In this document: piece after piece, positions 1 to 31,459 of the stretch
How the letters are laid out: every line of letters begins with the position of its first letter
How positions within the stretch are numbered: position 1 is the stretch's first letter
From: a virus
Length of the DNA: 31,459 bases
Reading direction: 5' to 3' (one strand)
IMG/VR virus record: IMGVR_UViG_3300031857_000876
Span: 1 to 31,459 of that record
The notes under the pieces: generated by a model
Seen by the model: the letters and a program-made list of their open reading frames with translations, nothing else
What the model was told of the DNA's origin: nothing
The model's database searches: none
Made by a program: the position numbers and the translations under genes

Positions 1-2104
1 CCGCGGAACCTGACCGGGCGGTCAAGTCAGGGTCGGTCAAGTCGGTCAAGTGCTCAAAAGGCCTAGGAGCCCCAAGAACATAAGGCTTGAGGTGGCTGTA
101 GTAGCGGCCCTGCCCCTGCGTCCGGAGTTGCAAGTAGCCTTGCCCCTCGAGCTGGGCGAGCGCCTTCTTGATTTGGTCGGTGCCGCCGTCAATGACCTGC
201 ACGATTTGGTTTGTGGACAACTCCGCGCCATGGTCTTGCATAAACTCAGATATCCGGCGCATCAGATACTCGTGAGGTGAGTAGCCAGTCTGACCACCCA
301 CAATGGAGATCTCAATGCGGTTGTCGGGTTGCGAAATGAGGTCAACGTGCCCGACATAAGATGCCTCTTGACTGATGCCGCGGACGAAACCGGGCCTGTC
401 TTTGGTGACTTTCAAGTTGAGCTTGCCGTTGCTGCCACGACCGAAAGGCATCGAGACATCGACAGAAATAGCGACACCGTCAATGTCTGCACGTTTGGCT
501 TGGGCGCCGATAGCGTAGTTGCCGCGGCTGTCCTTGCTCTTGGTGACATGGTCAATGGTCAAAATCGCGGCACCCCACAAGCGCAGCGGTCGCAAGACGA
601 CCTGACTGAATTGGGTGGCATCTTTGTTCTTTTCTAGGTCTAGACCGAGCAGGTTCATGGCGGCGTTGACACCGTCCACAACAATGAGAGCGGGCTGGAA
701 ATCGCGAATCGAGGACAAAAGGGCCTGTTGCCCAACTGCGTCATAGGGCCCGTCAGGGTTGGCGTACTTGAAGCGCTCAAAGTGTTCCTTGAGGACACCG
801 AGTGCCTTCAGACGTCCGCGAATACCGCGCTTGGAATCCTCGAAGTCTATGTAGAAGACCTTCTGACCCTGCACAAGCTGTTGACGCACCGCTTCCAGTG
901 CTACCCAAGTCTTACCAGATTCACTCTCGCCAAAAATAGCATTGACCTTGCCGGCATACAGTAGGCACTGTCCGTCTGTCCTGTAGAGAACACTAGGAGA
1001 CACATCGGTCTCGTCGTCATCAAACTCGACTGGTCTTGGTAACCAGCTGGTGTCGGGCTCTGTCGCTGGCAGTGCCGCAAGCTCGGGCTCAGGGGCGGCC
1101 AAAAGTGCTGTGACATCGATAGGCTGCAAAGAGCTGGCAGACCCGGTGCCAAAGCCCTTCGCAGCTAGCGCCGACGCTGCCTTGTGGAAGTCGCCGGCGT
1201 GTTCTATCAGGGTGTAAGCGGCGAACTTGCTGTAGCCACGCTCAGCCTCAAAGATAGTGCTGGTGCTAAAGACAAACAGCAAGTCGCTGCCCTCGTAGTT
1301 GGTGGTAGCAGAGATGCCCTCAGTCTTGCCCGGGCGGCGCCATGCGGTCGCCTGTCCCTTGGTGAAGACCTTGGACCACCCGAGAGGCAGCAAAAGCTCG
1401 TCCCACGACGTCTTTGAGTTGTAATCGTCGCCCGGTAGGGTCGAGTTTGCGTCCCGGTGCCTCTCCGTGACCTCAGAAGCTACCACCGAGGCCTTTGGAA
1501 GTTGGTCGAAATATCTAAATAAGGAGTGAAGGCTTTCGCGCTCGTCTAAAGTCAGAAGTGGTATTGTCTCTATCGAGCCCGAAATCAAAGACCAAGAGCC
1601 ACCTGACGGGTGGCAGGTGCCGCCTGACGGGGCGACAACGACGAAGCCACCTTCTCCACGGGTCTCGGCAAGCACATCAACACCGTCGTGTGCGCCGGGG
1701 CGTCTTGCCAGTTTGGTGTTGCCGGGCACTTCGCCGTCTAGCCGGTAGAGCCAGTGCAAACCGCCGCTTGGTGTCATTTCGCAATAGCCGCTGGTGAGTC
1801 TGTCCCAAAGCTCAGAAAGTCCAGCTTCGCCGGCCATTTCTTTCAGCTGGGTGTGCATTCCGTCGGCGACAGCGCGACCTTCCAGCTCTAGCATCTCGAG
1901 ATTTCCGGAGATCTGACCTGTTATGAGTCCGACGCCGCGAGCGCTCTTGAACCAGTCTTGCAGTTCTGCTGCTGTTGGCATCTTGTGCTGGTACTCTTTC
2001 CAAGTGCCGATGCCGGGGCGCTTAGAGCCGTCGGCCATGACTGGCACGACAGAGCAACCAGCCGCAGCGAACCTAAGCGCTGCAGTAAAGACGTCTAGTG
2101 ACAC
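1..2104 (-). CDS. Prim-Pol / RepA-like helicase replication protein, 3' end off the window
   Basis: Bifunctional replication protein: an N-terminal primase-polymerase (Prim-Pol) domain followed by a RecA-fold helicase/ATPase. At least 701 codons are present and the frame is still open at base 2. Seen: residues 1-130 resemble the Prim-Pol fold, with an acidic E73-x-E75 pair where many relatives have DxD, and a GGLHWLYR segment with H117. Walker A GESESGKT lies at 392-399 and Walker B LIVVD ends at D477, followed by an IDHVTKSKDSRG segment typical of RepA-like ATPases. The C-terminus has a short LTDLTDPDLT-type run. I chose GTG at 2104 because it follows GGGGGAAAA and starts a typical Prim-Pol N-terminus. 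An in-frame GTG at 2128 is the alternative. The gene should act at the phage origin to prime and unwind DNA. The domain assignment is strong; the exact start is less sure. Confidence 0.9.
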   Translation of the reverse strand, partial: MSLDVFTAALRFAAAGCSVVPVMADGSKRPGIGTWKEYQHKMPTAAELQDWFKSARGVGLITGQISGNLEMLELEGRAVADGMHTQLKEMAGEAGLSELWDRLTSGYCEMTPSGGLHWLYRLDGEVPGNTKLARRPGAHDGVDVLAETRGEGGFVVVAPSGGTCHPSGGSWSLISGSIETIPLLTLDERESLHSLFRYFDQLPKASVVASEVTERHRDANSTLPGDDYNSKTSWDELLLPLGWSKVFTKGQATAWRRPGKTEGISATTNYEGSDLLFVFSTSTIFEAERGYSKFAAYTLIEHAGDFHKAASALAAKGFGTGSASSLQPIDVTALLAAPEPELAALPATEPDTSWLPRPVEFDDDETDVSPSVLYRTDGQCLLYAGKVNAIFGESESGKTWVALEAVRQQLVQGQKVFYIDFEDSKRGIRGRLKALGVLKEHFERFKYANPDGPYDAVGQQALLSSIRDFQPALIVVDGVNAAMNLLGLDLEKNKDATQFSQVVLRPLRLWGAAILTIDHVTKSKDSRGNYAIGAQAKRADIDGVAISVDVSMPFGRGSNGKLNLKVTKDRPGFVRGISQEASYVGHVDLISQPDNRIEISIVGGQTGYSPHEYLMRRISEFMQDHGAELSTNQIVQVIDGGTDQIKKALAQLEGQGYLQLRTQGQGRYYSHLKPYVLGAPRPFEHLTDLTDPDLTARSGSA

Positions 2105-2130
2105 TTTTCCCCCGTTCTTGAAACTCACGT

Positions 2131-2191
2131 GCGGTGCAGGGCCTCGAACCCACTGCGTCCCGGCGGCTTCCCCTTCCGCTGTACGCACCGC
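2131..2191 (-). other. Structured, tRNA-like leader ahead of the Prim-Pol gene
   Basis: The 125-base gap between the Prim-Pol start and the upstream stop contains, on the minus strand, a perfect 7-bp inverted repeat (GCGGTGC / GCACCGC at 2185-2191 and 2131-2137). It encloses a small GCGG/CCGC hairpin and a GGGTTCGAGGCCC segment that resembles a tRNA T-arm. The enclosed length is too short for a D-arm, and the loop lacks the usual U33. It is therefore not a functional standard tRNA. It may be a structured leader, a decayed tRNA, or chance in GC-rich sequence. Confidence 0.25.
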
Positions 2192-2229
2192 GCCTTCCCT
2201 AGTTGGTGGAAGGTTACCCCCTAGGAAAT

Positions 2230-2676
2230 CTAGAGAGGCTTAGCTCCAAGTTGAGCTAACAGAGCTGCCACTTCCGGCGGCACGTCTGTGCCTGCGATTT
2301 TGGTGGCTGCTGGTTCCCCGGACGCGCCCTTGTAAGCCTTGGCCTTCGCCACGGCGGCCGCGTCGGTTGAAGCGTCGGCGAGCACCCAAGGGGCTGTCTT
2401 GCCGGGCTTTGCGACTCCCTGCTGAATCCGACAGAGCACTTTTTGCCCAATGAGATTCTTCAGAGCGTTTCGGATTGCGATGTTGAAGAACAGCACGTCG
2501 GAATGCTGCTCATTCGTATCTAAGTTGACCACGTCGCAAGAAATGGCATCAGCTTTACCATTGACGGTGTCGATGTCCTTGCGGTAGTCGAGCGGTGTGA
2601 TGATAAGGAGCTGACCAGCGAGATCTGCTGCCTTGGGACCTGCTGACGCCGTTAGCGGCGCTGCGAAGTCACTCAT
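2230..2676 (-). CDS. Putative phage ssDNA-binding-like protein (148 aa)
   Basis: A protein of this shape is common beside Prim-Pol and exonuclease genes in actinobacterial phages and is usually annotated as hypothetical. Seen: residues 15-95 contain alternating hydrophobic strands (LLIITPLDYRKDI, ISCDVVNLD, SDVLFFNIAIRNAL, IGQKVLCRIQQG) that suggest an OB-like beta barrel. This is followed by an Ala/Lys-rich flexible tail. That layout (barrel plus tail) fits a single-stranded DNA-binding protein, but the OB fold is an inference from pattern only. The ATG has AGGGGAAACAA in front of it. The gene overlaps the end of the upstream 36-codon frame by 8 bases, suggesting translational coupling. It precedes the Prim-Pol gene in the same direction. 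Confidence 0.6.
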   Translation of the reverse strand: MSDFAAPLTASAGPKAADLAGQLLIITPLDYRKDIDTVNGKADAISCDVVNLDTNEQHSDVLFFNIAIRNALKNLIGQKVLCRIQQGVAKPGKTAPWVLADASTDAAAVAKAKAYKGASGEPAATKIAGTDVPPEVAALLAQLGAKPL

Positions 2677-2779
2677 TTGTTTCCCCTGCTTTCTTGTTGG
2701 TGTTGGTGTTGGTGTTGGGTCCTTCAGATTCGGCTATCATCTTGACGATGTCGTTGATGGTTGGCTCAACCGGTTTCAC
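2669..2779 (-). CDS. Small overlapping ORF (36 aa) or +1 frameshift tail of the exonuclease
   Basis: A GTG at 2779 lies 14 bases before the end of the exonuclease stop codon, in the +1 frame relative to that gene. It has GAAGG 8 bases upstream. The product begins VKPVEPTINDIVKMIAES and continues through an Asn-Thr repeat (NTNTNTN, encoded by a tandem GTTGGT run on the plus strand at 2696-2718) to KKAGETNE. Its stop overlaps the next ATG by 8 bases. The tight overlap on both sides is what a real coupled gene would show. It could instead be a C-terminal extension made by ribosomal frameshifting. No function can be assigned. Confidence 0.45.
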   Translation of the reverse strand: MKPVEPTINDIVKMIAESEGPNTNTNTNKKAGETNE

Positions 2780-3500
2780 CGGGGCAACCTTCGTCGAGAG
2801 CTTTACTGAAAGGTTTGAAGTATGGACACCAAGAACAAAGACGCGAGGTCTTAGCAGGTATCTGACTCCAAAGCTGCGGGTTAGCTTCGACATCAGCCGT
2901 GGCCAAAAGGCTTGTGATGGTGTCGAGCCGTGTGAACGCGTCGAGCGCGATTTGCGGGTCGTAGTCCCGAATGTCCAAGTGAGCGTCCGACAGCTGACCG
3001 CTTGTCGGAAGGTAAGCGAGTGCAACCTTCTTGACGTCGGCCCCCTGAGCAGCCAGTCCATAAGCGTAGAGATGGACTTGAATGACGTGCTGAGGGTCTG
3101 CTCCGTCCTTGCGGTAGGTGGCCAACTTAGACGCACCTGTCGTTTTCCAGTCGAGAACCACACCGTTTTTGACGTCATAGAGGTCCACGGTCCCGCTAAG
3201 GTTCCCGCGGATATTGACTCTCTGCTCGACGAGGTAGCCCTCTTTCTTTCCGAAAACCTCAGCAAGGTAAGCGTGAATAGCTGTTCCGACCTGCGCACTC
3301 CACGACCCGCCTTGCATTTCATTCGGCTTTTCCCAGTCGAGTAGCTTATACGCGATTCGGCGAGTGCAGGGGTGACCGATTTCAGAAGGTCCAATGGCAG
3401 TTTGGGTGGCGCGGGGTGTCCAGATTCCTGCTCGTGTGACGACGTCAAGAATCGCGTTGGCATAGGACTTCTCGTCGCTGAATAGCTGTGCGTAGGTCAT
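2766..3500 (-). CDS. Cas4/RecB-like PD-(D/E)XK exonuclease with Fe-S cysteines
   Basis: Phage recombination/repair exonuclease of the RecB/Cas4-like PD-(D/E)XK superfamily (244 aa). Seen: H76; the core GTVDLYD (D106) and VLDWKT (D117, K119); and the Q141-x3-Y145 helix motif. Four cysteines are placed as in Fe-S nucleases: C45 near the N-terminus, then C222-x2-C225 and C239 at the C-terminus. Known for the family: Mg-dependent cleavage of DNA ends, with the 4Fe-4S cluster tying N- and C-termini together. Its job here would be end resection for recombination or replication. The ATG overlaps the upstream 30-codon gene (ATGA) and has GAGGA 9 bases before it. The neighbouring 108-aa gene looks like its usual small partner. 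Confidence 0.88.
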   Translation of the reverse strand: MTYAQLFSDEKSYANAILDVVTRAGIWTPRATQTAIGPSEIGHPCTRRIAYKLLDWEKPNEMQGGSWSAQVGTAIHAYLAEVFGKKEGYLVEQRVNIRGNLSGTVDLYDVKNGVVLDWKTTGASKLATYRKDGADPQHVIQVHLYAYGLAAQGADVKKVALAYLPTSGQLSDAHLDIRDYDPQIALDAFTRLDTITSLLATADVEANPQLWSQIPAKTSRLCSWCPYFKPFSKALDEGCPGETG

Positions 3501-3589
3501 TCGTCATCGTCCTCATAAATCTCCTCGTCAGGAATTGGGCCGGGGCGTCCCCAGTCAGGCCTTGGCACTATCGGGTCAAGAATTGACAT
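3497..3589 (-). CDS. Acidic 30-residue micro-protein
   Basis: A 30-codon frame runs from ATG at 3589 to a TGA that overlaps the exonuclease ATG (ATGA). Its start overlaps the last 14 bases of the upstream gene. The product is Pro-rich in the middle (IVPRPDWGRPGPIPDEE) and ends in an acidic tail (EDDDE). The overlaps on both sides and the absence of any other gene in this gap support translation. The upstream ribosome site is weak, so coupling to the 108-aa gene is likely. Function unknown. The acidic tail could mimic nucleic acid or bind the nuclease, but nothing in the sequence shows it. Confidence 0.6.
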   Translation of the reverse strand: MSILDPIVPRPDWGRPGPIPDEEIYEDDDE

Positions 3590-3902
3590 CGGGCTCTGCT
3601 AGCGTAAATCTGCGAGACTCGGACTCCCGAGACAAGAAAGCGTAAATCTTTGGGTCGAGAATCTCTTTGGCCTTGGCCACGTCAAGTCTGAAAGACTTCA
3701 CCTTGGTCCAGCGAACAGCGACTCGGCCGTTGAGCAGTCCGATCTCGTTGTCGCCCATAGACTCTTGAATGCGGCCCTTGACCTGCTCGAGCTGCTCCTC
3801 GATGGCTTTCGCCTCGCCTTGCAGCTTGCGGTAGAGCTCTATCCAAGCCGCCACGTCTAATGGCAGCTCGACTTTCGGTTTGTCAGCGTCGAATGCGCTC
3901 AT
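3576..3902 (-). CDS. Small exonuclease-associated protein (108 aa)
   Basis: I recognise the type rather than a named function. Seen: a helical region (AAWIELYRKLQGEAKAIEEQLEQVKGRIQ, about residues 16-45, with a coiled-coil pattern) is followed by GDNEIGLLNGRVAVRWTKV and a basic end SRESESRRFTLAEP. This resembles the C-terminal part that follows the nuclease core in some YqaJ-type phage exonucleases, here encoded as a separate gene. The ATG at 3902 is preceded by AGGGGGAACG, which decides the start over the longer in-frame option. A role as accessory subunit of the nuclease encoded two genes downstream is inferred from position and similarity of layout. Confidence 0.7.
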   Translation of the reverse strand: MSAFDADKPKVELPLDVAAWIELYRKLQGEAKAIEEQLEQVKGRIQESMGDNEIGLLNGRVAVRWTKVKSFRLDVAKAKEILDPKIYAFLSRESESRRFTLAEPDVNS

Positions 3903-3910
3903 CGTTCCCC

Positions 3911-4318
3911 CTAATACCACTTGTGTTTTTGCCAGTGTTTCCAAGCGCCGCAAGGTCCGGAGCTGCCGTATTTGCGACCAATGTAGGCCAGCGCAGCGAC
4001 GACTTGCGGGACTCCGTGCTTGGAGTGGCGCATTCCGAGGTTGCGGTAGGTTGGCTCAAGGAGCTGTCCGATGCCACGGGCAGTACTGGACGGGTTCTTG
4101 GCCTTGGAGTTCCAGTTGCTTTCCTTCTGCATTAGCTTCTCGAAGCACCGAAACTGTTCGGGTGTAAGTAACTCCTTGGCTATAAGCTTTGGACTCACTT
4201 GTGAGAGCGGTGGCCTCGGTTTGAAGCTCACCGGTACTGCCGGTTGCGGTGCTAGTGCAAGTGCAACCGTCGCGGCAACAATGGCTGCCACTAAAGGTGT
4301 CGCTATCTTTGAGCGCAT
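3911..4318 (-). CDS. Secreted lytic transglycosylase-like protein (135 aa)
   Basis: Seen: a signal sequence (basic MRSK, then a hydrophobic stretch to about residue 23, Ala/Pro-rich after it) followed by a small SLT/lysozyme-like domain. The domain has E66 in QKESNWN as probable catalytic acid and a GIGQLLEPTY motif at 82-91. C58 and C123 could form a disulfide, and the end is aromatic (AWKHWQKHKWY). The family cleaves peptidoglycan glycan strands outside the membrane. The ATG has GAGAGGAG 6-7 bases upstream. It sits in the replication region, far from the lysis cassette, so it is unlikely to be the main endolysin. Wall remodelling or superinfection effects are guesses. Confidence 0.75.
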   Translation of the reverse strand: MRSKIATPLVAAIVAATVALALAPQPAVPVSFKPRPPLSQVSPKLIAKELLTPEQFRCFEKLMQKESNWNSKAKNPSSTARGIGQLLEPTYRNLGMRHSKHGVPQVVAALAYIGRKYGSSGPCGAWKHWQKHKWY

Positions 4319-4338
4319 AAACGCTCCTCTCGCGCAGA

Positions 4339-4734
4339 TCAGTCGAACTTTGGTTTGTCATAACCTGCGGCTTTCAATAGGTCTAGTAGGATATGCAGTG
4401 GCACGATAGCGGGCCAGTCTGCTATGTGGGCTTCCCCTTGACCGTCCAAGCGAAGTATCGCCACTGGCAAAACCCCTTCTTGATACCGGTCTCTTAGTTG
4501 CTTCATGGCCATCGCGACATTGATGCCGCGGCGAGCCTTCACCTCGATGTCAACCCCTATTACCCCAGTGACATCGGTGCCGGAACGACCACTACCCGCT
4601 GGCTGCGCATAGGGCCACCCGTTGTTTCTAAAATATTCAGCGACGATTCGCTGGCTTTGGTACCCCCGTTGAACGCGGGAACTAGTCACCAAGGACTCCA
4701 AACCGTCAGCTGGAAAAAGTTGTGCAATAGCCAT
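4339..4734 (-). CDS. Resolvase-like PD-(D/E)XK nuclease (131 aa)
   Basis: Seen: a helical N-terminus (SSRVQRGYQSQRIVAEYFRN), then GRSGTDVTG and VDIEVKARRG, matching the D...ExK core of archaeal-type Holliday junction resolvases and related small nucleases. The remainder (AMKQLRDRYQEG, VLPVAILRLDG) fits the following helix and strand. Expected role: cutting branched DNA during replication or packaging. The family match rests on the motif order only, so a different small endonuclease of the same fold is possible. The ribosome site is weak (AGG about 11 bases before ATG). The gene ends 20 bases before the transglycosylase-like gene in the same transcript. Confidence 0.65.
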   Translation of the reverse strand: MAIAQLFPADGLESLVTSSRVQRGYQSQRIVAEYFRNNGWPYAQPAGSGRSGTDVTGVIGVDIEVKARRGINVAMAMKQLRDRYQEGVLPVAILRLDGQGEAHIADWPAIVPLHILLDLLKAAGYDKPKFD

Positions 4735-4746
4735 AGTCGGTTGCGC

Positions 4747-5016
4747 CTAGGCTGATTTCTTTGCGGCATTTCGGGACCTGTTCTCGTATTCGAGGTCCGC
4801 TTCTGAACCGACGTGGTAGTAGCCTACCGTCGTGTCTTTGTCGTTTCGCACCATGAGTGCCACGACTCCTGCCGGCAGCTGGATTCTGTACCAGCTTCCG
4901 AAGCGGTCAACGGCAAGACTCTGAATGTGGTCTGCTCGTTTATCAACCTGCTTCTCCAATAGTGAAGTGAAGAGGTTATTGGTTTCTGAGCGCTTGGCTC
5001 GTTTCCATTCGTACAT
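4747..5016 (-). CDS. Hypothetical protein (89 aa)
   Basis: Not recognised. The product starts MYEWKRAKRSETNNLF, is basic at the N-terminus, and has a strand-rich middle (GSWYRIQLPAGVVALMVRND) and a basic end (RNAAKKSA). The start at 5016 is chosen because GGGGGAAGGAAACTC stands directly before it. The longer in-frame start has no such signal. It lies between the PurB gene and the resolvase-like gene in the same direction. The charge pattern would allow nucleic-acid binding, but nothing specific supports it. Confidence 0.65.
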   Translation of the reverse strand: MYEWKRAKRSETNNLFTSLLEKQVDKRADHIQSLAVDRFGSWYRIQLPAGVVALMVRNDKDTTVGYYHVGSEADLEYENRSRNAAKKSA

Positions 5017-5067
5017 GAGTTTCCTTCCCCCGTTGGTGGCCACTAGTGTAGCACAGATTTCTGACAA

Positions 5068-6306
5068 CTACAGTTCCGACACGCCGGCCATCGTGCGTGC
5101 CTCTAGTAAAGCGAGTTTGAGCAGAGCGAGTTGGTCCCACACGTGCTCGGTGCCAGCTGGTGCACAAGTCTCACGCTGTCCTGACTTCGCGCTCTCATAA
5201 GCCTCTTTGCGAGTAGCGCCCTCGCGAATGTACTTGTTGAGCATCGTCGCCGAGCCCTGTGTGGTGGTGTTGTAGCGCATCTGCGCCACGTTCACCTGCA
5301 AGTTGCGAATGAGATCAGTCGTGCAAAGCAACACGTGCTCGGTGATAGCACACAGATCTGGTAGAGCAACGCGCTCGACAGATGAGTGGCTGATGTCGCG
5401 CTCGTGCCACAAGGCGATGCCCTCAGTTATGGGCATGACGTACGAGCGAGCAAGCCGCGCCAGTCCCGCGATTTTCTCTGAGGTAATCGGGTTCGCCTTG
5501 TGGGGCATAGATGACGAGCCTTGTTGCCCGGGAGCCTTCCCTTCAAACAGCTCCCTGACTTCATGACGCTGGCCGTGACGGATTTCAAGGGCGACCGCAT
5601 CACATATACTTACAAGGCTCGCCATCGCGTATGCCCAAGCGCCGAGTGAATCGCGCATCAGCACTTGGGTTGCGCTGTCGGGAGCATTGAGTTCGAGCGC
5701 CTTCGCCACGTCTAGCTCAACAGCTCGAGACACATGGGCATAGTTGCCCAGCGGCCCCGAAATATGAGCTGTCTGCACCCCCTCTGTCGTGACGATGATG
5801 CGCTCAAGCCCCCGGTTGACAGCAAAAGCAAAGTCGGCGACTCGGTAGCCCCAAGTTGTGGGCTCTGCGGCTTGACCGTGTGTCCTGCCAAGTCGAATCG
5901 TGTCGCGATATTCAAAAGCGTGGTCGATGAGAGCAACGAGTAGGTTGTAGCCCGCATTTAGCACTAGCCAGTTGGCTTGTGAGAGCAGAATCGCTTGACC
6001 GGTCTCCACAATGTCCGAGCTGGTCAAGCCGTAATGCAGCCAGCGGTGGATTTCGCGGTTGTCGGTGTTCTGACGCCATGCTTCAATGAAAGCCATAACG
6101 TCGTGCTTGAGGATTAGTTCCTCGTTGTGAACTTGCTGTGGTGTTGGCAGAACCGTGACATCAAGCGCTCGCCACAAGTCTTTCGGGACGATACCCCTTG
6201 CGCCCTGAGCTTTCATGACTTCGCATTCGACTCGGGCCCAAACGGCGTACTTGTTGGGTTCTGACCACACCGCGGCCATCTCATTTGATGTGTAGCGGTC
6301 TATCAT
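5068..6306 (-). CDS. purB: Adenylosuccinate lyase (phage-encoded)
   Basis: Catalyses fumarate release from SAICAR and from adenylosuccinate in purine synthesis. Length 412 aa, close to the roughly 430 of short bacterial PurB. Seen: N-terminus MIDRYTSNEMAAVWSE matching PurB; H68; TSSD at 95-98; RTHGQAAEPTTWG with the probable catalytic H143; SGPLGNY at 183-189; the superfamily signature GSSSMPHKANPITSEK at 263-278 with the loop serine near 264; WHERDISHSSVER at 300-312. No active-site block is missing. Position 271 is Ala where many PurB have Arg. The ATG at 6306 matches the family N-terminus and lies 6 bases after a -10 element with no ribosome site, so translation is probably leaderless. It opens the leftward early unit, divergent from the plus-strand operon. 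It acts in the cytoplasm as a homotetramer, as known for the family. Confidence 0.97.
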   Translation of the reverse strand: MIDRYTSNEMAAVWSEPNKYAVWARVECEVMKAQGARGIVPKDLWRALDVTVLPTPQQVHNEELILKHDVMAFIEAWRQNTDNREIHRWLHYGLTSSDIVETGQAILLSQANWLVLNAGYNLLVALIDHAFEYRDTIRLGRTHGQAAEPTTWGYRVADFAFAVNRGLERIIVTTEGVQTAHISGPLGNYAHVSRAVELDVAKALELNAPDSATQVLMRDSLGAWAYAMASLVSICDAVALEIRHGQRHEVRELFEGKAPGQQGSSSMPHKANPITSEKIAGLARLARSYVMPITEGIALWHERDISHSSVERVALPDLCAITEHVLLCTTDLIRNLQVNVAQMRYNTTTQGSATMLNKYIREGATRKEAYESAKSGQRETCAPAGTEHVWDQLALLKLALLEARTMAGVSEL

Positions 6307-6312
6307 GAGCGA

Positions 6313-6341
6313 AGTGTAACACACACTGACTATACAGCCAA
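6313..6341 (-). promoter_or_regulatory. Putative promoter for purB, leaderless
   Basis: Reading leftward: TTGGCT (6341-6336), a 17-base spacer, then TGT-TACACT with -10 TACACT at 6318-6313 preceded by an extended TG. The purB ATG follows after six bases, so transcription would begin at or next to its A. No Shine-Dalgarno sequence is present. Leaderless mRNAs are common in Actinobacteria. The elements match consensus 4 of 6 each. Confidence 0.6.
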
Positions 6342-6380
6342 GCGAAGGGTCAAGCCACCGGCGTGTCGTGTTGTGCTGTA

Positions 6381-6409
6381 TTGACACCGTAAATACGGTG
6401 TGGTTTAAT
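6381..6409 (+). promoter_or_regulatory. Promoter 1 of the plus-strand operon
   Basis: TTGACA at 6381-6386, a 17-base spacer and TTTAAT at 6404-6409 form a near-consensus sigma-70-type promoter. The predicted start of transcription, 7 bases after the -10, falls on the A of an ATG at 6416. An 18-bp palindrome fills the -35/spacer region. The same arrangement is repeated at 7126-7154. Confidence 0.85.
6384..6401. promoter_or_regulatory. Palindromic operator, copy 1
   Basis: ACACCGTAAATACGGTGT: perfect 8-bp arms around a central AA, lying inside promoter 1 from within the -35 hexamer through most of the spacer. A protein bound here would block RNA polymerase. The identical 18 bases recur in promoter 2. 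A likely binder is the ribbon-helix-helix protein at the end of the operon (inference). Confidence 0.8.
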
Positions 6410-6415
6410 TTCTGT

Positions 6416-6448
6416 ATGGACGGGGACGGACCCCGGACGGGAAGGTAA
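6416..6448 (+). CDS. Leaderless 10-residue leader peptide, copy 1
   Basis: ATG at the predicted +1, reading MDGDGPRTGR and stopping two bases before the ATG of the next gene. The GGGAAGG ribosome site of that gene lies inside the last codons. The frame is conserved in copy 2 (7161-7193) with one amino-acid change (P to L). It could be a regulatory upstream frame. It could also be only a by-product of the conserved hairpin and ribosome site. Confidence 0.45.
   Translation: MDGDGPRTGR
6421..6435 (+). promoter_or_regulatory. Leader RNA hairpin, copy 1
   Basis: CGGGG-ACGGA-CCCCG: 5-bp stem, 5-base loop, a few bases from the predicted 5' end of the transcript. In copy 2 the stem is CGGAG/CTCCG. 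The two differences between the 33-base leaders are exactly partner bases (G-C becomes A-U), which supports a selected RNA structure. Confidence 0.6.
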
Positions 6449-6450
6449 AA

Positions 6451-6690
6451 ATGGCAACAACACACAGAATCACCAACGTAATCAAGGTCGCTGAGTTCGC
6501 AGATCTTTACGAGTCATTTAGCACAATGGACAAGTCCCAAGCTTGCTACTGGCGCGTCATCGAGCTCATTCAGAAGCAGACCGAGGCCAAGCAGGCTAAG
6601 TGGTGGGCTTACTACGACGAGCGCCGCAACCGCGCTTATCAGGACGAGCTCACCAAGCGCCTCATCGAGGCCGAGAAGGCAGGTGCATAA
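6451..6690 (+). CDS. Hypothetical early protein (79 aa)
   Basis: First gene behind promoter 1, with GGGAAGG 6 bases before the ATG. Not recognised. Seen: mostly helical and highly charged. A Trp/Tyr-rich centre (ACYWRVIELIQKQTEAKQAKWWAYYDERR, roughly residues 30-58) is followed by an amphipathic end (LTKRLIEAEKAGA). No signal peptide, membrane segment or known motif. Small early phage proteins with this composition often bind host proteins, but no target can be named. The gene is followed after 2 bases by the next start. Confidence 0.8.
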   Translation: MATTHRITNVIKVAEFADLYESFSTMDKSQACYWRVIELIQKQTEAKQAKWWAYYDERRNRAYQDELTKRLIEAEKAGA

Positions 6691-6692
6691 CC

Positions 6693-6866
6693 GTGGGCGC
6701 GATGAAAGACCTTTGGATAGAGATCGACCAAGAGATGCACGATGTGAGCAAGTGGCTGGCCGACGCGGCCGAGACTCAAGACCCGGACGAGATGAAGTCC
6801 GCAATACGCGAGGGCATCGTGCACCTGCACATCGCGCTCGCCACCTTCGAGAGAGTGGGGTCGTGA
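6693..6866 (+). CDS. Hypothetical small acidic protein (57 aa)
   Basis: Not recognised. GTG at 6693 is preferred because AGGTG, a good match to the actinobacterial ribosome site, lies 7 bases upstream. An ATG at 6702 in the same frame is the alternative (54 aa). The product is helical and acidic (KDLWIEIDQEMHDVSKWLAD, then ETQDPDEMKSAIREGIVHLH). Its stop overlaps the next gene's start (GTGA). It belongs to the run of overlapping micro-genes. Confidence 0.75.
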   Translation: MGAMKDLWIEIDQEMHDVSKWLADAAETQDPDEMKSAIREGIVHLHIALATFERVGS

Positions 6867-6979
6867 GCTGCCAGCACACCTTCATCGAAGCACCACTCCG
6901 GACAGTCATCTTGTACAGTTGTACCAACTGCGAGGCTGTCTTTGTGGTGACGCCGACGGGGGTGTATGAGGGCCAATGA
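6863..6979 (+). CDS. Cys-containing micro-protein (38 aa)
   Basis: GTG start overlapping the previous stop (GTGA) and a stop overlapping the next ATG (ATGA). The product has C3, H5 and a CTNC knuckle at about 20-23 (VILYSCTNCEAVFVV) between two hydrophobic strands. This suggests a minimal zinc ribbon or half of one that could dimerise. Zinc binding is an inference from spacing. No known family is recognised. Confidence 0.65.
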   Translation: MSCQHTFIEAPLRTVILYSCTNCEAVFVVTPTGVYEGQ

Positions 6980-7137
6980 CACGCGAGTATTTCAAGGCAT
7001 TTCTGTCAGCTCGCTGCACCTTGGGCGACCACAAGCGTTGCACTCAAGTAGCCCACATGGGCGCATTCCCGAGTAGGCGCCGACCGTGCAGTTGCGACTG
7101 TCACGACACGCCGAGTGACGCTGTATTGACACCGTAA
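6976..7137 (+). CDS. Cys/His-rich micro-protein, putative zinc binder (53 aa)
   Basis: Seen: C14, H19, C22 and then C38-x-C40-x-C42-H43 in RRRPCSCDCHD. This C..H..C...CxCxCH pattern recurs in small proteins of actinobacterial phages. It suggests one tightly bound metal ion. The ATG overlaps the previous stop. The C-terminal end runs into promoter 2: its stop TAA is made from the operator bases CCGTAAATACGG, so coding and regulation overlap here. Function unknown. Confidence 0.7.
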   Translation: MTREYFKAFLSARCTLGDHKRCTQVAHMGAFPSRRRPCSCDCHDTPSDAVLTP

Positions 7138-7154
7138 ATACGGTGTGCTATGAT
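7126..7154 (+). promoter_or_regulatory. Promoter 2 of the plus-strand operon
   Basis: TTGACA at 7126-7131, 17-base spacer, TATGAT at 7149-7154, then six bases to an ATG at 7161. From GCTGTATTGACA through the operator, and again over TTCTGTATGGACGG, it is nearly identical to promoter 1. It lies partly inside the preceding coding frame and would give a second transcript of the distal genes. Confidence 0.85.
7129..7146. promoter_or_regulatory. Palindromic operator, copy 2
   Basis: Same 18-bp palindrome as at 6384-6401, base for base, in the same position relative to the -35 and -10 elements. Two identical sites 745 bp apart would allow coordinated, possibly loop-forming, repression. Confidence 0.8.
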
Positions 7155-7160
7155 TTCTGT

Positions 7161-7193
7161 ATGGACGGAGACGGACTCCGGACGGGAAGGTAA
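7161..7193 (+). CDS. Leaderless 10-residue leader peptide, copy 2
   Basis: Reads MDGDGLRTGR and stops two bases before the ATG of the next gene. It differs from copy 1 by one silent and one P-to-L change. Both changes fall in the hairpin stem and compensate each other, so the RNA rather than the peptide may be the conserved element. Confidence 0.45.
   Translation: MDGDGLRTGR
7166..7180 (+). promoter_or_regulatory. Leader RNA hairpin, copy 2
   Basis: CGGAG-ACGGA-CTCCG: same loop as copy 1, with one base pair switched from G-C to A-U. It lies close to the predicted 5' end of the transcript and directly before the ribosome site GGGAAGG. Confidence 0.6.
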
Positions 7194-7195
7194 AA

Positions 7196-7501
7196 ATGAA
7201 CGGAATCGCAACACAGACAGCACTACAGATCAACGAAGCAGTTGAGGTGGTAGTCAACCACTACCCAGTCAAGACTGCACCAAACGCATTTGGCGGCCAC
7301 GACCTTTGGGTGGATAGCTTGCAGAGAGGTCGCGTCACTCGCAACGGCGTTTGGCACTTGGTTGAGGGCGCTCGCGTTTGCACTGATGACAGCTCCATTA
7401 CCGTCATGAAGTTTGAGCGCAGCGGCGTTGCTAGCAGGGTCACATTTGAGGGCACCATCTCGGTTGATTTGCTCGTAGCCGCCATCAAGGCGCTCCTCTA
7501 A
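7196..7501 (+). CDS. Hypothetical protein (101 aa)
   Basis: First gene behind promoter 2, with GGGAAGG 6 bases before the ATG. Not recognised. Seen: an N-terminal helix (QTALQINEAVEVVV), a strand-rich centre with alternating polar and hydrophobic residues (DLWVDSLQRGRVTRNGVWHLVEG, then SSITVMKFERSG, ASRVTFEGTISV) and a C-terminal helix (DLLVAAIKALL). This looks like a compact alpha/beta domain, perhaps a small beta sheet capped by helices. No catalytic motif or membrane segment. It overlaps the next gene by one base (TAATG). Confidence 0.8.
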   Translation: MNGIATQTALQINEAVEVVVNHYPVKTAPNAFGGHDLWVDSLQRGRVTRNGVWHLVEGARVCTDDSSITVMKFERSGVASRVTFEGTISVDLLVAAIKALL

Positions 7502-7632
7502 TGAGCTACCGAAGCGACGAGTGGCACTGGGTCTGTTACAAGTGCGGCGAGCGATTCGACCGCAGCAGCGAATGGCAAATGAGCCTTATCGATAATCACA
7601 TGGAGCACCACAAGCAATTGGAGACACGATGA
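7501..7632 (+). CDS. Putative C2H2-type zinc-finger micro-protein (43 aa)
   Basis: Seen: C12-x2-C15 in VCYKCGERF, then a helix ending in H33 and H36/H37 (LIDNHMEHHK). The spacing C-x2-C-x17-H-x3-4-H with an aromatic after the second Cys is like a classical zinc finger with a slightly long middle. Such proteins may bind DNA or host proteins. The ATG overlaps the previous stop by one base and the stop overlaps the next start. Zinc binding is inferred. Confidence 0.7.
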   Translation: MSYRSDEWHWVCYKCGERFDRSSEWQMSLIDNHMEHHKQLETR

Positions 7633-7799
7633 ATACCAAGCAAATGCCGAACACCGGCGCATGGCAGGTGTCAGCGACGGTGTCGAACGGCCACCACGAG
7701 TGGCTCGAGTTTTCAACGTTTTACGGTGTGCCCGAGAAAGAGGCCATCGCTCGCTTTATCAACGCGGTACACTCCGCAGGTTGGACGGTGATAGAATGA
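7629..7799 (+). CDS. Hypothetical protein (56 aa)
   Basis: ATGA overlaps on both sides mark it as part of the coupled run. Not recognised. Seen: two or three strands (GAWQVSATVSNGHHEWLEFSTF) followed by one helix (PEKEAIARFINAVHSAGW) and a last strand (TVIE). A beta-beta-alpha-beta micro-domain is plausible. No metal-binding set or membrane segment. Confidence 0.75.
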   Translation: MNTKQMPNTGAWQVSATVSNGHHEWLEFSTFYGVPEKEAIARFINAVHSAGWTVIE

Positions 7800-7951
7800 A
7801 GCTAAGCACACAACAGAATGCAGAGCTCAAGAAGCTCATGGACTGGCACTTGCACCAAGCATCTGAATGCCGCAGTGCCGATGATATCGGCGAGCGCGAC
7901 TTTCACACTTGGGCTGCCATGCTGATCTCAGTAGTTAGGCAGACACGATGA
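7796..7951 (+). CDS. Hypothetical helical protein (51 aa)
   Basis: Starts within the previous stop (ATGA) and ends within the next start. The product (MKLSTQQNAELKKLMDWHLH, then ASECRSADDIGERDFHTWAAMLISVVRQ) is predicted fully helical, probably a helical hairpin. Not recognised. No sequence feature points to a specific role. Confidence 0.75.
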   Translation: MKLSTQQNAELKKLMDWHLHQASECRSADDIGERDFHTWAAMLISVVRQTR

Positions 7952-8097
7952 AGCTGACGAAACGCGGCAAGCGCGTTCGCGCTGTGCTCATTTTGGCTGG
8001 TATAATAGCCTTGTATTACATCTCAACACACTTGTGGTGGACTGGCACCGGCTACTGCTGGGGCACAGGCACCGAATGCCTACTGGGGGGCCTATAA
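7948..8097 (+). CDS. Small membrane protein (49 aa)
   Basis: Seen: basic N-terminus (KLTKRGKRVR), one transmembrane helix (about residues 12-31, AVLILAGIIALYYISTHLWW), then an outside segment with two cysteines in GYCWGTGTECLLGG that may form a disulfide. Positive-inside charge puts the N-terminus in the cytoplasm. Small single-span proteins are common in early phage operons. A role in superinfection exclusion or membrane modification is possible but unproven. A candidate internal promoter lies inside this gene. Confidence 0.75.
   Translation: MKLTKRGKRVRAVLILAGIIALYYISTHLWWTGTGYCWGTGTECLLGGL
7998..8006 (+). promoter_or_regulatory. Possible internal extended -10 promoter for the regulator gene
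   Basis: TGG-TATAAT is a perfect extended -10 element about 92 bases before the ATG of the ribbon-helix-helix gene. No good -35 stands 17 bases upstream, which an extended -10 can tolerate. It also encodes Gly-Ile-Ile of the membrane protein, so chance is possible. Confidence 0.35.
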
Positions 8098-8235
8098 ATG
8101 AGTAACCAAACACCGATTCGCACTGTGCGTGTCCCGTCGAAGTTGTGGACTAAGGCAAAAGCCAAAGCCAAGCGCGACAACACCACCGTCTCTGAAGTCA
8201 TCAACAAAGCACTGGAGTCTTACACGCAGAAATAG
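8098..8235 (+). CDS. Ribbon-helix-helix DNA-binding protein (45 aa)
   Basis: Arc/MetJ/CopG-type regulator. Seen: an N-terminal beta strand (PIRTVRVP, residues 6-13) with alternating residues for major-groove reading, helix A (SKLWTKAKAKAKRD, about 14-27), a TTVS turn starting helix B (SEVINKALESYTQ, about 32-44). The length is that of a minimal RHH domain, which dimerises and binds palindromic sites. It is the last gene before the terminator, starting directly after the previous stop. The two identical palindromes in the operon's promoters are natural candidate operators, so autorepression is the simplest model (inference). Confidence 0.85.
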   Translation: MSNQTPIRTVRVPSKLWTKAKAKAKRDNTTVSEVINKALESYTQK

Positions 8236-8241
8236 CGATTT

Positions 8242-8277
8242 GCCCCCACCACTGTCTACCTTTCCAGTGGTGGGGGC
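8242..8277 (+). terminator. Strong hairpin terminator between convergent genes
   Basis: GCCCCCACCACTG, a 10-base loop, then CAGTGGTGGGGGC: a perfect 13-bp stem just after the plus-strand operon and just past the end of the leftward late operon. Neither side has a long U-run (GTCTCTTGCT rightward, AAATCGCTATTT leftward). It probably acts in both directions. Confidence 0.85.
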
Positions 8278-8288
8278 GTCTCTTGCTG

Positions 8289-8882
8289 CTATCTAATAGC
8301 CCAGCCGTAGTCTACAAACCGGTTTTCGATGTCTGAGTAGCTGGCCCTTTGACCTACCAACGATGGCCAAGCCGCGTAGGCTCGCACCTTGGGGAGCACT
8401 TTGCTGTAGGTCAAATCAACCGGCCAGCGGTCGTCGCTAGCTGCTTGAATCAGGGTGTCATACAACTCGGCTTTGACACCGTAGGCGTGAGTCGTCAGCG
8501 AGCCGTCGGTTTTGCGCAGTCCTTCAACGCCGATATCAACCGGCAAAAAAGTATTCGAGCCAAGATAGAACATCTGCCAGTCCTCGGGCAACTTGGACAC
8601 GAGCTCGCTGAAGTTGGCGGTGAAACTGTGCCCAAACTCGGCGTCGTCCTCTAAGATGAGCAGACGTTGCACGCCGGCTGCTTTGGCATCTTCTATCACG
8701 AAACGGTGGCTGGTGGCGCAAGCCGCGATGTTGGATATGCCTAAAGCCTTGGCATCAACTGCGCTGTAACGCACAAAGTCAATGCCAAGGCTCTTGGTCT
8801 GTTTCTTTAGCTCTGCCAGTCTGTCCTGTCGCCTGTCAAGGTTGATGACAACGACGCGGTCGAAAAACTCGTTGAGCTTCAC
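8289..8882 (-). CDS. Glycosyltransferase family 25-like protein (197 aa)
   Basis: Seen: VVVINLDRRQDRLAEL at the N-terminus (typical start of GT25/LPS-type glycosyltransferases), FVRYSAVDAK, the acidic LLILEDDAEFG (about residues 73-83) that would hold the metal and nucleotide sugar, then DWQMFYLGS. These are the family's hallmarks in the right order. The family transfers sugars to lipopolysaccharide or to collagen-type proteins. It is the last gene of the leftward late operon, after the lysis genes, and starts with GTG without a clear ribosome site. A role in glycosylating virion proteins or altering the host surface is inferred. Confidence 0.88.
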   Translation of the reverse strand: MKLNEFFDRVVVINLDRRQDRLAELKKQTKSLGIDFVRYSAVDAKALGISNIAACATSHRFVIEDAKAAGVQRLLILEDDAEFGHSFTANFSELVSKLPEDWQMFYLGSNTFLPVDIGVEGLRKTDGSLTTHAYGVKAELYDTLIQAASDDRWPVDLTYSKVLPKVRAYAAWPSLVGQRASYSDIENRFVDYGWAIR

Positions 8883-8887
8883 GAATG

Positions 8888-9073
8888 TTAGTTTGCGCCG
8901 CGTCCAAACTCTGTCGCTGAAGGGTCAAGCCACTTCAACACTGGCCCGAGGAATCCAGCGAGTGCCGCTGCTCCGAGGGTCTTCCAGTTGGTTTCGCCGG
9001 CGAGGTACAGTGCGATGGCAGCTGACGCTGCGGCACGGAACCAAGTAAGAGAGATCTGCTTTAGTTGTTCCAT
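8888..9073 (-). CDS. Holin-like membrane protein (61 aa)
   Basis: Seen: two short hydrophobic segments (WFRAAASAAIALYLAG, about 11-26, and LGAAALAGFLGPVLKWL, about 33-49) joined by a short polar turn, plus a charged C-terminus. This is the pattern of small phage holins, which form lesions letting the endolysin reach the wall. The start at 9073 gives a TAATG overlap with the endolysin stop, which fixes it over a longer in-frame option. Position directly after the endolysin supports the call. Confidence 0.75.
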   Translation of the reverse strand: MEQLKQISLTWFRAAASAAIALYLAGETNWKTLGAAALAGFLGPVLKWLDPSATEFGRGAN

Positions 9074-9585
9074 TACAGGGCCTTTCGTTGGGGGTTGTGG
9101 AGCTTGCAGCAGGTGCATACAGGTGCCACTGCCGTCTTTTTCTTTGCTGCTGGTTGAAGTCTAGCCCGGATTTGGTTTGTGACCTTTGGTTGGTTCAGCC
9201 ACCAAAACCAAGGGCTAGTGTCATCAGCGGAATCAGCAACAATAGAAACGTGTAGATGCTTATTGTGAGGATTAGAACCGCTGTAAGGGCGGTTGCCAGC
9301 ACGCGACTTAGAACGCGACCAGATCTTTTCAGCAAAGATGAGATATTCAACTCGTGGGTCCTCTTTCAACTTCTCAAAGATGACAGCACAGTCGATGCCG
9401 TTCTTTGGGTCGTGAGTCAGATCAACTGCAAGCCCCGTGTTGTGGTCACTATTTGGATTCTGTTTGACGTGCGCAGCAGAAGGTAGCAAGCCGTCGCTCG
9501 CCTTCAAACGTTTCGGAGCAAGAGCAGTCGCCTGTCGCAACAGAGCGACGGCAGCAGCGCTCGGCTTCTTGGCTAGCGGTTTCAT
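9073..9585 (-). CDS. Endolysin, M15-type zinc peptidase (170 aa)
   Basis: Peptidoglycan peptidase that would cut peptide stems or cross-links for host lysis. Seen: NSDHNTGLAVDLTH with H48 and D55, and NKHLHVSI with H112 as third zinc ligand: the SxHxxGxAxD...HxH pattern of the VanY/M15 group. The rest of the catalytic domain fills residues 10-140. The tail is Lys/Ala-rich and ends with VCTCCKLHNP, whose cysteines might bind metal. No recognisable cell-wall binding repeat is present. It lies between two holin-like genes. The start has no better alternative and follows the upstream stop (TGAATG). Confidence 0.9.
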   Translation of the reverse strand: MKPLAKKPSAAAVALLRQATALAPKRLKASDGLLPSAAHVKQNPNSDHNTGLAVDLTHDPKNGIDCAVIFEKLKEDPRVEYLIFAEKIWSRSKSRAGNRPYSGSNPHNKHLHVSIVADSADDTSPWFWWLNQPKVTNQIRARLQPAAKKKTAVAPVCTCCKLHNPQRKAL

Positions 9586-9789
9586 TCATTTCCTCAATGC
9601 TTCTTTGACGAGATCTGTGAGCAAGTCAACCTTTTCTTCAAGGTGTACCACCTTGTCTTTTAGACTCGAGCCGCCGTTCGGTTTCAACTCCGATAGGTAG
9701 TGCTTTGTCAAGTGCTTTACTCCCAAGGCCAAAGCCCCAGCGAGAGTTGTTACGGATACGGCCAAACCGGCCCAGTCTGCAGGTGTCAT
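9586..9789 (-). CDS. Membrane protein with coiled coil, possible second holin (67 aa)
   Basis: Seen: one transmembrane helix (GLAVSVTTLAGALALGVKHL, about 8-27) followed by a Gly/Ser linker and a charged heptad-type helix (LKDKVVHLEEKVDLLTDLVKEAL, about 43-65). A single-span protein with a cytoplasmic or external coiled coil directly before the endolysin is often a holin or holin partner. The ATG overlaps the upstream stop (ATGA). Assignment rests on layout and topology. Confidence 0.65.
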   Translation of the reverse strand: MTPADWAGLAVSVTTLAGALALGVKHLTKHYLSELKPNGGSSLKDKVVHLEEKVDLLTDLVKEALRK

Positions 9790-9920
9790 TCATCTTTCCC
9801 TTTTAGTTGTGCTTCGAGTTGCGCGATGCGAGCGACGAGTACCGCTTTTTCTTGAGCTGCGGCTCCTATCTGGTCTCTCATCGATGACAACACGATGGAG
9901 AAATCGATCTCTCCGTCCAT
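9786..9920 (-). CDS. Small coiled-coil protein (44 aa)
   Basis: A 44-codon frame starts on the last base of the fibre gene's stop codon (TAATG) and ends in the next ATG (ATGA). The product (MDGEIDFSIVLSSMRDQIGA then QEKAVLVARIAQLEAQLK) is helical, with Leu/Ile/Ala at heptad positions in the second half. Not recognised. Position between fibre and lysis genes would fit a tail-fibre accessory or lysis helper. Confidence 0.7.
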   Translation of the reverse strand: MDGEIDFSIVLSSMRDQIGAAAQEKAVLVARIAQLEAQLKGKDE

Positions 9921-11578
9921 TAGTTGCCCCCCTTCAGTGTGTTGATTTCCTTGTACAGGTCTTGAATCAAAGACAGCATCGCCGGAATGATGAAACGCTC
10001 ATTCCAAGTAACCGGGCCGTCCACTTCATAGTCTACTGCTATCGGATAAATCGCGTCTACTTCCTCTGCGATAAAGCCCGGCACCATGACGCCGTACCGG
10101 TCATCGCTTTCTGATAGATAGCTCGACTTATAAGAAAAAGCTCGTACAGGAATATCAAGAAGCGCCTTGGGGTCAAGCCCCGGAATGTCGCCGATGTCGG
10201 TGATGTTCTCTTTGATGCGAGCACTCGACGCGTTGTTGTACTGGAACTGGCCAGTGCCGCCCGTTGTCCAGCGCACGTTCGCCGTGCTGGTGGTGTTCGG
10301 AATGTTCGGGGCGTTGATGTTGCCGTAAGCTTCAAGGCGCCCAAAGATGTTGACAGCGGCTTCCATCGAGATCGGCGCTGAAGTGCGAAGCAAACCAGCG
10401 TCAGAAACAAGACGCAGGGTAGTACCAGCTGGGGCGTAAAGTCTTGGAATGCCCGAGTAGCCACCTAGCTCGTTGAGAACGTCAAGTGCGAAGTTTTGTG
10501 TGCTAGTTGAACCAGCGTAAAAACCGGCTGACCCCATGGAAGCCCTAGTACCGGAGCCGTTTGATGTTATACTGATGCCGGCCGAAGTAAGCAAACCGCT
10601 TGCGCTGTCAACGATATTGATGTTGCCAGCAGAGCCGATGGTGGTCGTGACGTTTCCAGTGCCGAGAGTGAGTGAACCGCCGGTGATAGTGGCGTTTGGG
10701 GTGATGACGGTGCCAGTAAAGGAGCCTGTTGTTGCGATAACAGTGCCAGTAAAAGAGCCGGTGTTGGCGATGACGGTACCGGTGAAAGTGCCGGTGGTTG
10801 CAATAACTGTGCCGGTGAAAGTGCCGGTGTTGGCGATGACAGTGCCAGTGAAAGTGCCGGTAGTCGCGATGACGGTGCCAGTGAAGGTGCCGGTGGTGGC
10901 GGTGATGCTGCCAGTGAGAACAACGCTGGTGGCCGTCAAAACGCCGGTAGCAGCGTTTAGAGTGAAGCTGCCGTTGGTGCCAGTGATAGCCACGCCGACT
11001 GCGAGTGTGCCAGTTGTAATAGAGCCAGCATCGATGTTGGCGATGACCAAGCCCGAAACAGTGGTCTGAGTCCAGCTTGTGCCGCCGTTGCCGGTGTATT
11101 GCGCGATGATGCGGCCAGCGTTAGGGCCAGTGGTGCCGTACTGAAACCAGATGTCGCCGGCTGTGTTGGCAGTGGAGCCGGGTGTCGATGTTGAATAAGT
11201 GACTTTGTTCTTGCCGTTGGCAGTTGCTTGTGCTGCATTCGCTGTGGTATTGGCAGTGACTGCTGTAGAGTAGGCGCTGCTTGCTTCTGCTTGCGCTGCC
11301 GTTGCGTCTGCCTGCGCTGCTGCAGCGTCAGCGATGGCCTGAGTAGCGTCTGCCTGTGCGGCTGCGGCATCAGAGAGTGCCGCGGTGGCATCTGTTTGTG
11401 CTGCTTGTGCTGCGGCCAGTGCGGCCGCTGCGTCAGCGAGCGCTTGTTGCGCGTCTGCATCAACCTCAGCAAGTTGTTCAACAGTTGACGAAACGCCACC
11501 AGCGATAACCGAAGTGACGGTCATGTTGGAGCTTGTAACGATAACTGGCGTGATAGTAACTTGCGGACAAAGTGGCAT
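9920..11578 (-). CDS. Tail fibre with C-terminal S74 intramolecular chaperone (552 aa)
   Basis: Trimeric fibre protein that probably contacts the host. Seen in order: an N-terminal adaptor; a long Ala-rich coiled coil (about 35-125, DAAAALAAAQAAQTDATAAL and similar); a linker beginning KVTYSTSTPGSTANTAGD; six 11-residue beta repeats (TGTFTGTVIAT type); a beta-rich shaft; and from about 451 a Peptidase_S74 chaperone domain with S451 and K456 (SSARIKENI) spaced as the autocleavage pair, then YGVMVPGFIAEEV and a last helix LSLIQDLYKEI. Known for the family: the chaperone folds the trimer and cuts itself off. The start at 11578 follows AGGGGAACC. It lies directly after the tail hub gene, the normal fibre position. 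Confidence 0.93.
   Translation of the reverse strand: MPLCPQVTITPVIVTSSNMTVTSVIAGGVSSTVEQLAEVDADAQQALADAAAALAAAQAAQTDATAALSDAAAAQADATQAIADAAAAQADATAAQAEASSAYSTAVTANTTANAAQATANGKNKVTYSTSTPGSTANTAGDIWFQYGTTGPNAGRIIAQYTGNGGTSWTQTTVSGLVIANIDAGSITTGTLAVGVAITGTNGSFTLNAATGVLTATSVVLTGSITATTGTFTGTVIATTGTFTGTVIANTGTFTGTVIATTGTFTGTVIANTGSFTGTVIATTGSFTGTVITPNATITGGSLTLGTGNVTTTIGSAGNINIVDSASGLLTSAGISITSNGSGTRASMGSAGFYAGSTSTQNFALDVLNELGGYSGIPRLYAPAGTTLRLVSDAGLLRTSAPISMEAAVNIFGRLEAYGNINAPNIPNTTSTANVRWTTGGTGQFQYNNASSARIKENITDIGDIPGLDPKALLDIPVRAFSYKSSYLSESDDRYGVMVPGFIAEEVDAIYPIAVDYEVDGPVTWNERFIIPAMLSLIQDLYKEINTLKGGN
10703..10900 (-). repeat. Six tandem 33-bp units in the fibre gene
   Basis: The units encode A(T/N)TG(T/S)FTGTVI six times without interruption. 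Codons vary between copies at third positions. The variation shows an old array rather than fresh slippage, but it can still recombine and change shaft length. Confidence 0.9.
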
Positions 11579-11585
11579 GGTTCCC

Positions 11586-12677
11586 CTAGATAGTTATCGT
11601 GTAAGGGTCAACGAGTGACGCGAAAAAAGTGGCACGCCAGTTGTTAGAGTCTATCGTCATCGCGATGCCCTCAACCACGCAGTTGTAAGTCAGGTTGCGA
11701 CCGTCGTAGGTGCGACGCTTGACTGTAATCAAGTCATTCAACTCAGTTGACAAAAAGTCAGTGGCTAGGGCGCCGATACCGATAGCGCTGAAGTCGATCT
11801 TCTCTGCAAACGGTGTTGCGTCGGCGTCTTTGCGAGCTGCGTAATAAGCAAGGTTGGTGGCGGCAGTGGTGGTGTTTGTTGGAGCGTCGAGCTTCTTGCT
11901 TTTTAGTCCGTATGTGCTAACGCTCGGGCCGTATTTGGCTGAGACTTGCAACTCGCCGGGTCCACGGAATACGACTGCTTCGTTATAAACGTAGTCAGTG
12001 CCGGGGTTGGTAACAATGCCGTCATAGCGCACACTGTTAGCGTCGCCTTGGTCAGAAAAAAGCAACTGTGTGGGGCGCGAGAACTTGTTAGAAAGAGGCA
12101 CGAGAGTCGCGACACCTGTGCGGCTGACATAAAACCGGCCACCGATAACGTTTGCGCACTGTTCAAGCAAATCCATGCCCGCAAGACCAAGAGTGGTAGG
12201 CAACATCTGCACGGTGCCAGTCAAGCTTCGTGCGCCCGCAGACCAGCCCAAAAGGTCTAAAATGCGACCAGCACGAGCTGCTGCAGTTTCTTGGTATTGA
12301 GAAGTGGCTAGCGCCGGCACCATGGTCTTGCCAAAGGTCGCGATGCCGTCCACAAAAGTCAAAGAAACAGTCGGATAGATACCTTGGTCAACAGCGTTGT
12401 CTTCAAGGTAGCCAGTGTAGATGACGATGCCGTTTCCGGAGATCTGCACTTGCATGCCGGCAGTCAAAACCCCATACCAAGGCGAGCTGGTGTTGCTCGG
12501 GTCAAAAGCTCCGGACTGGTTGTTGAGAATGACATAGGCTGTGCCCGAGTCTAGAAAGAGATTCTGCTGCTCACGACCACGGCGAATGGACACAGAAAGA
12601 ATAAGACTGGCATCGACAACGGTGAAACCGCCACCAGTGCCGAAGCTAACCGAGAGCGTTGGGATTCCGGCGACCAT
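11586..12677 (-). CDS. Minor tail protein, probable tail hub component (363 aa)
   Basis: The gene after the tape measure, where siphophages encode distal tail and hub proteins. Seen: beta-rich throughout. The N-terminal half (VDASLILSVSIRRGREQQNL, GTAYVILNNQSGAFDP, GMQVQISGNGIVIYTGYLED) resembles actinophage minor tail proteins that form the ring at the tail tip. A middle part (ILDLLGWSAGAR) and C-terminal part (DLITVKRRTYDGRNLTYNCVVEGIAMTID) resemble the tail-hub fold. It would bind the tape measure and carry the fibre. Overlaps the tape-measure stop (TAATG). Family call from order and pattern. Confidence 0.8.
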   Translation of the reverse strand: MVAGIPTLSVSFGTGGGFTVVDASLILSVSIRRGREQQNLFLDSGTAYVILNNQSGAFDPSNTSSPWYGVLTAGMQVQISGNGIVIYTGYLEDNAVDQGIYPTVSLTFVDGIATFGKTMVPALATSQYQETAAARAGRILDLLGWSAGARSLTGTVQMLPTTLGLAGMDLLEQCANVIGGRFYVSRTGVATLVPLSNKFSRPTQLLFSDQGDANSVRYDGIVTNPGTDYVYNEAVVFRGPGELQVSAKYGPSVSTYGLKSKKLDAPTNTTTAATNLAYYAARKDADATPFAEKIDFSAIGIGALATDFLSTELNDLITVKRRTYDGRNLTYNCVVEGIAMTIDSNNWRATFFASLVDPYTITI

Positions 12678-14251
12678 TAGAGTGCCAAGAACCCGCTGCC
12701 ACCAGTGCGGCGGCGATAGTAGTTTTCAAGGCCATTGTTGATAGCAGTGATGAGGTCCCCCTGTGTTATGACTGAACCCGCGACATTGACGGTGACGTTG
12801 CCGCCGTTCATGTTGGTGGTTTTTGCGATATTGCCGTGACCGGCAGACGCGAGAAGTGAGATAGACGGCGCTGACAGGCCGAGTTTTGCTTGTTTGACTT
12901 GGTTCTTGCGAATCGCCTCAAGAGTCACCGAACTCTGTGCTCCAAGGTCTTTGCTGGAAAGTTTGTATTGGTTGCGTAACTTGTCAAGCATCTCTTGCAC
13001 TTTGAGGTCTTCTTTTTGAGCAGCAGTTAGACCTTGTGTGGCACCAGTAAGCCCTTCGATGCCTTTGGTGTAGCTGTCAACAGTCGCCTTTATGCCCTTG
13101 GTGTTCAGTTTGAAGTCGGCAAGGCCGTCTGTGGCTTTGTCAGATTCTTTGTTGAACTTGTTCATCGCGATGCCCATGCCAGTCAATGCGACTGCGAATG
13201 CGGCAGCACCAGCGGCAGCAGAAACGCCACCAGTAGCAAGTGCAGTTGCAGCGGCAGACGCGAGCGATACTGTGCGCAGCGCTTTCATGACTGTGATGAT
13301 GGCTTGAATGCCTTTGACAAAACCAGCAACAGCAGCGGCTACTTTAGCACCGAACAAAGCCGCGATGATGACTGCACCCAGCGAGGTGAAGACTTTGATG
13401 TTGCGAGCGACAAAAGAAAAGACGTCGTACATCATCTTGGCGAATGCGATGCCGTACCCGATGCTGGTTTTGAATGCGCCAGCGATTTTGTCACCGTTTT
13501 CGTCAACAAACTTCTGTACAGCGGGGATTGCCTTCTGAATAATGAGATCGGCGAATGCTTGCACCATTGGCAGCAACTTGTAACCGAGTGTCTCTGATGC
13601 CTCACCAAATGCAAGGCGAATGCGCTCCATTTGACCGGCGAAGGTGTTGGCGGCGGCAGCGGCAGCGCCTTTGGTCTCTTTGGAGATCTCTCTAAGCGCA
13701 CCGGCAAAGTCTTTGGATTTGACCGTTGCAGCTGAGATCTGCGGAAATAGTTTTTTGAGTGCGCCGATGTTGCCACCGTAGGCCTTGGCCAAAAGTGACG
13801 CGGCGGTCTCGAGGTCGATGCCTTTGGCAGCCGAAATATCGAGTGCCACGCCAAGCAAGCCTTGAGCTTTAGAAATGTCGCCTGTGACTGCTGCGAGTTT
13901 GCCAAGCGCTGGACGAAGCTTGTCGTCTGCAACGCCAAGAGTGAGCTGTAGTTTGCTGATGTACTCTTCTGTGGCTGCTATTGCAGCGTCAGTAGCACCG
14001 ACGGTGTTGCGCAGTGAGTTAGCAAGCAGCGCCTGCGATTTTTGGTCTTCCATCGCAGCTTGCACAGCATCTTTGCCGATTTTGACAGCAAAAGCGCCGG
14101 CGGCAGCGGCGGCGAGTCCGAATGCTTTTAGAGCCTTGTTTGCGAACTTGCCAAAGCTCTTTTCCATTTTGGAAATGTCTTTGACTGCGGCTTTTGTACC
14201 TTTGTCCGAATACTGCGTGAGTATTCGAGCGACAATAGCGCCAACGGCCAT
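12677..14251 (-). CDS. Tape measure protein (524 aa)
   Basis: Sets tail length and helps DNA passage. Seen: N-terminal helices (KGTKAAVKDISKMEKSFGKF), long Ala/Lys-rich helical stretches, TMP-type segments (GGNIGALKKLFPQI, FAGQMERIRLAFGEASETLG), a hydrophobic region (VFTSLGAVIIAALFGAKVAAAVAGF and following, about 285-365) able to span a membrane, and a Gly/Asn-rich C-terminus. At the usual 1.5 Angstrom per residue the tail would be about 80 nm, short for a siphophage. It is one of the largest late genes and sits between the chaperone/gp10-like genes and the tail hub. Confidence 0.93.
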   Translation of the reverse strand: MAVGAIVARILTQYSDKGTKAAVKDISKMEKSFGKFANKALKAFGLAAAAAGAFAVKIGKDAVQAAMEDQKSQALLANSLRNTVGATDAAIAATEEYISKLQLTLGVADDKLRPALGKLAAVTGDISKAQGLLGVALDISAAKGIDLETAASLLAKAYGGNIGALKKLFPQISAATVKSKDFAGALREISKETKGAAAAAANTFAGQMERIRLAFGEASETLGYKLLPMVQAFADLIIQKAIPAVQKFVDENGDKIAGAFKTSIGYGIAFAKMMYDVFSFVARNIKVFTSLGAVIIAALFGAKVAAAVAGFVKGIQAIITVMKALRTVSLASAAATALATGGVSAAAGAAAFAVALTGMGIAMNKFNKESDKATDGLADFKLNTKGIKATVDSYTKGIEGLTGATQGLTAAQKEDLKVQEMLDKLRNQYKLSSKDLGAQSSVTLEAIRKNQVKQAKLGLSAPSISLLASAGHGNIAKTTNMNGGNVTVNVAGSVITQGDLITAINNGLENYYRRRTGGSGFLAL

Positions 14252-14253
14252 CT

Positions 14254-14829
14254 CTAAGCTCGCTCTCTATTCAAGTGCTTTTGTAGCACTGCCTTAGCCT
14301 CTTCAAGGGCTTGGGCTACGTTTTTCTCTATCCGGGCGCGGTCTTTGTCAACAACACGCCACACAACGCGTGACGCTTTGCCGAATCTTGCACTCAAAGT
14401 ACGCAAAAACTGCATTGACCCAGTGCGAGCAACCGTCGCTTTCGTCTTGCGGCCAGCAACTTCAAAAATGGCACCAGCAGCAGACTTGTTGAGCAAGGCG
14501 CCAGCAGAGGTGGTGTAGTTGCCTTTGCGAGCCCTGCCTTCTGCTTTGGTCTTTCGGATACCAGCTTGAATCACGCCAGTATTCCAACCGGGCCAACCAG
14601 CGCCGCCTCGGGTGCTAGCGCGGGGTCTAGCTGGGTCTTTGGTGCGCCACCCGCTCATTGGGCTGTTGCCCACTGCGGAAATGATGTCTTTAGCATCGCG
14701 TTCTGCGCCAGCAAGCTCTGTGTTTATCACCTTATTGAAACGTTTGACTGCGTCCTTGTCAAACATCTTTAGAGCGTCAAGAGTTTCCTTGATGCCTGTC
14801 AAGATGATGACTTCGGTTTGTTCAGCCAT
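14254..14829 (-). CDS. Minor tail/head-tail component, gp10-like (191 aa)
   Basis: Seen: helical N-terminus (GIKETLDALKMFDKDAVKRF), a basic Gly/Pro loop (MSGWRTKDPARPRASTRGG), GAIFEVAGRKTK and a long basic C-terminal helix (KDRARIEKNVAQALEEAKAVLQK). The arrangement resembles HK97 gp10-type tail-completion proteins. Here it lies between the chaperone frameshift region and the tape measure, an uncommon place for that family. The ATG overlaps the end of the frameshifted chaperone frame by 8 bases. The functional name is tentative. Confidence 0.65.
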   Translation of the reverse strand: MAEQTEVIILTGIKETLDALKMFDKDAVKRFNKVINTELAGAERDAKDIISAVGNSPMSGWRTKDPARPRASTRGGAGWPGWNTGVIQAGIRKTKAEGRARKGNYTTSAGALLNKSAAGAIFEVAGRKTKATVARTGSMQFLRTLSARFGKASRVVWRVVDKDRARIEKNVAQALEEAKAVLQKHLNRERA

Positions 14830-14973
14830 TTTGTTTTTTAGCTCGTTCCTTTAGATAGGCGATTATTGCTTCAAGTACCCCCTCAGGGGCATCAAGAAGC
14901 GCCACTGGAGATATGCCGGTTTCCACCGAGATAGCAGCGATGGTATAAGTTAGGCTATCTCGGTGGATTCGAA
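14822..14973 (-). CDS. Tail assembly chaperone T part, reached by -1 frameshift
   Basis: In the -1 frame the chaperone reading continues past the G stop as RIHRDSLTYTIAAISVETG, then ISPVALLDAPEGVLEAIIAYL, ending KERAKKQNG eight bases into the next gene. SVETGISPVALL and the following helix match the T part of siphophage tail chaperones. No start codon with a ribosome site precedes it, so it is expected only as a G-T fusion. The best slip site is UCU UUC GAA (14976-14968), where tRNA-Phe on UUC can re-pair with UUU. This is not the classical heptamer. The fusion is expected from the family; the exact site is inferred. Confidence 0.7.
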
Positions 14974-15228
14974 AGAACTGTCACTGTCTAGCTCTGCCCT
15001 CTCGAGTGTATCCAAGAAATCAGGGCCCCAAGGCTTGACAATGACGCCATTTGTTTGCAAGGCTTTCCAAGCTAGCCAAAACACGTGCTCGATTTTTTGC
15101 TCCTCAGCAAGCAACTTCGGCATTCCTTTGCCGAACTGCTGCTCAAAAGCAACAATGATGCGCGGGGTCAGCTTGTAAGTGACCTCGTCTGCGTTGACTT
15201 GCTTGACCTTTATTGCTAAGCCGTCCAT
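14950..15228 (-). CDS. Tail assembly chaperone G part (92 aa)
   Basis: Coats the tape measure while the tail tube grows. Seen: strand VKQVNADEVTYKLTPRIIVAFEQQFG, helix IEHVFWLAWKALQTNG, then PWGPDFLDTLERAELDSDSS and an acidic end, as in gpG-type chaperones. It lies between the tail tube genes and the tape measure as expected. ATG preceded by AAGGGGGAAAC. The C-terminus is replaced by the T part when ribosomes slip to -1 just before the stop. Confidence 0.85.
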   Translation of the reverse strand: MDGLAIKVKQVNADEVTYKLTPRIIVAFEQQFGKGMPKLLAEEQKIEHVFWLAWKALQTNGVIVKPWGPDFLDTLERAELDSDSSFESTEIA

Positions 15229-15245
15229 GTTTCCCCCTTATTGAG

Positions 15246-15635
15246 TTAGGACTTTGAAACTGTGCCGGAGATCGGCCAAGTTACTGATGCTGTTGCCAAT
15301 TCGCCAACAGCGCCGTTGAGTGGAGTCCATTCGGACACCAAAGCGCTGAATGTATAAGCAGGTGAGCTGCCAGCTACTGGGCGAACAGTCATTGAGACCG
15401 CTGTGCCTAGCGTTGGAAAGACCACCGCTTCGAGAGCGCCACCCGCATAGTCTTGGTTCAATTCCAAGGTTATGCTGTTGTCTGCAAGACCAGCGACACG
15501 TGTGCGAGCTGTGTTGCCGAATGCAGTTGTCTCTACAACTTCGTAAGTCGTATTGAGAGTGATTGAGGTGACGTAGCTGGAGATGTCGGTTGTGCCGAAA
15601 GTGACGGCTACGTTTGTCAGAACTATGCGAGCCAT
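15246..15635 (-). CDS. Major tail (tube) protein paralogue B (129 aa)
   Basis: Tail tube subunit type. Seen: all-beta, Thr-rich sequence (VTFGTTDISSYVTSITLNTT, VVETTAFGNTARTRVAGLAD, NSITLELNQDYAGG, SPAYTFSALVSEWTPLNGAV, SVTWPISG). It is clearly homologous to the adjacent upstream gene over its whole length. The two share TTAFGxTARTRVAGL, YTFSALVSEW and PLNGAVGELATASVTWPISG exactly. Two adjacent tube-like genes imply a tube with two subunit types, or one specialised copy. The stop is followed after 17 bases by the chaperone G gene. Confidence 0.85.
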   Translation of the reverse strand: MARIVLTNVAVTFGTTDISSYVTSITLNTTYEVVETTAFGNTARTRVAGLADNSITLELNQDYAGGALEAVVFPTLGTAVSMTVRPVAGSSPAYTFSALVSEWTPLNGAVGELATASVTWPISGTVSKS

Positions 15636-15637
15636 TA

Positions 15638-16054
15638 CTACACCGCCTTAGTGATTTCGCCGGAGATCGGCCAAGTGACAGACGCAGTGGCTAATTCGCC
15701 GACGGCGCCGTTGAGTGGTTGCCACTCCGAAACCAAAGCCGAAAATGTATAGCTCGGGTTTGTAGCGCTGGTGGTGCTGCCGTTTGGTTTTACGACGATG
15801 GTGGTCGTGGTGCCGACGAGTGATGAACCGCTGGTATTGATGGTTGCTTCAACGTTGGCAGCTGCATAGTCCTGCTGGAACTCGATAGTGACTGAGTTGT
15901 CGCCAAGACCTGCAACACGGGTGCGAGCTGTGCTGCCGAAAGCCGTCGTGTCAATAACGTCGTCGGTGGTGTTGATAGTGATGCTTGTAATGTGGTCGCT
16001 TAGGTTCACGCTGTTGATAGTGACATAAGCATTGGTAAGGACTAGGGCTGCCAT
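15638..16054 (-). CDS. Major tail (tube) protein paralogue A (138 aa)
   Basis: Paralogue of the next gene and the likely main tube protein by position. Seen: AYVTINSVNLSDHITSITIN, DVIDTTAFGSTARTRVAGLG, EFQQDYAAANVEATI, a Thr/Ser-rich loop GTTTTIVVKPNGSTTSATNP absent or shorter in the paralogue, then YTFSALVSEWQPLNGAVG. The extra loop could be exposed on the tail surface and is a plausible glycosylation target (Ser/Thr/Asn). Two bases separate it from the paralogue. Confidence 0.85.
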   Translation of the reverse strand: MAALVLTNAYVTINSVNLSDHITSITINTTDDVIDTTAFGSTARTRVAGLGDNSVTIEFQQDYAAANVEATINTSGSSLVGTTTTIVVKPNGSTTSATNPSYTFSALVSEWQPLNGAVGELATASVTWPISGEITKAV

Positions 16055-16230
16055 TAGTCTTTGGCTCCTTCTTGTTCGACGGTCTTAGCTGCGGTATTGC
16101 CCGACAGGTGCCCAGCGGCCACTAAAGCCTCGATATTGAGTCCAGCGTCTTGCAATTCTTTTTTGGTGACTGCGTCACCCTTTTTCTTGCCTTTGAAATC
16201 AAAGGCGTCTGTTAGTATTGAGTAGTTCAT
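16054..16230 (-). CDS. Small late protein (58 aa)
   Basis: Not recognised. The start at 16230 overlaps the upstream stop (TAATG). Seen: MNYSILTDAFDFKGKKKGDA, basic in the first half, a helix VTKKELQDAGLNIEALVAAG, and an acidic end. The pattern KKELQDAGLNIEALVAAGHL resembles short modules in small head-tail joining genes of actinophages. Its place between terminator-like and tail tube genes fits a connector accessory. Stop overlaps the next ATG region. Confidence 0.65.
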   Translation of the reverse strand: MNYSILTDAFDFKGKKKGDAVTKKELQDAGLNIEALVAAGHLSGNTAAKTVEQEGAKD

Positions 16231-16637
16231 TAGTCTCCTTGGCCCCAAACGGTTACTCGGTAGCGGTATGAAAGGTAGTCAACATCGCCCATTTGGTATG
16301 TGCCATGCTCTGCCGAGGTAACTCGTAGAGTATCGCAAGCACCACCGAGCGTGCGGTCAGACTCAATGGCTGCCTTGATAGACAGTGAGCCGGACCCAGC
16401 TAGGTACTGGTCGAGCTTGTCAAGTCCTGTGCGCTCCGAAAAGCGTTGGACAATGACAAAGACGTCAAGGTTGGCTTGGTCTAAGCCGCGGGCGTTATTC
16501 AGATCAAAAGTAAAATCAAGCTGACCGACTACAGCGCAAGGTGGCACGATGACATCTGGTACGATGTCGTAAATGCGCAAGCCGCGAACGTCGCTGAGGT
16601 TGTTTTTCAAACCTTCGCGTATGTCGCTTATAATCAC
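16230..16637 (-). CDS. Probable tail terminator protein (135 aa)
   Basis: Seen: N-terminal helix (IISDIREGLKNNLSDVRGLR), strands with VIVPPCAVVGQLDFTFD, a long strand pair (ANLDVFVIVQRFSERTG), helix (GLDKLDQYLAGSGSLSIKAAIE), and C-terminal strands (YLSYRYRVTVWGQ). This is the alpha/beta layout of the gpU/tail terminator family that caps the tube. Position between the connector and tail tube genes agrees. ATG lies within the end of the previous gene (overlap of 4). Confidence 0.75.
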   Translation of the reverse strand: MIISDIREGLKNNLSDVRGLRIYDIVPDVIVPPCAVVGQLDFTFDLNNARGLDQANLDVFVIVQRFSERTGLDKLDQYLAGSGSLSIKAAIESDRTLGGACDTLRVTSAEHGTYQMGDVDYLSYRYRVTVWGQGD

Positions 16638-17242
16638 TTCACGAGTCCTGTCAACTTGCGGAATGGACGAATCAACGCTTCAACGTCCGGGTCAAGTTTA
16701 GCACTCAAACGCACCGTACCCATTTCAGGCGTGCCGGCGATGCCAAAAGGAGACTGACGGCGAATGAACAAGCGAGATGCTTGAATCTTGGTGGCCATGG
16801 CGATTTCATGTGGCACTGAGGACCAGCCCCAAACGCCTTGCACTCGCACTGACTGTGGCAGATTGAATGGGAAAATGTAAGAACCAATGGCGATTAGCCG
16901 TGTGTAGGGCCAGCCGCGGCGTGGGTTGTTGATGGGCTCCACCATGTAGTCTGATGCGGTCCAAACCGTGTCGTAGGTTTGGTCAAAGTTGTCGTCTGTC
17001 GCGATTTGGTTCAGAGAGATGAAGTCGTCAACGTTGCAGTTGTACCAGTCTTGCGCTGTGTAGTAGCGTGTTACTGGTGCGGCCTGTGTGCCGTCTTTAT
17101 AAAAGAAACGGTCGCAGTAATCATCAACCATGCGGCTTGCCGTCATGATTGCGGCTTCTAGCGCGGTGTCGTCCTGAATGTCCTCAATGGCGAGGGCTGT
17201 CTTCAGGTCGGACAGGGTGCAGTATGCGTTTGTCAGTGCCAC
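16634..17242 (-). CDS. Head-tail connector / adaptor protein (202 aa)
   Basis: Resembles gp6/gp15-type adaptors that bind under the portal. Seen: N-terminal helical half (CTLSDLKTALAIEDIQDDTALEAAIMTASRMVDDYCDRFF type, residues 8-47) as in the family, then strands (TRYYTAQDWYNC, DYMVEPINNPRRGWPYTRLIAIG), VRVQGVWGWSSVPHEI, and a C-terminal helix (MATKIQASRLFIRRQSPFG). The start is GTG at 17242 with AAAGGAAAC upstream. It follows the glycosyltransferase gene after a 66-base gap with no other gene. Confidence 0.82.
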   Translation of the reverse strand: MALTNAYCTLSDLKTALAIEDIQDDTALEAAIMTASRMVDDYCDRFFYKDGTQAAPVTRYYTAQDWYNCNVDDFISLNQIATDDNFDQTYDTVWTASDYMVEPINNPRRGWPYTRLIAIGSYIFPFNLPQSVRVQGVWGWSSVPHEIAMATKIQASRLFIRRQSPFGIAGTPEMGTVRLSAKLDPDVEALIRPFRKLTGLVK

Positions 17243-17308
17243 GCTGTTTCCTTTTCTTAGGTTGCTTTTTTATTGCTCGCTCAAGCTGGGGCTCAGCGGT
17301 TGCGGTTT

Positions 17309-18001
17309 CTAGCCGTTCTCTGCTTGCCACTTTTCGTGGTGCCTTTCGTCGAGCCAGTAAGACTTTTGATGCGGCAGAATGGCCGCGGTGTTGACGTGTA
17401 TCGGAAATCCTAGACTGCGCACTCTGCGACTGAACAGCAGATCTTCGCCTGTCCAAGTGCCGTTGACTGGGCCGTCCCAAAACCAGCACCAGTCTTTGCC
17501 TTGGTGTGGGTCTGCGGTCTCGCGCATCTTTTCAAGGACGCTGCGGTGTATTAGCAAACAACCAGTGCCGGCTGCTTCTACTTGAAAGACCGCGTTTTTA
17601 TCGTATTTGTCAAGAGGCACAAACCCAGCAGGTGTGTCTTGAAATATCGTGGGCATCGGCTTCGGGTAAACGTTTAGAGCCGCGTCCATCGCGGCGAACA
17701 CCAAACCGGTGACTATCGGTCGTTCTTTATCGTGAGCGGTGTCGCAAAGCAGGTCAAACACCTGCACCGACAGTTGCTCGTCTGTGTCTATCATCAGCAA
17801 CCAGTCAGACTCGGTTTGCTCAAGAAAAGACTTGACGACTTTATTGCGCATCTTGCTCAAAAGACCTGAGCCGCGCACTCGAACCAGTGGCCCGAGCCTT
17901 GTGTTGCGTGTGGCAACAAGCTGAAAGATTCGCGCCATGAACTCGCCGGTAACGATGCCCGGGTCACAAACGCCTATGGATACTACGTGTCCTGTTTTCA
18001 T
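17309..18001 (-). CDS. Glycosyltransferase, GT2-like (230 aa), inside the head module
   Basis: Seen: GHVVSIGVCDPGIVTGEFM at the start, SGLLSKMRNKVVKSFLEQTESDWLLMIDTDEQ with the DxD at about residue 75, FQVEAAGTGCLLIHRSVLEKM, and TGEDLLFSRRVRSLG (the acceptor-side ED). This is the GT-A layout of family 2/Anp1-like glycosyltransferases: nucleotide-sugar binding, DxD metal site, then catalytic ED. It is cytoplasmic and has no signal or membrane segment, so the acceptor is likely a phage protein or a cytoplasmic sugar lipid. It lies between capsid and connector genes and so is expressed with virion proteins. ATG preceded by CAGGGGGAAC. Confidence 0.85.
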   Translation of the reverse strand: MKTGHVVSIGVCDPGIVTGEFMARIFQLVATRNTRLGPLVRVRGSGLLSKMRNKVVKSFLEQTESDWLLMIDTDEQLSVQVFDLLCDTAHDKERPIVTGLVFAAMDAALNVYPKPMPTIFQDTPAGFVPLDKYDKNAVFQVEAAGTGCLLIHRSVLEKMRETADPHQGKDWCWFWDGPVNGTWTGEDLLFSRRVRSLGFPIHVNTAAILPHQKSYWLDERHHEKWQAENG

Positions 18002-18017
18002 GTTCCCCCTGAGAGAG

Positions 18018-18059
18018 GTGCAGGACAGAAAAGTCGGGGGAGTCTTATCTGCCCTGCAC
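18018..18059 (-). promoter_or_regulatory. Stem-loop after the capsid gene
   Basis: Arms GTGCAGGACAG and CTGCCCTGCAC pair over 11 positions with one mismatch around a 20-base loop. It stands 25 bases after the capsid stop and 16 before the glycosyltransferase start. There is no U-run, so it could be a partial terminator, an RNA-processing site or a stabilising 3' structure that keeps capsid expression higher than that of the next gene. Confidence 0.55.
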
Positions 18060-18084
18060 TCTACTTATTTAGTTGTTCGTTCGA

Positions 18085-19431
18085 CTAGAACGAAGGTGCT
18101 ACGAGACCAGTACCGCTGATGATAGAAGCGGCGGCTGGGTAGCGCTCTGCTGTGAATGCAGCATAGCCGTAAACGACAGTCTTGATAGTCAAGCTGCCCG
18201 GTGCTGTTGCATCGAAGCGGAGTGAGAATGGAGCACCCGATTGCTCCCAAAGGTGCATTTCGCGTGAATCAACCAAGTAGATTTCGTCTTGGTTGGTTGC
18301 TGCGCCGTAAGTTGTGCCTACGTTTGCATCTGTAATAATTGGGAGTCCGAGTAGCTGGTAGCCGGAGTTTGCGTATTGAGCAACTCCTGCGCCAACACCT
18401 GCTGCATTCATTGGGCCGTTAGCTGTTGGAACAACAACAGGGCGTCCTGTTGAGTCTGTAGCTGCGAGCAAGAATGCTAGGCGGCGTGGGTGCATAATCC
18501 AGTGTGTCGGAGTTGTGAAGACGTTGCTCTGAACTTGCTGTAGTGCATCAGCGAGCTTTGGATAGAGCAGCGCTACTGTTGGAGTTGTAGCTGTGAAAGT
18601 AACAGCGTTTCCACCGGAAGCGCGGATACCCTTGATTTGACCGTTGCTGCCGGTACCATTCAAGACTTGTGCGTCAAGAGTGGTGTGCCATGAGCGAACG
18701 AGGTCGCGAAGTACGAACTCATCAACGCCAGTTCCGCGCTCGATAACCTGACGGCTGAGGTCCTGTTGTCCAGCGATGGTGCGTACGTTGACAGTGAGTA
18801 GTGTGTCATCTGCGTCAGTCTCAGAAACAGCAGTGTTCTGTGTTTCTTGAACTGCAGTTGAAGTGCCTGTGGTCATTCTGCTGATGTTCAGCGTCATGCC
18901 TGCAGGTGGGAGTGGCATCTTGTTTGTAGCGAAGTCAGCTGTTGGGCGTCCAGCACGTGCCAAAGGCGCAGCTAGGTCAACTAGGTACTGAGGTACTACA
19001 AGGCCAACGAAGTTACCTGTGTCAACGTCACGACGTTCTACAGATTCTTCCTTCATGTGGCGTGCGAGGCGCTCGTTTGCTGCGAAGTCGTTGCGGACTT
19101 GAGCATTGAAAGCATCGCGAACGAATGAGTGTCCGGATTCAGGTGTGTAGGTGCGTGGTTCAGAAACGACCTTGATTCCTGTTGCCTTTGGTGTTGCTAC
19201 TGCTGCTACGGCAGAACGTGCTTCAGCAGCCTTTGCGTCTGCTTCTGCTTGTGCTGCGAGCTTGTTGATTTTTTCATCAAGCGAGCGTGATTCAGCGACG
19301 AGGGCATCAACCTTCTCGGTTTCCTCAGCGGTCAAATCGGTGCGGTTCTCAGCTGCTACTGCTTCGAGAATTGCATCCATTTCGGCCTTCACTGCATCGC
19401 GGCGCTCAACGACTTTGTCAAGGTATGACAT
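18085..19431 (-). CDS. Major capsid protein, HK97 type with delta domain (448 aa)
   Basis: Forms the icosahedral shell. Seen: N-terminal coiled-coil delta domain (about 1-105; VVERRDAVKAEMDAILEAV, TEKVDALVAESRSLDEKINK) that acts as built-in scaffold and is normally removed by the protease. The HK97-fold part follows (SFVRDAFNAQVRNDF, GLVVPQYLVDLAAPLARAGR, TAVQETQNTAVSETDADD, PTHWIMHPRRLAFLLAATDS, GYQLLGLPIITDANV, IYLVDSREMHLWEQ). No K/N pair for HK97 crosslinking can be claimed. AAGGAG lies 10 bases before the ATG. It follows the protease as in HK97. Confidence 0.96.
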   Translation of the reverse strand: MSYLDKVVERRDAVKAEMDAILEAVAAENRTDLTAEETEKVDALVAESRSLDEKINKLAAQAEADAKAAEARSAVAAVATPKATGIKVVSEPRTYTPESGHSFVRDAFNAQVRNDFAANERLARHMKEESVERRDVDTGNFVGLVVPQYLVDLAAPLARAGRPTADFATNKMPLPPAGMTLNISRMTTGTSTAVQETQNTAVSETDADDTLLTVNVRTIAGQQDLSRQVIERGTGVDEFVLRDLVRSWHTTLDAQVLNGTGSNGQIKGIRASGGNAVTFTATTPTVALLYPKLADALQQVQSNVFTTPTHWIMHPRRLAFLLAATDSTGRPVVVPTANGPMNAAGVGAGVAQYANSGYQLLGLPIITDANVGTTYGAATNQDEIYLVDSREMHLWEQSGAPFSLRFDATAPGSLTIKTVVYGYAAFTAERYPAAASIISGTGLVAPSF

Positions 19432-19526
19432 TAGTGTTTTGCTCCTTATGAGTATTGGAATCGAGGTGGTGGCGATGAGGTTCTCGGCGCCCGTTTAGGG
19501 GGTGAGAGTCTCGCTCCGACTTCGTA

Positions 19527-19547
19527 TCTGTTGGCGACGCCAACAGA
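19527..19547 (-). promoter_or_regulatory. Short perfect hairpin between protease and capsid
   Basis: TCTGTTGGCG-A-CGCCAACAGA is a 10-bp inverted repeat just after the protease stop and about 96 bases before the capsid start. It has no U-tract leftward. It may be a processing or stability element that separates the highly expressed capsid message from the upstream genes. The 119-base gap holds no gene. Confidence 0.5.
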
Positions 19548-19550
19548 ATG

Positions 19551-20549
19551 CTATTTTGTGCGCTCGACTAGCGCTTTAGCTAGGCGCAGAGAATAAGTGC
19601 GCAAAGCCTCTTGTGTGCCAACTTGAGTCAAGCCCGGGTCCTCAACGATGTCCGGTGAGCCGGCTTCGACTTCTACCTCGGTCTCGATCTCGTCTTCAAC
19701 TTCTGCCTCGTTGGCGTCCATCAAAGCGGCCATCATGGTGACAGCCTTCATGACGTACTCGTGACCTTCTGAAAGGTCATCGAAAATGGTCTGTAGGACG
19801 AGCATCGACTCGCCTGTGATTTCGCGGCCTTCTTTGACGGCCTCGATAGCCTTGCGTAGGTGCTCGCGAGCTTCGACCGAAGTGGTTGGGTAAGCTGGGT
19901 AAGTTACAACAGAAACATCGCCGTCAGCAAGAGAGACCTCAGTGAGTGTGCGCTCTGTGCGGTCTTGATTCCACTTTTGGCGAATAACACGGAAAGCAAA
20001 GCTCATTTGGTCAACATCGCCGCGCTGCACCAAAGTCCAAAGGTCGCGGGCCTCAGTAGTGTCAGGCAATTCGGCTTCAAAACGAAGTCCGACTTGGTCT
20101 TCTGTCAATAACAAAGTGCCATTTTTGGTGCGGGCCAATGGCAAACCTTCATGGTTGATTAGCAAGCGCACATCTGGTGTCTCGCTAAGAGTCTTGCGAA
20201 ATGCGCCCGGAGCGATGCGCTCTGAAAATGGCAACGGCACGCTCGAATCATTGAACACCGCCGCATAGCCGGCGAGCTTCATCTTGCCGTCCGCTTCGCG
20301 GGTTTCGACGTTGCGCACTGTGTATGTGCGACGCTCGATTTTCTTCATCTTGCTCCTGTCTTCCCCTGTGCGTGTGCTAACTTCACCGCCGGGTTCGATG
20401 TCCTCAGAGATCGAAACCGCCACCATTTGGTCGATAGCGCCTTGCTTTGTGTCATGGCAACCCATTGTGGTGTAGCTGCCGTCTGACTCTTGCTTGACAG
20501 TGGCCCAGCCGGAGCAGTCGCTCTGCTGGTCGGAAATGAAATATGGCAT
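19551..20549 (-). CDS. Prohead protease with N-terminal extension (332 aa)
   Basis: Seen: residues 1-56 form a separate small domain (MPYFISDQQSDCSGWATVKQ, MGCHDTKQGAIDQMVAVSIS) with two cysteines. From about 69 the HK97 protease core begins (KKIERRTYTVRNVETREADG, LAGYAAVFNDSSVPLPF, ERIAPGAFRKTL), with H133 in INHEG and S183 in DQMSFAFR as catalytic residues. The C-terminal third is acidic and scaffold-like (EAEVEDEIETEVEVEAG). It cuts the delta domain from the capsid. The start at 20549 is one base from the portal stop. A later ATG at residue 68 could make a shorter protein without the extension. Confidence 0.92.
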   Translation of the reverse strand: MPYFISDQQSDCSGWATVKQESDGSYTTMGCHDTKQGAIDQMVAVSISEDIEPGGEVSTRTGEDRSKMKKIERRTYTVRNVETREADGKMKLAGYAAVFNDSSVPLPFSERIAPGAFRKTLSETPDVRLLINHEGLPLARTKNGTLLLTEDQVGLRFEAELPDTTEARDLWTLVQRGDVDQMSFAFRVIRQKWNQDRTERTLTEVSLADGDVSVVTYPAYPTTSVEAREHLRKAIEAVKEGREITGESMLVLQTIFDDLSEGHEYVMKAVTMMAALMDANEAEVEDEIETEVEVEAGSPDIVEDPGLTQVGTQEALRTYSLRLAKALVERTK

Positions 20550-20550
20550 T

Positions 20551-21933
20551 TTAGACCTCGTAAACTGATTGCGGGTTGGTTGGGTCGATGGTTGCAACGC
20601 CCTGAAGCTGTCCGGAAGGAACACCAGTGTGGTCAATCCGTGGCAGGCCAACCGCTTGCAACGCAGCAGCTGGGTCGAATCCAACCTGAATCAAGTTGGT
20701 TGCTATTTCAGCGCGAAGTTTCATGCCGACCTCTTTTGCATCGGTGAGGTCGATGTTCTGCAACGGCACTCGGTACTGATCTCCGTCGGTAACTGGTGCC
20801 ATTTCTTCGAAAGCGTGAACGTCATTGACTGACAAAAAGCCTTCTTGCAGACCTTTCGTGTAAGCCTCATAGCGCTCGAGTGTGGTACCACGAAGCAAGG
20901 CATCAAGATTGAACTTGATAAAGCCGTCTGACTCCGGAAGCAAAGGAGAAAGAGCTTGCTCTAGGCGTTCCAACAATGGGCGCAGCGAGTGCTGAACGAA
21001 AGACAGGTTCTGAGCTTCAACTGATGCGAACGACATCGCGCCTGCCACCGGGTGGCCGAGAAGCGAGATCGGAACACGGAAAAGACGGGCGATTTCTTCG
21101 ACTCCAAAACGGCGCACTTCAATGAGCTGTGCATCTTGGGCGTTGAGTGCGAGCGGCTTGAAAGACGCACCACCCGTCAAGACACCAAGTTTACCAGCTC
21201 TGTATGGTCCTGAGTGGTCAAGACGCCAGTTGCGTGAAATGCTTTCGATTTGCTCTTGTGTCATTTCGCCCGGTGCTTCGATAACGCCGCCGGGATTTGC
21301 AGCGTTGCCAAAATAAGAAGCCGCATAAGTCTCAGCCGCCATCGCTGAGCCCACAGTGATGCGAGCAGCTTCGATAGGGCCGAGACCGTAGTGGGTTCCG
21401 GGGAGTCTGAACATCGGAATATGGACGAGCTCATCTTTTGTCAGCGTCATAACGCTGGTCATGTTCTCGTCAAAGACTTCATAAACCAGCGGCTCATTGA
21501 CGCCAAGACGGCGAATGCGAACGCGCTCAGGGTTCAAGCAATACAGCTCAATGACCTCACCAGCGTCATCGCGCACTGTCAAGATGTAGGCGTTGCCGCG
21601 AAGGTTGAGGCTTGCGATTACTTGCTCAAAGAACTCAAGCCGTGTGGTCTCAGGATTTGGCTTTGTAATCCACTCGGGCTGCGAGCCATAGACTGCAGCG
21701 TAGGAGATTCGGTTGCGGCCGCGGCGAACGTAGGCGCCAAGCGGAAGGCTAGAAATCGTGTCACCGAGAAGGCGAACACACGCATAAACGGTGGACATGC
21801 GAATTGCAGTGTCCGGTGTGACATCAACGCCGGCGGGTGAAGCGTAGGCCGGACGACCGGGAACAAGCGGCTCCACGAACTGGTTCTGTGCTCGCTTTTC
21901 GCCTGCTAGACGCAGTCTCTTTGATAAGCTCAT
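20551..21933 (-). CDS. Portal protein (460 aa)
   Basis: Dodecameric vertex through which DNA enters and leaves. Seen: family start MSLSKRLRLAGEKRA, then AIRMSTVYACVRLLGDTISSLPL, RGNAYILTVRDDAGEVIELY, GLGPIEAARITVGSAMAAET, FGVEEIARLFRVPISLLGH and SFVQHSLRPLLERLEQALSP, all typical of the HK97-type portal family in order. Length is normal. A proline/glycine-rich C-terminus (VPSGQLQGVATIDPTNPQS) follows. It overlaps the end of the GT4 gene by 4 bases, so portal translation is coupled to a glycosyltransferase. Confidence 0.95.
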   Translation of the reverse strand: MSLSKRLRLAGEKRAQNQFVEPLVPGRPAYASPAGVDVTPDTAIRMSTVYACVRLLGDTISSLPLGAYVRRGRNRISYAAVYGSQPEWITKPNPETTRLEFFEQVIASLNLRGNAYILTVRDDAGEVIELYCLNPERVRIRRLGVNEPLVYEVFDENMTSVMTLTKDELVHIPMFRLPGTHYGLGPIEAARITVGSAMAAETYAASYFGNAANPGGVIEAPGEMTQEQIESISRNWRLDHSGPYRAGKLGVLTGGASFKPLALNAQDAQLIEVRRFGVEEIARLFRVPISLLGHPVAGAMSFASVEAQNLSFVQHSLRPLLERLEQALSPLLPESDGFIKFNLDALLRGTTLERYEAYTKGLQEGFLSVNDVHAFEEMAPVTDGDQYRVPLQNIDLTDAKEVGMKLRAEIATNLIQVGFDPAAALQAVGLPRIDHTGVPSGQLQGVATIDPTNPQSVYEV

Positions 21934-23000
21934 CTAATCGCCTTTGCTGTTGTGTCGTACCAACCCTCGCCCCAAAGGGTGAGAAGTCTTGTGAAGTAGT
22001 CCTCGTATTTTTTGGCTATGACATCGAGGGAGTATTTTGATACTGCGTGCTGGCGAATCGCTTTGTGGTCGAGGTTCGCAGCTTGCGTTGCCGCCCACAT
22101 GAACTCGCCAAGAGTCCTGCAGCGGAATCCGGTAACGCCGTCGATGTTGGTCTCAGTGAAAGCGCCCCAGTCAGTTGTTAGGGTGGGGGTGCCACATGCT
22201 TGAGCTTCGATGACGACGTTGCCGAAAGGTTCGATATAGAGAGTGGGAGCGAAAGTCGCTATTGCACCACCCATGAGCTCGGCTCGTTTTTCAGGGCCGA
22301 CTGCGCCAACAAACTCGCCGTAGCCACTGCCAGTGCCGGGGCCGGCCAAAATCAAACGCTTGCCAAGGCGCTCGCAGACTTCTTGCGCTATCTGGTAGCC
22401 TTTGCGCTCGATTAGACGACCGATGAAGAGGTAATAATCGCCGTCGTGGTTTCCGAGTGGAAACATCTCGGGCTCTAGATAGCCCGGTATGACGGCGTCG
22501 TAAAAGTGGCCATCAACAGCGGTCGGATTTTTGCCGCCGGCGTAGATGCTGTGCATCCAAGCGTAGGACTCAAAAACGCGGTATTTGCTAAAAACACCGC
22601 CATAGCCAACACCAAACTCCACCGACATGTGCTCAGGGAAGGCATCGGCGACTGGCTTGTGGGCCCACCCGCCGATGAGGCAAATGAAGTCGGTTGGTTG
22701 CAAACGCTGCTTCATCTCGCGAATGACATTCGCGTTGAAAACCTGCCAATGCGGCAGGTTGGTGTCAAAAGAAGCTGAGGTGTAATGGCCACCAGCACAA
22801 GCTGCCTCGCGCTGATCTTCATAAATGCAAGTAACAAGCTCTGTCACCGGTGCTTCTACTTGTTCGCCAGCGTAAAGAATGACCTCGTGTCCGAGGCCTG
22901 TCATCATGATGCAAAAGCGCCGCACTTTTTCGGTGTAAGCGCAGTTTGCGAATGCTTTTGTAACTTGCGTGTGCGGCAAGCTAACTACATGAAATCTCAT
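21930..23000 (-). CDS. Glycosyltransferase family 4-like (356 aa)
   Basis: Seen: N-terminal Rossmann half (MRFHVVSLPHTQVTKAFANC, GHEVILYAGEQVEAPVTEL), then the GT-B nucleotide-sugar half with DYYLFIGRLIERKGYQIA, RLILAGPGTG and YIEPFGNVVIEAQACGTPTLTTD, which holds the E-x7-E motif of GT4. These are full family hallmarks; length is normal. No membrane segment, so cytoplasmic. It stands directly before the portal gene, in the late operon. It is related to none of the other two glycosyltransferases in the window. Likely donor: a nucleotide sugar. Acceptor unknown. The ATG has GGGGGACCA before it. Confidence 0.92.
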   Translation of the reverse strand: MRFHVVSLPHTQVTKAFANCAYTEKVRRFCIMMTGLGHEVILYAGEQVEAPVTELVTCIYEDQREAACAGGHYTSASFDTNLPHWQVFNANVIREMKQRLQPTDFICLIGGWAHKPVADAFPEHMSVEFGVGYGGVFSKYRVFESYAWMHSIYAGGKNPTAVDGHFYDAVIPGYLEPEMFPLGNHDGDYYLFIGRLIERKGYQIAQEVCERLGKRLILAGPGTGSGYGEFVGAVGPEKRAELMGGAIATFAPTLYIEPFGNVVIEAQACGTPTLTTDWGAFTETNIDGVTGFRCRTLGEFMWAATQAANLDHKAIRQHAVSKYSLDVIAKKYEDYFTRLLTLWGEGWYDTTAKAIR

Positions 23001-23018
23001 TGGTCCCCCGCTGCTTGC

Positions 23019-23366
23019 CTAGTTTGGCGATTGAAATAAAACTTCGTTAGACGCAATAAACTGCACGTCAGCCAAGTCCAACCCAACCGAAGCCAGTTTG
23101 TACTTCAACGCGTTGATTTTGGCTTGTAAAACTTCGTCGTCAGTCAAAATGACAACTTTCCACTGCATCACATACTCGCCATCGACAAAAACTGGCGTGT
23201 CCATTGTGGCGTACTGATTTTCTTCAACGTGCGGTGGAACTGTTTCTACAACTTTAGCCCAACCCTCAGGCAAAACATCATGTTCCGTATAATCTGGGTG
23301 TTCGAGTTGCACATCTCCAATGTACCTAGGAAATTCGTTCGTGCCAATTTTGATAAAAACGCTCAT
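23019..23366 (-). CDS. Small fibre-associated protein (115 aa)
   Basis: Seen: a beta-rich N-terminal part (SVFIKIGTNEFPRYIGDVQL, PEGWAKVVETVPPHV, TPVFVDGEYVMQWKVVILTD) followed by one helix (DEVLQAKINALKYKLASVG). It resembles small proteins encoded beside phage fibres that help fold or attach them, for example DUF4376-like genes. AGGAAAATG precedes the second of two adjacent ATGs, which I take as start. It ends the fibre cluster, before GT4. Function is inferred from context. Confidence 0.7.
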   Translation of the reverse strand: MSVFIKIGTNEFPRYIGDVQLEHPDYTEHDVLPEGWAKVVETVPPHVEENQYATMDTPVFVDGEYVMQWKVVILTDDEVLQAKINALKYKLASVGLDLADVQFIASNEVLFQSPN

Positions 23367-23373
23367 CATTTTC

Positions 23374-24693
23374 CTATACTCTAATGGTTGCAGTTCCCGA
23401 AGCATAGCTTGTGGTGACTTCGGTTATTGTTGGTGTATTACTGGTGCCAGCTGGTGTTCCAATAGTTGGCGACCAATTTGTTACTGTGCAAGAACCAGCC
23501 GCGTCAACCATGTCACCGGCTGCATAAGTGGCTGTGTAGCCATTTACCGTTACAGATTGGCCAACGCCAGTACCCGACAGCAAAGTTTTGCTAACAGTCG
23601 CGTTAGAATTGCTAAGGTACTGGTTTGAGGCTATGTATAGGTTGTTTGCGTCTGCCTTGGTTTGGTAGCCGTAAACGTTGCCAAGTAAAGGCATCACACG
23701 TTGCCATTGTAAAGTGCCGCTGGAGTTGTACTTCGCGACGTATTGCCAACCAGTGTTGCCGCTATACATCACGCAATACAAATTGTTAGAGCCATCAATG
23801 GTCATCGACAAACCGCGCAAATATGTTCCGCGTGACAACTCACGTTGCCATTGGACTGTTCCGCTTGAATTGAACTTTATCAAAGTGCTTGATTTTGCGG
23901 GGGTTCCGTTTCCGGGCCAACAAAAAGCGTACACGTTTCCACCACTGTCAGTCACAACATCAACTACGTCGAAATAACCAGTATTGCCCGATATGTTGAT
24001 AGTCCGCGCCCACTGCAACGAACCGCTTGAATTGAACTTAGCCACCCAGCCATCGTATGGCGAAATGTACCGATACCCGCCAACATAAGTGTTGTAAGCG
24101 CTGTCGCGCCATATGGTGCTGCCCCTTGGTTGGTCGCCTCTTATCGCATACTGTGTGAAAAAAGTGCCAGACCCGTCGTAGCTGCACACAAACGCTTCTC
24201 CGCCATTTGCGTTGTTGAAACCAGTAAACCAGCAGTCACCAGCATCTTTTTTCACAAAGTTTCGGTTGACGTAGATGTCTAACACAGAAGAATTGCGAAA
24301 TCGCCTTTGCCATTGAAGCGTGCCACTCGAATTGTATTTGACCACCATGGCGCTGCCCATAGCAGTCCCGGAGTTTTGGTCTTTTACTGCTCCGTAAACA
24401 AACAGATTATCGCTGGCGTCTGTATCCATGCTCCACGCGATATCGTATGTCCTTGATGTTTCCGACGTTGATATGGCGCGTTGCCACGCGAGAGTGCCGT
24501 TCGTATTCCATTTGTTGATAATCCAACGGTTGTTGCCTGATGTGTCGGCGCCGCCAGCAGCCCACGACCCGTCTGAAAACACGGCCACCGACGCGTAATA
24601 CTCCATGTTGGCAGCTGGTTCGTCAACTAACCACGACCAACGAGCTGCTGTTTGTTTAGCCAACGACGACGCTACCACCCCAAGAATTGGCAT
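23374..24693 (-). CDS. Beta-propeller tail/adhesin protein (439 aa)
   Basis: Seen: repeated blades of the type KYNSSGTLQWQR, KFNSSGSLQWAR, KFNSSGTVQWQR, KWNTNGTLAWQR (at least five copies, roughly 45-65 residues apart), each with a preceding D-x-N-x-Y/V strand. This is the SBBP/beta-propeller repeat found in secreted bacterial and some virion proteins. The N-terminus (VVASSLAKQTAARWSWLVDE) is not a clear signal peptide. The C-terminus (GTPAGTSNTPTITEVTTSYA) is Thr-rich. It overlaps the upstream stop (TAATG). Probable role: receptor-binding head or fibre tip, by composition and place. Confidence 0.85.
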   Translation of the reverse strand: MPILGVVASSLAKQTAARWSWLVDEPAANMEYYASVAVFSDGSWAAGGADTSGNNRWIINKWNTNGTLAWQRAISTSETSRTYDIAWSMDTDASDNLFVYGAVKDQNSGTAMGSAMVVKYNSSGTLQWQRRFRNSSVLDIYVNRNFVKKDAGDCWFTGFNNANGGEAFVCSYDGSGTFFTQYAIRGDQPRGSTIWRDSAYNTYVGGYRYISPYDGWVAKFNSSGSLQWARTINISGNTGYFDVVDVVTDSGGNVYAFCWPGNGTPAKSSTLIKFNSSGTVQWQRELSRGTYLRGLSMTIDGSNNLYCVMYSGNTGWQYVAKYNSSGTLQWQRVMPLLGNVYGYQTKADANNLYIASNQYLSNSNATVSKTLLSGTGVGQSVTVNGYTATYAAGDMVDAAGSCTVTNWSPTIGTPAGTSNTPTITEVTTSYASGTATIRV

Positions 24694-25274
24694 TAGGCGA
24701 TATCTCCCGTGGCGTACCAAGTATCAGTACCAGCTTTGATTAGCGTTATAACCGAATACTGAGTTCTAGTTTTAGGTGCAGTTGAAGTCGCACCTGTCGA
24801 AGCAAAAGCAACGCCACCAGCCGCTTGCACAGTAACTTGACCGGCGCCGATCTGGATTATGTTTATGAGTGTGCCAACTGGAAAAGCAACACTTGAGTTT
24901 AGCGGAATCGTATAAGTCTGAGCAGACGCATTATTGGCTGTAACCAAATCGTCTTTGTCAGAAAGGACAAAAGTGTAGGTCGTGCCAGTTTGTGCATTGA
25001 TGGCTTCCACGCCACCAGCTCCAGTTGCACCTGTTGCACCGACAGAGCCTGTTGCGCCAACTGCACCAGTAGGACCAGTGGCGCCTTGCGGCCCAGTAGG
25101 ACCGGTCGCACCAGCCGCATAAGCGTAGGCAAGTGAGTTCCAAGCAGTTGACCCGTTACCGAGCTTCCACTTGGTAGTGTCAGTTTCAAGTCCGATCTCG
25201 CCGATGGCAAGTGTCGGGTTTGTAGAGGTCCAGTTTGCAGCTGTATCTCGTCTAAACTGTATCTGTACTGGCAT
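24693..25274 (-). CDS. Collagen-like fibre protein with phage head-domain (193 aa)
   Basis: Seen: N-terminal phage-fibre module (QIQFRRDTAANWTSTNPTLA, GEIGLETDTTKWKLGNGSTA) used for attaching fibres; a short Gly-x-y stretch (about 55-88, [19 protein letters not shown]); then a beta C-terminal domain (INAQTGTTYTFVLSDKDDLV to the end) of the kind that ends many fibres. Trimer formation through the collagen-like part is expected. It lies between the 91-aa collagen-like gene and the propeller gene. Confidence 0.88.
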   Translation of the reverse strand: MPVQIQFRRDTAANWTSTNPTLAIGEIGLETDTTKWKLGNGSTAWNSLAYAYAAGATGPTGPQGATGPTGAVGATGSVGATGATGAGGVEAINAQTGTTYTFVLSDKDDLVTANNASAQTYTIPLNSSVAFPVGTLINIIQIGAGQVTVQAAGGVAFASTGATSTAPKTRTQYSVITLIKAGTDTWYATGDIA

Positions 25275-25282
25275 CTTTTCTC

Positions 25283-25558
25283 CTATGCTCCGCCACAGTC
25301 AATGGCTGTCAAACCGCCGTAAGTGCTTGTTGCATTTCCGCCGTCAATATTGATGTAGGCCGCGCCAGTGGCTCCTGTTGCGCCTGTTGCGCCACTTGGG
25401 CCTGTTGCTCCAGTTGCACCTGTCGCACCGACAGGGCCTGTTGCGCCAGTGGCACCAGCACCGGTCGGTCCGGTTGCACCGGTTGGTCCGACTGGGCCTT
25501 GCTTGCCAACGACAGCGTAAACCCACGCTGTGCCGTCCCAATACTTTATTGTGGCCAT
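25283..25558 (-). CDS. Collagen-like small fibre protein (91 aa)
   Basis: Seen: N-terminus [20 protein letters not shown] (a short beta module seen in phage fibres: [10 protein letters not shown]), collagen-like Gly-x-y from about 20 to 67 ([20 protein letters not shown] and similar), then [20 protein letters not shown] at the end. Probably a trimeric spike. The ATG is one base from the stop of the upstream gene. Confidence 0.85.
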
Positions 25559-25559
25559 G

Positions 25560-25729
25560 TTATCCTTCTAGTGGTGGTTGAAACTCGTCAGCGTTTGGGT
25601 TTTCGAGCCAACGCAAATAGCGTTGATAATCTGAGTTGGTTTCGCTAATGGGCACGCAACTGATTACGCCGTTTTCCTCTACCTCTATAAAAGTGTAGTT
25701 GGCCAACGTTTTTTCGGTGTATGTTTTCA

Positions 25730-25730
<1 letters not shown>
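25560..25730 (-). CDS. Small fibre accessory protein (56 aa)
   Basis: Too small to recognise with certainty. ATG overlaps the fibre gene stop (TAATG). Seen: [20 protein letters not shown], then [20 protein letters not shown]. The YxxYLxWxxNP segment is common in small proteins encoded just after phage fibre genes, often listed as fibre assembly helpers. Acidic and likely soluble. Confidence 0.7.
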
Positions 25731-28919
<3,189 letters not shown>

Positions 28920-28927
<8 letters not shown>

Positions 28928-29270
28928 GTGTCACCTGCTCTGCCACTGTGATTTGTCCTTGCACCAAGCGCGAAATGTTTGAACCAGATGTAAGCTCCAA
29001 ATCGTAAACGTAATAGCCCGGAGTAAGTGCCTCTGTTTGCTCGTCGGTTGCAGTCACAGTGATAGTGCCAGTGGCACCAGTGATGACAATGCCACCGTTG
29101 GCGGTAGTCAAAGTGAGATCAGCAGTCGCGCTTTCATATGTCTGACGAAGCTGCATCGCTGCTGTGTAACCGGTCAAGTTGATAGGGTTGTTGTTTGGGT
29201 CTTTATATACAAAAATGACCGACCACACTGCGCCTTGGTCAATGGTCGTATTATAAATACCAGCTGTCAT
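28920..29270 (-). CDS. Fibre-base / baseplate-like protein (116 aa)
   Basis: Seen: a beta-sandwich-like sequence ([93 protein letters not shown] at the end). The YDLEL...V..G...V....TR ending is that of BppU-type N-terminal domains and similar structural proteins that anchor fibres. It overlaps the large collagen-like gene start by 8 bases. Likely the docking protein for the fibre cluster. This role is inferred. Confidence 0.75.
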
Positions 29271-29410
29271 TTACTAGCCTTTTCTGTAGCCCAAACAAGG
29301 AACGAACCCAGTGCGATAGCAGCAAGCGGCAGCGAAAAGGCTGCAATACCAACTGTTACAAGCACTACCCCGAAAATCTCCACCACAAGGCTTGGGTCAA
29401 TCTTTTTCAT
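29267..29410 (-). CDS. Small hydrophobic membrane protein (47 aa)
   Basis: Seen: MKKIDPSLVVEIFGVVLVTV then GIAAFSLPLAAIALGSFLVW and a basic tail. It is nearly all hydrophobic after residue 8, so one or two membrane helices. AGGAGA lies 3 bases before ATG, and the stop overlaps the next start (ATGA). It is not near the lysis genes. Function unknown. Small membrane proteins at this place may protect the infected cell or help assembly. Confidence 0.7.
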   Translation of the reverse strand: MKKIDPSLVVEIFGVVLVTVGIAAFSLPLAAIALGSFLVWATEKASK

Positions 29411-29417
29411 GTCTCTC

Positions 29418-30974
29418 CTAGGCCTGAATTGAGAAGTAAGCAACTGGTGCCGCTGGCTTTTCAGGGTTGAGCGTTGCTTCTGCTCTGCCCAGATAGGCCA
29501 AAACTGCGGCTATCAAACCGTCTATTTTGTGTGCCTGTGAAGGCTTTTTGACTTGGCCGTAACGAGTCGGCACCGCATTGAGCACGTGGCGTGTCAATTC
29601 GGCCGAGCCGTCGTGCTTGAGTCTGCCTTCTAGCACATCTTCAAGGAATCTGTCAAGTCCTTGTGCCATCAGCTTGCGCTGACTGGCTGGGTAAACCGCT
29701 ACAACACGGTCAATGAAAGTCGTATTCCAAGCGTCGAGATAAGACTGCCAACCGGAAGGGTCGGCCCAAATCTTGATGACCTTGTATTTCTCGAAAGCCT
29801 CTCGCACCGTCTCATCGACTTCAACGCGGGGCACTTCCCAGTTATAACCAGCCGGTCCCGGTGGTCGTTCCCAGCAAGCGATTTGAAAAATCTTGCCGTC
29901 TGAAAGCCGAGAAGCGACAAGCACTGTAGCGTCGTCTTTTCGCGAGCCGTCGTAGCCAAGCACAACTTCTGTGCCGGGTTCAAGAGCCTCGGGTTCTGCC
30001 GCTGCTTTCCAAGCGACTGCGTCCATGTACTTGTCAGTGTCAGTGGACGGTTGGTTCAAAAAGTAACGCCGAGCATCGGAAGCTCGTGTCATTGGGTCTT
30101 GAATCTCGGCCACCAAACGGTCAATATCGAGCCACTGATAAGCTGGGCCATAAGCGACACGAAGCGCTCGCTTCAAATCTTCTGTATTCAACAGATCTGG
30201 CACTTCAAGACCTTGTTTGTGGTCAAAAAGCAAGCCCGGATTTTTGATGCGGCCTTCTTGAATTGCGACATAAAGCCTGTGTGTTTGCTCGGCTATTGAT
30301 TCTTCGCCGACTGCGTACATTGTCGATGTCTCGAGCATCCAAGGGTCTGCAGCTTTGCGTTTTGCCAAGTTGCGTCGCACTGTTTCGTGCATTCGTCGAA
30401 GCTCGGGGCTTGAATAGAGGTGAGTCTCGTCTGCAACTGCAAACGACTCTTTTCCACCGTCTTTTGATGCTGATGCCGCTGTTGACGGCACGATTTCACC
30501 GCCGCCTTTGATGAAGGTGCGAGTCAAACCGACATCAATGCCGGGAAAATCAGAGCCAAAGTTAGAACGCAAGTGCTCCAACATGTAGCGCACGTTGTCG
30601 TAGGTGTTACCCGACTGCGATTCCTCAGTTGCTAAGCATCGAATGAATGGGTACTGAACTGGGCGTCCGACTGGATTTCCGTTTGCGTCCCAACCGTCGA
30701 ACCGAGCAGGGCCAAGAGCCTCAAAGCAGACAAGCATTCCGGCGAGCTCAGATTTAGCACGGCCTTTCGGTCTAGAGAAGAAAGCGCGTCTAGTTTTGCG
30801 GCGCCCTTGCTTATCGAGCTCGTAAGCTCGTAGAACGAAAGTAGCTTGTTCGTCGTCAAGTTGTATCGGCTCCCCTTGAACATCGCCGGGGCCGTGAACT
30901 AGGTAGCTTTCTATCCAGTCTATTGCAGTCCAACCAAGCGACAAAAAGTTGTTAGGCTGTTGTTTCCTTGTCAA
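29418..30974 (-). CDS. Terminase large subunit (518 aa)
   Basis: Packaging motor ATPase and nuclease. Seen: Walker A-like SRPKGRAKSE (about 67-76), Walker B FAVADETH with D and E (about 178-185), a coupling segment (STMYAVGEESIAEQTH), and nuclease acidic residues in LGYDGSRKDDATV, KIWADPSGW and HKIDGLIAAV. These are the full terminase order. The start is TTG at 30974 behind GGGGGAAA. No ATG in a better place was seen, and the gene overlaps the small subunit by 23 bases. Second gene of the late operon. Confidence 0.95.
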   Translation of the reverse strand: MTRKQQPNNFLSLGWTAIDWIESYLVHGPGDVQGEPIQLDDEQATFVLRAYELDKQGRRKTRRAFFSRPKGRAKSELAGMLVCFEALGPARFDGWDANGNPVGRPVQYPFIRCLATEESQSGNTYDNVRYMLEHLRSNFGSDFPGIDVGLTRTFIKGGGEIVPSTAASASKDGGKESFAVADETHLYSSPELRRMHETVRRNLAKRKAADPWMLETSTMYAVGEESIAEQTHRLYVAIQEGRIKNPGLLFDHKQGLEVPDLLNTEDLKRALRVAYGPAYQWLDIDRLVAEIQDPMTRASDARRYFLNQPSTDTDKYMDAVAWKAAAEPEALEPGTEVVLGYDGSRKDDATVLVASRLSDGKIFQIACWERPPGPAGYNWEVPRVEVDETVREAFEKYKVIKIWADPSGWQSYLDAWNTTFIDRVVAVYPASQRKLMAQGLDRFLEDVLEGRLKHDGSAELTRHVLNAVPTRYGQVKKPSQAHKIDGLIAAVLAYLGRAEATLNPEKPAAPVAYFSIQA

Positions 30975-31395
30975 TTTCCCCCACCACTCTTAGCAAGCGC
31001 GAACGGCGCTGGTCGGTTAGGGTCTTAGTAGATTTGGCCCCTTCCGCTTCACCGTCGATCTGCAGTCTAAGCCGCAGTCTGTCCTCAGGTGTTGCGCCAA
31101 ACTTTGCAACTCGAAGTCGCAATTCCGCACCGACATTGTCACCGTTCCAGTACGAAGTGTGGAGCAGTGCGGTGTCGATGAGAAAATCCCAGTCTGTGTC
31201 TGTGAATGTAGAAGCCTGTGCAGACTTGCGCCAAGTGTCCCACCAGCGGAAAGTTTGCGAGTGCCATGGGTAGCCAGCTGGTAAATCCGGCCCCCGAAGT
31301 ACGCCATCAGCCTGCACAACCACAGTCGGTACTGGGTCTGCGTTGCGGCGACGGCGCTCGCTAGCCGGCTTTGGTGCCGGTCCTTTGCCTGACAT
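30952..31395 (-). CDS. Terminase small subunit (147 aa)
   Basis: Recognises the packaging site. Seen: a basic N-terminus (GKGPAPKPASERRRRNADPV), DLPAGYPWHSQTFRWWDTWR, a helical middle (DTDWDFLIDTALLHTSYWNG) and a basic C-terminal helix (QRRSRLLRVVGEIDKE). This order is usual for actinophage small terminases, and adjacency to the large subunit supports it. AAGGAG precedes the ATG by 5 bases. It is the first gene of the leftward late operon, so the promoter and perhaps the packaging site lie in the 64 bases to the window edge. Confidence 0.85.
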   Translation of the reverse strand: MSGKGPAPKPASERRRRNADPVPTVVVQADGVLRGPDLPAGYPWHSQTFRWWDTWRKSAQASTFTDTDWDFLIDTALLHTSYWNGDNVGAELRLRVAKFGATPEDRLRLRLQIDGEAEGAKSTKTLTDQRRSRLLRVVGEIDKETTA

Positions 31396-31403
31396 CTTGC
31401 TCC

Positions 31404-31425
31404 TTGTGAATAACTTGTGAATAAC
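31404..31425 (-). repeat. Tandem 11-bp repeat with two DnaA-box-like sequences
   Basis: TTGTGAATAAC occurs twice in a row. On the minus strand each unit contains TTATTCACA, which fits the TTATNCACA DnaA-box pattern. They stand directly before the ribosome site of the small terminase. Either host DnaA binds here (control or origin function) or the repeat is a phage regulator's site. Confidence 0.6.
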
Positions 31426-31459
31426 TAATATCCCGAACCCGTACGTACAGCGAGCAGCG

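Follow-up and report, generated by a model that had tools for sequence, protein, structure and literature searches.

Repeated SigA promoters are known in the cluster K mycobacteriophages, where they carry an inverted repeat (ESAS) and a start-associated sequence (SAS) (PMC3203893; PMC11373665). The phages named with ESAS/SAS are Anaya, TM4, Pixie, and Adephagia (PMC3203893, PMC11373665, PMC12699233). The module has been known since 2011, and its role is still described as unclear. Herein, a promoter-operator-leader cassette is described that is present twice in a 31,459-base IMG/VR virus record with a GC content of 54% (the whole record is called the window). In the original prediction, which was made from this DNA alone, the cassettes could not be matched to a described system. 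The cluster K ESAS/SAS module is, however, comparable (PMC3203893; PMC11373665).

Both modules have repeated intergenic SigA-like promoters with 17-18 bp spacing and an imperfect inverted repeat. Both place a conserved ribosome-site element before unrelated small genes, outside the structural module, in an actinophage. The ESAS repeat consensus differs between subclusters, as the repeat does here. The 13-nt SAS of cluster K, GGGATAGGAGCCC, folds with the Shine-Dalgarno in the loop, like the GCTCAGGAAGGAGC leaders of the present family. The SAS 5'-GGGATAGGAGCCC at L091 1746-1758 is a GGG/CCC mini-hairpin. The differences lie in the geometry. ESAS is a pair of 15-17-bp imperfect inverted repeats with a variable spacer, whereas the cassettes here have one dyad of 10-18 bp or a pair of 8-bp boxes. 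Unlike in ESAS, the core site is placed between the -35 and the -10, and a short hairpin begins 2-9 nt away from the 5' end. The copy number is 1-4 here and 7 ESAS in Adephagia, and a relative of the ribbon-helix-helix (RHH) protein of this operon was not found in Adephagia. The SAS GGGATAGGAGCCC (up to 2 mismatches, 3-9 bp before start codons) is absent from the 42 leaders of the family, which were read directly and carry GGAAGG-type sites and other hairpins. Judged by sequence, the cassette module is a variant that would work like ESAS/SAS and is not a member of it, differing in sequence and repeat geometry. To the cluster K question, this family adds a linked candidate regulator and natural gain and loss pairs.

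The nearest solved relative of the RHH protein is the omega repressor of pSM19035 (1irq/2bnw), whose KTVRV strand matches RTVRV here. Omega dimers bind 7-bp repeats, direct or inverted, over promoters including that of their own gene (PMC9499535). The omega sites consist of 7-10 contiguous 7-bp repeats (WATCACW), whereas the site here is either a single dyad or a pair of boxes spaced by 11 bp. Omega has a further role in plasmid partition; the scan of the window proteins revealed no partition gene. Arc of phage P22 and AvtR of an archaeal virus are also small viral RHH regulators, with similarity at the family or fold level only. In phiC31, conserved inverted repeats at actinophage early promoters are the reiterated operator for the phage repressor. 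That repressor is a different and larger protein than the RHH protein here, and phiC31 is temperate. Stem-loops at the 5' end of the mRNA, upstream of the Shine-Dalgarno, are present in T7 class III leaders and in T4 gene 32, which are unrelated to the present cassettes in sequence and host.

Two cassettes in a small-gene operon

One 79-nt direct repeat is present in the window, with copies that are 745 bp apart and 94% identical. The elements of the two cassettes stand in a common order, as the original prediction described it (Table 1). The promoter-operator string TTGACACCGTAAATACGGTGT occurs exactly twice in the window, at 6381 and 7126, which agrees with the claim of an identical operator in both copies. 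This string is expected 0 times in 100 dinucleotide shuffles, even when 3 mismatches are allowed, and the leader string likewise had no chance occurrence in shuffled sequence. The operator had been presented as an 18-bp perfect palindrome. The dyad is indeed found at both sites, but it is not perfect: two perfect 8-bp arms surround a non-complementary AA (2 mismatches against the other strand). The spacer from -35 to -10 is 17 in both cassettes. Six bases lie between the -10 and the predicted start A6416 or A7161 in each copy, and TAAAAATG comes after GGGAAGG. A MerR-type spacer operator, which has a 19-20 bp spacer, was considered and rejected, since the spacer here is 17 or 18. No MerR domain was found among the window proteins scanned.

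The ten-gene operon, with four tiny genes between the two copies and an RHH gene at the end, is arranged as originally described. Genes 1 and 5 had no match in a tblastn search against annotated phages. The gene 1 homologue in L005 (113 aa) has a mid insertion of ~34 residues with two CxxC pairs and is zinc-ribbon-like.

An exact search for the promoter-operator string retrieved one contig. It belongs to a sister phage that shares the two cassettes but not the second small gene. In the gene 2 swap, window 6693-6866 stands against L003 387-638, and the flanks are otherwise nearly identical. The cassettes may act as exchange points for small genes. It is very improbable, however, that the copies are merely a recent duplication or a recombination junction for small-gene swaps, with no special regulation. 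The window copies are closer to each other (0.93) than to those of other phages, the same is true for L020 (0.99), and the gene between the copies has been replaced in the sister phage, all of which would fit such an origin. Against it, the cassettes are kept across phages whose RHH proteins share as little as 57% identity and whose genes behind the cassettes are unrelated, and the core columns are invariant while the neighbouring columns drift. Swap points and regulatory units are compatible, and both can be true. The cassettes mark modular slots for unrelated tiny early genes and are thus of help in the search for genes of host takeover or anti-defence in uncultured actinophages.

Table 1 Features of the window cassettes, the small-gene operon, and related loci.
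Feature	Position	Strand	Remark
Cassette 1, whole repeat unit	6375..6453	+	copy of the 79-nt direct repeat; 94% identity with cassette 2
-35 TTGACA, cassette 1	6381..6386	+	sequence; TTGACA or TTGACG in 42/42 family cassettes
Operator 1 (predicted), ACACCGTA-AA-TACGGTGT	6384..6401	+	core CGTAAATACG at 6388-6397
-10 TTTAAT, cassette 1	6404..6409	+	TG one base upstream (extended -10)
Predicted transcription start, cassette 1	6416	+	A of ATGG; position predicted from 42 cassettes
5' hairpin 1, CGGGG-ACGGA-CCCCG	6421..6435	+	-11.8 kcal/mol, z -1.8
Shine-Dalgarno GGGAAGG, cassette 1	6439..6445	+	sequence; GGAAGG-type in relatives
Gene 1, 79 aa, no assigned function	6451..6690	+	homologues in L004, L005, L067, L068
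Gene 2, about 57 aa	6693..6866	+	unrelated 83-aa gene in its place in sister phage
Gene 3, about 38 aa	6863..6979	+	sequence
Gene 4, 53 aa	6976..7137	+	stop codon inside operator 2
Cassette 2, whole repeat unit	7120..7198	+	79-nt direct repeat
-35 TTGACA, cassette 2	7126..7131	+	sequence
Operator 2 (predicted)	7129..7146	+	identical to operator 1
-10 TATGAT, cassette 2	7149..7154	+	extended -10
Predicted transcription start, cassette 2	7161	+	position predicted from 42 cassettes
5' hairpin 2, CGGAG-ACGGA-CTCCG	7166..7180	+	-9.7 kcal/mol, z -2.5
Shine-Dalgarno GGGAAGG, cassette 2	7184..7190	+	sequence
Gene 5, 101 aa, no assigned function	7196..7501	+	similar genes behind cassettes in L010, L013, L025, L026, L027
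Genes 6-8 (43, 56, 51 aa)	7501..7951	+	starts and stops overlap
Gene 9, 49-aa membrane protein MKLTKRGKRVRAV..	7948..8097	+	homologue directly upstream of RHH, e.g. L006
Gene 10, 45-aa ribbon-helix-helix protein	8098..8235	+	candidate repressor of both cassettes
Long stem after operon	8243-8276		between convergent transcription units; -29.5 kcal/mol, z -6.6
purB (adenylosuccinate lyase)	5068-6306	minus	left arm of window
PurZ0-like adenylosuccinate synthetase	L092 878-1912; L094 1821-2855		in relatives

Conservation of the core site and of the 5' hairpin

Relatives were gathered with the phage PurB as the query. This gave 24 contigs with a PurB identity of 62-99% (L004-L027) and one additional fragment with 71% (L028). 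Cassettes were found by reading upstream of purB and by pattern and profile scans. The profile search gave 48 matches above 36 bits, and 42 distinct full cassettes were left after duplicate removal. Because they are related by descent, the 42 cassettes are not 42 independent events. Each phage has 1-4 cassettes, always in the small-gene operon, in one cluster and on one strand, and the genes behind them are mostly unrelated to each other. The pattern TTGACA-N(1-2)-CGTA-N3-AC had 45 exact matches in 29 of the 33 related records, most of which are fragments, and the reversed control pattern had 0. The expected conservation in related phages is thereby confirmed, and the distribution of the pattern indicates that the cassette module is widespread in about thirty related uncultured viruses of actinobacteria.

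Within the core, C is present in 40 of the 42 cassettes, and GTA and AC are present in all 42. Spacer columns 11 and 12, next to the core, hold almost no information. In L010 and L022, a 1-bp insertion lies between the -35 and the core, and the core is intact though shifted. The purB promoters of the same phages have a comparable -10 and mostly a comparable -35 too, and CGTA-N3-AC is found in none of ten. The absence of the core from these promoters (10/10) indicates that the core is a site separate from the promoter. A near-complete long dyad is limited to the window clade and L020. In most relatives, the site reads as a pair of GTATNNAC boxes at a distance of 11 bp, with GTATTGAC covering the -35 and GTATNNAC in the spacer, and in some (L016, L018) the two boxes are identical. 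The dyad and the tandem-box readings both fit, and box 1 is partly the -35 itself. The 18-bp palindrome is thus read as the best-developed form, found in the window clade, of a site whose conserved unit is CGTA-N3-AC.

The purB promoter of the window (6306-6345, minus strand) has its -10 six bases before the ATG. The same spacing is kept in all divergently arranged relatives (L008, L011, L014, L016, L018, L019, and L020). This spacing makes leaderless translation of purB probable. In L006, L007, L009, L010, L012, L013, L015, L017, L021-L023, and L025-L027, the operon is inverted relative to purB. The RHH gene in these records is upstream of purB on the same strand, replacing the divergent cassette 1.

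A hairpin was found in 42/42 leaders, and its first pair is 2-9 nt from the predicted 5' end when the conserved A is taken as the start. Unrelated hairpins occupy this leader position: CGGGGA-NNN-TCCCCG, CCCGAAAGGG, GCCCAGAAAGGGC, and GCTC-AGGAAG-GAGC. In the GCTC-AGGAAG-GAGC class, which is a minority of the leaders, the Shine-Dalgarno is within the hairpin loop. In the largest hairpin class, two of the six pairs have double changes (G-C to A-U), with 0 in all slid controls. All leader differences between the two window copies preserve the stem, and a G-C pair of hairpin 1 is an A-U pair in hairpin 2. The hairpin stability relative to dinucleotide shuffles is modest (mean z -1.0 across the family); mononucleotide shuffles overstated the significance.

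A leaderless ATG had been regarded as a designed element of the cassette. This part of the original prediction is not supported, since the start-site ATG is present in 7 of the 42 cassettes and the encoded peptide is not kept. The other 35 cassettes have ATA, ACA, or ATT, and the relatives mostly have ATAAG at the predicted start position. No leader peptide is conserved, because ATG occurs in only 7/42, and the start-site reading frame in the window clade is probably a by-product. In leader-peptide control, ribosomes would read a leaderless 10-codon frame, MDGDG(P/L)RTGR*, and this translation would govern the hairpin or the downstream gene. The ATG at the predicted start in both window copies, L004, one L005 copy, and L020 would suit it, and so would the probable leaderless start of purB in these phages. 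However, the peptide and the reading length vary, L020 has no stop ahead of the gene start, and the sequence changes preserve the stem and not the peptide. Such control was rejected on the low count of start codons at the predicted transcript 5' end, and it is the least probable of the readings considered here.

The ribbon-helix-helix protein and the proposed repression

Gene 10 has an Arc-like PHROG match (7e-10). In the profile comparison with solved structures, the omega repressor 1irq (2.2e-6) was followed by AvtR (0.03). Pfam RHH_1 gave sub-cut-off matches only, and only for some members of the family. The AlphaFold monomer (pLDDT 82) has two helices and no strand, and all Foldseek matches of the model are above E 0.1; therefore, the RHH identity rests mainly on the profiles. 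The size of the RHH proteins across the relatives is 43-48 aa. The DNA-reading strand TP(I/V)R(T/S)VRV is kept in all 17 aligned proteins.

The RHH gene is the last gene of the operon in 22/22 records that reach the operon end. The 7 cassette-bearing records with no RHH gene stop 0.1-1.7 kb past a cassette. Arthrobacter phage MrSmee is the only annotated phage with a homologous RHH protein at E<=1e-3, and the RHH gene ends its operon there as well. The head of the MrSmee operon is TTGACT-ACAGTGTATATACACCC-TAGAGT, with a 12-bp palindrome and a GTATATAC box. This unannotated promoter (L088 4376-4446) lies directly after the integrase gene and has a 17-bp spacer, and its 12-bp palindrome, GTGTATATACAC, is probably the RHH operator. 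Neither such an RHH protein nor such a promoter was found in Hum25 and Pitbull, the neighbours of MrSmee. In contig L067, gene 1, a small membrane gene, and a 5' hairpin are kept, and the promoter-operator and the RHH gene are absent; L067 is a fragment, and the RHH absence there is based on the RHH search of the records and on the open reading frame list. These comparisons are small in number and rest in part on fragments; they support the pairing of the RHH protein with the site but do not prove it.

We consider it likely that the cassettes are sigma-A-type early promoters repressed by the RHH product of their own operon, with a 5' hairpin leader that protects or tunes the mRNA. From the sequences, we infer where transcription starts, that the RHH protein binds and represses, and what the hairpin does, as follows. 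Each cassette would be a strong early promoter for the host RNA polymerase and its primary sigma factor (TTGACA, 17-18 bp, extended -10). The repressor site, with its core CGTA-N3-AC, would overlap the -35 and the spacer, so that a bound protein would exclude the polymerase. Accumulating RHH dimers would bind side by side on the promoters, and the 11-base box spacing, which is one helical turn, would suit neighbouring dimers. As the RHH gene is the last in the operon, repression would be delayed and would then shut all cassettes at once. In effect, negative feedback would limit the expression of the early micro-genes to a pulse. Each transcript would begin at the conserved A, and the hairpin would form within the first 10 nt, just 5' of the Shine-Dalgarno. 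Its most likely roles there are to shield the 5' end of the mRNA and to keep the ribosome site spaced or accessible, which is the least certain step. An early-gene shut-off is preferred over a lysogeny switch because no integrase, either tyrosine or serine recombinase, was found in 16 records of up to 35 kb. The compact self-repressed system of the original prediction is thus retained in the form of reiterated promoter-operator-leader units on a tiny-gene operon, with the terminal RHH protein as the likely autorepressor.

The spacer site could also be read by another regulator, either a host factor or an unrecognised phage protein, while the RHH protein controls something else or activates. 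No family was assigned to several of the small operon proteins, and as most records are fragments, further regulators may lie outside of them. This reading is nevertheless judged unlikely. Of the 20 window gene products scanned, none apart from the RHH protein was recognised as a DNA-binding regulator. Every informative record has it together with the cassettes, and L067, Hum25, and Pitbull lack both. Repression is favoured by the layout, in which the site lies over the core of a complete sigma-A promoter. In cellular genomes, the core pattern was found in only 4 contigs, from unrelated phyla, as chance would give. For a family with no known cultured phage, the cassettes supply a defined site, a 45-aa candidate regulator, and a leader element, which lend themselves to work with synthetic DNA.

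Genome setting and predicted 2-aminoadenine DNA

The source of the window is a tailed actinophage. Its terminase matches those of actinobacterial phages, with Arthrobacter phage Hum25 as the best match (43% identity). The minus-strand left arm encodes a Prim-Pol/AAA replication protein, a PD-(D/E)XK nuclease, and the adenylosuccinate lyase PurB. The small-gene operon (6375-8235, plus strand) is divergent from purB and convergent with the genes to its right. The long stem after the operon has no U tract and is a putative terminator. In the DNA search against annotated phages, the operon region had no near relatives, and two matches were found elsewhere, from about 8.9 kb on. No known RNA family was found in the window by Rfam at gathering scores.

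Nine relatives, including the sister with 99% PurB identity, encode a PurZ-like protein. Among solved structures, the PurZ0 of Gordonia phage Archimedes is the closest to it (7vf6, 7.5e-83), and the GSEGKG motif is present. In the relatives, purZ is followed by nucleoside deoxyribosyltransferase and dUTPase genes. According to the sister alignment, purZ would start about 420 bp past the left end of the window and thus outside of it. If it does, the adenines of the cassette promoters and operators would be 2-aminoadenine in the virion. The set of PurZ0, deoxyribosyltransferase, and dUTPase marks the PurZ0-type 2-aminoadenine phages (PMC12884076). A DatZ-type HD domain (PF13023) was searched and not found. 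Since the PurZ0 set occurs with the phage PurB and Prim-Pol, 2-aminoadenine genomes are predicted for this uncultured family, and the family probably has them.

A tentative proposal is that the cassettes constitute a reiterated regulon, under a single tiny omega-like RHH protein, in phages with 2-aminoadenine (Z) in place of adenine. If it is true, the host polymerase would have to start early transcription on Z:T promoters. The repressor would read the major groove, where Z looks like A, and the modification would make no difference to it. The design of early expression in a Z-genome phage would then consist of the near-consensus -35, the extended -10, and the 5' hairpin leaders.

Other genes of the window were noted as well. 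A glycosyltransferase family 25 gene (8289-8882, minus strand) lies directly past the closing stem of the operon. A 1065-aa collagen-like protein with GATGPTG repeats, probably a tail fibre, is encoded at 25730-28927 on the minus strand, and the adjoining reading frame at 25283-25558 has the same repeats.
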